From NCBI GenBank assembly GCA_002162795.1, contig MAAY01000077.1, positions 13,956 through 64,559 on the forward strand: a stretch of DNA of 50,604 nt, written 5' to 3'. This stretch comes from Rhodobacterales bacterium 56_14_T64 (GTDB taxonomy: Bacteria; Pseudomonadota; Alphaproteobacteria; Rhodobacterales; Rhodobacteraceae). Both the position numbers and the translations under genes were made by a program. Positions 1 through 50,604 of the stretch are shown in pieces. The notes beneath the pieces are model-generated. The model was not told the origin of the DNA. It ran no database searches and saw only the letters and a list, made by a program, of their open reading frames with translations. Each line of letters opens with the position of its first letter. Within the stretch, counting starts at the first letter, position 1.

Positions 1-605
1 TAGATGTCCTCGAACAGTGGTGCCGCCACAAACAACAGGGCGGACCCGATCAGCATCTGCAGTCCCACCACCATCATGAAATTACCGCCCGAGGTGGCCC
101 CTCGTAGGGCTAGTGTGGCGATTGCCAGTGCCAGCACGCCAAGCCCACAAAGAGCCATGCCGAAAAGATCCACTCCGGCGCTAATTCGCGAGCCCATGAT
201 CAGAGATACGCCAAGCACTCCGGCCATCAGCCCAGCGATCCCCAGCGGCTTCAGCCGTTCCTTGAACAATAACCAGGACGCCAGAGCGACCAGTAACGGC
301 ATGGTGGCGGCGATGATGGCAGCGAGAGAGGCCTGGATGGTTTGCATGGCGACAAAATTGAGACCGAGGTAAAGCGCGTTTTGGCAGACACCAAAGATAA
401 TAGTGGCACGCCATTGATTGCGGGTAAGACGCCAGGACTGACCCAGCGCAAAGGCGATCGCCACGCCGAGCAACCCGGATATCAAAAAGCGCAGCGCCAG
501 TGAGAACAGCGGCGAGGCATCCGCGACGATGATCCGCGCCGAGGTAAAGGCCGAGGACCACATCAGGGCAAAGGCAAGCCCCATGGCAATTGCGCGTGCG
601 TCCAT
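1..605 (-). CDS. EamA/DMT-family transporter, 3' end outside window
   Basis: A membrane permease of the drug/metabolite transporter superfamily, likely exporting small metabolites; the substrate cannot be told. The readable part (about 201 residues from the ATG whose complement is at 603-605) starts MDARAIAMGLAFALMWSSAF, a typical first EamA helix with the conserved WSS-type motif, and goes on as alternating hydrophobic helices (for example LRFLISGLLGVAIAFAL and GLMAGVLGVSLIMG). The frame stays open to base 1, so the C-terminal portion lies beyond the window; family members are about 290-300 residues. It is followed on the other side by a LysE exporter reading the same way, about 50 bases upstream of its start. 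Confidence 0.85.
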   Translation of the reverse strand, partial: MDARAIAMGLAFALMWSSAFTSARIIVADASPLFSLALRFLISGLLGVAIAFALGQSWRLTRNQWRATIIFGVCQNALYLGLNFVAMQTIQASLAAIIAATMPLLVALASWLLFKERLKPLGIAGLMAGVLGVSLIMGSRISAGVDLFGMALCGLGVLALAIATLALRGATSGGNFMMVVGLQMLIGSALLFVAAPLFEDI

Positions 606-656
606 TAAAAGATGTTCCTTACTTTGAATGCAGACTATTTGTTGTCGCTGCGGTGA

Positions 657-1280
657 TCAGCCGAGTTTGGCCGTGAAGATCTGCCAGCTGGCGGTGGCAA
701 AGGCGGCAGCAAACACGGTTTCGAAAACTCGGCGCAGCCGCAGATAAATGCGCGCCGCCGATGCGCTGGAAAACAGCAGTGCATAGCCGTGAAAGATGAT
801 GGCGCTTTGCAGGCTGACCACCGCGATGACCGTCAGCAGAACCGTCGGTGCAGTGCCGGGTGGGATGGCGATGGCGTAGACCGAGCCAAAGAATAAGACC
901 GCCTTGGGATTGGTCAAATGCAGAGCCAGGCCTTTGCCAAAGGCTGTCTTCAATGATGGTGATGATGATGTCTTCAATTGAGTTGCACCGGGGCGCAAAG
1001 CCGAGCGGGCCGAGCGCACAGCGAGATACAGCAGGTAGGCAGCACCGACATATCGAATGACGCCGAAAACCCAGCTATTGGCCAGCATGATTGCGCCAAG
1101 ACCAAACGCTGCGGCAAATGACCAGGTCAGCGATCCTGCAGTGATGCCCAAGGCTAAGGCCAATCCTGTGCGGCGGCCGTGCTGCATCGAGGTGCCGGCA
1201 ATTGTCAGCGTCGCCGGGCCCGGACTGGCCGCCGCCAGCAACCCTGCGCCCATGATCAACAACAGATTTACGCCGTCCAT
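657..1280 (-). CDS. LysE/RhtB-family translocator
   Basis: Probable inner-membrane exporter of amino acids or related metabolites. The 207-residue product has the usual family length (about 205-210), the N-terminal signature ASPGPATL around residues 17-24, the mid-protein motif NPKAVLFF, and about six hydrophobic segments. The frame is open further upstream to 1355, but that extension runs through the terminator hairpin of the neighbouring HU gene and reads MKLGKGRPTGRPFF, unlike the family, so the ATG at 1280 (MDGVNLLLIMG) is preferred. The substrate is unknown; LysE-family names seldom predict it. Confidence 0.88.
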   Translation of the reverse strand: MDGVNLLLIMGAGLLAAASPGPATLTIAGTSMQHGRRTGLALALGITAGSLTWSFAAAFGLGAIMLANSWVFGVIRYVGAAYLLYLAVRSARSALRPGATQLKTSSSPSLKTAFGKGLALHLTNPKAVLFFGSVYAIAIPPGTAPTVLLTVIAVVSLQSAIIFHGYALLFSSASAARIYLRLRRVFETVFAAAFATASWQIFTAKLG

Positions 1281-1312
1281 TCTGGTTCCCCCGAACACAA
1301 ACACAACGGCAC

Positions 1313-1341
1313 AAAAAAAGGGCCGCCCAGTGGGGCGACCC
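1313..1341 (-). terminator. Rho-independent terminator of the HU gene
   Basis: On the minus strand the sequence forms a 9-bp GC-rich stem (1333-1341 with 1320-1328, one G-T pair) with a 4-base loop, followed by seven T residues (complement of 1313-1319). It lies 28 bases past the HU stop codon, which is the expected place. Confidence 0.9.
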
Positions 1342-1368
1342 TTTCCTAATTTCAAAGCTTATTCAAGC

Positions 1369-1656
1369 TTAGCCGTTAACGCTGTCTTTCAGCGCTTTGG
1401 CGATGGTCATTTTGACCACCTTGTCAGCGTCTTTCATGAACTTCTCGCCAGTGGCAGGGTTGCGCACTTCGCGCTCGGGGCGTTCGCGGCAATAGATTTT
1501 GCCAACGCCCGGTAGAGTCACGGCACCGCCGCCGGAAACTTCACGGGTGATCAGCGCGCAAACAGCTTCCAGAGCTGCGCCAGCGGCTTTTTTATCACTG
1601 CCCATATCTTCAGCCAGAGCGGCAACGAGCTGGGTTTTTGTCATTGGTTTGGACAT
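1369..1656 (-). CDS. hup: HU-family DNA-binding protein
   Basis: Small nucleoid-associated protein that binds and bends DNA without strong sequence preference, probably as a dimer. The 95-residue product matches the HU fold along its whole length: N-terminal helices with MTKTQLVAALAEDMG, then GGAVTLPGVGKIYCRERPER and the beta-arm region with NPATGE, ending in a lysine-rich helix. The arm carries RNPATGEKF, the usual proline-containing tip. The start ATG has a purine-rich AAGGAGAC-like ribosome site just upstream (around 1664-1671) and a strong terminator follows. It could equally be called an HU/IHF-like protein; it is a lone gene, so likely expressed on its own. Confidence 0.92.
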   Translation of the reverse strand: MSKPMTKTQLVAALAEDMGSDKKAAGAALEAVCALITREVSGGGAVTLPGVGKIYCRERPEREVRNPATGEKFMKDADKVVKMTIAKALKDSVNG

Positions 1657-1796
1657 TCTTTGTCTCCTTACGTCTGCCCGACTTATGGGGCCTCATTGCG
1701 TAATCTTAGCGTTATGTTGTGGGCTAACACAACGATTGGTGTAACGAAATATGGGGAAAACCAACGATTTTCGGCTGAATTACGCAGAAAACACCT

Positions 1797-3263
1797 TTAT
1801 AGAAAGGCCGTTTCATCGAAAGAGCGTAATTTTCGGCTGTGTAAGCGCTCTAATGGCATGCCGCGCAGGCGTTCCATTGCGCGTATTCCGATCATTAGAT
1901 GCCGTGATACCTGGGTGCGATAAAAGTCAGAGGCCATGCCCGGTAGTTTTAATTCGCCATGCAGCGGCTTGTCGGAAACGCATAGTAGCGTGCCATATGG
2001 AACCCGGAACCGATAGCCATTGGCGGCGATTGTGGCGCTCTCCATATCCAATGCCACGGCGCGGGACTGGCTAAGCCGCTGCACAGGGCCGGATTGGTCG
2101 CGCAACTCCCAGTTGCGATTGTCGATGGTGGCAACAGTGCCGGTACGCATGATCCGTTTCAGGTCATAACCTTGCAATTCGGTCACTTCTTCTACCGCCT
2201 GTTCCAGCGCGATCTGGATCTCTGCCAGCGCCGGAATTGGGGTCCAGACTGGCAGGTCATCGTCCAGCACGTGGTCCTCGCGCAGATAGGCATGTGCCAG
2301 AACAAAATCCCCCAGCGCCTGGGTGTTGCGCAGCCCGGCACAGTGACCAACCATCAGCCAGGCATGCGGACGCAGAACGGCGATATGGTCGGTGGCGGTT
2401 TTGGCGTTCGACGGGCCAACGCCGATATTGACCAGAGTGATGCCACTGCCATCTTCGCGTTTCAGATGGAAGGTGGGCATTTGGGGTTGCTTGGTGGTCT
2501 CGGGGATTTTGGTATCCACCGAGGTGATCTCGTGGTTTCCGGTGCTGACGAAGCTGGTGTAACCCGAATCTGGATCCGCAAGTTGGGTGCGGGCATAGGC
2601 TTCAAATTCAGCGACGTAGAACTGGTAGTTGGTGAACAACACGTGATTCTGGAAATGTTCCGGATCGGTGGCGGTATAATGCGCCAGCCGGGCCAGAGAG
2701 TAGTCGACGCGCTGGGCAGTGAATAGTGCCAGCGGACCAGTGTCATTGGTCGGGGTGTAGGTGCCGTTGACGATATCGTCGTTGGTGGTGGCCAGATCAG
2801 GCACGTCAAACACATCGCGCAGGGTAAAGCCGGCAGCGCCCTCTTGTGGGATCGTCAGGCCGGGATGCGCAGCCACGGCAAAATGAACCGGAATCGGCGT
2901 GTCGGATACGCCAATGGTGATGGGTTGACCGTAGTTGCGGATTAGCAAGCCAATCTGTTGTGTCAGGTAGTTCTCAAACAGATCTGGCCGCGTCACTGTG
3001 GTGGCATAGGCACCGGGCTCGGCCACATGACCAAAACTGAGACGGCTATCGACCCGAGCAAAGCTGGCCGTTGTGATGCGAACTTCAGGATAAAAGGCGC
3101 GTATGCGCTGGTTGCCCGGCGCGCCGTCGGCCATTGCTTGGGTAAAGCCCGAGCACAGAAAGTCGGTGGCCTGTTGGTACAGCAATTGCAACCGCTCGAC
3201 GGCAGCTGCGGCATCGGTGAATTCTTCGGGTTTGGGGTGCTGAGGCAGCGAAATGGAAATCAT
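1797..3263 (-). CDS. amn: AMP nucleosidase
   Basis: Hydrolyses AMP to adenine and ribose 5-phosphate in the cytoplasm, which lowers AMP and feeds adenine to salvage. The 488-residue product has the length of bacterial Amn (about 480-490) with an N-terminal regulatory region (FYPEVRITT, LSFGHVAEPGAYATTVTRPDLF) and a C-terminal nucleoside-phosphorylase-like domain (LVNIGVGPSNAKTATDHIAVLRPHAWLMVGHCAGLR; later ALDMESATIAANGYRFRVPYGTLLCVSDKPLHGE with the DMESAT catalytic stretch). The start overlaps the stop of the upstream adenine deaminase gene by four bases (ATGA), so the two are almost surely co-transcribed and translationally coupled. Together they would carry AMP to hypoxanthine. Confidence 0.95.
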   Translation of the reverse strand: MISISLPQHPKPEEFTDAAAAVERLQLLYQQATDFLCSGFTQAMADGAPGNQRIRAFYPEVRITTASFARVDSRLSFGHVAEPGAYATTVTRPDLFENYLTQQIGLLIRNYGQPITIGVSDTPIPVHFAVAAHPGLTIPQEGAAGFTLRDVFDVPDLATTNDDIVNGTYTPTNDTGPLALFTAQRVDYSLARLAHYTATDPEHFQNHVLFTNYQFYVAEFEAYARTQLADPDSGYTSFVSTGNHEITSVDTKIPETTKQPQMPTFHLKREDGSGITLVNIGVGPSNAKTATDHIAVLRPHAWLMVGHCAGLRNTQALGDFVLAHAYLREDHVLDDDLPVWTPIPALAEIQIALEQAVEEVTELQGYDLKRIMRTGTVATIDNRNWELRDQSGPVQRLSQSRAVALDMESATIAANGYRFRVPYGTLLCVSDKPLHGELKLPGMASDFYRTQVSRHLMIGIRAMERLRGMPLERLHSRKLRSFDETAFL

Positions 3264-5062
3264 GTAACAGACTCGATAACTGGGATTTGTTGAAATGTAC
3301 GCACATCGACCAGACCTAGGTCGGAAATCCGCAACTCGGGGATCACCACCAGCGCCAGCAGCGAGTGCTGCATATAGGCGTTGTTCAGCGAGCAGCCACA
3401 GGACTGCATCGCCTCACCCAAGGCTTGCGCCTTGGCGGCCACTTTGGTGGCGGGCTGGTCTGACATTAATCCGGCAATCGGCAGTTCCACCAATGCCAGC
3501 TCTTCACCGTCGCGGAACAGGGTAACGCCGCCGCCAACCTCGGCCAGACGATTGGCCGCCAGTGCCATTTGATCGCGATCGGTGCCGACAACAATCATGT
3601 GGTGACTGTCATGCGCCACGGTCGACGCCATCGCCATTTTGCCCTGATAGCCAAACCCAGAGACAAAGGCATTGGTAACGCCGCCAGTGCCGCGGTGCCG
3701 TTCGACCAGCGAAATCTGAATAGTGTCACCGTCGCCCTCAACTAAGCCTTCGCGCACAGGTAGATCCGCCTTCAGCGCCTTGGTCGGGGCCTGGTTCTCA
3801 ATCACGCCGATAACATTGGCCGTGACCCCGTTGGCCCCATCAGGCGCGGCAATTTCAAAGTCCTTGCCAGCCAGTTCATGACCCAGATGAATAGTGCCAC
3901 GGGCACTGTCGGGCCATTCCAAATGTGGACAATCCACCTTGATAGAGCCCGCTTCTGCTACGATCTGCCCACGAGCAATCACCGTTTCAATCGGCAGCTC
4001 TGTCAGGTCCGAGGTCAGGATCACATCCGCGCGACGTCCCGGCGTGATCGAGCCAATGTCGCGCTCAAGCCCAAAGTGGGTGGCGGTGTTGATGGTGGCC
4101 ATCTGCAGCGCGATCACCGGATCACATCCGCAGGCGATGGCGTGGCGCACCACCCGGTTCATGTGTCCGTCATTGACCAGAGTGCCGGAATGGCAGTCAT
4201 CGGTACACAGGATGAAGCTACGCGGATCCAATCCCTTTTCGGTCACCGCAGTGATCTGCGTCTCAACGTCATACCACGCTGAGCCCAGCCGCATCATTGA
4301 CCGCATGCCCTGACGCACCCGCGCAATGGCGTCCGCCTCGCAGGTGCCCTCGTGGTCATCCGCCGGGCCACCCGCCACATAAGCCGCAAAATTGGGCCCA
4401 AGATCTGGCGAGGCATAGTGTCCGCCAACAGTTTTACCTGCCCGTTGGGTCGCGGCAATCTCGGCCAGCATCTTGGGGTCGGCATTTGCCACGCCGGGGA
4501 AGTTCATCATTTCCCCCAGCCCCACAATGCCGGGCCAGCTCATCGCCTCGGCGACGTCTTCGGGGGATATTTCATAGCCAGTTGTCTCTAACCCCGGCGC
4601 CGACGGCGCGCAGGAGGGCATCTGGGTAAAGATGTTGACGGGCTGCATCAGCGCCTCGTCATGCATGTATTTCACACCCTGCAAGCCCAACACATTGGCG
4701 ATTTCATGTGGGTCGGTGAACATGCTGGTGGTGCCATGCGGGATCACAGCACGGGCAAACTCGGCTGGGGTTAGCATGCCGCTCTCGATGTGCATATGTG
4801 CGTCGCACAAACCGGGGATCATAAAGCGGCCATTGGCCTCGATGATTTGAGTATCTGGACCCGTGCAATACGACGCATCAGGCCCAACATAGGCAATCCG
4901 CCCGGCAACTATAGCGATGTCATGATTGGCCAGCACCTCGCGGGTGTGCACGTTAACCCACTTACCCTGACGGATAACCATGTCCGCAAAAGCGCGTCCT
5001 GCGGCAACTGAGATGAGTTTTGGGGCGACGTCGGGCCAACTTGGGAAAGCAATGTCTGTCAT
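3260..5062 (-). CDS. ade: Adenine deaminase
   Basis: Converts adenine to hypoxanthine and ammonia; an amidohydrolase-superfamily enzyme with a dinuclear metal centre. The 600-residue product shows PGLCDAHMHIESGML (HxH metal site, about residues 75-90), GTTSMFTDPHEIANVLG, a GHYASPDLG stretch, ILCTDDCHSGTL (the metal-binding aspartate) and a C-terminal domain with VSGFGYQGKMAMASTVAHDSHHMIVVG, all hallmarks of AdeC/Ade. The open frame begins at 5428, but the first 122 residues are unlike the family; the ATG at 5062 (MTDIAFPSWPDV) fits. Translationally coupled to the AMP nucleosidase gene downstream. Related names such as adenosine deaminase are not supported. Confidence 0.94.
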   Translation of the reverse strand: MTDIAFPSWPDVAPKLISVAAGRAFADMVIRQGKWVNVHTREVLANHDIAIVAGRIAYVGPDASYCTGPDTQIIEANGRFMIPGLCDAHMHIESGMLTPAEFARAVIPHGTTSMFTDPHEIANVLGLQGVKYMHDEALMQPVNIFTQMPSCAPSAPGLETTGYEISPEDVAEAMSWPGIVGLGEMMNFPGVANADPKMLAEIAATQRAGKTVGGHYASPDLGPNFAAYVAGGPADDHEGTCEADAIARVRQGMRSMMRLGSAWYDVETQITAVTEKGLDPRSFILCTDDCHSGTLVNDGHMNRVVRHAIACGCDPVIALQMATINTATHFGLERDIGSITPGRRADVILTSDLTELPIETVIARGQIVAEAGSIKVDCPHLEWPDSARGTIHLGHELAGKDFEIAAPDGANGVTANVIGVIENQAPTKALKADLPVREGLVEGDGDTIQISLVERHRGTGGVTNAFVSGFGYQGKMAMASTVAHDSHHMIVVGTDRDQMALAANRLAEVGGGVTLFRDGEELALVELPIAGLMSDQPATKVAAKAQALGEAMQSCGCSLNNAYMQHSLLALVVIPELRISDLGLVDVRTFQQIPVIESVT

Positions 5063-5297
5063 GTGCCAATTGTTATGATTGTCGCGCCGAGCGCAAGCCC
5101 CTGACGCACCTTGATCTGCCGAATACACTCTCTTTGATGACAAGAAGATGTCAGCGCTATCGTCAGCGTGTATTTCTTCTGTACGAAATGACAACCTTGC
5201 AATCTGACGGTGCGGCCCTGTTTGTTTCGCACCAGTATTGAGGTTATGACACCGGTGTTGCTTAGAACGCCCAACAGCCAAGGAGCGCATGCTGATT

Positions 5298-7202
5298 ATG
5301 TTTTTGACAGAACTTGAGCGCTCGGCAGAACAAGGTTGGGCGTCTTTGCTGGCGCAGGCAGACTTGCCGCAACAAGGATGGTCACTAAAGCAACTGTCAA
5401 AACGCGATGATGGCGAAAGTGCACGCATTGTCTATCGCGCGACACATGCGGATGGGTTTTGCTACATTTTCAAACATCAGTTGAGGCCGCAAAAACCTGA
5501 AGCCTTCCAATGGCAATTTGACACCCACAAGGCTGTGTTCGAAACCTTTCCCGGATCTTCCGAACATCAGGTTCCCAGACCGATCTGGATGGATATCGAA
5601 ACCCAATCCTGCCTGTTTTCCTATCTCGACGGAGAACCGCTGGCCGAGCCAATGCAACGTGCTATGGGTGACCTGCCGACGCAGATGGGCCTGCTGAAAC
5701 GGGCAGGCGAGTGGTTGGATACATTCCATAGGGCGCATGTGGATGAGCGGCGCATTTTCCAGCCGAAATACACTCTGCGACACCTGCGGGAATTACGGGC
5801 CGAGATTGAAGCAGGCCGACGCGAAGTGCCCGCCAAACGGCTGTTCCTGAGCGGCATCGCCCATATGGAGGCAATCGCGCCGCAGTTCGAAGGTCGTCAA
5901 ACCGTGTCCTGTCTGCAGCACGGCGATCTGCACATGCGCAATCTGATTGTCTCGGAAGGCTCAATTGGTGGCATTGATTTCGGCAAATTGCGCGCCGCAC
6001 CGGTGGGGCATGACATTGCAAAACTGTTGTTGGACTATACCCGATTCATGCGCCCGGTTCAGGACATCGCTCAGGGGCAAGTGGTGCCGCAGGATGCAAT
6101 CGAGGCGTTTTTTGATGGCTACAAACTCGCCGGGCCGGTCGACCCCAGCGTTGGGTTCTTGCTGTTCAGCAGCCTGATGTCAGAATTGAAGCTGGTCCCG
6201 AAACGGCGACAGGACCGAACCCACGGCAAACAGCGATTTCTGGAACAGCTGCGCCCCATCGCTAGAAACGCCTATGTGGCTGATATGCCTGAAAACACCT
6301 CGGATGTGTTGCGGTTCTATCTGACCAAAGACGGCCTGAACCGCGCCGAAGAGGGCAAACATGTGATCGTCAACGCAGTTGGTGCTGCGGTGCGTCAGGC
6401 GGGGATGCGGGTGGAATTGATGCGCAACACGGCTCAGGCGCGGGACCGCGCTGCGCGTAGCCCGGAATACTCTCTGGTGCATATGGAAGCACCGCTGAAT
6501 GGCCGCGGGCTAACGTTTCGAAATTGTTACGGTGGTCCGTTTTGGCAGATCGACCAAAGCGGTGCCCGGTGGAACTGGGAAGTGGCGCGGGCACAGTTCA
6601 AGCCCATTGATGCACCACGGGCCGAGGTGGATACCTTTTTCACCAATTGGCGAGAAAAACTGCATGGGAACATTGCAACACAGTTCAGCAAGCAAGGCTA
6701 TATCTACATGCCTTTGCAGGGCAAACTGCTGACCTGCCGATCCTTTCAGTGTTGTTCACCAATCGAGATGATTGAAACAACGCTGCAGCAATTGAACCTG
6801 CCAATCGTAGCCACACTGCATCCAAACGAGAGTTATTCGCAGTCAGAAATAGACGCGTTAGAGCAGCTGGCGCACCGCCACAGCCGCTTTCGCCTTAGTG
6901 AAATGCCGATGGCCAAGGCTCTGGCGGGATGTGACTTTGTGGTGACCCAAAATTCCAGTGCAGCCTTTCACGCGGGGTTCTTTAGCAAAGCCTCAGTTCT
7001 GTTTGCGCAGGTCGATTTCCATCATATCACTGCCAATGTCGCAGATCTGGGCGCTGCAGCAGCTTTTGATGCAGTGCAGGGTGGTTTGCCCGACTTTGCC
7101 ACTTATCTGCACTGGTATTGGCATCAGGCGATCAATATTGAGGCATCGGACAGTCAAACCCGGATTTGTCACCGATTACGACATTTTGGCTGGCCCGTCT
7201 GA
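5298..7202 (+). CDS. Phosphotransferase / glycosyltransferase-like two-domain protein
   Basis: Function unknown; two unlike halves can be seen. Residues about 30-310 form an aminoglycoside-phosphotransferase/choline-kinase-like domain: LQHGDLHMRNLIV (catalytic loop HGDLHxxN, near residue 211 counted from 5289) and GGIDFGKLRAAPVGHDIAKLL (metal-binding Asp). Residues about 320-637 contain no kinase motifs but read like the C-terminal half of capsule-biosynthesis or GT-B transferases: VATLHPNESYSQ near 508 and FVVTQNSSAAFHAGFFSKASVLFAQ near 551. Start is uncertain: ATG 5289 lies only 3 bases from the AAGGAG at 5280-5285, ATG 5298 lies 12 bases from it. The gene is divergent from ade, with 227 bases between. 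A role in phosphorylating and transferring a surface sugar is a guess. Confidence 0.6.
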   Translation: MFLTELERSAEQGWASLLAQADLPQQGWSLKQLSKRDDGESARIVYRATHADGFCYIFKHQLRPQKPEAFQWQFDTHKAVFETFPGSSEHQVPRPIWMDIETQSCLFSYLDGEPLAEPMQRAMGDLPTQMGLLKRAGEWLDTFHRAHVDERRIFQPKYTLRHLRELRAEIEAGRREVPAKRLFLSGIAHMEAIAPQFEGRQTVSCLQHGDLHMRNLIVSEGSIGGIDFGKLRAAPVGHDIAKLLLDYTRFMRPVQDIAQGQVVPQDAIEAFFDGYKLAGPVDPSVGFLLFSSLMSELKLVPKRRQDRTHGKQRFLEQLRPIARNAYVADMPENTSDVLRFYLTKDGLNRAEEGKHVIVNAVGAAVRQAGMRVELMRNTAQARDRAARSPEYSLVHMEAPLNGRGLTFRNCYGGPFWQIDQSGARWNWEVARAQFKPIDAPRAEVDTFFTNWREKLHGNIATQFSKQGYIYMPLQGKLLTCRSFQCCSPIEMIETTLQQLNLPIVATLHPNESYSQSEIDALEQLAHRHSRFRLSEMPMAKALAGCDFVVTQNSSAAFHAGFFSKASVLFAQVDFHHITANVADLGAAAAFDAVQGGLPDFATYLHWYWHQAINIEASDSQTRICHRLRHFGWPV

Positions 7203-7269
7203 AGCCCTTATCGCCTAAGACGTTAATCTGCACATGAAGCCAAAACATAGCCACAGACTGTAAAAAACC

Positions 7270-8139
7270 ATGACGAAAACTCTGCTTTGCCTAGGATACG
7301 GATACACTGCCAGCACGTTGGCGCGGCGACTGCTGGCTGCTGGCTGGCGGGTGATTGGAACCTCGCGTGAAACCGTCGCCGCCGACGGTGTCGAGATGCT
7401 GACCTGGCCCGGCGAGGACGTCTCGCTGGATGGCGTGACGCATATCTTGTCGTCGATTGCCCCCACGGCTGACGGTGACCCGGTTCTGGCAGGCCTGCGC
7501 GACAAGATCGCCGCCGCCAAGGATCTGGAGTGGGTCGGGTATCTGTCTACCACCGTGGTGTACGGCGACCACGACGGTGGCTGGGTGGACGAGACCACGC
7601 CGATAACCCCCGCCGCCAACCGCGGTAAATGGCGCGCACAGGCCGAGTTTGAATGGCAGACCATCGAGGGGTTGCCGCTGCACATCTTCCGCTTGGCCGG
7701 CATTTACGGGCCGGGTCGCGGCCCCTTTGCCAAGCTGATGACCGGTAAGGCGCGACTGATCATCAAGCCGGGCCAGGTGTTCTCGCGCATTCATGTTGAC
7801 GACATTGCTCAGGTGCTGGCGGCCTCAATTGTGCAACCCAATCCCGGCGCGATCTACAATGTCTGTGACGATGTCCCGGTGCCGCCGCAGGACGTGCTGA
7901 GCTATGCCGCTGAACTTCTGGGCCTGCCCATGCCGCCCGAGGTGCCATTTGAAGAGGCGGCAATGACGCCTATGGCGCGTAGCTTTTACAGCGAGAACAA
8001 GCGGGTTAGGAATACCCTGATTAAGGAAGAGCTGGGGGTGAAGCTGCAATACCCAGATTATCGTACCGGACTGACAGCGGTGTTCGAGGCCGAGGATATG
8101 GAGAAATTCACTCCCCCGGCAGAGCCGCCTGCGTTGTGA
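7270..8139 (+). CDS. SDR-family NAD(P)-binding protein (epimerase-like)
   Basis: Extended/atypical short-chain dehydrogenase-reductase with an N-terminal Rossmann fold. The 289-residue protein begins MTKTLLCLGYGYTASTLARRL, where GYGYTAS is the nucleotide-binding glycine stretch; WVGYLSTTVVYGDHDGGWVDE holds the strand with the Ser/Thr before the usual YG of NAD-dependent epimerases; GLPLHIFRLAGIYGPGRGPF and FSRIHVDDIAQVL are typical of the NAD(P)-dependent epimerase family. The classical YxxxK is not evident (GKWRAQAEFEW takes its place), so catalysis is doubtful. It starts 68 bases after the fusion gene and may share its transcript. Substrate unknown. Confidence 0.75.
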   Translation: MTKTLLCLGYGYTASTLARRLLAAGWRVIGTSRETVAADGVEMLTWPGEDVSLDGVTHILSSIAPTADGDPVLAGLRDKIAAAKDLEWVGYLSTTVVYGDHDGGWVDETTPITPAANRGKWRAQAEFEWQTIEGLPLHIFRLAGIYGPGRGPFAKLMTGKARLIIKPGQVFSRIHVDDIAQVLAASIVQPNPGAIYNVCDDVPVPPQDVLSYAAELLGLPMPPEVPFEEAAMTPMARSFYSENKRVRNTLIKEELGVKLQYPDYRTGLTAVFEAEDMEKFTPPAEPPAL

Positions 8140-8175
8140 CCTAAATATTCGCAGGCGCCGCCCTGGCGTTTGGCT

Positions 8176-10116
8176 TCAGGCCCGTTTCTCGCCAATCGTC
8201 GCCACACCCAGAACAGCCAGCACTTTGGCTTCGATCTGCGCCGCATCCATGCCGGCAACGCGGTACATATCCGCTGGGCTGGCCTGATCGATAAAGATAT
8301 CCGGCAGCACCATGGACCGGTATTTCAAGCCCGCATCAAACACGCCCTCTTCGGCCAGCAGTTGTGCCACATGGCTGCCAAAGCCACCCACAGCGCCTTC
8401 CTCAACGGTGATCAGAGCCTCGTGATTGGCAGCCAGGTCCAAGATCATCTCGCGGTCCAGCGGTTTGGCAAAGCGGGCGTCGGCAATTGTCGGGGTGATC
8501 CCCTTGGTCGAGAGTGCCTCGGCGGCCTTGCGGACCTCTCCCAATCGGGTGCCAAAGGACAGCAGCGCCACCCGCGCACCGGTCTGGATAATCCGGCCCT
8601 TGCCGATCTCGAGAACCTGCGGCTCGTCTGGCATTTCAACGCCTTCACCTTCGCCACGTGGATAGCGGAAGGCAATGGGTCCATCGTCATGCGCGGCAGC
8701 GGTGGCGACCATATGCACCAACTCAGCCTCGTCCGCAGCGGCCATCACCACCATGCCCGGCAGGTTGGCCATGAACCCAATGTCAAAACTGCCCGCATGG
8801 GTGGCCCCATCGGCGCCAACCAGACCGGCGCGGTCGATGGCGAACCGTACGGGCAGGCGCTGAATGGCGACATCATGAACCACTTGGTCATAGCCGCGCT
8901 GCAAGAAGGTGGAGTACATTGTGCAGAACGGTTTCATGCCACCCGCAGCCAGCGCCGCCGAAAAGGTGACACCATGTTGTTCGGCAATGCCAACATCAAA
9001 ACAACGCGACGGATAACGCTCGGCAAACAGGTTCAGCCCGGTGCCGTCGGGCATTGCCGCCGTCACCGCGCAGATTTTGTCATCCCTAGCGGCCAGTTTT
9101 ACCAATTCGTTGCCATACACCGAGGTATATGAGGGCGCATTTGAGGGCGTCTTTTTCTGCTCGCCGGTGATTACATTGAATTTTTGGGTGGCGTGACCCT
9201 TGTCACGCGCTGCCTCGGCGGGGGCGTATCCTTTGCCCTTTTTGGTCAGCACGTGGATCAGCACTGGCCCGGTGGCCCTAGCGCGCACGGTGCGCAGGAC
9301 CGGCAACAGCTGGTTCAGGTCGTGGCCATCAATCGGCCCGAGATAGGAAAATCCCAGGGATTCAAATAGAGTGCCGCCAACGGCCATGCCCTTGAGCATT
9401 TCTTTGGCGCGCTTGGCCCCCTCGCGGAAGGGTTCCGGCAGCAGCGACACCGCACCTTTGGCAGCGGCCTTCAACTCTTGAAACGGTTCTTCGGCGTAAA
9501 GCCGCGACAGATAAGACGACAGGGCACCAACCGGCGGCGCGATGCTCATCTCATTGTCATTAAGGATAACAAACAGTCGCTTGCCCAGATGGCCGGCGTT
9601 GTTCATTGCCTCAAACGCCATGCCTGCCGACATCGCCCCGTCACCGATCACCGCAATGGCATCGCCCAGACCCTCGGGCACCACACCGCCGAGATCACGC
9701 GCCACCGAGAACCCCAACGCGGCACTGATCGAGGTGGAGCTATGCGCAGCCCCAAATGGATCATAGGGAGATTCGGTGCGTTTGGTGAAGCCGGACAATC
9801 CGTCCTTGGTGCGCAACGTGCGAATGCGGTCGCGGCGTTCGGTCAGGATCTTGTGCGGATAACACTGGTGCGAGACGTCCCAGATCAGCTTGTCGCGCGG
9901 CGTGTCGAACACCGCGTGCAGCGCCACCGTCAGCTCGACCACGCCCAGCCCGGCGCCCAGGTGACCACCGGTGACTGACACCGCTGAAATGGTTTCCGAG
10001 CGTAATTCGCTGGCGACCTGGGCCAGTTGCGCGTCACTCAGCGTTTTTAGATCCGCTGGTCGGTTGATCTGATCCAACAACGGAGTGTTGGGTCTATCAG
10101 TGGTTTGGTCAGGCAT
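8176..10116 (-). CDS. dxs: 1-deoxy-D-xylulose-5-phosphate synthase
   Basis: First enzyme of the MEP pathway: condenses pyruvate with glyceraldehyde 3-phosphate to DXP using thiamine diphosphate. The 646-residue product has the family length and order: [48 protein letters not shown], the ThDP motif [18 protein letters not shown]...[17 protein letters not shown], and the transketolase-like half with [25 protein letters not shown] and [19 protein letters not shown]. The frame opens at 10425 but the ATG at 10116 (MPDQTTDRP) is preceded by a very strong AAAGGAGG site (10123-10130 complement). Last gene of a cluster with ispA and xseB, as is common in alphaproteobacteria. Confidence 0.97.
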
Positions 10117-10138
10117 GCGGCGCCTCCTTTGGCGGCAA

Positions 10139-11023
10139 TTAGCTGTCGCGTGAAATAACGAAACGCGCGGCTTGGTGCAAGGTTTCGCCCTGATCACCGT
10201 AAACATCCAGCGCAGCGCAGGCTTGATCACACAATTCAGTGGCGCGCGTTTTGGCGGCATCAAGACCCAACAGCGAGACAAACGTGGCCTTACCGGCTTC
10301 GGCATCCTTGCGCACGCGCTTGCCCACGGTTTCGGCGTCCCCTTCAATATCAAGGATGTCATCCGCAATCTGAAAGGCAAGGCCCAGTGCATCGGCATAG
10401 TGCCGCAGTGGCGTTTTGTCCGCACCTGCGATGACTGCGCCAGCCATGGCGGACCAGGAGATCAGGCAGCCCGTTTTACGATTCTGTAATTGGGTTATCT
10501 GTTCAAGGGTCAGTGGTTCCGGGCTGGTTTCAGCCGCGATATCCAGCATCTGACCCGATACCATTCCATCCTTGCCTGACGCCCGTGTCAGCAACCGGAT
10601 CAATTCCAGCGCATTGGGCCCCATTTTGGTATCTGACAGCAGTTCAAACGCCAGTGTTTGCAGTGCATCACCCGCCAGCACGGCCAGGGCTTCGTCCCAC
10701 TGACGGTGCAGGGTTGGCATGCCTCGGCGCAGGTCGTCGTCGTCCATGCAGGGCAGGTCGTCATGTACCAGTGAATAGGCGTGGATGCATTCGATCGCCA
10801 ATGCCGCGTCCAGCGCCACCTGCTCGTCTACACCGTGCAGCCGTGCGCTTTCCATTACCAGAAACCCGCGCAGCATTTTACCGCCAGACATGGCATAGCG
10901 CATCGCGACAGACAGCGTGTCTTCGCCCTCTAGCACAGCGTCTATGCGGTTGGAAACAAGATCCTGGGTACGGGTCAGTGCCGCGGCAAACGGCTGGGTC
11001 GCAGCGGCATTTTTCACGAGCAC
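10139..11023 (-). CDS. ispA: Farnesyl/geranyl diphosphate synthase (polyprenyl synthetase)
   Basis: Chain-elongating prenyltransferase that builds farnesyl (or geranyl) diphosphate from DMAPP and IPP. Both aspartate-rich motifs are visible: [17 protein letters not shown] (first) and [13 protein letters not shown] (second), along with [10 protein letters not shown] near the N-terminus and the [14 protein letters not shown] stretch. With start at GTG 11023 it has 294 residues, the usual IspA length. The longer frame to ATG 11092 overlaps xseB by 65 bases, so a GTG at 11023 or 11017 right after the xseB stop is preferred; this start is not certain. It lies between xseB and dxs with short gaps, so the three probably form one operon for isoprenoid and quinone precursors. 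Confidence 0.93.
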
Positions 11024-11027
11024 TGGC

Positions 11028-11270
11028 TTAACCTGCGTCCAGCGGGTTGGTGCCTGTGGCAGTGCCAGCCGCGTCCAGCGTGATCGCTGCAACCTTTTCC
11101 TCGGCGCGCTTCAACTCGTCCTCGCAGCGCTTTTTCAGCAGGGCACCACGCTCGTACAATGTGATCGAGTCATCCAGCGCCACATCTCCGCGTTCCAGCT
11201 GGCCAACCACGGTTTCCAGCTCTTTCATAGCCTGTTCAAAGCTCATGTCTTCAACGGAGGTCTGGGTCAT
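11028..11270 (-). CDS. xseB: Exodeoxyribonuclease VII small subunit
   Basis: Small subunit of ExoVII, a single-strand-specific exonuclease complex with XseA (not in the window). The 80-residue product carries the family pattern MSFEQAMKELETVVGQLERGDVALDDSITLYERGALLKKRCEDELKRAEEKV, a helical hairpin with L and E repeats. Start overlaps the stop of the upstream deacetylase-like gene by four bases (ATGA), and the ispA start follows within a few bases of the xseB stop, so it is embedded in an operon. The HDAC-xseB-ispA-dxs order is recurrent in Rhodobacteraceae, from general knowledge. Confidence 0.95.
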   Translation of the reverse strand: MTQTSVEDMSFEQAMKELETVVGQLERGDVALDDSITLYERGALLKKRCEDELKRAEEKVAAITLDAAGTATGTNPLDAG

Positions 11271-12193
11271 GCCGATGCCTTTATCAATTCTTCCACGTGC
11301 GCCTTGCAGGCAATGCTGAGCGCGTTCAGATCATACCCGCCTTCCAAAGTCGAGACGATACGCCCGTCGCACAGGTCCTGCGCAATGGCGCAAATTTCAG
11401 CGGTAATCCAGGCAAAATCCTCGGTCGACCAGTTGAGGTTGGCCAATGGGTCGTCGCGGTGGGCGTCAAAGCCAGCCGAGAGGATGATCAGCTCGGGTTT
11501 AAACTTGCGCAGGCGAGGGAACACTTGTTCCTGATAGGCCGCCCGCATTTCAATGCTGCCGCTTTCGGGCGGTAGCGGGATATTGAGGATATTGCCGTGG
11601 GCGCCGTCTTCGTCCACCCGGCCAGTGCCGGGCCACAGTGGCATCTGCTGCGAAGTCACCACCAATGCGCGAGGCTCATCCCACAGCAGATCCTGGGTGC
11701 CGTTGCCGTGGTGAACGTCAAAATCAACCACCGCCACTCGTTTCAGCCCATGGTGATCCAGCGCGTGTTTGGCGGCGAGTGCAGCGTTACCAAACAGACA
11801 GAACCCCATCGCGGTTTCTGTCTCTGCGTGGTGTCCGGGCGGACGAATGGCGGCAAAAGCGTTGCGAACTTCACCGGTCAGCACCATATCCACGCCGCGT
11901 ATCACAGCGCCAGCCCCGCGAAATGCCGCGTCCAACGAGCCGGGCGACATAAAGGTATCGCCATCAATTGGGGCGAAGCCTTCGTTCGGGCGGGCCTTGC
12001 GCAAGTCCGCGACATAAGACGCCGGATGAATGCGCAATATATCGTCCTCGGCCGCCATCGGGGCGCTGACTCGCATTAGATCCAAAGGCTCTAACGCATG
12101 CAAAACGTGCTCTAACCGGGCAACGCGTTCAGGATGGCCTTCGGGGGTGACATGGGTCAGGCAATCGGCATGGGTGATCAGGGCGGTTGTCAT
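11267..12193 (-). CDS. Histone deacetylase family amidohydrolase
   Basis: Zinc-dependent deacetylase of the arginase/HDAC fold, acting on N-acetylated proteins or polyamines. The 308-residue product shows the full set of active-site motifs: IRPPGHHAETETAMGFCLF (tandem His), VAVVDFDVHHGNGTQDLLW (Asp and His zinc ligands), LSAGFDAHRDDPLANL (third ligand Asp) and STLEGGYDL at the end. The bacterial relatives include acetoin-utilisation protein AcuC and acetylpolyamine amidohydrolases; the exact substrate cannot be assigned. First gene of the operon ending with dxs; its stop overlaps the xseB start by ATGA. It is separated by 103 bases from the carbonic anhydrase gene upstream. Confidence 0.93.
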   Translation of the reverse strand: MTTALITHADCLTHVTPEGHPERVARLEHVLHALEPLDLMRVSAPMAAEDDILRIHPASYVADLRKARPNEGFAPIDGDTFMSPGSLDAAFRGAGAVIRGVDMVLTGEVRNAFAAIRPPGHHAETETAMGFCLFGNAALAAKHALDHHGLKRVAVVDFDVHHGNGTQDLLWDEPRALVVTSQQMPLWPGTGRVDEDGAHGNILNIPLPPESGSIEMRAAYQEQVFPRLRKFKPELIILSAGFDAHRDDPLANLNWSTEDFAWITAEICAIAQDLCDGRIVSTLEGGYDLNALSIACKAHVEELIKASA

Positions 12194-12296
12194 GGCAAAT
12201 AACTCTAAGGATGTTTGACCATGACCTTATGCCGCCTGCAGGGCTGGCGGCAAGTTAGCGTTTGCAGGTTTGTTGCTGCGGTTAACAGGCCGACCG

Positions 12297-13094
12297 TCAT
12301 TGGATCGGAGACAGTAAAACCTTTGCCTTGACCAATTGGCGCACACCGTGGCTGTGGTCCTCTTCAAACACATTGCCGTTTTCCACCCAGGCATTCAGCG
12401 TGGAATAGTTGACCTTGGCGCATGTCGGGCGAACGCTCCAGGTGACCTGCATCGGCGAGCAAGTGGTTTGATTGTAAGATGGGCCGGTGGTCGACCCAAG
12501 GAAGACAACCGGATCGCCGGTGCCAACAGGAAGTGCTTTGGGTTGGTGCAACCCGCTTTCCATGCTGGGGTCATAGTCAAAACTGTTGAAATCCAGGGCG
12601 CTGATGTCGTTAACCACCAGAAAAACCTGAGATTCAACACGCAGCGTCGGGTTGGCGCAGCCTTCGCTGAGACAGGCGCCCAATCCTTTGCCCGGAGCCA
12701 CCTGACAGGAGGAAAAGACCCAGTGTACTTCAATAGTGTCGCCGGGTTCGATGCCGTGAAACGCCCCGTGACCATGGGTAGGGTCTTCCAGTTCAGCTGC
12801 GTTCAAATATCTGGCCTCATTGCATCGGTATCCGCCGTGCTCTCCGTCACCTGTGAATATCGAAAATCCTGGCCCTTTGTGTTCCGCATTGGTGTGGGTG
12901 TGGATGTTGCACAGGTTCATCTCGGTGGACGGCGGGGCCAGTGGGAAGCTTTGCAGGTTGGTCCCGGCCTTTTCGCTGATGTCACGTGGGGTTTGAGGTC
13001 CAAAACCCTGGCATAAACCAGCCGCTGAAACGGGTGCGGACAACGACAGTATCGCTACTACAGGCAAGGCATGACTGGGGCGAAAGGACAGCAT
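12297..13094 (-). CDS. Putative secreted delta-type carbonic anhydrase
   Basis: Likely a periplasmic zinc enzyme interconverting CO2 and bicarbonate. The 265-residue product begins with a signal peptide (hydrophobic ALPVVAILSLSAPVSAAG, cleavage near residue 25). The key stretch MNLCNIHTHTNAEHKGPGF (about residues 59-77) has an HxH pair plus EH, which resembles the metal-binding motif of delta-class carbonic anhydrases; further on come HWVFSSCQV, six or more cysteines likely forming disulfides, and HGVRQL near the end. The family call rests on the motif from memory, so it is moderate; other secreted metal-binding proteins are possible. It lies 67 bases past the petR stop in the same direction and may be co-transcribed with petP-petR. 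Confidence 0.6.
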   Translation of the reverse strand: MLSFRPSHALPVVAILSLSAPVSAAGLCQGFGPQTPRDISEKAGTNLQSFPLAPPSTEMNLCNIHTHTNAEHKGPGFSIFTGDGEHGGYRCNEARYLNAAELEDPTHGHGAFHGIEPGDTIEVHWVFSSCQVAPGKGLGACLSEGCANPTLRVESQVFLVVNDISALDFNSFDYDPSMESGLHQPKALPVGTGDPVVFLGSTTGPSYNQTTCSPMQVTWSVRPTCAKVNYSTLNAWVENGNVFEEDHSHGVRQLVKAKVLLSPIQ

Positions 13095-13161
13095 GAAAAA
13101 CGGCTCCTGAACTGGTACGCAATATCAGGAGAGTAGTTCGAGAACGCAGTTCGGCGAGCAA

Positions 13162-13863
13162 TCAGTCAGGGGCCAGCATATACCCTGCACCCCGAACAGT
13201 TTGCAGATATTGCGGCTGTTTTGGGTTTGGTTCGATCTTGCGGCGCAACCGGGTGATTTGCACATCCACCGCACGTTCCTGAGCCTGGCCACGGTCACGA
13301 CCCAATTCTTCGACCAATTTGGCGCGGCTGACCGGTTCACCTGGGCAGGTCGAAAAGATCTTCATCAATTGGCTTTCGGTGCCGGTCAGGCGGATCAGCT
13401 GATCACCCTGCCAAATCTCGCCCCGGTCGATATCATATCGGATTGGCCCCAGATGCAGCACCTTGGGCGCCGCTTCCTGGGCCGAGGTTTCCGGCATCCG
13501 GCGCAGGATGGCGTTGATCCTGAGCAATAGCTCTTTGGGCTCAAACGGCTTCGGCAGATAGTCATCCGCCCCGGCTTCAAGTCCTTCGATACGGTGTTCG
13601 GTTTCTCCCCGTGCTGTCAGCAACATGATCGGCGTGCTGAGATTTTCACGCAGGCTACGGGTTAGCGATATGCCGTCCTCGCCCGGCATCATCACATCCA
13701 GCACGATCATATCAAAGTCCAGCCCGGCCAATATCCGCCGCGCATGGGCCGCGTCACGGGCGGCGGTGACCAGAAAACCGGCCCGCATCAGGAATTTTTT
13801 CAGCAGATCGCGAATCCGTTCGTCGTCATCGACAATCAGCAGATGGGCGTCAAAATGGCTCAT
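13162..13863 (-). CDS. petR: PetR-like OmpR-family response regulator
   Basis: Two-component response regulator. The 233-residue protein has a receiver domain (VDDDERIRDLL acidic pair, phospho-acceptor Asp in MIVLDVMMPGEDG, LLTAR threonine, LPKPFEPKELLLRI lysine) and an OmpR-type winged helix (LTGTESQLMKIF ... RAVDVQITRLRRKIEPNPKQPQYLQTVRGAGYML). It overlaps the MarR-family gene upstream by four bases, matching the petP-petR pair of Rhodobacter capsulatus, in which PetR is needed for growth and is encoded next to the bc1 operon. No histidine kinase gene lies nearby, so it is an orphan here. The bc1 genes themselves are about 11 kb away in this window. Confidence 0.9.
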   Translation of the reverse strand: MSHFDAHLLIVDDDERIRDLLKKFLMRAGFLVTAARDAAHARRILAGLDFDMIVLDVMMPGEDGISLTRSLRENLSTPIMLLTARGETEHRIEGLEAGADDYLPKPFEPKELLLRINAILRRMPETSAQEAAPKVLHLGPIRYDIDRGEIWQGDQLIRLTGTESQLMKIFSTCPGEPVSRAKLVEELGRDRGQAQERAVDVQITRLRRKIEPNPKQPQYLQTVRGAGYMLAPD

Positions 13864-14372
13864 GATCCAGTTTCCCGCATCTTGGTATAGGCACGGCGCA
13901 TATCCGCATCCATCATCGCCTCTAGCACTTGCTTGAACCCCTGGACTGCCTCGGGTCCCGCATCCTTGAACGCGGATCGCATCCGGGCGCGCTGGGCGTC
14001 CGACAGGGTGGCCTCAAGAGCGTGACCCTGTTCTGTCAGGAACAAGTGGCGTTCGCGTTTGTCGACGGTGCCTACACGGCTTTCTACCAGCCCATCACCA
14101 ATCAGTGTCCGCAGAACCCGATTTAAGGATTGTTTGGTGACGCCAAGAATGCTCAGCAGGTTATTCACAGTGGTACCGGGTGCACGGTTGATGAAATGGA
14201 TGGCGCGGTGATGGGCGCGGCCATAGGCCATTTCTGCCAGAATACGATCGGGATCAGCGGTAAATCCGCGATAGGCAAAGAACATCGCCTCAATCCCCTG
14301 CCGCAGCTGTTCGTCGGTAAGAAACAGCAAGCTCTCGCCGCCAAAACGCTGGCCTGAATGTCCGTTCGACAT
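13860..14372 (-). CDS. petP: PetP-like MarR-family transcriptional regulator
   Basis: MarR-type DNA-binding protein. The 170-residue product has the winged-helix core around residues 45-125: AHHRAIHFINRAPGTTVNNLLSILGVTKQSLNRVLRTLIGDGLVESRVGTVDKRERHLFLTEQGHALE, in which the DKRxRxLxLTxxG wing is diagnostic. The linked response-regulator gene (ATGA overlap) identifies it as PetP, partner of PetR in Rhodobacter capsulatus. It may autoregulate: an AT-rich dyad (14483-14502) lies in the 160-base gap shared with the divergent ilvE. Ligand unknown. Confidence 0.88.
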   Translation of the reverse strand: MSNGHSGQRFGGESLLFLTDEQLRQGIEAMFFAYRGFTADPDRILAEMAYGRAHHRAIHFINRAPGTTVNNLLSILGVTKQSLNRVLRTLIGDGLVESRVGTVDKRERHLFLTEQGHALEATLSDAQRARMRSAFKDAGPEAVQGFKQVLEAMMDADMRRAYTKMRETGS

Positions 14373-14460
14373 AATATGCTCCCGTATTCCTTTTGGGTTC
14401 AGTTTAAGTCAGCGTTGTTGACATTCCAAGAGCGAAGAGGTATCGAATTTGAATTTTGAC

Positions 14461-14502
14461 GCAATAATATGTCCGCAACGGCCATTATTGGCGCAATAAA
14501 TG
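14461..14502. promoter_or_regulatory. AT-rich dyad in the petP-ilvE intergenic region
   Basis: The gap between petP and ilvE contains CATTATTG-gcg-CAATAAATG (14483-14502), an imperfect inverted repeat, preceded by the related GCAATAATATG (14461-14471). A dyad of this size is a plausible site for a MarR-type dimer such as PetP, but there is no direct evidence. It lies 30-70 bases upstream of the ilvE start. Confidence 0.35.
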
Positions 14503-14532
14503 AAAAGATAATGGTACTTAGGAGGATACAGC

Positions 14533-15399
14533 ATGTCGGGATATGATGATCGCGATGGCGTGATCTGGATGGATGGCGAAATGGTCAACTGGCGCGATGC
14601 AAAAGTGCATGTGCTGTCCCACGCGATGCATTATGCCTCCTCGGTGTTCGAGGGCGAGCGTGCTTACAACGGTAAGATCTTCAAAAGCCGCCTGCATTCC
14701 GAACGGTTGATCAAGTCAGCCGATGCGCTGGATATGCCGATGCCTTATGACGTCGATCAGATCGAGGCCGCCAAGGAAGAGGCGCTAACTGCCAGCGGAT
14801 TGCAGGACGCCTATGTACGTGCATTGGTGTGGCGCGGTTCGGGCGAGGACATGGGCGTGGCTTCGGCCAAGAACCCGGTCCGTATGGCTGTCGCAGTCTG
14901 GGGCTGGGGCGCCTACTATGGCGACGCCAAAATGCAGGGCGCCAAGCTGGACATCGCTGAATATCAACGGCCCAGCCCTGCGACCATCCCGGTTCACGCC
15001 AAAGCGGCCGGCCTTTACATGATTTGCACCATCTCCAAGCACAAGGCCGAGGCCAAGGGGTGTTCGGACGCTTTGTTCATGGACTATCGCGGTTATGTGG
15101 CCGAGGCGACCGGTGCCAACATCTTTTTCGTCAAAGACGGCGAAGTGCACACACCGCTGCCGGATTGCTTCCTGAACGGCATCACCCGCCAGACCGTGAT
15201 TGGCATGCTCAAAGAGCGTGGCATCACCGTGCACGAGCGTCACATTTTGCCCGAAGAAATGGCCGGGTTTGAGCAGTGTTGGCTGACCGGCACCGCTGCC
15301 GAAGTCACTCCGGTAGGGCAGATCGGTGATTATACCTTCGAGGTCGGCGCGCTGACCCGCGAGATTGCCGAAGCTTACGAGGCTTTGGTTCGCGCCTGA
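14533..15399 (+). CDS. ilvE: Branched-chain amino acid aminotransferase
   Basis: PLP-dependent class IV aminotransferase for the last step of leucine, isoleucine and valine synthesis (and first step of their breakdown). The 288-residue product shows WMDGEMVNWRDAKVHVLSHAMHYASSVFEGERAY, the PLP-lysine region HAKAAGLYM (Lys157), and YRGYVAEATGANIFFVKDG with the phosphate-binding part; DCFLNGITRQTVIGML and ERHILPEEMAGFEQCWLTGTAAEVTPV follow, as in IlvE. A GGAGG ribosome site sits at 14521-14525, and a strong terminator follows, so the gene is probably monocistronic. D-amino acid aminotransferase is the closest alternative, but the context of motifs favours IlvE. Confidence 0.93.
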   Translation: MSGYDDRDGVIWMDGEMVNWRDAKVHVLSHAMHYASSVFEGERAYNGKIFKSRLHSERLIKSADALDMPMPYDVDQIEAAKEEALTASGLQDAYVRALVWRGSGEDMGVASAKNPVRMAVAVWGWGAYYGDAKMQGAKLDIAEYQRPSPATIPVHAKAAGLYMICTISKHKAEAKGCSDALFMDYRGYVAEATGANIFFVKDGEVHTPLPDCFLNGITRQTVIGMLKERGITVHERHILPEEMAGFEQCWLTGTAAEVTPVGQIGDYTFEVGALTREIAEAYEALVRA

Positions 15400-15426
15400 T
15401 TTCAGGTCTGATATACGATAGAAAAC

Positions 15427-15452
15427 GGGCGCCCACTATGGCGCCCTTTTTT
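15427..15452 (+). terminator. Rho-independent terminator of ilvE
   Basis: Perfect 7-bp stem GGGCGCC / GGCGCCC (15427-15433 with 15440-15446) followed by six T residues, 27 bases past the ilvE stop. Confidence 0.93.
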
Positions 15453-15476
15453 GTGTTGGGGTCCTATTGGATCCCT

Positions 15477-16418
15477 TTATCCACCTTTGGGATCGATCAT
15501 CGGGCGCGCCTTGCCCCGCACCAACCCAAGGCGGCTTTCACGCCAGATCACCAAAATATTGCCTGCAATGACCAGCGTGGCTCCGGCCAGCATCACTAGG
15601 GTAGGCAGCTCGGCGAACCAGACATAGCCGATGACAATCGCAAACAGCATCGAGGCATAATCATAGGGCGCCAACATCGAAGCGGCAGCAAAGCGGTAGG
15701 ACGAGGTCACAAGGATCTGCGCCACACCACCAATTAGACCGCTGGCAAACAGTAGCAAAAAGATCTCCCAACTAGGCATCACCCAGCCAAACGGGAAGGT
15801 CAGGAGCGATAGAAGCGTGGCCGTGATCGAGAAATAGAACACGATGGCGGCTGTGTGTTCGGTCTGTACCAATTGGCGGATATGGATCTGCACCATCGCC
15901 CGCGCGATGGTGGCAATCAGGATCAGTATAGCACCCAGCGTGGCGGTATCACCAACATCGGCGCCGCTGCTTAGACGAGGCCAGAGCATCATCAGGACCC
16001 CAGCTAGGCCAACGACAACAGCGCTAATGCGGATCAATCGGATGGTCTCTCCCAGAAATATCGCCGCCAGGATCAAGGTGAAAATGGGTGTTGCAAATCC
16101 GATTGCAGTGACCTCAGGCAGGGGCAGCATTCCGAGCCCGGTGAACGTCATCCCCATTGCGGAGGTCCCTAATACGCCGCGCCAAAAATGCCCCATAGGG
16201 TTCTTTGCAATCAGCCCATGACGTAGGTCGCCACGCATTATCAGCCAGGCAACAATCACCGGGATTGCAAACAAGGACCGAAAGAAAACCGCCTCACCCG
16301 GTGGAACATATTCAGAGGTTGATTTGATGATTGCTGCCATCAGGGTGAACAGCCCAATGGCGGTGACCTTGAGGCCAATGGCCAGGGCGGGTCGATGCGA
16401 TGTTAAGGATTTCACCAT
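15477..16418 (-). CDS. EamA/DMT-family transporter
   Basis: Ten-helix drug/metabolite exporter, inner membrane. The 313-residue product has two EamA repeats: the first about residues 15-145 (LKVTAIGLFTLMAAIIKSTSEYVPPGEAVFFRSLFAIPVIVAWLI ... ATPIFTLILAAIFLGETIRLIRISAVVVGLAGVLMML), the second about residues 165-300 (ending YDYASMLFAIVIGYVWFAELPTLVMLAGATLVIAGNILVIWRES). The ALFLGE-type motif before a helix break and the GExxxxxxxxG(A/T) spacing are typical. It is convergent with ilvE across the ilvE terminator. Substrate is not predictable. Confidence 0.9.
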   Translation of the reverse strand: MVKSLTSHRPALAIGLKVTAIGLFTLMAAIIKSTSEYVPPGEAVFFRSLFAIPVIVAWLIMRGDLRHGLIAKNPMGHFWRGVLGTSAMGMTFTGLGMLPLPEVTAIGFATPIFTLILAAIFLGETIRLIRISAVVVGLAGVLMMLWPRLSSGADVGDTATLGAILILIATIARAMVQIHIRQLVQTEHTAAIVFYFSITATLLSLLTFPFGWVMPSWEIFLLLFASGLIGGVAQILVTSSYRFAAASMLAPYDYASMLFAIVIGYVWFAELPTLVMLAGATLVIAGNILVIWRESRLGLVRGKARPMIDPKGG

Positions 16419-16516
16419 GTCGGGAACCTGCGCCTCGGCGAGGGAAATTTCAATGGTCAGAATCTATTCACCGGTTTCCATAGGCTAATTTTTGCGACAG
16501 AAACCGGCATTAGTGT

Positions 16517-17146
16517 TTATTGATGGGCGTGAAGCGCTTCTTTTGATTGTTCCCTGAATGCCTGCAGCAGAATTTGAAAGGCCGAGCTTAGGAACAATCC
16601 GGCCATAATCCCGGCGACTATCAGATCCGGCCAACCGCTGGCGGTACCCCAGACCCCCAGCGCCGCGATCATGACCGCAACGTTGCCGATGGCGTCATTG
16701 CGTGAACACAACCAAACCGACCGCACATTGGCATCACCGTCCTTGTACCGCACCAGAATCATTACCGAAGCGAGATTGGCGGCCAGAGCCATGAACCCGA
16801 TCGACCCCATAATCTGCGCCTGCGGCACGTCGATATAGAACACCGAATAGACGGTCGATCCAAATACCCACAATCCCATCAGCAACAGGCTGATGCCCTT
16901 GCCCATCGCTGCCAGTGACCGGGTGCGCAGGCTTGCTCCGATCACCGCCAGTGAAATGCCATAGGTCAGCGCGTCACCGAGAAAATCTAGCGCATCCGCC
17001 TTGAGCGCCTGACTGCCCGCCATCTGGCCAGCGCTTATCTCAACCGCAAACATGCCGGCGTTGATGGCGATGACCAGCCAAAGCCGCCGTTTATAGTCCG
17101 CCGAAACCCCATCGAATTGGGCGTCATGGCCGCAACATCCTGCCAT
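16517..17146 (-). CDS. Short CDF-type metal cation transporter
   Basis: Probable divalent heavy-metal efflux protein of the cation diffusion facilitator family. The 209-residue product has about six membrane segments, the metal-site helix ALKADALDFLGDALTYGISL (the HxxxD/DxxxD-like pair is D..D here) and the second site SRNDAIGNVAVMIAA. It lacks the C-terminal cytoplasmic domain of full-length CDF proteins (about 300 residues), as do several short CDF members linked to MerR regulators. An N-terminal CCGHD could help metal capture. The start (17146) has an ACAAGAG site upstream and a MerR-type promoter at 17177-17207, so metal induction by the adjacent MerR protein is likely. Confidence 0.85.
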   Translation of the reverse strand: MAGCCGHDAQFDGVSADYKRRLWLVIAINAGMFAVEISAGQMAGSQALKADALDFLGDALTYGISLAVIGASLRTRSLAAMGKGISLLLMGLWVFGSTVYSVFYIDVPQAQIMGSIGFMALAANLASVMILVRYKDGDANVRSVWLCSRNDAIGNVAVMIAALGVWGTASGWPDLIVAGIMAGLFLSSAFQILLQAFREQSKEALHAHQ

Positions 17147-17176
17147 ATCTCTTGTCCTTTTATCTGATTCGAGGTC

Positions 17177-17207
17177 AATGTAGGTGCTCTAGTCACTAGA
17201 GGTTCAA
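17177..17207 (-). promoter_or_regulatory. MerR-type promoter and operator of the CDF gene
   Basis: On the minus strand, -35 TTGAAC (complement of 17202-17207) and -10 TACATT (complement of 17177-17182) are separated by 19 bases, the long spacer typical of MerR-activated promoters. The spacer holds a perfect 7-bp inverted repeat CTCTAGT-G-ACTAGAG (17187-17201), much like CadR/ZntR/PbrR operators. A regulator gene of that family starts 12 bases further at 17219. Confidence 0.85.
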
Positions 17208-17218
17208 GAGGTTTTTCG

Positions 17219-17647
17219 ATGTATTCCATAGGGGCAATGTCCAAGGTCACCGGGGTTAAGGTGCCAACCATCCGCTATTACGAAGACATAGGTTTGCTCC
17301 CTGAACCTGGGCGGAATGCGGGGAACCAAAGGCGCTATGATCAAGCGGGTATGGATGCGCTGGGCTTTGTCAAACACGCCCGCGATCTGGGTTTTGCGCT
17401 AGAGGACATCCGCGCCTTGATGGGGTTGGATGGTCAGCTGGGTGATGACTGTGCCGAGGCGGATCAGATTGCCCGTACCCAATTGCAAAACGTCCGTGAC
17501 CGGATTGCAAAACTTGAGCAGCTGGCAACGGAATTAGAGCGGATCAGCCATCTGTGTGACGGTGGCAATGGCGGATGTTGCAAGGTGCTGACCGCACTAG
17601 GCGATCATGGCCAATGCGTCGGGGAGCACGGGCGAGCAGATATTTAG
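17219..17647 (+). CDS. MerR-family metal-responsive regulator
   Basis: Heavy-metal sensor that twists its target promoter into activity when it binds metal. The 142-residue product begins with the canonical MerR helix-turn-helix, MSKVTGVKVPTIRYYEDIGLLPEPGR (about residues 7-32), then NQRRYDQAGMDALGFVKHARDLGFALEDIRALM, a dimerisation helix around residues 80-115, and a C-terminal metal loop with Cys residues HLCDGGNGGCCKVL. ZntR, CadR and PbrR use such C-terminal cysteines. AGAGG lies 7 bases ahead of the ATG. It is divergent from the CDF transporter and shares a short control region with a MerR-type operator. The preferred metal (Zn, Cd, Pb or Co) cannot be told. Confidence 0.9.
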   Translation: MYSIGAMSKVTGVKVPTIRYYEDIGLLPEPGRNAGNQRRYDQAGMDALGFVKHARDLGFALEDIRALMGLDGQLGDDCAEADQIARTQLQNVRDRIAKLEQLATELERISHLCDGGNGGCCKVLTALGDHGQCVGEHGRADI

Positions 17648-17727
17648 ACTTGGACCAGATGATAGACCGGGCTGCGTTCGGTTTGCCTCACGGGAGGGCG
17701 ATTTTGTACCCGCCCATGATCAAACGC

Positions 17728-17760
17728 GGCCCTAATCGCTAGTACGAATAGGGCCTTTAT
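17728..17760 (+). terminator. Weak terminator-like hairpin after the MerR gene
   Basis: A 7-bp stem GGCCCTA / TAGGGCC (17728-17734 with 17749-17755) is followed by TTTATT, about 80 bases past the merR-family stop and just before the convergent aroC stop. The T tract is short, so termination efficiency may be modest. Confidence 0.55.
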
Positions 17761-17772
17761 TAGTGTCTAATC

Positions 17773-18876
17773 TCAACCGATCGTACCTTGGTTTTCACCA
17801 ATTTGACCACGGTGCAGCAGCAGATGATCCAGGATCACACAGGCCATCATTGCTTCGCCTACCGGCACCGCGCGGATGCCAACGCAGGGGTCATGGCGGC
17901 CCTTGGTGATCACTTCGGCGGGGGATCCATCCTTGCGGATCGAGGCGCGCGGAGTGAGGATCGAGGAGGTCGGCTTGACGGCAAAACGTACCACAACGTC
18001 CTGACCGCTGGAAATGCCGCCCAGGATTCCTCCGGCGTGATTGGAGGAATAGACCGGTGCGCCATCGTTGCCCCGGAAAATTTCATCGGCGTTTTGTGAC
18101 CCCTTTAGCCGGGCAGCGTTCATACCTTCGCCAATCTCGACACCCTTGACGGCATTGATCGACATCATCGCCGCGGCCAGTTCAGTATCTAGCTTGCCGT
18201 AGATTGGTGCGCCCAGACCAGCCGGGACACCACGTGCCACAACTTCGACAATGGCGCCAACAGAATCATGGTCCTTGCGCAGGTCTTGCAAGTAGTCTTC
18301 CCAAGACTGAACAGCGGCGGCATCGGGAATCCAGAAGTCATTTTGTTCAATGGCATCCCAGTCAAACCGAGACCGGTCAATCTCCATCTCTCCCATGGCC
18401 ACCATGTAACCAGTGATTTCTAGTCCCGGGATCAAGGCTTTGATTGCTTCGCGGGCAATCCCGCCTGCGGCGACCCGAGCAGCCGTTTCGCGGGCGGATG
18501 AGCGACCGCCGCCGCGGTAATCGCGGTTGCCGTATTTCTGGTAATAGGTGATGTCGGCGTGGCCTGGCCGGAAGGTATTGGCGATATCGCCGTAGTCCTT
18601 ACTACGCTGGTCAGTGTTTTCGATCATCAACTGGATCGGGGTGCCGGTGGTTTTGCCCTCGAACACCCCTGACAAGATTTTCACCGCATCAGGTTCATTG
18701 CGCTGGGTCATGTTTTTGTTCTGACCCGGACGGCGTTTGTCCAGCCATTGCTGTAGCATCGAAGCATCCAGCGGCACGTTTGGCGGGCAGCCATCAACGG
18801 TAGCTCCCAGCGCTGGTCCGTGGCTTTCGCCCCAGGTGGTTACTCGGAAAAGATGGCCAAAGCTATTCATCGACAT
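17773..18876 (-). CDS. aroC: Chorismate synthase
   Basis: Last enzyme of the shikimate trunk: turns EPSP into chorismate using reduced FMN. The 367-residue product carries all three family signatures: [19 protein letters not shown] near the N-terminus, [36 protein letters not shown] in the middle and [20 protein letters not shown] in the C-terminal third, then [21 protein letters not shown] at the end. ATG 18876 gives [20 protein letters not shown], the normal length; a GGAG-like site lies just upstream. It stands alone between the merR-family gene (convergent) and the divergent thiamine operon. Confidence 0.97.
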
Positions 18877-18993
18877 GGGGCAGGCTCCTTTGCCGGTTGT
18901 GCTTAGCGGTGGCGCGGCGCTGCCTCAAGTGGTTTTGCAGTGTTGTGGCCGTGTTGTGGCTTGCCTTCACGTTGGTGCGCGCCTAGGTATCGC

Positions 18994-19087
18994 CCTACCT
19001 CGGGGTGCGTGGGCAACTGCGCTGAGATGCCAATACTGGCGGACCCGTTGAACCTGAACCGGCTAAAACCGGCGGAGGGAAGGTCTG
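18994..19087 (+). promoter_or_regulatory. TPP riboswitch (THI element)
   Basis: The leader of thiBPQ has the conserved TPP aptamer pieces in order: CGGGGTGC (19001-19008), GCTGAGATG (19021-19029), then ACCCGTTGAACCTGAACCGG (19043-19062) and a closing GGCGGAGGGAAGG (19071-19083); P1 can form between TACCT and AGGT (18996-19000 with 19081-19084). It lies 42 bases before the thiB start, so it likely represses translation or transcription of the thiamine importer when TPP is plentiful. Confidence 0.95.
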
Positions 19088-19128
19088 GGAATACATCCCC
19101 CTTGCCCCACGCCGCAATGGAGGATGCC

Positions 19129-20106
19129 ATGAAGTATCTTGTAATTGCAGCGGGAATTTTGAGCACAACAGCAGCTGTTGCTGAGGTGCCTGAATTGACC
19201 GTTTATACCTATGACAGTTTTGTTTCCGACTGGGGCCCCGGCCCGGCAGTCGAAGCGGCCTTTGAAGAGGTCTGTGGCTGTGACTTGAAACTGGTTGGTG
19301 CGGGCGATGGCGCCGCATTGCTGGCACGAATCAAGTTGGAAGGCGCACGCTCGGACGCTGATGTGGTGTTGGGGCTGGACACCAACCTGACTGCCGCCGC
19401 CAAGGCAACTGGGTTGTTTGCTGAACACTCTGTCGTTGCGGACTACACTCTCCCAGTGGCTTGGGAGGATAAGACCTTTGCCCCTTATGACTGGGGCTAT
19501 TTCTCGTTCGTGCAGAATGCGGATGCAACCGCACCTACAAACTTCAAGGATCTTGCGGCAAGCGACACAAAGATTGTAATTCAGGATCCGCGCTCATCCA
19601 CCCCCGGCCTGGGTCTGTTGATGTGGGTCAAGGCGGCTTATGGCGACGAGGCCCCGGCGATCTGGGCTGACTTGTCTGACAATGTCGTCACCGTGACCAA
19701 GGGTTGGTCCGAGGCTTATGGCCTGTTCCTGGAGGGCGAGGCAGACATGGTGCTGTCTTACACCACTTCGCCAGCTTACCACCTGATCGCCGAGGAAGAC
19801 GACTCAAAGACAGCAGCGCTGTTTGACGAGGGCCATTATTTGCAGGTCGAAGTGGCCGGTAAACTGGCGAACAGTGATCAGCCTGAACTGGCCGACCAAT
19901 TCCTGAACTTCATGGTCTCCGAGGCGTTTCAGTCGATCATTCCAACCACCAACTGGATGTATCCGGCGGTGACTCCGGCGGCGGGTCTGCCTGCTGGTTT
20001 TGAAACCCTGGTGCAACCGGGCAAATCCTTGCTGTTGACCGAAGATGAGGCCGCGTCCGTGCGTGATACGGCGCTGGACGAATGGCTGACTGCGCTAAGC
20101 CGGTAA
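19129..20106 (+). CDS. thiB: Thiamine ABC transporter substrate-binding protein
   Basis: Periplasmic protein that captures thiamine (and its phosphates) for ThiPQ. The 325-residue product starts with a short signal peptide (MKYLVIAAGILSTTAAVAE), followed by ELTVYTYDSFVSDWGPGPAVEAAFEEVCGCDLKLVGAGDG, a typical TbpA/ThiB opening, then SDADVVLGLD, APYDWGYFSFVQN and DPRSSTPGLGLLMWVKAAYG, which contact thiamine in relatives. The frame opens at 18940 but this covers the riboswitch; the ATG 19129 is preceded by GGAGGA (19119-19124). First gene of thiBPQ; overlaps thiP by 25 bases. Confidence 0.95.
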   Translation: MKYLVIAAGILSTTAAVAEVPELTVYTYDSFVSDWGPGPAVEAAFEEVCGCDLKLVGAGDGAALLARIKLEGARSDADVVLGLDTNLTAAAKATGLFAEHSVVADYTLPVAWEDKTFAPYDWGYFSFVQNADATAPTNFKDLAASDTKIVIQDPRSSTPGLGLLMWVKAAYGDEAPAIWADLSDNVVTVTKGWSEAYGLFLEGEADMVLSYTTSPAYHLIAEEDDSKTAALFDEGHYLQVEVAGKLANSDQPELADQFLNFMVSEAFQSIIPTTNWMYPAVTPAAGLPAGFETLVQPGKSLLLTEDEAASVRDTALDEWLTALSR

Positions 20107-21638
20107 GCCCAAGACCTGGGATTGGCGCCGCCGCACTGGTGGTGGCGCTGATCTTTGGCACTCTGACTGCGGTTGCCCTGCGCGCCGAGGTTGGCCGTGG
20201 CTTTGGCGCCAGCGACTGGGCGGCGGTTCGGTTCACCCTAACCCAGGCCTGCCTGTCTGCTGTGTTAAGTGTCGGGTTGGCGATCCCGGTGGCCCGCGCT
20301 TTGGCACGGCGCCGTTTTTTTGGCCGCCGAATACTGATTACCCTGCTGGGTGCTCCGTTTATTCTTCCGGTGATCGTCGCAATCTTGGGCCTTTTGCAGG
20401 TGTTTGGCCGGGCAGGCTGGATCAGTTCCGGGCTGGCGATGTTGGGGCTGGAGCCGGTGCAGATCTATGGATTGCACGGCGTGGTTCTGGCGCATGTATT
20501 TTTCAACTTACCGCTGGCGACACGGCTGATTTTGCAAGGTTGGCAAGAAATTCCGGCAGAGCGTTTCCGGCTGGCAGCGCAGCTGGGAGCCGATTCGCGA
20601 GCGATGTGGCAACTGTTGGAACGCCCGATGCTAACACGCATCATGCCGGGGGCTTTGGCGGTGGTGTTTGCCATTTGCCTGTCGAGCTTTGCGGTGGCGC
20701 TGACGCTGGGCGGTGGACCTCGGGCCACCACCATTGAGCTGGCAATCTATCAGGCGTTTCGATTTGATTTTGACCTTGGTCGTGCCGCGCTGTTGTCTGC
20801 CCTGCAGCTGGTGCTGACCGGGACGGCTGCACTAGTGGCGCTGCGGGTCGCTGCGGGCGAGGGTTTTGGCACCGGGCTGGACCGGGCGTTGCAACGCTGG
20901 GATGGGACCGGACCCATTGCTCGGTTGTTGGATGGAATGTGGATAGCCACAGCAGCGATTTTTTTGATGCTGCCTTTGGGCGCAATTGTGTTGTCCGGTT
21001 TGCCGGGCCTGACAGGCTTGCCGGTCTCTGTCTGGGCGGCGGCGTTGAACTCGGTTTTGGTGGCGGCGCTAAGCACGGTGTTGCTTTTGTTGCTGGCCTT
21101 GCCGATGGCGACAGCGGTGGCGCTGGGTCGTGGGGGCGCGATTGAGCTGGCGGGGATCCTTGGTCTGGCCGCCTCCCCGCTGGTGATTGGCACCGGGCTG
21201 TTCATCGTGATCTACCCAATCGCCGATCCGTTTGCGCTGGCGCTACCGGTGACAGCGCTGGTCAATGCGGTGATGGCACTGCCCTTTGCGTTGCGGATAT
21301 TGGTGCCACGGGCCCAGGTTGTCGTGGGGCGTTATGGGCGCTTGGCCCTGTCGCTTGATATGCGAGGATGGTCTTTTGTCTGGCGGGTGCTGCTGCCACG
21401 GATGCGGCCGCAAATCGGTTTTGCCGCTGGACTGGCAGCAGCCCTGTCGATGGGCGATTTGGGTGTGATCGCGCTGTTTGCCGATCCCGAGTTTGCCACC
21501 CTACCGCTGCAGATATACCGGCTGATGGGCGCCTATCGGATGGAGTTGGCATCGGCGGCAGCGTTGCTGTTGCTGGCTTTGTCGATGGCGGCGTTTTGGA
21601 TTTTGGATCGTGGAGGCCGCTGGCATGCTGAGGCTTGA
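20082..21638 (+). CDS. thiP: Thiamine ABC transporter permease
   Basis: Inner-membrane permease that passes thiamine into the cell. The 518-residue product is two fused six-helix permease modules, as in ThiP, each with a cytoplasmic EAA-type loop: first at QEIPAERFRLAAQLGADSRAMWQ, second around GRYGRLALSLDMRGWSFVWRVLLPRMR. The start ATG at 20082 lies inside the last codons of thiB; the true start might be a later GTG, but the overlapping arrangement is common. The thiQ start overlaps its 3' end. Alternative: iron-type (FbpB-like) permeases share this build, but the TPP riboswitch settles the substrate. Confidence 0.94.
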   Translation: MADCAKPVSPRPGIGAAALVVALIFGTLTAVALRAEVGRGFGASDWAAVRFTLTQACLSAVLSVGLAIPVARALARRRFFGRRILITLLGAPFILPVIVAILGLLQVFGRAGWISSGLAMLGLEPVQIYGLHGVVLAHVFFNLPLATRLILQGWQEIPAERFRLAAQLGADSRAMWQLLERPMLTRIMPGALAVVFAICLSSFAVALTLGGGPRATTIELAIYQAFRFDFDLGRAALLSALQLVLTGTAALVALRVAAGEGFGTGLDRALQRWDGTGPIARLLDGMWIATAAIFLMLPLGAIVLSGLPGLTGLPVSVWAAALNSVLVAALSTVLLLLLALPMATAVALGRGGAIELAGILGLAASPLVIGTGLFIVIYPIADPFALALPVTALVNAVMALPFALRILVPRAQVVVGRYGRLALSLDMRGWSFVWRVLLPRMRPQIGFAAGLAAALSMGDLGVIALFADPEFATLPLQIYRLMGAYRMELASAAALLLLALSMAAFWILDRGGRWHAEA

Positions 21639-22317
21639 GAACTGTTTGATCGAGAATGGCGGGTTTTCTCTGCGTGCTAATCTTACGATTGCCCGTGGCA
21701 GCCGCGTAGCTGTGATCGGGCCATCAGGGGCTGGCAAGTCTACCTTGATCGAAACGCTTGCCGGGTTTCGCCCACTGACCAAAGGGGCGATCCATTGGAA
21801 CGGCAGTGACCTGGCGGGCGTCGAGCCGGGCAAACGCCCCGTGGCGTTGTTGTTTCAGGACGGAAATCTGTTTCCGCATCTGACCGTAGCGCAGAACGTT
21901 GCTCTGGGCATTCACGCAAATCTGCGGCTGGACCAGCCTCAGCAAGCCCAGATGCAGGCGGCCTTGGTTCGGGTTGGGCTGGACAGCATGGCGGATCGCA
22001 AACCCGCCGACCTGTCCGGCGGTCAACAAAGCCGGGTAGCGCTGGCGCGGGTGCTGGTTCAGGGGCGTGATTTGCTGCTGCTGGATGAACCTTTTGCAGC
22101 GCTGGGGCCTGCCTTGAAGGTCGAAATGTTGGATTTGGTGGGGGAGTTGGTAGAGGAGACTGGGGCCACCTTGCTAATGGTCAGTCATGACCCCAGTGAT
22201 GCGCGTCGGATCGCTAATCAAGTGGTGCTGGTGGCAGATGGTTGCGCGCATGCACCCCAACCAACAACGCAATTGTTAGACAATCCACCGCCAGCGCTGA
22301 AGGCGTACCTGGGCTAA
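21625..22317 (+). CDS. thiQ: Thiamine ABC transporter ATP-binding protein
   Basis: ATPase that powers thiamine uptake by ThiBP. The 230-residue product has Walker A GPSGAGKST (about residues 32-40), Q-loop FQDGNLFPHLTVAQNV, signature LSGGQQSRVALARVL, Walker B LLLLDEPFAAL and the switch His in MVSHDPSDARR. The frame allows a GTG start at 21610, but the ATG at 21625 (MLRLENCLIENGG) fits the family and has GGAGG (21612-21616) 8 bases ahead; it overlaps the thiP stop by 14 bases. Last gene of the operon. Confidence 0.94.
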   Translation: MLRLENCLIENGGFSLRANLTIARGSRVAVIGPSGAGKSTLIETLAGFRPLTKGAIHWNGSDLAGVEPGKRPVALLFQDGNLFPHLTVAQNVALGIHANLRLDQPQQAQMQAALVRVGLDSMADRKPADLSGGQQSRVALARVLVQGRDLLLLDEPFAALGPALKVEMLDLVGELVEETGATLLMVSHDPSDARRIANQVVLVADGCAHAPQPTTQLLDNPPPALKAYLG

Positions 22318-22367
22318 TTCACCCGGACCAAGGGCCGCGCCTGCACAGGCAGACGCAGCCTATTCGC

Positions 22368-22808
22368 TTATGCGGCTTTTTGGACTTCGGATCGTGTCTT
22401 AGCGATCATTAGCGCTGCCTGAGCGGCCTCACGACCCTTGTCGACAAAATGCGCGCGGTAGATGGCATTGTGGTGATCGGTTTCCTGATAGTGATGCGGG
22501 GTCAGGGACACCGACAGCACCGGTACTCCGGTATCCAGTCCGGCGCGCATCAACCCGTCGACCACGGCTTGTGCCACAAAATCATGCCGGTAGATGCCGC
22601 CATCAACAACAAAGGCGGCGCAGGTCACGGCGCCATAGCGTCCGGTTGCTGCCAGATCGCGGGCCAGCAGCGGCATCTCAAACGCGCCGGGGACGTCGTA
22701 GACATCTATTTGCTCGGCTGGAATCAGTTGCAAAAAACCTTCGAGTGCGCGATCGACAATATCGGCGTGCCATTGTGCCTTGATAAAGGCATAGCGGGTG
22801 GGTGTCAT
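22368..22808 (-). CDS. ribH: 6,7-dimethyl-8-ribityllumazine synthase (RibH2 type)
   Basis: Condenses 5-amino-6-ribitylamino-uracil with dihydroxybutanone phosphate to the lumazine precursor of riboflavin. The 146-residue product shows QWHADIVDRAL, DVYDVPGAFEMPLLARDLAATGRYGAVTCAAFVVDGGIYRHDFVAQAVVDGL and PVLSVSLTPHHYQETDHHNAIYRAHF, where the PGAFE substrate loop and the H(N/D)-F strand are family hallmarks. The IYRHDF and TPHHY stretches resemble the type II enzymes of Brucella and rhizobia. ATG 22808 has AAGGAGATAC ahead (22811-22820 complement) and an FMN riboswitch lies 80 bases further up. The other rib genes are not in the window. Confidence 0.93.
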   Translation of the reverse strand: MTPTRYAFIKAQWHADIVDRALEGFLQLIPAEQIDVYDVPGAFEMPLLARDLAATGRYGAVTCAAFVVDGGIYRHDFVAQAVVDGLMRAGLDTGVPVLSVSLTPHHYQETDHHNAIYRAHFVDKGREAAQAALMIAKTRSEVQKAA

Positions 22809-22888
22809 GGGTATCTCCTTGGTTACTGACACGTCACCCAAGGCGATAACGAACGATCAAAGCGCAGGTTCCCCCAAGCCAAAAATCG

Positions 22889-23032
22889 CACGTTCTCTTT
22901 CATCCGGACTATGACCGTCGGCTCTGGAATCTCACCAGATCTGCTTGTCACCCCGAACAACGGGGCCGCTCGCGGGCTTACAGGATAAACCTGCTTACCG
23001 CCGGTGGGGAATTTCGCCCCGCCCTGAGAACA
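22889..23032 (-). promoter_or_regulatory. FMN riboswitch (RFN element)
   Basis: Read on the minus strand the leader has the conserved RFN parts in order: AGGGCGGGGCGAAATTCCCC, ACCGGCGGTAA, AGCCCGCGAGC, AGCAGATCTGGTGAGATTCC, AGAGCCGACGGTCATAGTCC and GGATGAAAGAGAACG. It sits immediately upstream of ribH and should switch it off when FMN is abundant. Confidence 0.97.
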
Positions 23033-23071
23033 GCCGGACATTGTCAAAACTGTTCGGGCTTGGCAAGGGGC

Positions 23072-23668
23072 TCAATTCAACAGCATCCAAACGGCAACCA
23101 GCGCCAACAGGCCGCCAAATAATGTGTTCAGCCGCTTGGCGCTTTCTGGTGATCTGAACCGGCTGGCGATCTGGTCGCCGATCAGCGTCCAGACCACAAA
23201 GGCAATGAAATTGTTCAAGGTGAATATGGTGGTGATCAGTAGCACTGCAAAAATCCTGACTGTGTCGCTCTCGGGCAGGAATTGGGTGAACATCAGCGCA
23301 ATGATCACATAGGCTTTGGGGTTCAGCACAAGCAGAATAATTCCATCCCAAAAACTGGCCGGGCGGGCGGTTTCATGGGTTTGCAGAGCGCCAGAACGGA
23401 ACAGCTTCCACGCCAGCCAAAGCACATAGAGCGATCCAGCCCCTTTCAGGATCAAAAAGGTGCCGGGAAATCGGTCCAACGCCGCCACAAATCCCAGGCC
23501 AAGGGCCGCCGTCACCAACCATGTTGCCAGGTGATAACCGAAATTCGCCTTCAGAGTGGCCGCCAGCCCAAAGCGGGCCCCATTGGCGGCAAAGAACATA
23601 TTGCCGGGGCCGGGGCTGTAAGCGAGAGGGAACAGAAACGCGATTAGTGCAATGCTGGTTTGAATCAT
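23072..23668 (-). CDS. LysE/RhtB-family translocator
   Basis: Probable amino-acid exporter, inner membrane. The 198-residue product begins MIQTSIALIAFLFPLAYSPGPGNMFFAANGARFG, with the SPGPGN signature around residues 18-23, and has the mid-protein LNPKAYVIIALMFTQF and a C-terminal helix VAVWMLLN. The open frame begins at 23806, but those 46 extra residues are polar and unlike the family; the ATG at 23668 (preceded by GGATATTC) is preferred. It lies between the FMN riboswitch and a PaiB-type gene on the other strand. Unlike the first LysE copy in the window (657-1280), it is not closely similar, so not a recent duplicate. Confidence 0.87.
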   Translation of the reverse strand: MIQTSIALIAFLFPLAYSPGPGNMFFAANGARFGLAATLKANFGYHLATWLVTAALGLGFVAALDRFPGTFLILKGAGSLYVLWLAWKLFRSGALQTHETARPASFWDGIILLVLNPKAYVIIALMFTQFLPESDTVRIFAVLLITTIFTLNNFIAFVVWTLIGDQIASRFRSPESAKRLNTLFGGLLALVAVWMLLN

Positions 23669-23804
23669 GGGAATATCCTGCTGAGTTAGCCATATATAGC
23701 TGGCCCAGTTGCATGGGTTCGACCCGTTTCCTGCGCAAATTGCTTGGTTTGCTCCTTGCCAACACAGCCATTGAATTTCAAAACTGGGCGCAAAGGAGAC
23801 ACCC

Positions 23805-24428
23805 ATGCATCCGAACCCGATATTTCACGACGCAGAAACAGCGCAGAATCTAGATTTTGCCCGTGCGCGCGGCTTTGGCGTGTTGGCTGTGGCTGGTGAC
23901 GGCGCGCCACTGATCAGCCATGTGCCGTTTTTGCTGTCACAGGATGGCCAGTGGATTGAATTGCATCTGGTGCGCTCGAACCCGATTGTGCGGGCGCTTA
24001 AAACCTCTTGTCCGGCTCGGATCGCGGTGAGCGGACCGGATGGCTATGTCTCGCCTGAATGGTGTGGGGTGGAGGATCAGGTGCCGACCTGGAACTATGT
24101 CGCGGTGCATTTGGAAGGTGAGCTAGAGCTGCGCCCAGCCGAGGAACTGCGAGATCTGCTGGATCGGCAGTCGGCGTTCTACGAATCGCAGCTTTTGCCA
24201 AAGCCACCTTGGTCCACCGACAAAATGAACCCCGAGGCGTTGGACCGGATGATGCGGATGATCGTGCCGGCCCGGATGCGGGTCACCGGCGTGGATGGCA
24301 CCTGGAAACTGAGCCAGAACAAACCGGATGCCGCACGCAAGGCAGTGGCAAAACAAATCGAGAAGGGGCCAGGGGCCGAGCAGCAGGTCCTGGCGGCGCT
24401 GATGCGGGATCGGGCCGACACGGCCTGA
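23805..24428 (+). CDS. PaiB-family FMN-binding protein (negative regulator type)
   Basis: Flavin-binding split-barrel protein of the PaiB family, known in Bacillus as a negative regulator of protease and sporulation genes, and often simply annotated as FMN-binding regulator. The 207-residue product has MHPNPIFHDAETAQNLDFARARGFGVLA at the start, then ISHVPFLL, RSNPIVRAL, GPDGYVSPEWCGVEDQVPTWNYVAVHLEGELEL (YVSPxWY and PTWNY are the family signature) and KLSQNKPDAARKAVAKQIEK at the end. GGAGAC lies 6-10 bases ahead of the ATG. It is divergent from lysE; the role in this organism is unknown, possibly FMN sensing. Confidence 0.9.
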   Translation: MHPNPIFHDAETAQNLDFARARGFGVLAVAGDGAPLISHVPFLLSQDGQWIELHLVRSNPIVRALKTSCPARIAVSGPDGYVSPEWCGVEDQVPTWNYVAVHLEGELELRPAEELRDLLDRQSAFYESQLLPKPPWSTDKMNPEALDRMMRMIVPARMRVTGVDGTWKLSQNKPDAARKAVAKQIEKGPGAEQQVLAALMRDRADTA

Positions 24429-24499
24429 AGGCGGCGAAGTATTTTCGGCCTTTTCATTGTGGGTCCTACAACTAGAGTGCGAGGAAAGAGGAGATTACC

Positions 24500-25102
24500 A
24501 TGAAACTTATTTACGCCCCGACCTCGCCTTTTGTGCGCAAGGTGATGGTGCTTTTGCATGAAACCGGACAGCTGAACGATGTGGACATCCACCCGGTAGC
24601 AACCACTCCGGTGTCCCCCGCCGACGATGTAAAGACCGCGAACCCGCTGGCCAAAATTCCAGCCCTGCAACGTGACGATGGGCCAACGCTGTACGATAGC
24701 CGGGTGATTTGCGCCTATCTGGATGACCGTGCGGGCAGTGGATTATATGCGGGCGGCTGGGATAGCAAAGTGCTGGAAGCCACCGCAGATGGCATCATGG
24801 ATGCCGCCGTTTCGGCGACCTATGAACGCCGGATACGCCCCGAGGATAAACAGTGGGATGATTGGGAAACGGCACAGATGGGTAAGGTCCTGGGGGCCTG
24901 TTCGGCGCTGAATGCGCGCTGGATGAGCCATCTGAAAGGGCCGCTGGATATTGGTCATATCGCCGTTGGCTGTGCGCTGGGGTATGTTGATTTTCGACAG
25001 CCAGATAGCAACTGGCGGCATGGAAACGAGGCACTGGCAGACTGGTTCGCAGATTTCGAATCGCGCCCTAGTATGCTGGCGACACGGCCTCCTGCCGGGT
25101 AA
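24500..25102 (+). CDS. Glutathione S-transferase family protein
   Basis: Two-domain GST-like protein. The 200-residue product has a thioredoxin-type N-terminal domain with MKLIYAPTSPFVRKVMVLLHETG (SPFVRKV, catalytic Ser/Cys position), NPLAKIPALQRDDGPTLYDSRVICAYLDD (cis-Pro P and the DSRVI glutathione contact), followed by an all-helical domain from about residue 90 with DIGHIAVGCALGYVDFR. GGAAAGAGGAG lies just ahead of the ATG. It precedes the bc1 operon in the same direction with a 212-base gap, so it is probably a separate unit. Substrate unknown. Confidence 0.88.
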   Translation: MKLIYAPTSPFVRKVMVLLHETGQLNDVDIHPVATTPVSPADDVKTANPLAKIPALQRDDGPTLYDSRVICAYLDDRAGSGLYAGGWDSKVLEATADGIMDAAVSATYERRIRPEDKQWDDWETAQMGKVLGACSALNARWMSHLKGPLDIGHIAVGCALGYVDFRQPDSNWRHGNEALADWFADFESRPSMLATRPPAG

Positions 25103-25314
25103 ACAAAACCTTGAAAACTGGGCGGCGCCACCAATATCTAACAAGCTTTGCGGGTGCTGCCCGCCATAAAATACCTCTGTGCGGCCTTTTGCGCGTCTTT
25201 GACCGCTGGACGTAAGCCATTCTCCTCGGTAGATACCGGCCTGAGCCACCACGAATTTTCGCGGTAGCATGCGCATGTTTGCCCGAAACGGGCGCTGGAA
25301 TTGGAGAAAACCTC

Positions 25315-25875
25315 GTGTCCCACGCAGAAGACAACGAAGGCACCCGGAGAGACTTCCTCTACTACGCAACCGGCGGTGCCGGTGTAGTCGTTACAGGGGC
25401 CGCAGTCTGGCCACTGGTCAATCAAATGAATCCGTCGGCTGACGTTCAGGCCTTGTCGTCGATCCTTGTTGATATCAGTGATGTTGAAGTCGGAACGCAA
25501 ATCTCGGTGATGTTCCTTGGCAAGCCGGTGTTTATTCGCCGTCGCTCCCAGGATGAAATTGACACGGCCCGCGCCGTTGCATTGGATGATCTACCCGATC
25601 AGGAAGACCGCAACGCCAACAAGCCTGGTGGCGACGCCTCGGACGAGAACCGCACCATGGATGAAGCCGGCGAATGGCTGGTGATGATGGGCGTTTGTAC
25701 CCACCTTGGCTGTGTGCCTTTGGGTGACGGCGCTGGCGATTTTGATGGTTGGTTCTGCCCCTGTCACGGCTCGCACTACGACACCTCTGGTCGTATCCGC
25801 AAAGGTCCCGCGCCCGAGAACCTGCCGGTTCCGCTGGCCGAGTTCCTCGACGCAACAACGATCAAACTGGGATAG
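25315..25875 (+). CDS. petA: Cytochrome bc1 Rieske iron-sulfur subunit
   Basis: Takes electrons from ubiquinol and hands them to cytochrome c1. The 186-residue product has an N-terminal twin-arginine-like anchor ([26 protein letters not shown]), and the Rieske boxes CTHLGC (Cys128, His130, Cys133) and CPCHGS (Cys148, Cys150, His151), followed by [11 protein letters not shown]. Start is the GTG at 25315 ([19 protein letters not shown] 9 bases ahead); the frame is open back to 25279, but the extra 12 residues are not family-like. Length fits Rhodobacter PetA (about 190). First gene of petABC. Confidence 0.97.
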
Positions 25876-25886
25876 GGAAACGACTT

Positions 25887-27227
25887 ATGTCCGGAATTCC
25901 GCACGATCATTACGAACCCAAAACCGGTGGCGAAAAGTGGCTTCATAGCCGCCTGCCGATTGTTGGGTTGCTGTATGACACAATCATGATTCCCACCCCT
26001 AAGAACCTCAACTGGTGGTGGATCTGGGGCATTGTACTGGCGTTCTGCCTAGTGCTGCAAATTGTCACCGGAATCATCCTGGCGATGCACTATACGCCGC
26101 ATGTTGACCTGGCCTTTGCCAGCGTTGAACACATCATGCGTGACGTGAACGGCGGCTATATGCTGCGGTATCTGCATGCCAACGGCGCTTCGCTGTTCTT
26201 TGTCGCTGTGTATATCCACATCTTCCGTGGACTGTTCTATGGCTCGTACAAAGCGCCTCGCGAAATCACCTGGATCGTCGGCATGCTGATCTTCCTGATG
26301 ATGATGGGCGCTGGCTTTATGGGTTACGTTCTGCCTTGGGGTCAGATGTCCTTCTGGGGCGCAACTGTGATCACTGGCCTGTTTGGCGCGATTCCCTTTA
26401 TTGGTGAAGCGCTGCAAACTTGGCTGCTGGGCGGACCTGCCGTTGGCAATGCCACACTGAACCGCTTCTTCTCGCTGCACTATCTGCTGCCGTTTATCAT
26501 CGCAGCACTGGTCATCGTGCACATCTGGGCCTTCCACACCACGGGCAACAACAACCCAACTGGTGTTGATGTGCGAAAAGGCTCGAAAGAAGAAGTCAAG
26601 AAAGACACCCTGCCGTTCTGGCCATACTTCGTGATCAAGGATTTCCTGGGTCTGGCAATGGTGTTGGTGATATTCTGGGCGATTGTCGGCTTTTTGCCGA
26701 ACATGTTGGGCGAACCGGATAACTATATCGAGGCGAACCCGCTGGTCACTCCGGCGCATATCGTTCCCGAATGGTACTTCCTGCCGTTCTACGCCATCCT
26801 GCGTGCCTTCACCGCCGAAGTCTGGGTGGTTCAGTTCACCTCGTTCATCACTGGTGGCATCATCGACGCCAAGTTCTTTGGTGTGATGGCAATGTTTGGC
26901 GCGATTGCTGTGATGGCTTTGGCACCGTGGCTGGACACCAGCCGGGTGCGCTCGGGTGTGTACCGGCCAATGTTCAAGTGGTGGTTTGCACTGCTGATCA
27001 TCGACTTCTTTGCCTTGACCTGGCTGGGAGGCAAACCTGCCGAGGAGCCCTATGCTTCCTTTGCACTGATCGGCTCGGCTTACTGGTTTGGCTACTTCTT
27101 GGTGATCTTGCCTCTGCTGGGTGTAATCGAAAAACCAACAGCTATGCCCGACACCATCGAAGACGATTTCAACGCGCACTATGGCAAATCGGACGAAGAT
27201 TCGACTGATGCCAAAGCGGCTGAATAA
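25887..27227 (+). CDS. petB: Cytochrome b of the bc1 complex
   Basis: Membrane core of the bc1 complex, holding two b hemes and both quinone sites. The 446-residue product has eight helices and the conserved pieces: [38 protein letters not shown] (one pair of heme His), [51 protein letters not shown] (Qo-site region), [27 protein letters not shown] (second pair of heme His) and [14 protein letters not shown] (PEWY of the Qo site). The open frame starts at 25749 inside petA, but the ATG at 25887 ([18 protein letters not shown]) fits; it begins 12 bases after the petA stop. Confidence 0.98.
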
Positions 27228-27246
27228 GAAAAGGGACCGGAAAACC

Positions 27247-28038
27247 ATGTTGAAAAAACTTGTCATCGGTGCCGCTCTTGCTTTGACCCCCGTCGCCGCA
27301 CTGGCGTCGGGAGCAGAGACGCATCTCGAAACGTTCGACTTCTCGTTTAAGGGCGCTTTTGGCACCTACGACCAGAACCAGCTGCAACGCGGCTTGCAGA
27401 TCTACACCGAAGTCTGTTCCGCCTGTCACGGGCTGAAGTTTGTACCACTGCGTACTCTGGCCGACGAGGGTGGTCCAAATCTGCCTGCCGACCAAGTACG
27501 TGCCTATGCCGCCGAAAACTTCACCGTCTATGATGCAGAGCTGGAAGAGGATGTGCCGGCTAAACCGGTCGACCACTTCCCTGCAGTTACAGGCTCGGGC
27601 GCTCCCGATCTGAGCCTGATGGCGAAGGCCCGTAAAGGCGGACCCGACTACATCGCCTCGCTGCTGACCGGCTATGCAGAGACACCAGCTTGTGCCCCTG
27701 AAGACTTCCCCGGGCAATACAATACAGCCTTTGGCGCGGGTGGTGTTCCGGACGAATGTAAGGACGAGCATGGCGCGTCTACTGTTCCCGGCTCCTGGAT
27801 TTCCATGGGACAGCCGATGGACGATGAACAAGTTGATTTCATCGACGGGCACAGCAACGATTTGCATCATATGTCTCAGGACGTAGCGGCCTATCTGATG
27901 TGGACCGCCGAGCCTAAGATGATGGCCCGCAAACAGGTTGGATTTGTTGGTGTACTGATGCTGACTATCTTGTCGGTTCTATTGTACCTGACCAACAAGC
28001 GTATTTGGGCGCCGATCAAAGGCCGCAAGAACAGCTAA
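27247..28038 (+). CDS. petC: Cytochrome c1
   Basis: Membrane-anchored c-type cytochrome that accepts electrons from the Rieske protein and passes them to a soluble or membrane cytochrome c. The 263-residue product has a signal peptide ([20 protein letters not shown]), the heme motif CSACH (Cys57, Cys60, His61) in [18 protein letters not shown] context, a Met-ligand region in the C-terminal half ([20 protein letters not shown]), and a C-terminal anchor helix [24 protein letters not shown]. Start ATG 27247 is 20 bases after petB, with an AGGGACCGG-type site. Last gene of petABC, followed by a strong terminator. Confidence 0.97.
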
Positions 28039-28060
28039 GTTCTGGTGTTGTTGAAAATTA

Positions 28061-28094
28061 AAAACCCCCGTGCAAAGGCGCGGGGGTTTTCCTT
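28061..28094 (+). terminator. Rho-independent terminator of petABC
   Basis: AAAACCCCCG (28061-28070) pairs with CGGGGGTTTT (28081-28090) over 10 bp with a 10-base loop, then CCTTTT. Its A tract on the other side would let it act also for transcripts from the opposite strand. Confidence 0.92.
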
Positions 28095-28136
28095 TTGGAG
28101 GCCAGCCCCCACGCGTGCGGACTGCACGCTTCCCCC

Positions 28137-28205
28137 GAGGAATTTGGAACAAGAAGAAGACGAAGGTATCTACGGCGCGTGGATTCTTCTTGTTATAAAT
28201 TCCTC
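28137..28205. repeat. Paired opposed intergenic repeat (imperfect 22-bp inverted repeat)
   Basis: Arms at 28137-28158 and 28184-28205 match in reverse complement except for a 2-base difference in the middle: GAGGAATTT-gg-AACAAGAAGAA against GAGGAATTT-at-AACAAGAAGAA. The loop is 25 bases. A short palindrome, CCTCCGCCGGAGG (28202-28214), follows. The arms sit between convergent petC and mtaB. The unit resembles intergenic repeats common in roseobacters, which I recall but cannot check here. Confidence 0.75.
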
Positions 28206-28244
28206 CGCCGGAGGCGCGCCTTTTAGACTGCTCAAGACCTGGGT

Positions 28245-29501
28245 TCAGGCGGTCAATTGGCCAACGGCGGTGCCATTGATCACGGCAGAAATGATCCGGC
28301 CTTCGGTTTGTGGTTTGGCAAAGCTTACTTCCGTGAACTGCTCTGTGCGACCCATGTGGGCGTTTTCCATCAAGATGTGGTGAGTGCGACCAATTTGGGC
28401 CTGGAGGTGTTGTTGCACCTGCCTTGTGCCAGCGGCGCGAAGGCGGGCTGCGCGCTCTTTGATCACCTTGCCGTTGACCTGATTCGGTATCTTGGCCGCA
28501 GGAGTCCCCTCTCGCTTTGAATAGGGAAAGACATGCAGCCATGTCAGGTCGCAGTCCGTCACCAGTTTTAGAGAATTTGCAAAATGCGCTTCGGTCTCAG
28601 TCGGGAAACCCGCGATGATATCAGCGCCAAACGTCATATCGGGACGCAGTTTTTTTGCTTCTTCAGTAAACCGAATGGCATCGTCGCGTAGGTGGCGGCG
28701 TTTCATCCGTTTCAGGATCAGATCATCGCCGTGCTGAAGTGACAGATGAAGATGGGGCATCAAGCGAGGCTCGCTGGCGATTGCCAGCATCAGGTTGTCA
28801 TCCACCTCTATCGAATCGATCGACGAGATCCGCAGGCGCGGCAGGTCTGGCACCAGCCGCAGGATCCTCATTACCAGATCGCCGAATTTAGGAGCTGCGG
28901 GTAGGTCAGCCCCCCAGGAAGTCAGGTCGACCCCGGTCAGCACCACTTCGTTGTATCCCTTGTCGACCAGTCGTTTGATCTGATCTACCACCACGCCAGC
29001 CGGGACAGAACGTGAATTGCCGCGGCCATAGGGGATGATGCAGAAAGTGCAGCGATGGTCGCAGCCGTTTTGCACCTGCACGTAGGCGCGGCTGCGAGTG
29101 CCAAAGCCGTCGATCAGATGGCCGGCGGTCTCGGTGACTGACATGATGTCGTCAACTTGCACCGCTTCGCTCTCACCGATGAAATCGGCGGCCATGCCTG
29201 CCCAGGTTTCTGGTCGCATTTTTTCGGTGTTGCCGATAACCACATCTACTTCGGGCATTTGGGCAAAGGTTTCAGGTTCGGTCTGAGCGGCGCAACCTGT
29301 GACGATTAACCGGGCATTGGGATTATCCCTGCGCAGCTTGCGGATCTCTTGCCGTGCCTTGCGCACTGCCTCGGCGGTCACCGCACAGGTGTTGACCACC
29401 ACTGCGTTATCCAGTCCGGCCTGCTGCGACAGTTCTTTCATAGCCTCGGTTTCATAGGCATTCAATCGGCAGCCAAGAGTAGTGAATTTGGGCACGGTCA
29501 T
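28245..29501 (-). CDS. mtaB: tRNA t6A37 methylthiotransferase MtaB
   Basis: Radical-SAM enzyme that makes ms2t6A at position 37 of ANN-decoding tRNAs. The 418-residue product has the three MTTase parts: an N-terminal UPF0004 domain with Cys residues (FTTLGCRLNAYET, VVVNTCAVTAEA, LIVTGCAAQTEP), the radical-SAM core with CDHRCTFCIIP (CxxxCxxC, about residue 145) and GADIIAGFPTETEAHFANSL, and a C-terminal TRAM-like tail (HHILMENAHMGRTEQFTEVSF). Its ATG overlaps the dapF stop by four bases (ATGA), so the two are coupled. MiaB and RimO are related, but the GCRLN start and length favour MtaB. Confidence 0.93.
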   Translation of the reverse strand: MTVPKFTTLGCRLNAYETEAMKELSQQAGLDNAVVVNTCAVTAEAVRKARQEIRKLRRDNPNARLIVTGCAAQTEPETFAQMPEVDVVIGNTEKMRPETWAGMAADFIGESEAVQVDDIMSVTETAGHLIDGFGTRSRAYVQVQNGCDHRCTFCIIPYGRGNSRSVPAGVVVDQIKRLVDKGYNEVVLTGVDLTSWGADLPAAPKFGDLVMRILRLVPDLPRLRISSIDSIEVDDNLMLAIASEPRLMPHLHLSLQHGDDLILKRMKRRHLRDDAIRFTEEAKKLRPDMTFGADIIAGFPTETEAHFANSLKLVTDCDLTWLHVFPYSKREGTPAAKIPNQVNGKVIKERAARLRAAGTRQVQQHLQAQIGRTHHILMENAHMGRTEQFTEVSFAKPQTEGRIISAVINGTAVGQLTA

Positions 29502-30340
29502 GTCAGGCTATCCAGGAAATCGGCGGTCAACACGCCGGTTAGAACATGCATCGTTGCGCCGGTCATCCAGACCCCATCGTCGCGCCAATCAATCCACAAA
29601 GTGCCACCGTCCAGATCGATCTGCACTTTCCGGCCAGTCAGTCCACGACGCGCCGCTGCCACGGCTGTGGCGCAAGAGGACGAGCCGGAAGCAAGGGTGA
29701 TGCCGACACCACGCTCCCAGACCCGCATACGTAAGTGGTCAGGGCCCACCAGATGCGCGACCTGCACATTAGTGCGCTCTGGGTACAGGGGGTGATGTTC
29801 GCAACGACTGCCAAACTCCTCCAGCCGGACTTGTTCAGCGTTATCGACAAAGAAGGTGCAATGCGGGTTGCCCATGCCGGTGGCGGTGGGGCTGCCCTCG
29901 ATCGGCAACTCCAGCGTATCCATGTCCTCGGCCAACGGGATCTGATGCCACAACAGTTGTGGCTGCCCCATATTGACCGAGGTCAGTCCGTTCCCGGCAT
30001 CGCGTGCGAATAGATCCCCGCGGCTGGTGGTCAGATGCAGTTCAGTCTTGCCAGTTTCATCCATCAGGTAACGGGCGATGCAACGGGTGGCATTGCCGCA
30101 GGCCGCAGAGGTCGAGCCATCAGAATTGAAAAAGGTCAAATGCGCATCACCGGCGCCCGGTTCGATCAGTGCCAACTGATCAAAGCCAACACCATATTGG
30201 CGGTGGGCGATTCCTCGCGCCAGCGCCGGAGTGATTTCGACAGCCAGCGCGCGCGCATCGACAACGACAAAGTCATTGCCCAACCCGTGCATCTTCATAA
30301 ACGACAATTCGGTGATGGTTTTGGTGCTCATGTCGGGCAT
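29498..30340 (-). CDS. dapF: Diaminopimelate epimerase
   Basis: Interconverts LL- and meso-diaminopimelate for lysine and peptidoglycan synthesis. The 280-residue product shows FMKMHGLGNDFVVVDARA, GVGFDQLALIEP, FNSDGSTSAACGNATRCIARYL with the first catalytic Cys (in AACGNATRC), NPHCTFFVDN, and GVGITLASGSSSCATAVAAARRG around the second site. In that last motif the usual catalytic-cysteine ACGSGTCA-type stretch reads LASGSSSCA, so the residue normally Cys (EaCGtG) is Ser here; activity should be checked. Starts at 30340 (MPDMSTKT), 30331 or 30367 are all possible; 30340 has AAGG 9 bases ahead. Coupled to mtaB. Confidence 0.9.
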   Translation of the reverse strand: MPDMSTKTITELSFMKMHGLGNDFVVVDARALAVEITPALARGIAHRQYGVGFDQLALIEPGAGDAHLTFFNSDGSTSAACGNATRCIARYLMDETGKTELHLTTSRGDLFARDAGNGLTSVNMGQPQLLWHQIPLAEDMDTLELPIEGSPTATGMGNPHCTFFVDNAEQVRLEEFGSRCEHHPLYPERTNVQVAHLVGPDHLRMRVWERGVGITLASGSSSCATAVAAARRGLTGRKVQIDLDGGTLWIDWRDDGVWMTGATMHVLTGVLTADFLDSLT

Positions 30341-30549
30341 ATAACCCTGCCTTCGAAATGAATCCACCCTTGCCCCCAGAAAGTTGAAAAAAGCTCTTGA
30401 CCGCCTGCGAAGCTGGCCCTAGAGAGACGCCTATCGGGACGGTGTGAATGACACACTCAAACAGTTCCGAAGCAAATTAAGTCCTTGATCTCCTTAGATC
30501 ATTCAGCTTAATGAGCAAAATACAAGCGATCTGATCGTCTTGAAAAAGT

Positions 30550-30625
30550 GGGCCGTTAGCTCAGTTGGTAGAGCAACTGACTTTTAATCAGTAGGTCTCC
30601 GGTTCGAACCCGGAACGGCTCACCA
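30550..30625 (+). tRNA. tRNA-Lys (anticodon UUU)
   Basis: A 76-base cloverleaf: acceptor GGGCCGT (30550-30556) pairs with ACGGCTC (30615-30621, one G-T pair), D-arm GCTCAGTTGGTAGAGC, anticodon arm ACTGA-CTTTTAA-TCAGT with TTT at the centre, T-arm CCGGTTCGAACCCGG, discriminator A and an encoded CCA (30623-30625). Confidence 0.97.
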
Positions 30626-30803
30626 CTTTTTCCACGTTAACATAATTTTACAACGGCCGATGACCGTTCCGATGGGTTTGTGGTCGCACTGGAAACAGAG
30701 TATTCGGCATGCGTTGGATCCCAAGTATACCCACGATTGTTTTGGATTCGATTGGCCCATGCCAAAATGGGCGACGCAATCTGACACTTGGGAGAATATC
30801 GCA

Positions 30804-31577
30804 ATGAAAATCGGATTTATCGGCACTGGGGACATCACCGAGGCAATCGTTACCGGGTTGATTTCAACAGATTATCCGGTCAGAGAAATCATCTTGTCAG
30901 AACGCAATCACACCAAATCGGCGCGACTTGCGGCTGCGGATAGCCGTGTTCGTGTGACTTCGGACAATCAGCAGATTGTCGACGAGAGTGATCTGGTTTT
31001 CCTCGCAGTGCGTCCGCAGATTGCCGAGGACGTCATACGACCGCTCAGCTTTCGGGAGGGGCAGGCGGTTGCCAGTCTGATTGCGACTTTCACCTTTGAA
31101 ACGCTGTTGGATTGGATCGGCACGCCAGTCAAACTCACCCGCTCTATCCCGCTGCCTGCGGTGGCAAACCGTCGTGGCGTAACTGCGATCTACCCGGCAG
31201 ATGACCAGCTAGAAGCAATCTACGACGCGCTTGGGACGGTTGTTGTTGCCAAATCACTTGATGAATTTGATGCCTATGCCGCCACAAGCGCGCTGATGGG
31301 TCTGTATTTTGGCGTCATGGAAACCGCGAATGACTGGCTTTGCGCACAGGGCACCTCTCCGCAGTATGCGCAAAGCTATCTGACCAAGATATTCCTGGAA
31401 CTGTCTCGTACCGCTGACAATGCGCCCGAGACCAGTTTTGCCCATCTGCGTAAAGAGCATTCCACTCCGGGCGGCCTTAATCAGCAGATGTTTGAGGTTT
31501 TTGCAACCTCTGGCGGTACAGAGGCCCTGACCCAAGCATTGGATACTGTGGCCAAACGTGTGCGTGACGCCCGTTAG
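30804..31577 (+). CDS. Pyrroline-5-carboxylate reductase-like protein
   Basis: NAD(P)H-dependent reductase of the ProC family. The 257-residue product begins MKIGFIGTGDITEAIVTGLI, a Rossmann GxGxxxxA/T motif, and continues DLVFLAVRPQIAEDVI (ProC signature-like AVKPQ), then TPVKLTRSIPLPAVANRRGVTAIYP, where P5CR normally reads RxMPNxP. The C-terminal half has TSFAHLRKEHSTPGGLNQQMFEVF, matching the P5CR STPGGLN(Q/E) motif. Start at ATG 30804 (GGGAGA ahead) rather than the open frame at 30660. Short members of this family (about 255-260 residues) may act on other imines; catalysis on P5C is likely but unproven. It may be co-regulated with the Opp genes. Confidence 0.82.
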   Translation: MKIGFIGTGDITEAIVTGLISTDYPVREIILSERNHTKSARLAAADSRVRVTSDNQQIVDESDLVFLAVRPQIAEDVIRPLSFREGQAVASLIATFTFETLLDWIGTPVKLTRSIPLPAVANRRGVTAIYPADDQLEAIYDALGTVVVAKSLDEFDAYAATSALMGLYFGVMETANDWLCAQGTSPQYAQSYLTKIFLELSRTADNAPETSFAHLRKEHSTPGGLNQQMFEVFATSGGTEALTQALDTVAKRVRDAR

Positions 31578-31751
31578 TGGGTACGGCCAGCGCAATGTGG
31601 CCAGGCCTGAAATCACCAACGTATAGGCCCGTGGTCTGTGTTTATTCTGGATATTGGCTTCAATCTGAGTCTAAGCTTTGGAGTAGTTGTGCGTTATGCG
31701 ACCGCACGAGAGGGCGGCTCGCGTAACTTTCAGTAAGCAGGGAGTACCAAA

Positions 31752-33380
31752 ATGAATATGCAAACACGCCTATTAATTGCCGGCTTTCTTTCCAGTACAT
31801 TCATCGCAAGCGCTGCCATGGCGGGTGGGACCCACCCCACAACCGGCGAAGCTTTGGCCGATGATCAAACCTTTACCTATCGCATATTGGACGAACACAG
31901 CTCGGTTGATCCGCAGGTCGTCGAAGATGTCTCGGGATCTGAGATTGTGCGCGACCTGTTCGAAGGACTGATGAGTCAGGACCAGGACGGCAATTTGGTG
32001 CCCGGTGTGGCAACAGGCTATACCACCAACGACGCCAAAGACGTCTATACCTTTACCCTTCGGGATGACGCCAAATGGTCCAATGGCGATCCAGTGCTAG
32101 CCAGCGACTTTGTGTTTGGCTGGAAACGCGCTGTCGATCCCGAGCTGTCCTCGCCCTATTCGTGGTTCATGGAGCTGATGTCGATTGAAAATGCCGCTGC
32201 CATCATTGCCGGAGAAAAACCGGTGGATGATCTGGGCGTAACGGCAATTGATGATCGCACGCTTGAAGTACGCCTATCTGCTGCCCTGCCATATTTCCCT
32301 CAGATGACAACGCATTCCACGACATTCCCAGCACCTCAAAAGGTGATTGCACAACACGGTGATGCCTGGACGAAACCCGGAAACATCGTGTCGAATGGCG
32401 CTTATGTACTGACCGAGCATCTGCCTCAGGAACGGTCGGTGCGGGAACGTAACGTGATGTATTGGGACAACGAGCACACCATCGTTGAAAAAGTGGTGGC
32501 GCTGGTGATCAATGACGAAAACGTGGCACTGACACGCTATCTGGCCGGTGAACTTGACCGCACCGAAGTGCCCGCCGGGCAATACCCGCGCCTGCAACAG
32601 GAATACCCGGCCCAAGCGATCAGCTTCCCGCGCCTGTGCAGTTATTATTATACCTTCAATCTGTCTGAAGATGGCCCCGAGGCGTTCAAGGATCCGCGTG
32701 TGCGTCAGGCCCTGTCACTGGCGGTTGATCGCAAGATCATAACCGAAAAGATCCTCGCTGGGGGACAGCCCGAAGCCTATACATTCGCGCCCGAGGCAAC
32801 CGCAGGTTTCACCGTGCCACAGGTCGAAATGTCCGCCATGACCCAGGCTGAACGCGACTCGTTGGCGCGCGAGCTATTGGCCGAGGCTGGCTATGGCCCG
32901 GATAACCCGCTGACCTTTAACATGATCTACAACACGTCCGAGTCACACAAAAAGATCGCGGTGGCACTGGGGCAGATGTGGAAGCAAAAGCTGGGTGTGC
33001 AAACAGATCTGGGCAATCTGGAATGGAAGGTGTTCCTGGAAACCCGCGGCAATCAGGACTTTGATCTGGCCCGTGGTGCTTGGTGTGGCGACTATAACGA
33101 GGCATCAACCTTCCTGGACCTGCTGCAATCCAATTCCGGCTACAATGACGGTAAGTTTCAGAATGACCGGGTGGATGAACTGCTGGCAACGGCCAAAACG
33201 GCGGATAACACCACGAAGTTGTACACCGAGGTTGAGCAGATCCTGGCACAGGAATCGCCCATCATCCCGATCTACCACTATGCGGGTGTCTACATGATGG
33301 ACAGCGATGTGGGGAACTGGCCGGTCAATAATGTTGAACAGAACTGGTACTCGAAGAACCTCTATAAAATCGCCGAATGA
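31752..33380 (+). CDS. oppA: Oligopeptide ABC transporter substrate-binding protein
   Basis: Periplasmic solute-binding protein of the SBP_bac_5 (OppA/DppA) family. The 542-residue product has a signal peptide (MNMQTRLLIAGFLSSTFIASAAMAGG), then LADDQTFTYRILDEHSSVDPQVVEDVSGSEIVRDLFEGLM, GVATGYTTNDAKDVYTFTLRDDAKWSNGDPV with the family SWSDGxPVTA/SA motif, FKDPRVRQALSLAVDRKIITEKILAGGQPEAYTFAPEA and NWEWKVFLE-like EWKVF. This order matches OppA rather than DppA. Start ATG 31752 or 31758; a GGGAG site lies just upstream. It heads oppABC-DF; substrate is likely small peptides. Confidence 0.92.
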   Translation: MNMQTRLLIAGFLSSTFIASAAMAGGTHPTTGEALADDQTFTYRILDEHSSVDPQVVEDVSGSEIVRDLFEGLMSQDQDGNLVPGVATGYTTNDAKDVYTFTLRDDAKWSNGDPVLASDFVFGWKRAVDPELSSPYSWFMELMSIENAAAIIAGEKPVDDLGVTAIDDRTLEVRLSAALPYFPQMTTHSTTFPAPQKVIAQHGDAWTKPGNIVSNGAYVLTEHLPQERSVRERNVMYWDNEHTIVEKVVALVINDENVALTRYLAGELDRTEVPAGQYPRLQQEYPAQAISFPRLCSYYYTFNLSEDGPEAFKDPRVRQALSLAVDRKIITEKILAGGQPEAYTFAPEATAGFTVPQVEMSAMTQAERDSLARELLAEAGYGPDNPLTFNMIYNTSESHKKIAVALGQMWKQKLGVQTDLGNLEWKVFLETRGNQDFDLARGAWCGDYNEASTFLDLLQSNSGYNDGKFQNDRVDELLATAKTADNTTKLYTEVEQILAQESPIIPIYHYAGVYMMDSDVGNWPVNNVEQNWYSKNLYKIAE

Positions 33381-33404
33381 TCGCGTGATCTTCTAACGCC
33401 GTTT

Positions 33405-33424
33405 CGTCCCCAATCATGGGGGCG
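33405..33424 (+). promoter_or_regulatory. Stem-loop between oppA and oppB
   Basis: A 7-bp stem CGTCCCC / GGGGGCG (33405-33411 with 33418-33424, one G-T pair) with a 6-base loop lies 25 bases past the oppA stop and before the oppB start. No T tract follows, so it may stabilise or end part of the transcript to keep the binding protein in excess. Confidence 0.5.
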
Positions 33425-33450
33425 GAGCAACCGTCAGGCCGAGGTTCCGA

Positions 33451-34374
33451 ATGATCGCCTATATTATCCGGCGGCTACTCATCGCCATTCCGACAATTCT
33501 GGTGCTGATTGTCGCGTCCTTTTTCCTGATGCATTTTGCACCCGGAGGCCCCTTCACCTCGGAACGCCCACTGCCTCCCCAAGTGCTCGCCAATATCGAG
33601 GCACGTTATGGGCTGGACCAGCCCCTGTGGAAGCAGCTTTACGACTACCTGTTCAACATCATTGTCCATTTCGACTTTGGCCCGTCGTTCAAATTCAAGG
33701 ACCGAGACGTCAATGATATCATCGCGCAAGGGTTCCCGATCTCGTTCACCTATGGCTCGCTGTCGTTTCTGGCCGCTACATCAGTTGGCGTGTCACTGGG
33801 GATCGCTGCCGCAATCCGCCACAATACCTGGATCGACTATTTTGCGGTTGGCCTCGGCATTGCTGCACAGGCACTGCCGAATTTCATCATGGGGCCAATC
33901 CTGATCCTGACCTTCACCCTGTGGCTGGGCCTGCTGCCCGGAGGCGGCTGGAATGGGGGGCAATGGCAATATCTGATCATGCCGGTGATCGCCCTGTCGA
34001 CCTCGTACATGGGCTCCATCGCCCGTATCACCCGCAGTTCCATGCTCGAAGTGATGAGCTCGAATTTCATCCGCACCGCACGGGCCAAAGGCCTGCCGAC
34101 CCGCATCCTCATCTGGCGTCACGCGCTGAAACCAACCCTGCTGCCGGTGGTGTCCTACCTTGGGCCAGTGTTTGTCTATGTGCTGACTGGATCGGTGTTT
34201 GTAGACATGTATTTTTCTACCGGAGGATTGGGGCAGGCCTACGTCGGCTCGGCCCTGTCGCGCGACTATGCGGTGCTGTTGGGGGTGACGATCCTGTATG
34301 GCACTCTGACCGTCGTGGTGAACCTGCTCACCGATCTGGCCTACGCCTGGTTTGACCCCAAGATCCGGTATTAG
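33451..34374 (+). CDS. oppB: Oligopeptide ABC transporter permease OppB
   Basis: Inner-membrane permease of the Opp system. The 307-residue product has the OppB/DppB layout: MIAYIIRRLLIAIPTILVLIVASFFLMHFAPGGPF at the start, LDQPLWKQLYDYLFNIIVHFDFGPSF, then about six helices, with the cytoplasmic EAA-type loop in RTARAKGLPTRILIWRHALKPTLLPVVSYLG around residues 210-240. Start ATG 33451; GTTCCG is just ahead with only a weak ribosome site. It begins 70 bases after the oppA stop; oppC follows with 9 bases between. Confidence 0.94.
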   Translation: MIAYIIRRLLIAIPTILVLIVASFFLMHFAPGGPFTSERPLPPQVLANIEARYGLDQPLWKQLYDYLFNIIVHFDFGPSFKFKDRDVNDIIAQGFPISFTYGSLSFLAATSVGVSLGIAAAIRHNTWIDYFAVGLGIAAQALPNFIMGPILILTFTLWLGLLPGGGWNGGQWQYLIMPVIALSTSYMGSIARITRSSMLEVMSSNFIRTARAKGLPTRILIWRHALKPTLLPVVSYLGPVFVYVLTGSVFVDMYFSTGGLGQAYVGSALSRDYAVLLGVTILYGTLTVVVNLLTDLAYAWFDPKIRY

Positions 34375-34383
34375 GGGCGCGCC

Positions 34384-35313
34384 ATGTTTGGAAAATCACC
34401 CAAAGCCGCCCAACTCGCCGAGGACGTCACCGATTTTACCGCTGTGCAGGGGCGTTCCCTCTGGCAGGATGCGCGCACGCGTTTTGTGCAAAACCGTGCC
34501 GCTCGCGCCTGTGTATTGGTGCTGGCATTGATCGTGGCCTTCACCATCTTTGGCCCCCTGTTTGCGCAGTGGAACAACGAGGAAATCGACTGGGACATCA
34601 TGGGCAATGTCGCGGCTCAGGGCATGCCATCGCTGGCGACAGGTCATTATTTTGGCGTCGATGATCTGGGCCGGGATCTCTATAGCCGCGTGATCCAAGC
34701 CACCAGTACCTCGCTGCTGGTGGGGCTGATCGGAGCCTCGATGGCGCTGACAGTTGGTACCATGTACGGGATCGTCTCTGGCTTTGTTGGCGGCCGCACC
34801 GACAGCATCATGATGCGCATCGTCGATGTCCTGATGGCGATCCCGGCGACCCTTGTCATTATTCTGCTACTGGTGATCGCCGGGCGCTCTTTCTTTATGC
34901 TGTTCATCGCTTTGGGCGCAGTCAGTTGGCTCAGCATGTCCCGTATCGTGCGCGGCCAAACCCTGGCTCTGAAACATCGCGAGTTTATTGAGGCTGCGCG
35001 CGCGGCAGGCGTCAGCGAGATTACCATCATGCACCGCCATATCCTGCCCAACCTACTGGGCGTGGTTGTTGTCTATGCCTCGCTGATGGTGCCGGAAATG
35101 ATCCTGGCGGAAAGCTTTATCTCCTTCCTCGGGTTGGGTGTTTCCGAGCCCTATACCTCGCTCGGCAGTCTGATCTCCGAGGGTGCCGGCACCATGGCCT
35201 ACGGGACGCTGTGGCAGTTGGCCGTTCCGCTGTTCTTTTACGTCACCATCATCATCACCATGTTCTTCATCGGTGATGGATTGCGCGACGCACTTGACCC
35301 AAAGGATCGCTGA
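34384..35313 (+). CDS. oppC: Oligopeptide ABC transporter permease OppC
   Basis: Second Opp permease. The 309-residue product has an N-terminal cytoplasmic region, a first helix about residues 40-58 (RACVLVLALIVAFTIFGPLFAQ), the typical HYFGVDDLGRDLYSRVIQATSTSLLVGLIGASMALTVGT block and the loop MSRIVRGQTLALKHREFIEAARAAGVSEITIMHRHILPNLLGVVVV (EAARAAG). A GCGCC site leads the ATG. The gene is 2 bases upstream of the fused ATPase gene, so the two are coupled. Specific to peptides by context. Confidence 0.94.
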   Translation: MFGKSPKAAQLAEDVTDFTAVQGRSLWQDARTRFVQNRAARACVLVLALIVAFTIFGPLFAQWNNEEIDWDIMGNVAAQGMPSLATGHYFGVDDLGRDLYSRVIQATSTSLLVGLIGASMALTVGTMYGIVSGFVGGRTDSIMMRIVDVLMAIPATLVIILLLVIAGRSFFMLFIALGAVSWLSMSRIVRGQTLALKHREFIEAARAAGVSEITIMHRHILPNLLGVVVVYASLMVPEMILAESFISFLGLGVSEPYTSLGSLISEGAGTMAYGTLWQLAVPLFFYVTIIITMFFIGDGLRDALDPKDR

Positions 35314-35315
35314 CC

Positions 35316-37118
35316 ATGACCCTGTTTAGCGTCGAAAATCTCAGCGTCGAATTCGCAACGCCCGATGGCACGATCAAGGCGGTCAACAGTATCTCATTTG
35401 ATATCCATCCCGGCGAGTGTCTGGGTATTGTCGGAGAAAGTGGATCGGGGAAAAGTCAGACCTTTATGGCGGCGATGGGCCTGCTGCCACCAAACGGCCG
35501 CGCCAGTGGCTCGGTTCGGCTGAACGGCAGCGAGATCCTCAACCTGGCCATCCCGGACCTGAACCAGATCCGGGGCAGCGATGTTGGCATGATTTTTCAG
35601 GACCCACTGACTGCGCTTACTCCGCACCTGCGCGTCGGCGAGCAGATGCGCGAAGTATTGCAGGTGCACGAGGGAATCACCGGCAGGGCAGCCCGGCAGC
35701 GCTGTCTGGACTGGCTTGACCGGGTGCGCATCGACGAGGCTGAACGCCGACTGGACCAGTTTCCCCATGAATTGTCCGGCGGTATGCGTCAGCGGGTGAT
35801 GATTGCGATGTCGATGCTGTGTAGCCCTAGGCTGCTGATCGCAGATGAGCCGACAACGGCGCTGGATGTCACCGTGCAAGCGGATATTCTTGACTTGATG
35901 GCGGGGCTGCAAAAGGAGCAGGGCACTGCCATTGCGTTGATCACCCATGACATGGGCGTGGTGGCCCGGATGTGTGACAGGATCGAAGTGATGCGCCAGG
36001 GCGGTTTTGTCGAAAGCGGCAGCGCGCGCGGGATTTTTCGCACGCCAAAACACGCCTATACACGGTCCCTGCTAGAGGCGATGCCGCGCATTGATGCACC
36101 GGATGCGCCGCAAGTGTTTGAGACCCTGGCCCAACCGATCCTACGGGTGGATGATGTCAAAGTTCATTTTCAGATGAAAATACGCGGCGGGCTGTTTGGC
36201 CGCAAAGTACCTCTTAAGGCGGTTGATGGTGTCAGTTTTGACATCCGCCATGGTGAAACCCTGGGCGTGGTGGGCGAAAGTGGCTGCGGAAAATCCACTC
36301 TGGCACGGGCAGTCCTGCAATTGATCGAACCTACGGGCGGTGGAGTCAGCTGGCTGGGCCAGCCGCTTGTGGGGTTGAAGCGCGCCGAGTTGAACAAATA
36401 CAGGAAAAACCTACAGATCGTGTTTCAGGATCCGCTGGCCAGTCTGGACCCACGTATGACGATAGCGGCGTCTATGGCCGAGCCTCTGATGACGTACCGC
36501 CCAGATCTGACCCGACGCGAGCGTAAAGGGCAGGTGGCCGAGATGATGGAGCGGGTCGGTCTGGAACGGCAGTTGTTCAACCGCTACCCGCATGAGCTGT
36601 CAGGCGGCCAAAACCAACGGGTTGGCATCGCGCGGGCGATGATCAACAAGCCCAAGCTGATCATTTGCGACGAGGCGGTCTCGGCGCTGGATGTCTCGAT
36701 CCAGGCGCAAATCATCCGGCTGCTGCGCGAACTTCAGGCCGAATTCGGTCTAGCAATGATATTTATCAGTCACGATCTGTCGGTGGTCCGCGCGATCTCG
36801 AACCGGATCATGGTGCTGTATCTGGGCCGGGTTGTCGAACTGGGGGACGGTGAGACCATTTGCTCCCAGCCCCTGCACCCCTATACACAATCGCTGATTT
36901 CAGCGGTGCCAATCCCAGACCCGGACATCGAGCGATCGCGGGGGCGAATCAAGTTACCGGGTGAACTCCCTTCGCCGCTTGATCCCAGCGCTGCACTACG
37001 GTTCTTACCCAGTCGTCTGGCAGTCGGAGAGGTCGGCTATGTGCCCAAGTTAATTGAGACCAAGCCAAACCACTATGTTGCCGAGCACGACTCTCTGGAG
37101 GTTATTCTGGCGGGATGA
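35316..37118 (+). CDS. Oligopeptide ABC transporter fused ATPase (OppD-OppF)
   Basis: A single 600-residue polypeptide with two ABC domains, replacing separate OppD and OppF. The N-half (residues 1-265) has Walker A GESGSGKSQT, signature LSGGMRQRVMIAMSML and Walker B LLIADEPTTALDVTVQ; the C-half (residues 285-560) has GESGCGKSTLARAVL, LSGGQNQRVGIARAMI and LIICDEAVSALDVSIQ. Each half ends with the Opp-type tail (HAYTRSLLEAMPRIDAP and HPYTQSLISAVPIPDP). The usual Walker A GKST is GKSQT in the first half, as found in OppD of other species. The product energises peptide import with OppBC; ATP-binding positions are otherwise intact. Confidence 0.94.
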   Translation: MTLFSVENLSVEFATPDGTIKAVNSISFDIHPGECLGIVGESGSGKSQTFMAAMGLLPPNGRASGSVRLNGSEILNLAIPDLNQIRGSDVGMIFQDPLTALTPHLRVGEQMREVLQVHEGITGRAARQRCLDWLDRVRIDEAERRLDQFPHELSGGMRQRVMIAMSMLCSPRLLIADEPTTALDVTVQADILDLMAGLQKEQGTAIALITHDMGVVARMCDRIEVMRQGGFVESGSARGIFRTPKHAYTRSLLEAMPRIDAPDAPQVFETLAQPILRVDDVKVHFQMKIRGGLFGRKVPLKAVDGVSFDIRHGETLGVVGESGCGKSTLARAVLQLIEPTGGGVSWLGQPLVGLKRAELNKYRKNLQIVFQDPLASLDPRMTIAASMAEPLMTYRPDLTRRERKGQVAEMMERVGLERQLFNRYPHELSGGQNQRVGIARAMINKPKLIICDEAVSALDVSIQAQIIRLLRELQAEFGLAMIFISHDLSVVRAISNRIMVLYLGRVVELGDGETICSQPLHPYTQSLISAVPIPDPDIERSRGRIKLPGELPSPLDPSAALRFLPSRLAVGEVGYVPKLIETKPNHYVAEHDSLEVILAG

Positions 37119-37301
37119 GTTTTTTCAACACAGTTTAGCATCGTTGTCACGCCCAGCTGAATTGGTCGTGCCGCGCCTGACCTTGCCGCGACAAGGTGCG
37201 TTGGCAATATTGATAGCCCCCCCTAGGTAATCCAACGTGCAGGCAGTTAATTATCATGTTATGTATCTCCCAGCCATAGCACCGCACTAAGGACAAGCCA
37301 T

Positions 37302-38000
37302 ATGACCGAAACTCTGTTCAAGCTGCCAGAAATTCCAACGGTACCAGTGCAGGGCGAGACGGCGGGCTATCCGGTTGGTCGTATCTTTTGTGTTGGCCGC
37401 AACTACGCCGCTCATGCTGCTGAAATGGGTGTCGAGGTGGATCGCGAGTCACCGTTCTATTTCACCAAATCTCCGGCCAATATGGTGCTGACTGGGGCAC
37501 AAGTCCCCTATCCACAAGGCACCGAGAATTTTCACTACGAGATGGAACTGGCGCTGGCGATTGGTGCACCGTTGTTCAACGCTAGCCCTGAACAGGCCCG
37601 CGCGGCGATTTATGGATATGGTTGCGCCCTCGACATGACCCGGCGCGACCTGCAAATCCGCGAGCGGCAAAAGCAGCGGCCATGGGATTTGGGTAAAGAC
37701 GTCGAAAATGGCACTGTCCTTGGGCCCCTAACCCGAACAGCGGATTGGGGCGGCCCAACCGGCCAGCGCATTTTCTTAACTGTAAATAGTGAGACGCGTC
37801 AGGATGCCACACTGGATGAGTTGATCTGGTCAGTCGAAGAAATTCTTTGCCACCTATCAGGGTATTACCACTTGCGCCCTGGTGATCTGATCCTAACCGG
37901 CACGCCCGCAGGGGTTGGTCCGGTGCTGGGTGGCGATACAATTGGGGGTGGTATTGACGGGCTAGCCCCCATTTCATTGACTTTAACTGCGCCAGACTGA
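37302..38000 (+). CDS. Fumarylacetoacetate hydrolase-family protein
   Basis: Metal-dependent C-C bond hydrolase or decarboxylase of the FAH superfamily. The 232-residue product has the order IFCVGRNYAAHAAEMGVE, PFYFTKSPANMVLTGAQVPYP, HYEMELALAIG (metal-binding acidic residues), GCALDMTRRDLQIRERQKQRPWDLGKDVENGT and LRPGDLILTGTPAGVGPV, close to short members such as fumarylpyruvate hydrolase (gentisate path) or 4-oxalocrotonate decarboxylase relatives. GGACAAGCC lies just ahead of the ATG at 37302. Its place next to a TRAP system and the benzoate cluster hints at aromatic acid breakdown, but the substrate is not shown. Confidence 0.82.
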   Translation: MTETLFKLPEIPTVPVQGETAGYPVGRIFCVGRNYAAHAAEMGVEVDRESPFYFTKSPANMVLTGAQVPYPQGTENFHYEMELALAIGAPLFNASPEQARAAIYGYGCALDMTRRDLQIRERQKQRPWDLGKDVENGTVLGPLTRTADWGGPTGQRIFLTVNSETRQDATLDELIWSVEEILCHLSGYYHLRPGDLILTGTPAGVGPVLGGDTIGGGIDGLAPISLTLTAPD

Positions 38001-38257
38001 CTAATTGGAGTGATGCCTAAGTGCGGACAGGGCATTATTCAAATGATGAACGAAAAATGCATGTCCACAGTTGATAGTTACAAATGCGTCTAATAGCAGA
38101 TATTTAGTCGGTTTGTTTTTTGAACCAGGTAACGGCGACTGCGGTCCAGTGGATCGCCGATACGAAGGGGAAGAATCGAGAAGAATTCGGCACTATATTG
38201 CAAACTTCGAAAACGAAGGCATTATAGTGCTCATTAACGGTCCTAGGGAGGAATCAC

Positions 38258-39292
38258 ATGACCACTCGGAGAAAGCTACTCGGCGCCTTTGGTGTCGCAG
38301 CCATCGCAGCGCTTAGCGCGACATCAGCAATGGCTCAGGAAGTCACTTTGAAACTGCACCAGTTTCTGCCGGCTCAGGCCAATGTACCAAAACTGATCCT
38401 GGATGTCTGGGCAGATAAGATTGAAGAGGCCTCGGAAGGCCGTATCAAGATCGACCGCTACCCATCCATGCAGCTGGGCGGCAAGCCACCAGAGCTGATG
38501 GACCAGGCCATCGACGGCGTTGCCGACATTGTCTGGACAGTGGTTGGCTATACGCCCGGTCGCTATCCGTCGACCGAAGTGTTCGAGCTGCCTTTCATGA
38601 TGACCGACGCTCGTGCGGTGTCGCGTGCTTATTGGGAAATGTTCGAAACCCACATGAAAGACACCGAGTTCAAGGATCTCAAGATCCTCGGAACTTGGGT
38701 CCACGGCCCCGGCATGATCCACACCTCGGATCCGGTTTCCACACCTGATGACCTGCGCGGCATGAAAATCCGTGGCGGTTCGCGCTCGGTCAACTCGCTG
38801 CTGACTGAACTGGGTGCAACTCCGGTTGGCATGCCAGTTCCGGCTGTGCCCGAAGGCCTGTCCAAAGGTGTGATCGATGGGACTACAATTCCGTGGGAAG
38901 TTACCGCAGCCCTGAAAGTTCCAGAGCTGGTTACCAACCACACCGAGTTCACCGGCAAAGCGCTGTACACGCTGACCTTTGTTCTCGCGATGAACAAGCC
39001 CAAGTTTGACAGCCTGCCTGCCGATCTGCAGCAGATCATTGACGACAATTCCGGTCTGGAATTCTCGGTGTTTGCTGGTGGAACTCAGGCTGATGCCGAT
39101 GGTCCTTCGCGCGAAATGGCGCTGGATATGGGTAACAACGTGATCACCCTGGACGCCGCCCAAACCGCTGTATGGCGTGAACGTGCGCAGCCGATCTATG
39201 ACAAATGGCTGGCTGACATGACCGAAAAAGGCATCGACGGTCAGGCGCTGATTGACGAAGCAACCATGCTGATCGAGAAATACTCGAAGTAA
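38258..39292 (+). CDS. dctP: TRAP transporter substrate-binding protein DctP
   Basis: Periplasmic receptor of a tripartite ATP-independent transporter. The 344-residue product begins with a twin-arginine-like signal (TTRRKLLGAFGVAAIAALSATSAMAQ), followed by VTLKLHQFLPAQANVPKLILDVWADKIEEASEGRIKIDRYPSMQLGG, the DctP opening with the GRI box, and LKILGTWVHGPGMIHTSDPVSTPDDLRGMKIRGGSRSVNSLLTELGATPVGMPVPAVPEGLSKGVIDG (arginine clamp for a carboxylate in IRGGSR). GGGAGGA is at 38245-38251 before the ATG. First gene of dctPQM. The carboxylate-binding build and the neighbouring benzoate genes make an aromatic acid a fair candidate. Confidence 0.92.
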   Translation: MTTRRKLLGAFGVAAIAALSATSAMAQEVTLKLHQFLPAQANVPKLILDVWADKIEEASEGRIKIDRYPSMQLGGKPPELMDQAIDGVADIVWTVVGYTPGRYPSTEVFELPFMMTDARAVSRAYWEMFETHMKDTEFKDLKILGTWVHGPGMIHTSDPVSTPDDLRGMKIRGGSRSVNSLLTELGATPVGMPVPAVPEGLSKGVIDGTTIPWEVTAALKVPELVTNHTEFTGKALYTLTFVLAMNKPKFDSLPADLQQIIDDNSGLEFSVFAGGTQADADGPSREMALDMGNNVITLDAAQTAVWRERAQPIYDKWLADMTEKGIDGQALIDEATMLIEKYSK

Positions 39293-39310
39293 GTCTGGTA
39301 CTGACCAAGG

Positions 39311-39338
39311 GGCCGCGGCGATCACTTCGCTGCGGCCT
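39311..39338 (+). promoter_or_regulatory. Stem-loop between dctP and dctQ
   Basis: An 11-bp stem GGCCGCGGCGA / TCGCTGCGGCC (39311-39321 with 39327-39337, one G-T pair) with a 5-base loop lies 18 bases past the dctP stop and is followed by TTACTT. Such hairpins after binding-protein genes in transport operons often raise the level of the receptor relative to the membrane subunits. Confidence 0.65.
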
Positions 39339-39367
39339 TACTTGTGACGCGAAAGGAATGCGTAACT

Positions 39368-39952
39368 ATGCACAAGTTGATGCTAAAACTGTCCCGATTT
39401 ATGGCTGCTGCTGGTGGCTTTGTTCTGACCCTGCTGATCGTGCTGACCTGTATCTCAATCTCCGGGCGCCTGCTGAATGGGTTTTTTCACGGCGATCTGA
39501 TGCAGAGCCTTGCTCCGGGATTTGCCGAGTGGATGATTGCCATCGGCGTCGGGCCGATCAACGGCGATTTTGAACTGGTCGAGGCCGGGGTTGCCTTTGC
39601 CATCTTTGCCTTTCTGCCACTGTGCCAGATCACCTCGGGGCATGCCTCGGTTGATATACTGGTCGATAGTTTCCCACGACGGGTGAATAGTTTCTTGCGC
39701 ATGGTGACCGAGATTGTCTTTGCTGCAGTTCTGGTTCTGATCGCCTGGCGGCTAGAGGCCGGATTGGTCAGTAAATTGAACAACGGCGAAACCTCGTTCC
39801 TGCTGGAATTTCCGATTTGGTGGGCCTATGCCGCCAGCCTGGTCGCCGCCGTGGTTGCTGCCATTGTCGGCGTTTACATGGGTGTCGTACGTACCATCGA
39901 ATTTTTGACCGGCCGTATCCTGGTCTGGGACGGTCTGGAGACTGAACAGTGA
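39368..39952 (+). CDS. dctQ: TRAP transporter small permease DctQ
   Basis: Four-helix small membrane subunit of the TRAP transporter. The 194-residue product has helices about residues 12-34, 45-90, 105-135 and 150-170, and the family motif region FELVEAGVAFAIFAFLPLCQITSGHASVDIL (the E and H spots typical of DctQ). The open frame begins at a GTG 39344, but ATG 39368 (MHKLMLKLSRFMAA) has AAAGGA 10 bases ahead (39352-39357) and is preferred. It overlaps the dctM start by four bases (GTGA). Confidence 0.88.
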   Translation: MHKLMLKLSRFMAAAGGFVLTLLIVLTCISISGRLLNGFFHGDLMQSLAPGFAEWMIAIGVGPINGDFELVEAGVAFAIFAFLPLCQITSGHASVDILVDSFPRRVNSFLRMVTEIVFAAVLVLIAWRLEAGLVSKLNNGETSFLLEFPIWWAYAASLVAAVVAAIVGVYMGVVRTIEFLTGRILVWDGLETEQ

Positions 39953-41454
39953 CTGCACTTGAAATTGGAATCGCCTCTTTCCCGCTCTTGATGGTGTTGA
40001 TTTTCCTGCGGGTGCCGATCGGCTTGTCGATGTTCCTTGTCGGCTTGGGAGGGCTGATGATCGTCACTGACGGCACTCTGGTGGCTTTTGGTCGCCTCAA
40101 AAATGAAACCTATTCGACCTTTTCCTCCTATTCGCTGACCATTGTGCCGATGTTCCTGTTGATGGGGCATTTTGCAACGCTGGGCGGCATGTCCAGCGCC
40201 CTGTTCAAAGCCGCCGAAGGCTTTCTCGGCCACCGTCGAGGCGGAGTGGCCATGGCAGCCATCGGCGCCTGTGCTGGCTTTGGTGCAATCTGCGGCAGTT
40301 CATTGGCCACGGCGGCCACCATGGGACGCGTTGCGTTACCCGAACTGAAACAATACGGCTATGCCGGTGGGTTCTCAGCCGCAACGCTGGCCGCTGGCGG
40401 CACCCTTGGCATCCTGATCCCACCCTCGGTGGTGCTGGTGATCTACGCCATCCTGACCGAACAGAACATTGCCAAGCTGTTCCTCGCGGCCTTTATCCCC
40501 GGCCTTCTGGCTGCACTTGGTTATGTGATTGTCATCTCGATCTATGTACGCCTGTACCCTGATGCCGCCGGCACTCGCCCAGCGGTTCCTTGGGGAGAGC
40601 GTTTTGCCGCATTGTTCCGCGTCTGGCCCGTGTTGATGGTGTTTGGTCTTGTGGTCGGCGGCATCTATCTAGGTTGGTTCACTCCCACCGAAGGTGCAGC
40701 CGTGGGTGCTTTTGGCACCGGGTTGATTGCCTGGCTGAACGGCGGGTTGAACCGGCTAACCCTGACCGACAGCTTCATGGTCACCGCACGCTCAACGGCA
40801 ATGATCTTCTTCATTGTACTAGGGGCCGGCTTCTACAACGGCTTTTTGGCGCTGACCAAGGTGCCTCAGGAATTGGCAGATTTTGTCGTCAGCCAGGGCT
40901 TTAGCCCGTGGATGGTGCTGACGTTGATCTTGGTGTTCTACCTGTTGTTTGGCTGCCTGATGGACAGCCTCAGCATGATCCTGCTGACCATCCCCATCTT
41001 CTTCCCAGTGATCTCGGCGATGGATTTCAACATGGTCTCACTGCCCGCAATGCAAGCATCTGCGGCAATGGAGGTGCTGAACGTTGGGGTGCCCGACGGT
41101 ATGGCGTCAGGCATGTTAGCCTCGATACAAGAGGCCATTTCCGGCGGCATGGAACTGACTCGTGATCAGATGAAAGAGCTGGGCATTCGGGTCACCCAGG
41201 GCATGGCTGATCGGATTGAGGCAGAATATGTTGCCATCTGGTTCGGCATCCTGGTGCTGATCGTGGTCGAAGTTGGCCTGATTACGCCTCCGGTTGGGAT
41301 GAACCTGTTCATTATCAATGCAATGGATCGCAAGACCAAGATGATTGATACCTACAAGGCGGTAATGTTCTTTGTCGCCTCTGACCTTGTTCGGGTGATT
41401 ATCCTGGTGCTGTTCCCGATCATCACCCTGTTGCCGCTGATGTTGATGCGCTGA
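39949..41454 (+). CDS. dctM: TRAP transporter large permease DctM
   Basis: Large sodium-coupled membrane subunit of the TRAP transporter. The 501-residue product has about twelve helices and the DctM pieces: FLRVPIGLSMFLVGLGGLMI, GACAGFGAICGSSLATAATMGRVALPELKQYGY (GxICGSSxATxxT substrate region), LIPPSVVLVIYAILTEQNIAKLFLAAFIPGLL, and LLFGCLMDSLSMILLTIPIFFPVI, EVGLITPPVGMNLFIIN near the end. The GTG start at 39949 overlaps dctQ; a usual DctM is about 430 residues, so this one has an insertion (about residues 365-415, rich in Met) within the second half. Followed by 265 bases before the benzoate cluster. Confidence 0.9.
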   Translation: MTALEIGIASFPLLMVLIFLRVPIGLSMFLVGLGGLMIVTDGTLVAFGRLKNETYSTFSSYSLTIVPMFLLMGHFATLGGMSSALFKAAEGFLGHRRGGVAMAAIGACAGFGAICGSSLATAATMGRVALPELKQYGYAGGFSAATLAAGGTLGILIPPSVVLVIYAILTEQNIAKLFLAAFIPGLLAALGYVIVISIYVRLYPDAAGTRPAVPWGERFAALFRVWPVLMVFGLVVGGIYLGWFTPTEGAAVGAFGTGLIAWLNGGLNRLTLTDSFMVTARSTAMIFFIVLGAGFYNGFLALTKVPQELADFVVSQGFSPWMVLTLILVFYLLFGCLMDSLSMILLTIPIFFPVISAMDFNMVSLPAMQASAAMEVLNVGVPDGMASGMLASIQEAISGGMELTRDQMKELGIRVTQGMADRIEAEYVAIWFGILVLIVVEVGLITPPVGMNLFIINAMDRKTKMIDTYKAVMFFVASDLVRVIILVLFPIITLLPLMLMR

Positions 41455-41576
41455 CCTGTCAGCAAACCAAATCGTTATCCGCAAAGAGTACTTTGATCGT
41501 TCTTTGCGGATAACGGCAATTTTAATGATGAGAGTTGTAATTTCAGGTCGCGTTTTATGAAAGGATGCGACGATAG

Positions 41577-41632
41577 TGCATTATTATGCATAATTTGTGC
41601 GCATTATGTTGCATGCCGTTGTTTCCGGTGCA
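41577..41632 (+). promoter_or_regulatory. Candidate BoxR operator upstream of the benzoate-CoA ligase gene
   Basis: TGCA occurs at 41577, 41587, 41610 and 41629. The first two form TGCA-N6-TGCA, the arrangement reported for BzdR/BoxR operators, and the second sits in a perfect 12-bp palindrome ATTATGCATAAT (41583-41594). It lies 90-140 bases ahead of the ligase start at 41720. Confidence 0.6.
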
Positions 41633-41719
41633 TTATGTCATCCTACGAGAGTTCAGCGCCGGGGAGGGCGCCGTACCGCCGGGCTATTTGTTCCGGTTAC
41701 CGTTTAGGGAGAAGCCAAG

Positions 41720-43258
41720 ATGACCGCCAGTGCCAATGCAGCCAGCTATTTTGTCGACCGTCACAGCCAGGAACGCCCCAACAAAATCGCCTTTCGCGAG
41801 GCCGCAGGGAAGAAACGCAACCTCAGTTATGGACAGCTGGCCATAGACAGCGCCCGAATTGCCGGTGCGATATGTCGTGCCGGAATTGTGCGCGAGGCCC
41901 GCGTGGCGATGCTGGTATTGGACCAGATCGAATTTCCACAAATCTTTTGGGGTGCGTTGAAATCCGGTGTGGTTCCCGTGCCACTGAACACGCTGCTGTC
42001 CACCTCGGTTTATGAGGCCATCCTGCGCGACAGCCGCGCCACTGCCCTGTTTATCAGCGCCGAGCTGTGGCCGGTGGTCAAACCCGCCGCTTTGGCGGCA
42101 CCCGACCTGCAGCACATCGTGGTAATCGGCGACGAAGTACCCGAGGGCACCCAAGGTTTTGAAGATTTCATCGCGGGCGCCGATCCCATGCCGCCAGTCG
42201 AGTGTTCAGGGGACGAGACCGCGTTCTGGCTCTACTCGTCGGGCTCAACCGGACTGCCCAAAGGCGTGCGCCATGTGCATAGCGCGCTGCGTGCCACTGC
42301 GGAAACCTACGGTGCGCAGGTGTTGCAGTTGACGGAAACCGATGTGGTTTTCTCGGTCGCCAAATTGTTCTTTGCCTACGGAATGGGCAACGCGATGAAC
42401 ATGCCGATGGCGGTTGGCGCAACAGCGGTTCTGCTTAACGGTCGCCCAACGCCAGAGGTTGTGTTGGATGTTCTGGAGGCAGAACAGCCCACCGTTTTCT
42501 GCGGCGTCCCAACTCTTTATGCCGCGACGCTGGCGCAGCTCGAAATGGTGATGAAACCAGACACGCCTCTGCGCTGCTGTATTTCTGCGGGTGAAGCCCT
42601 GCCCGAGGATGTCGGCCGTCGGTGGCGCGATCTGTGGGGCGTTGATATCCTGGATGGCGTCGGCTCGACTGAGATGTTGCATATCTTCCTCTCTAACGCG
42701 CCAGGCGACGTGGTCTACGGAACCTCGGGTGTCGCTGTGCCTGGCTATCAACTTCGCTTGGTCGACGAGGCCGGCGCAGAGGTGGCGCAGGGCGAAATCG
42801 GTGAATTGCTGGTGCGTGGAGACTCGGCGGCAGATGGCTATTGGAACCAGCGCGGCAAAAGCCGGGCTACTTTTGAGGGCGAGTGGACCCGCACCGGCGA
42901 CAAATACGAACGCGAGGCGCAGGGACGCTATATTTACTGTGGCCGTACCGACGACATGTTCAAGGTCTCGGGCATCTGGCTGTCACCGTTTGAAGTCGAA
43001 CAGACACTGATCTCACACCCTGCGGTGTTGGAAGCGGCAGTGGTCTCGGCGCGTGATGGCGAAGGGCTGGAGAAGCCTAAGGCTTATATTGTGTTGAAAG
43101 AGGGGGTCGCCAGCACTGAACTGGCTGCAGAGCTAAAGGCCTATGTCAAAGACAAGATAGGTAAGTGGAAATACCCGCGCTGGATCGAATTTGCTGAGGA
43201 TCTGCCCAAAACAGCCACAGGCAAAATTCAACGGTTCAAGCTGCGCCAGGACGGCTGA
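41720..43258 (+). CDS. bclA: Benzoate-CoA ligase
   Basis: Activates benzoate to benzoyl-CoA with ATP, the entry step of the box pathway. The 512-residue product is an ANL adenylate-forming enzyme with A3 motif LYSSGSTGLPKGVRHVH, FSVAKLFFAYGMGNAMNMPMAVGATAVLL, GSTEMLHIFLSN (A5-like), TGDKYEREAQGRYIYCGRTDDMFKVSGIWLSPFEVE (A7-A8) and the A10 lysine in KTATGKIQRFKLR. The KVSGIWLSPFEVEQ and AKLFFAYG stretches are like benzoate/4-hydroxybenzoate-CoA ligases. Its stop overlaps the start of the downstream hydrolase by one base (TGATG). A close relative could use 2-aminobenzoate, but the box context favours benzoate. Confidence 0.95.
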   Translation: MTASANAASYFVDRHSQERPNKIAFREAAGKKRNLSYGQLAIDSARIAGAICRAGIVREARVAMLVLDQIEFPQIFWGALKSGVVPVPLNTLLSTSVYEAILRDSRATALFISAELWPVVKPAALAAPDLQHIVVIGDEVPEGTQGFEDFIAGADPMPPVECSGDETAFWLYSSGSTGLPKGVRHVHSALRATAETYGAQVLQLTETDVVFSVAKLFFAYGMGNAMNMPMAVGATAVLLNGRPTPEVVLDVLEAEQPTVFCGVPTLYAATLAQLEMVMKPDTPLRCCISAGEALPEDVGRRWRDLWGVDILDGVGSTEMLHIFLSNAPGDVVYGTSGVAVPGYQLRLVDEAGAEVAQGEIGELLVRGDSAADGYWNQRGKSRATFEGEWTRTGDKYEREAQGRYIYCGRTDDMFKVSGIWLSPFEVEQTLISHPAVLEAAVVSARDGEGLEKPKAYIVLKEGVASTELAAELKAYVKDKIGKWKYPRWIEFAEDLPKTATGKIQRFKLRQDG

Positions 43259-44076
43259 TGGGTTTTTGTTGGCAGGATCAGGGACATGTGGCAGTCAGCG
43301 GAGTCGCATTGGAATATGCTTGCTACGGACCGCCGCCAAATAAGGCCGCAACCATAATCATGCTGCACGAAGGTCTGGGCTGCGTGGCGCTGTGGCGTGA
43401 CGTGCCTCAGAAACTGGCCGAAGCAACGGGCCTGGGGGGCTTTGTCTACTCTCGTCAGGGTTATGGCACATCGGACCCGGTGACCTTGCCTCGATCATTG
43501 GACTTCATGACGCATGAGGCGGTGGATGTCCTGCCCGAAGTGTTGGATGTAATTGGGTTTCGTCAGGGCATTCTGATGGGCCATAGCGACGGGGCAACCG
43601 TTGCCGCAATCAATTGCGGCTCGATATCCGATCACAGGGTGCGCGGCCTTGTTCTACTGGCACCGCATTTCTTTACCGAAGACATCGGTCTGGCTTCGAT
43701 CGCCAAGGCGCGTAACAGATTCGAGACTGGTGACTTGCGCAGCAAACTGGCGAAATACCACGATGACCCTAACGGGGCCTTTCTTGGCTGGAACGATGTC
43801 TGGCTGCACCCTCAATTCCTTGCATGGGACGTGACGGAGGTGATCGATTACATACGGGTGCCGATTTTGGCGATTCAGGGACGACAGGATCAATACGGTA
43901 CGCTGGCGCAGATCGAGGTGATCGCAGAGCGTGCCTATTGCCCGGTGGATTTACTGGTGGTCGAGGATTGCGGCCACAGCCCACATTTGGAGCAAGCGGG
44001 AAATGTTTTGGCGGAGATTACTCAATTCGCCACGCGACTGGCTCGGATAGAGGCAGCCATGGTCGAGACAGGATGA
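43258..44076 (+). CDS. Box-cluster alpha/beta hydrolase
   Basis: Serine hydrolase of the alpha/beta fold; likely handles an ester, lactone or CoA thioester of the pathway. The 272-residue product has an HEGLGCVALWRDVPQKLAE oxyanion loop, the nucleophile elbow GHSDGA (Ser at about residue 110), PILAIQGRQDQYG (acid Asp) and CGHSPH (catalytic His near residue 240). Alpha/beta hydrolases with this HEGLG start are found in box clusters of other proteobacteria, from general knowledge; a role as lactonase for the ring-fission product has been proposed for them. Translationally coupled to the ligase gene by a TGATG overlap. Confidence 0.8.
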   Translation: MGFCWQDQGHVAVSGVALEYACYGPPPNKAATIIMLHEGLGCVALWRDVPQKLAEATGLGGFVYSRQGYGTSDPVTLPRSLDFMTHEAVDVLPEVLDVIGFRQGILMGHSDGATVAAINCGSISDHRVRGLVLLAPHFFTEDIGLASIAKARNRFETGDLRSKLAKYHDDPNGAFLGWNDVWLHPQFLAWDVTEVIDYIRVPILAIQGRQDQYGTLAQIEVIAERAYCPVDLLVVEDCGHSPHLEQAGNVLAEITQFATRLARIEAAMVETG

Positions 44077-44147
44077 GACGACCTGTCCTGAAACACAGCC
44101 CGCTCAAGGTTCGCGATCTTAGGGGGATTAGTTTGGAAGTGATTGTG

Positions 44148-44161
44148 TGCAGTATAATGCA
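44148..44161 (+). promoter_or_regulatory. Candidate BoxR operator upstream of boxC
   Basis: TGCA-GTATAA-TGCA (44148-44161), again the TGCA-N6-TGCA spacing seen before the ligase gene. Further TGCA sites are at 44222, 44253 and 44263 in the same 217-base leader; the boxC start is at 44294. Confidence 0.6.
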
Positions 44162-44293
44162 TATATTGAGCTGAAATCTGCCTATTCAGTAGCGAGGTAT
44201 GCGTGAAAGTCGGCATTATTGTGCATATTGCGCTTTACGTGCGGCTGTTCACTGCAGTAGGCTGCATCTCACGGCAGACTCAGGAGTGCGACG

Positions 44294-45955
44294 ATGACCC
44301 AGGTGATTGACTTTCAGACCGACCCCTCGAAATACCGTCATTGGCGGGTCGAGTATGACGGCGAGATCGCCAATCTGTTCATGGATGTAGACGAGACGGG
44401 CGGGTTGTTCCCGGGGTATGAGCTAAAGCTGAACTCCTATGATCTGGGTGTCGACATCGAGCTGGCAGACGTGGTGCAGCGGATGCGGTTTGAGCACCCC
44501 GAGGTCAAAGTGGTGGTGATGCAATCCGGCAAGGACAAGGTGTTCTGTGCCGGCGCCAATATTCGCATGCTGGGCGGTGCCAGCCATGCGCATAAAGTTA
44601 ATTTCTGTAAATTCACCAATGAAACACGCAACACGTTTGAGGCCGCGGAGGCCGATTCTGGCCAGATGTATATGGCCGCGATCAAAGGCGCTTGCGCTGG
44701 CGGTGGCTACGAGTTGGCGCTGGCTTGCAATCATATCATGCTGACCAATGACAGCGCCTCTTCGGTTGCGCTGCCCGAAGTGCCCTTGCTGGCAGTGTTG
44801 CCGGGCACAGGTGGACTGACGCGGGTGACCGATAAGCGCAAAGTGCGGCGCGATCTGGCTGATGTGTTCTGCTCGGTCGAAGAAGGGGTCAAAGGTCAGC
44901 GTGCGGTGGATTGGAAGCTGGTCGACGAGGTGGTCGCCAATTCCAAGTTCGACGCCACGGTGAAAGAACGCGCAGCAGAGTTTGCTGCTGCCGGCTCCAA
45001 ACCTTCGGGATTGACTGGTATCGAAATGACGCCTCTGGACCGCAGTTTTGGCGCGGATGGCTCTGTAACCTATTCCACCGTCGAGGTCTCATTTGATCGT
45101 AAGAACGGCCGCGCCAATGTTACCTTGAACGGGCCGAAAGAGGATGCACCGGCTGACATGGCAGCGCTGCAAGCGCAGGGAGCACAGGCCTATATGCTGC
45201 GGCTGGCGCGGGAATTAGACGACGCTCTGTTGCATCTGCGGCTGAACGAACGCGAGATGGGCCTGGTGGTGTTCCGCACCCAAGGTGACGCCGATACCTT
45301 GCTGGCGCACGAGGAATTGCTGCTATCCAATAGTGATCACTGGCTGGCCAATGAGATTCTGAAATACTGGAAGCGAGTGCTGAAACGGGTCGACATGACC
45401 TCGCGCTCGCTGGTGGCTCTGGTCGAACATGGTTCTTGTTTCGCCGGGGTTCTGGCTGAACTGCTGTGGTCAGTGGACCGCAGCTATATGATGCTGGAGG
45501 AATTTGAGGGCGACAATCGCCCGCTGGCGGCGATCACCGTGAGCGAGGGAAATTTTGGTCGCTACCCAATGGGCAATGACTTAACCCGGCTACAAACTCG
45601 GTTTCTGGGTGATCCGGACGATGTTGATGCATTGAAGGAGAAGATGGGCGAGGTACTGGAAGCTGAGACGGCCGAAGATCTTGGTCTAGTTACCTTTGCC
45701 TTTGATGACATCGATTGGGACGACGAGGTGCGGATCTTCATGGAAGAGCGCGCCAGTTTCTCGCCGGATGCGATGACTGGCATGGAGGCAAACCTGCGCT
45801 TTGCTGGCCCCGAAACGATGGAAACGCGGATCTTTGGCCGCCTGACGGCCTGGCAAAACTGGATCTTTCAACGTCCAAACGCTGTCGGGCCAGAGGGCGC
45901 GTTGCAGCGTTATGGCAGCGGTAAACGCGGCGACTACAATATGGAACGCGTCTGA
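44294..45955 (+). CDS. boxC: 2,3-epoxybenzoyl-CoA dihydrolase BoxC
   Basis: Hydrolyses 2,3-epoxybenzoyl-CoA with two waters, cleaving the ring and releasing formate plus 3,4-dehydroadipyl-CoA semialdehyde. The 553-residue product is of the typical BoxC length and consists of two crotonase-like halves: the N-half with KVVVMQSGKDKVFCAGANIRMLGG and the AIKGACAGGGYELALACNHIMLTN oxyanion region, ALPEVPLLAVLPGTGGLTRVTDKRKVRRDLADVFCSVEEG; the C-half with the LVALVEHGSCFAGVLAELLWSVDRSYM stretch. The AGGAG site (44282-44286) is 7 bases before the ATG. Followed by an 82-base junction with a large inverted repeat and then boxB. Confidence 0.96.
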   Translation: MTQVIDFQTDPSKYRHWRVEYDGEIANLFMDVDETGGLFPGYELKLNSYDLGVDIELADVVQRMRFEHPEVKVVVMQSGKDKVFCAGANIRMLGGASHAHKVNFCKFTNETRNTFEAAEADSGQMYMAAIKGACAGGGYELALACNHIMLTNDSASSVALPEVPLLAVLPGTGGLTRVTDKRKVRRDLADVFCSVEEGVKGQRAVDWKLVDEVVANSKFDATVKERAAEFAAAGSKPSGLTGIEMTPLDRSFGADGSVTYSTVEVSFDRKNGRANVTLNGPKEDAPADMAALQAQGAQAYMLRLARELDDALLHLRLNEREMGLVVFRTQGDADTLLAHEELLLSNSDHWLANEILKYWKRVLKRVDMTSRSLVALVEHGSCFAGVLAELLWSVDRSYMMLEEFEGDNRPLAAITVSEGNFGRYPMGNDLTRLQTRFLGDPDDVDALKEKMGEVLEAETAEDLGLVTFAFDDIDWDDEVRIFMEERASFSPDAMTGMEANLRFAGPETMETRIFGRLTAWQNWIFQRPNAVGPEGALQRYGSGKRGDYNMERV

Positions 45956-45962
45956 TAAGCAA

Positions 45963-46020
45963 CGGTGCGTGCAAGCACGCACCCTACAACCAACCGTAGG
46001 GTGCGTGCTTGCACGCACCG
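45963..46020. repeat. Perfect 25-bp inverted repeat with palindromic arms between boxC and boxB
   Basis: Arms at 45963-45987 and 45996-46020 are exact reverse complements with an 8-base loop (AACCAACC). Each arm is itself a near palindrome: GGTGCGTGC-AA-GCACGCACC then CTAC. The first base of the left arm starts 7 bases past the boxC stop, and the right arm ends 17 bases before boxB. No T tract follows, so it is not a normal terminator; it looks like a REP/MITE-type palindromic insertion or an mRNA-stabilising hairpin. Confidence 0.9.
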
Positions 46021-46037
46021 CCCCGTAGGAGAAAACC

Positions 46038-47489
46038 ATGCTCGATCTGATTAATGTCAGCTATGATACTCAAATCCCAAATAACGTTGGCCTGAGCAGC
46101 GACAAAAAGGTGCTGAAGGCGCTAGAAAAATGGCACCCCGGTTATATTAATTGGTGGAATGATCTGATCCCGCAGCAGTTCCAGCAAAGCATGATTTATC
46201 TGCGCACCGCAGTCTCGGTGGATCCCAAAGGCTGGGCCAAGTTCGACTATGTCAAGATGCCTGAATATCGCTGGGGCGTGCTGCTGGCGCCGCAGGTTGA
46301 GGGTCGGACTATCCCTTGTGGTGAGCATTACGGCGAACTGGCCTGGCAGGAGGTTCCCGGCGAATACCGAAATATGCTGAAGCGGATGATTGTGATCCAG
46401 GGCGATACCGAGCCGGGATCGGTCGAGCAGCAACGCTTTTTGGGTCTGACCGCGCCGTCGCTCTATGACCTGCGCAACCTGTTTCAGGTCAATGTTGAAG
46501 AGGGCCGCCATCTCTGGGCGATGGTCTATCTGCTGCAGAAATACTTTGGCCGTGATGGCCGTGAAGAAGCCAACGACATGTTGGTGCGCTCGTCAGGATC
46601 CGAGGAAGCGCCGCGGATGCTGGGGGCGTTCAACGAAGAAACCCCGGATTGGCTGTCTTTCTTCATGTTCACTTATTTCACCGACCGTGACGGAAAAATG
46701 CAGCTGGAAAGCCTGGCGCAGTCCGGTTTTGATCCACTTAGCCGCACTTGCCGGTTCATGCTGACTGAAGAAGCACACCATATGTTTGTGGGTGAAACCG
46801 GAGTGGGCCGCACCATTCAGGCGACCTGTGAGGCAATGAAAAAGGCCGGGATTACCAACCCCTATGACATCGACAAAATTCGCGATCTGGGTGTCATCGA
46901 CCTGCCCACCATCCAGAAGAAGCTAAACCTGCACTACACCTTGTCGCTGGACCTGTTTGGCCAGGAAGTATCGACCAACGCCGCCAACGCCTTTAACTCG
47001 GGTATCAAGGGCCGGTTCATGGAGCAACGGATCAAGGATGACCACAAGCTGACCAACGACAGCTACATCGTGCGCTCGATCAAAGAGGGCCGGATTGTCG
47101 CCGAAGAGGTTCCGGCACTGACAGCAATCAACATGCGGCTGCGGGATGACTATGTGAAAGACGCCGCCGGCGGGGTGGGGCGCTGGAACAAGTTGATCGC
47201 CAAGCAGGGGGTTGAGTTCGAAATGAACATCCCGCACGAGGGCTTTCATCGCAAAATCGGTGTCTTCGCTGCGGTCAACATCAGCCCTGATGGCGATATC
47301 ATTCCCAAAGAAGAGTGGGAGGCCAAGGTTGAGGACTGGCTGCCAAGCAAGGCGGATGGCGACTTCATCCAATCGCTGATGAAGCCTTGTATGGAGCCGG
47401 GCAAATTTGCCAGCTGGATTGCGCCACCCAAAGTGGGGATTGATAACAAACCGGGTGACTTTGAATACGTGCAATTGCACATGGCCTAA
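46038..47489 (+). CDS. boxB: Benzoyl-CoA 2,3-epoxidase subunit BoxB
   Basis: Diiron oxygenase that adds one oxygen of O2 to benzoyl-CoA to form 2,3-epoxybenzoyl-CoA. The 483-residue product shows two carboxylate/His motifs expected for a diiron site: EEGRH (Glu154, Glu155, His158) and TEEAHHMF (Glu244, Glu245, His247/248), with QFQQSMIYLRTAVSVDPKGWAKFDYVKMPEYRWGVLLAPQ upstream and YVKDAAGGVGRWNKLI downstream, all typical of BoxB. GTAGGAGA leads the ATG by about 6 bases. Electrons come from BoxA; the 58-residue ORF and boxA follow. Confidence 0.96.
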   Translation: MLDLINVSYDTQIPNNVGLSSDKKVLKALEKWHPGYINWWNDLIPQQFQQSMIYLRTAVSVDPKGWAKFDYVKMPEYRWGVLLAPQVEGRTIPCGEHYGELAWQEVPGEYRNMLKRMIVIQGDTEPGSVEQQRFLGLTAPSLYDLRNLFQVNVEEGRHLWAMVYLLQKYFGRDGREEANDMLVRSSGSEEAPRMLGAFNEETPDWLSFFMFTYFTDRDGKMQLESLAQSGFDPLSRTCRFMLTEEAHHMFVGETGVGRTIQATCEAMKKAGITNPYDIDKIRDLGVIDLPTIQKKLNLHYTLSLDLFGQEVSTNAANAFNSGIKGRFMEQRIKDDHKLTNDSYIVRSIKEGRIVAEEVPALTAINMRLRDDYVKDAAGGVGRWNKLIAKQGVEFEMNIPHEGFHRKIGVFAAVNISPDGDIIPKEEWEAKVEDWLPSKADGDFIQSLMKPCMEPGKFASWIAPPKVGIDNKPGDFEYVQLHMA

Positions 47490-47500
47490 GGCGCCCTTTC

Positions 47501-47526
47501 CCCCGGCGCTGTACTAGGTGCCGGGG
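47501..47526 (+). promoter_or_regulatory. Stem-loop after boxB
   Basis: A 9-bp stem CCCCGGCGC / GTGCCGGGG (47501-47509 with 47518-47526, one G-T pair) with an 8-base loop lies 11 bases past the boxB stop and 25 bases before the small cysteine ORF. It is followed by TTCG only, so it may attenuate or stabilise rather than fully terminate. Confidence 0.6.
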
Positions 47527-47551
47527 TTCGTTTCCTACCGGAGAACTTGTC

Positions 47552-47728
47552 ATGAAAATCAGCCACGACCGGGCGAGCACGCCCCACATGGACCATCTGT
47601 CGCTTCAGATTGGCAGCTTGCAGGGCCCCTGCATTGGCTGCAGTGGTTGCACAGGGTTATGCAACGCCTTGATTGATGCGCTGACGCTGCCTGACATCAT
47701 TCTGAACAAGACCGCCAAATCCCAATGA
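47552..47728 (+). CDS. 58-residue ORF with a C-x2-C-x2-C-x3-C motif, coupled to boxA
   Basis: A short gene not recognised as any named family. It starts with ATG 47552 (GGAGA 8 bases ahead) and ends with TGA at 47726-47728, so the ATG of boxA (47725) overlaps it by four bases. The 58 residues begin MKISHDRAST and contain GPCIGCSGCTGLC (Cys27, 30, 33, 37), the cysteine spacing of [4Fe-4S] ferredoxins, but the fourth Cys is followed by Asn rather than Pro. The start site, overlap and cysteine pattern suggest a real peptide, perhaps an electron-transfer, maturation or metal-binding partner of BoxA/BoxB. No function should be assigned from this alone. Confidence 0.7.
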   Translation: MKISHDRASTPHMDHLSLQIGSLQGPCIGCSGCTGLCNALIDALTLPDIILNKTAKSQ

Positions 47729-48918
47729 CTCATGCCCTGAAACAACATCTGATTGACCCGGAAATCTGTATCCGTTGCTATACCTGCGAGACGGCCTGCA
47801 CGGCCGAGGCGATTGAGCATGATGGTGTTAATGTCGTGGTGAATGCTTCCAAGTGCAATTTCTGTATGGACTGTATCCCGGTCTGTCCCACGGGCTCGAT
47901 CGACGAATGGCGGGTGGTGACAAATCCCTACTCGGTTGACGAACAGTTTGAATGGGAAGAACTGCCAGAACAAGCCGAAATTGTCGGCGGCGACGAGCCG
48001 GAAAGTGGCCTGGAGGCCTTGGACGACGCCATGGTGGCGCTACTGGCCGAGGCGCATGCCGGGGCGGGTGGTAAAGCCAAACCTCCGGCAAGTGCAGCCA
48101 AACCCACGATCAATATGTATACCCTGGGCAACCCTGCCACGGCGCGGGTGCAAGGCAATTACCGACTGACCGAACAGAGCAGCGACGCCGATGTCCGTCA
48201 CATTATCCTCGATCTTGCCGGGCTGCCATTTCCGGTGTTAGAAGGTCAGAGCATCGGGATCATTCCGCCGGGCACTGATGCCGCCGGCAAGCCACATCTG
48301 CCGCGACTGTATTCGGTATCCAGCCCGCGTGACGGCGAACGTCCCGGCTATCTGAACATTTCGCTGACCATCAAGCGCGAGCCACAGGGGATCTGCTCGA
48401 ATTACGTTTGCGATCTGACATCTGGCGATGAAGTGCAACTGACAGGGCCGTTTGGGTCGACCTTCCTGATGCCCAGCGATCCGCAGGCGGATCTGATGAT
48501 GATCTGCACCGGTACAGGATCAGCGCCTTTTCGTGGCTTTACCATGCGGCGTCAGCGGGTCTCGCCACTGGACAAGGACCGCATGACACTGGTGTTTGGA
48601 GCGCGTCGACCTGATGAGCTTCCCTATTTTGGCCCGTTGAAAAAGATCCCCGACAGTTTTATGGCCAAGCATTTTGCCTTTTCCCGTCAAGAAGATGCGC
48701 CAAAGCGATATGTTCAGGACCGGCTGCGCGAAGAGTCTGCGCGGGTGGCAGAGCTGCTGCAGAACCCAAATGGGCATATCTACATCTGCGGGTTAAAGGC
48801 GATGGAGCAGGGGGTCGAAGAGGCTCTGAAGGACATCGCCCGTGGTATCGATTTGAACTGGTCCGATCTCAGGGATAGGATGCGCGAAGACGGCAGATAC
48901 CACGTGGAAACCTACTGA
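47725..48918 (+). CDS. boxA: Benzoyl-CoA 2,3-epoxidase reductase subunit BoxA
   Basis: NADPH-dependent reductase that feeds electrons to BoxB. The 397-residue product has two ferredoxin-like cluster motifs (Cys15, 18, 21, 25 in CIRCYTCETACTAEAIEHDG, and Cys44, 47, 50, 54 in CNFCMDCIPVCPTGSID), a linker (about residues 85-135), and a ferredoxin-NADP reductase module: RLYSVSSPRD (flavin-binding RxYS), GICSNYVCDLTSGDEVQLTGPFG, MMICTGTGSAPFRGF and HIYICGLKAMEQGV. In the first cluster the fourth Cys is followed by Thr where Pro is usual. Starts inside the TGA of the small ORF (ATGA); the thioesterase gene begins at the base after its stop. Confidence 0.96.
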   Translation: MTHALKQHLIDPEICIRCYTCETACTAEAIEHDGVNVVVNASKCNFCMDCIPVCPTGSIDEWRVVTNPYSVDEQFEWEELPEQAEIVGGDEPESGLEALDDAMVALLAEAHAGAGGKAKPPASAAKPTINMYTLGNPATARVQGNYRLTEQSSDADVRHIILDLAGLPFPVLEGQSIGIIPPGTDAAGKPHLPRLYSVSSPRDGERPGYLNISLTIKREPQGICSNYVCDLTSGDEVQLTGPFGSTFLMPSDPQADLMMICTGTGSAPFRGFTMRRQRVSPLDKDRMTLVFGARRPDELPYFGPLKKIPDSFMAKHFAFSRQEDAPKRYVQDRLREESARVAELLQNPNGHIYICGLKAMEQGVEEALKDIARGIDLNWSDLRDRMREDGRYHVETY

Positions 48919-49365
48919 ATGACGATACAAGAACCGGCGGCTGTGCCTGCAAATTTCACTCATCAAATTCGTGTCGGTTGGGGCGATTGCGACCCGGCAA
49001 GGATTGCTTACACAGGTCGGCTGCCATGGTTCGCACTAGAGGCAATAGATGCTTGGTGGGAACATAATCTGGGTGGTGACGGCTGGTTCCAGATGGAGCT
49101 GGATCGCGGAACCGGTACGCCTTTTGTTCACATGAGTATTGATTTCCGCTCCCCGGTAACACCGCGCCACCGATTGATCTGTGAAGTTTGGCCGTGCAAA
49201 CTGGGTTCCAGTTCCATCGCCTTTCGTGTCAATGCGCGTCAGGATGGGCAGTTGTGTTTCGAGGGGAAGTTCGTCTGCGTTTTCATTGCGCCTGAAACAT
49301 TCACGTCCAAACCTGCACCGCAGGATATCCGTGACATCGTTACGCCGCTGATCCGACCAGAATAG
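48919..49365 (+). CDS. Acyl-CoA thioesterase (4-hydroxybenzoyl-CoA thioesterase type)
   Basis: Hotdog-fold thioesterase, likely a housekeeping step that frees CoA from benzoyl-CoA or a dead-end aromatic CoA ester. The 148-residue product shows HQIRVGWGDCDPARIAYTGRLPWFALEAIDAWWE (GDCDPAxIxYxxxxxxW, where the Asp is catalytic in 4-hydroxybenzoyl-CoA thioesterases), PFVHMSIDFRSPVTPRHRL and KLGSSSIAFRVNA. It begins at the base right after the boxA stop, with no separate ribosome site, so translation is coupled. Thioesterases occur in other box clusters, from general knowledge. Confidence 0.9.
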   Translation: MTIQEPAAVPANFTHQIRVGWGDCDPARIAYTGRLPWFALEAIDAWWEHNLGGDGWFQMELDRGTGTPFVHMSIDFRSPVTPRHRLICEVWPCKLGSSSIAFRVNARQDGQLCFEGKFVCVFIAPETFTSKPAPQDIRDIVTPLIRPE

Positions 49366-49384
49366 CGCGGTATTCGCAAAATAA

Positions 49385-49451
49385 TGCAAGTTATGTGTGC
49401 AGACGCAGGAAACTGTTTGAACGCATCGCGTTGTCGCACTAATTTCATGCA
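49385..49451 (+). promoter_or_regulatory. TGCA sites upstream of boxR
   Basis: TGCA occurs at 49385, 49398 and 49448 in the 110-base gap before boxR. The spacings (9 and 46 bases) do not give the exact TGCA-N6-TGCA seen before bclA and boxC, so this is a weaker, possibly autoregulatory, candidate. Confidence 0.35.
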
Positions 49452-49475
49452 ATATGTATCACATCCGGCATCCCT

Positions 49476-50393
49476 ATGAGTGAGATCACCAACTTTCGCG
49501 GCGAAACCAGCACGGTTCCGGACGGCAATCATATCGACACTTCGGTGGCGAAACTGATTGCGCGCGTGGGCGAGCGGGTCAGGCGTGCGCGTGAACGCAA
49601 GGGCATCTCTCGGCGTATCTTGTCGGAACGTTCGGGGGTGTCGACAAGATACTTGGCCCAGCTTGAAAGCGGCGAAGGCAATATCTCGATAGGATTGTTG
49701 CAAAGGGTGGCCATCGCGCTGGATCATCGCATCGAATGGTTGACCGGCGAAGAGGACCCCTGGACGTCCGACGCGTTACGCGTAGGTGATTTGTATCGTA
49801 GCTCAAGTGCAGAAACTCAGCAGAAAGTGCGGAACCTGCTGGCGCCCGAGCCAGAGGCAAGTCTGCGCGCTGGGCGTATTTGTCTGATCGGTTTGCGCGG
49901 GGCTGGAAAATCCACTTTAGGCGCATTGGCTGGGCAAAAACTGGGCCTGCCTTTTGTTGAATTGAACTCGGAGATCGAGGCCCAAAGTGGTATGCCAGTG
50001 GACGAGGTCATGGCCCTGTATGGGCAAGAGGGTTACCGCAAACTGGAGGCCCAGGCGATCTCGCGCATGACGGCCACTCATGACAGCCTGATCCTGGCCG
50101 CTGCTGGTGGGGTGGTAGCAGAGCCGGAAACCTACACCAATTTGCGAGCCAATTTTCACACCATCTGGATCAAGGCCAGCCCGGATGAGCATATGTCACG
50201 GGTCCGTGCACAGGGGGATGACAGGCCGATGGCCGGCAATCCCGAAGCGATGGAACAATTGCGATCCATCCTAACCAGCCGCGAAGCGCTGTATGGTAAG
50301 GCACTGGCGCAACTGGACACATCGGGGCAGGGGGTTGAGGAGACACTTGCCGACCTTGTTACCCTGATTCAGGATCACGGGTTTTTGGATTAA
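49476..50393 (+). CDS. boxR: BoxR: benzoate-pathway regulator (XRE domain plus shikimate-kinase-like domain)
   Basis: Transcription factor of the BzdR/BoxR subfamily that represses box genes until benzoyl-CoA binds. The 305-residue product has an N-terminal helix-turn-helix of the XRE type (about residues 25-85: LIARVGERVRRARERKGISRRILSERSGVSTRYLAQLESGEGNISIGLLQRVAIAL) and a C-terminal shikimate-kinase-like domain from residue about 130 with Walker A GLRGAGKST (residues 139-147), LGLPFVELNSEIEAQSGMPVDEVMALYGQEGYRKLEAQAI and ILAAAGGVVAEPETY. This fusion is the hallmark of the family. The ATG 49476 lacks an obvious ribosome site. It follows the thioesterase by 110 bases, which contain TGCA sites. 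Confidence 0.95.
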   Translation: MSEITNFRGETSTVPDGNHIDTSVAKLIARVGERVRRARERKGISRRILSERSGVSTRYLAQLESGEGNISIGLLQRVAIALDHRIEWLTGEEDPWTSDALRVGDLYRSSSAETQQKVRNLLAPEPEASLRAGRICLIGLRGAGKSTLGALAGQKLGLPFVELNSEIEAQSGMPVDEVMALYGQEGYRKLEAQAISRMTATHDSLILAAAGGVVAEPETYTNLRANFHTIWIKASPDEHMSRVRAQGDDRPMAGNPEAMEQLRSILTSREALYGKALAQLDTSGQGVEETLADLVTLIQDHGFLD

Positions 50394-50416
50394 ATTTACC
50401 TTGGTGGTCGATCACT

Positions 50417-50434
50417 GGAAAATTCGAATTTTCC
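50417..50434. other. Perfect 18-bp palindrome between convergent genes
   Basis: GGAAAATTCGAATTTTCC is a perfect palindrome with no loop, 24 bases past the boxR stop and just before the stop of the opposite-strand gene. It could act as a weak bidirectional terminator or be a protein-binding site; there is no flanking T tract. Confidence 0.6.
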
Positions 50435-50444
50435 GGCTATTTTC

Positions 50445-50604
50445 TCAGATCGCTTCGCGCAGCCAGTTATCGGCAAAGACGACTTGTGACAGGCCTGCAA
50501 ATCGGGCAACGCGTTGCAGTTCGCTTTCCAATTTGTGGATGCGGGCGTCTGACCATTTGACACCACGCTCTGGCCAAAGAGCGGTGACCTGTAACAGATC
50601 GGCA
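50445..50604 (-). CDS. Unidentified protein, C-terminal part only
   Basis: The minus-strand frame is open from the window end to a TGA (complement of 50445-50447), giving the last 52 or so residues, which include TALWPERGVKWSDARI, then ESELQRVARFAGLSQVVFAD and end NWLREAI. The pattern of a tryptophan/proline turn followed by an amphipathic helix resembles the tail of winged-helix YcaQ-type (HTH_42) proteins, but this is only an impression from 50 residues. The gene is convergent with boxR. Confidence 0.4.
   Translation of the reverse strand, partial: ADLLQVTALWPERGVKWSDARIHKLESELQRVARFAGLSQVVFADNWLREAI

Follow-up and report, generated by a model that had tools for sequence, protein, structure and literature searches.

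A 58-codon open reading frame (ORF) lying between boxB and boxA in the box operon of the window (the whole stretch of DNA analysed, 50.6 kb) is a real gene, as is evident from its homologues, the purifying selection acting on it and its conserved cysteines. Judged by its sequence, the encoded protein would resemble half of a ferredoxin and serve the aerobic benzoyl-CoA (box) pathway in an accessory role, transferring electrons by way of [4Fe-4S]; we put the probability of this reading at roughly 0.45.

The small gene and its operon

The features of the window are listed below, with BoxA, BoxB and BoxC all scoring above the NCBIfam equivalog cut-offs.

38258..41454, + strand: TRAP transporter dctP-dctQ-dctM, upstream of the box genes (ORFs named by eye)
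41720..43258, + strand: benzoate-CoA ligase (TIGR02262, 2.3e-218)
43258..44076, + strand: alpha/beta hydrolase of the box operon (PF00561)
44294..45955, + strand: boxC (TIGR03222, 4.7e-288)
46038..47489, + strand: boxB, diiron benzoyl-CoA 2,3-epoxidase (TIGR03225, 5e-269; PDB 3per, a solved BoxB, 1.4e-204)
47540..47544, + strand: GGAGA, Shine-Dalgarno-like site, 7 nt upstream of the ATG of the small ORF
47552..47728, + strand: gene for the 58-aa half-ferredoxin-like Cys protein (ORF, homologues, selection)
47630..47662, + strand: codons of the C-x2-C-x2-C-x3-C motif (Cys 27, 30, 33 and 37)
47725..47728, + strand: ATGA, start of boxA overlapping the stop of the small gene (from the sequence)
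47725..48918, + strand: boxA, reductase with two [4Fe-4S] motifs (TIGR03224, 3.2e-160; motifs)
48919..49365, + strand: thioesterase (4HBT_2) of the box operon (domain match)
49476..50393, + strand: boxR-type regulator with an HTH and a shikimate-kinase domain (NF006015, 6.5e-112; PF01381, PF01202)

The assignment of the TRAP transporter is backed by the DctM of a relative (PF06808), and the window proteins match dctPQM at the same place in relatives. The first-pass annotation had described a 58-codon ORF preceded by its own GGAGA site, overlapping boxA through an ATGA and bearing cysteines at positions 27, 30, 33 and 37, and all of this was confirmed on the sequence; its placement between boxB and boxA likewise holds, as the neighbours match the BoxB and BoxA models. 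The stop codon of the small ORF (TGA, 47726-47728) and the start codon of boxA (ATG, 47725-47727) share the ATGA, and the small protein is probably made in step with BoxA through translational coupling. A loose Shine-Dalgarno-like string precedes the gene in 63 of 66 relatives, as located with a start-picking script that favoured such strings. The full cysteine motif is present at three places in the six frames of the window, two of them in BoxA and the third in the small ORF; 40 dinucleotide shuffles of the window gave a mean of 0.125 occurrences and a maximum of 2. The GC content of the small ORF by codon position is 0.47/0.47/0.73.

Conservation and spread in the family

Homologues keeping the four cysteines and the ATGA overlap, together with an excess of synonymous changes, had been named in advance as marks of a genuine gene, and both were found. 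All eight genomes of the window's genus carry the small ORF with the same overlap to boxA, and dN/dS lies between 0.05 and 0.29 in 15 of the 28 genus pairs (dS being saturated in the remaining 13), indicating purifying selection. Peptide identity to the window falls as low as 59% within the genus while BoxB stays at 95-97%, so the peptide evolves faster than its neighbour with its core kept.

A search with the single sequence matched 62 of 394 genomes of the same family at E<=1e-3, the window's own included; one of these (G013) was removed as spurious, having three stops within the match. Alignment A1 was then built from 70 fetched places plus L001, a 95%-identical near-copy in a same-family record that came from the contig search. 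It holds 66 peptides, five places and L002 having been left out: L002, L063, L068 and L069 were unrelated or gave no match, and L064 and L065 had a broken frame. The script that chose the peptides set C-x2-C-x2-C as its minimum, a filter that every kept row passed, and one further ORF (L109) and three flavodoxin-type ORFs, described below, were found through the motif pattern itself. In A1, which is not an unbiased sample since its weak places (E about 0.002-0.045) were picked by hand, C27, C30, C33, G35, C37 and P47 are invariant in 66/66 members, and the whole motif is kept. The consensus reads M-x-I-x-R...P-R...G-P-C-x-G-C-x2-C-x-G-L-C-x-A-L-I-E-A-L-x-L-P-D-x-V-L. Members are 47-70 aa long, with a median of 57.

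Each of the 66 carries exactly one CX2CX2CX3C motif, while the three flavodoxin-type ORFs have C-x3-C as the first spacing. Since 61 members have exactly four cysteines and the other five have five, the fourth cysteine is kept without a second motif to go with it.

Such conservation and selection bear directly on the notion that the ORF arose by chance or is a decaying duplicate of the BoxA N-terminus, which we consider extremely improbable. The diferredoxin domain at the N-terminus of the nearby BoxA does begin with a motif of the same spacing (CIRCYTCETAC). That domain, however, carries two motifs and is followed by a reductase part; a profile comparison with BoxA aligned just 14 columns at a probability of 1.9%, which is not significant, and the duplicate was rejected on this ground. 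A chance ORF is refuted by the homologues.

Searches beyond the family returned little. No peptide match was found in the plasmid records searched, and the contig search beyond the family gave only the near-copy L001 and an unrelated cyanobacterial stretch (L002). With the A1 profile, 22 of 385 genomes of the class matched at E<=0.01 (the window's own included) and nine of 359 genomes of the phylum at E<=0.001, five of the nine being of the same family. Inspected singly, the out-of-family matches were ordinary ferredoxin-type proteins, motif-less stretches and a small number of short frames that do not resemble the family; the first-look stage scores at most 16-18 candidates per genome, and absence outside the family is thus not proved. 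BoxB was detected in 81 of the 385 class genomes, two of them same-family, leaving 79 outside the family. Twenty of these 79 loci were fetched, and a Cys ORF, sought in the C-x2-C form of the motif, was found in none of them (boxA lay nearby in 11).

A half-ferredoxin-like motif

Comparison of the A1 profile with the PDB gave PsaC as the best match, with a total E of 9e-5 to which its two half-motifs both contribute (about 0.1-0.4 for either one by itself), and PsaC and ferredoxins make up nearly all of the 60 matches listed out of 88. No Pfam or NCBIfam model names the small protein, and the Fer4 gathering cut-off is not reached: the window peptide scores 15 bits against Fer4_18, and two relatives 14.9 and 17.8, where 27 is required. 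When the 66 members were scanned one by one against Pfam, all weak matches were to 4Fe-4S families, with at most five of the 66 members per family and a best E of 5.4e-4. Weak NCBIfam matches were mixed, including radical-SAM enzymes besides ferredoxins. AlphaFold2 run on the single sequence yielded no usable model (mean pLDDT 46.7).

In a ferredoxin motif the first three cysteines hold one cluster and the fourth cysteine holds the other, and a proline usually follows the fourth cysteine. The peptide shares with 2[4Fe-4S] ferredoxins and PsaC (Pfam Fer4 clan) the local motif, its profile matching each half of PsaC, whereas those proteins carry two motifs per chain against the single one here; the proline directly after the fourth cysteine is present in only 2 of the 66 members and missing in 64. 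Because there is one motif per chain with an invariant fourth cysteine, the sequence suggests either a homodimer or an unusual single site formed by all four cysteines. In the homodimer, each cluster would be bound by Cys 27, 30 and 33 from one chain together with Cys 37 from its partner, the arrangement of a normal two-cluster ferredoxin; in the alternative form, a monomer would carry one cluster on its four cysteines.

These matches also weigh on the idea that the cysteines bind Zn, with the peptide serving BoxB as a small structural clamp or as an adaptor between proteins. The four cysteines are invariant with no other invariant ligands beside them, as a Zn site would have it; yet the consensus scores against PsaC and ferredoxins, and the weak Pfam matches are all to 4Fe-4S families, which leaves this reading improbable.

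The first-pass annotation had offered the peptide as an extra electron carrier or as an Fe-S maturation aid, and here the motif, being of the ferredoxin [4Fe-4S] type, fits both alike. As an aid to maturation or repair, the peptide would hold iron or a labile cluster on its four cysteines and either load the diiron site of BoxB or mend the clusters of BoxA. Small and accessory, repeatedly lost, possessed of four invariant cysteines and encoded between two iron enzymes, beside boxB with either type of reductase, it has features that such a factor would show. Against this, a BoxB-specific factor would have no client in the seven boxB-less genomes that have a copy, and neither Pfam nor NCBIfam relates the peptide to a named family of Fe-S assembly factors, so we hold the maturation aid to be unlikely. 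As an electron carrier, the reading that we prefer, the peptide would relay or buffer single electrons from the reductase (BoxA, or flavodoxin where BoxA is missing) to the diiron site of BoxB. Cluster binding, dimerisation, partner and relay to BoxB are here all inferred.

There would be room for such a helper, given that BoxA has been reported not to co-purify with BoxB, their interaction being only transient according to PMC4498308. Half-ferredoxins have been engineered, and a natural one, in Thermoanaerobacter, mixes monomer and dimer (in the relevant passages of PMC12648291). By the conclusion of that paper natural semidoxins are so far known only from thermophilic anaerobes, and an excerpt of PMC13348028 similarly limits natural half-ferredoxins to anaerobic bacteria; extracts of both call them rare and their functions untested. 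The semidoxins and protodoxin-1, as portrayed in sections of PMC12648291, are like the present peptide in having one CX2CX2CX3C per chain, in their very small size and in needing two chains for a whole ferredoxin. They are about 30 aa long there, against 47-70 aa here. Unlike the semidoxins, the Rhodobacteraceae peptide has an additional conserved segment at its N-terminus and continues further beyond the cysteines, and its hosts are Rhodobacteraceae with an O2-using pathway rather than thermophilic anaerobes. The semidoxin form also involves a beta-alpha-beta fold and a homodimer with two [4Fe-4S] clusters, which the present peptide might or might not share, its single-sequence model being of no help here. 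The search outlined in PMC12648291 began with InterPro ferredoxin signatures, by which the Rhodobacteraceae family would probably be missed.

A small lineage-specific accessory of a diiron oxygenase has a parallel in BciE. We take BciE to be encoded beside acsF, and the conserved small ORF upstream of acsF to be BciE; a conserved small protein was seen beside acsF at 14 of 15 loci (L163-L177). This ORF, about 98-130 aa by the start chosen and lacking a Cys motif, was rejected as a homologue of the peptide because no ORF of 40-140 aa with a Cys motif lies on the acsF strand in the 15 acsF loci. The likeness is in one respect only, both being small accessories of a diiron oxygenase (the cyclase AcsF for BciE) in Alphaproteobacteria, as PMC7319587 describes BciE. 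In the literature searched, no title or abstract opening dealt with a small cysteine protein encoded in the box operon, nor with a flavodoxin-type boxB cluster, most subscription papers lying outside the full-text search.

Association with boxB and its exceptions

BoxB was found at E<=1e-60 in 82 of the 394 family genomes, and 80 of these loci could be assessed (the exceptions being G344, whose locus was not retrieved, and G102, whose sequence stops after boxB). A Cys ORF stands behind boxB in 61 of the 80, followed by boxA in 54, by a flavodoxin in three and by neither in four; of the last, two have BoxA elsewhere and two yielded none, one of these being a 75% complete genome. In the 54 boxB-Cys ORF-boxA loci the ORF overlaps boxA by 4 nt in 37 and by 1 nt in three, and a spacing of 0-333 nt separates them in 14. 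An intact Cys ORF is missing from the other 19 loci. Two of these are of the flavodoxin type and 17 of the boxA type, among them G009, whose copy has a disrupted frame.

On the 92-row BoxB tree, where 30 of 89 inner branches are unresolved, about 13 changes are needed to account for the boxA loci that lack the ORF, and starred branches force at least 4 of these; for the loci that carry it (a label that includes the four reductase-less loci) the figure is about 14, with at least 3 forced. One clade unites the three flavodoxin loci that have a Cys ORF, and some ORF-less BoxB rows from outside the family nest among family rows. The simplest reading of these patterns would be one origin in or near the Rhodobacteraceae followed by repeated loss. 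Loss of the small ORF is tolerated and the gene is dispensable. The first-pass annotation had also considered a subunit of a BoxAB complex. As an obligate subunit this is not supported, with the intact ORF absent from 19/80 family loci and from 20/20 fetched loci outside the family, and with seven boxB-less genomes keeping an intact copy. The same absences, the boxB-less copies and the weak Fer4 matches also count against the accessory carrier that we favour.

By eye, among 17 query genes in 40 loci of at most 19 kb, no partner gene clearly tracks the peptide. A DUF309 gene was seen at 15 of 20 peptide loci, at 9 of 12 loci fetched as peptide-less (one of which, G017, has a diverged Cys ORF) and at 0 of 5 flavodoxin-type loci. 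Between the hydrolase gene and boxC (L178-L209) it occupies 24 of 32 boxA-type loci and 0 of 5 of the flavodoxin type; the window has only 217 nt there.

The reductase beside boxB is not always BoxA. BoxA was searched for in 17 genomes and was absent at E<=1e-20 from five in which a flavodoxin of 152-153 aa follows boxB (L113, L123, L128, L130 and L131, and L210-L214), being found in two others. The flavodoxin identity rests on PF00258 (1.4e-24) for one and on similarity for the rest, and these loci suggest that the benzoyl-CoA epoxidase there draws its electrons from another donor. Three of the five boxA-less genomes have a diverged Cys ORF (C-x3-C-x2-C-x3-C) between boxB and the flavodoxin, with no match to the window peptide or to Pfam. 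From their place and like N-terminus these ORFs may be kin to the family; if they are, a Cys ORF behind boxB where BoxA is absent would tie the small protein to boxB or to electron delivery, rather than to BoxA. BoxA itself keeps both of its Fe-S motifs in 55/55 loci with a peptide match, which rules out the peptide as a replacement for a lost BoxA cluster. In three BoxA proteins (L116, L118 and L125), all at loci without the ORF, cysteines of the second [4Fe-4S] motif have been lost.

The boxB-less copies have neighbourhoods of their own. Seven family genomes (G193, G389, G106, G239, G332, G217 and G266) gave no boxB match at E<=1e-60 yet hold an intact copy of the peptide gene, and an eighth (G143) has a frameshifted one. 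The peptide gene follows FAH-dctPQM in G106, dctPQM in G193 and FAH in G389, and is followed in turn by alkZ and lacI in reverse orientation; the copy of G239 adjoins alkZ and lacI, and that of G266 stands behind a DUF309 gene, itself preceded by TRAP-like genes. Since full box operons at five other loci adjoin the same alkZ-lacI pair, the copies of G106, G193, G389 and G239 seem to mark box clusters from which the box genes have been removed. L215, L216 and L217 have this look, the ligase, boxC, boxB, boxA and boxR apparently gone and the transporter and/or FAH remaining with the small gene beside alkZ and lacI. Within the five-genome genus of G106, boxB-peptide-boxA occurs in one genome (G784) and dctM-peptide in two (G106 and G783), and the other two gave no match to the peptide. 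For G780 and G783 the flanks alone were examined. One box-bearing genome (G383) has a second copy (L079:4944-5108), on a different contig from its box operon, flanked by a gene for an AMP-binding ligase and one resembling boxR.

It is here that a role independent of BoxA and BoxB has to be weighed, in which the protein would be a small Fe-S or Zn redox or metal sensor or adaptor in the uptake and catabolism of aromatic acids, its place in the box operon being incidental. The intact copies near FAH, dctPQM, DUF309 and TRAP-like genes are in keeping with such a role, as are the second copy of G383 and the two dctM-peptide genomes of the G106 genus, the box-less pair G106/G783 having a dN of 0.25 and a dS of 2.05. 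However, at 61/80 loci a Cys ORF occupies the position that follows boxB, and some of the stripped-looking alkZ-lacI copies may be recent leftovers. The copy of G106 is closest to the one in G784 (dS 0.45), a genome that has the box genes, and constraint is weaker in the box-less pair G193/G780 (dN 0.27, dS 0.46). On this balance we regard the sensor or adaptor as rather unlikely, and retain the accessory electron carrier as the preferred reading.

As such a carrier, the protein would add a component to a benzoyl-CoA epoxidase system so far described as BoxA plus BoxB, and would be a widespread aerobic candidate half-ferredoxin, longer than those of anaerobes; the hosts would, to judge from their O2-using pathway, respire oxygen. 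A larger claim, tentative and on balance doubtful, is that this is a large family of natural half-ferredoxins, acting as homodimers in aerobic bacteria, that would represent the one-motif stage before duplication (or one that re-evolved) and relay electrons to a diiron oxygenase. If true, it would contradict the published confinement of natural semidoxins to anaerobes. The middle stage that is missing from the Eck-Dayhoff duplication model is the half-ferredoxin, and a family spread across dozens of genera, in a fixed slot behind a well-studied oxygenase gene, would offer a natural and genetically tractable test case.
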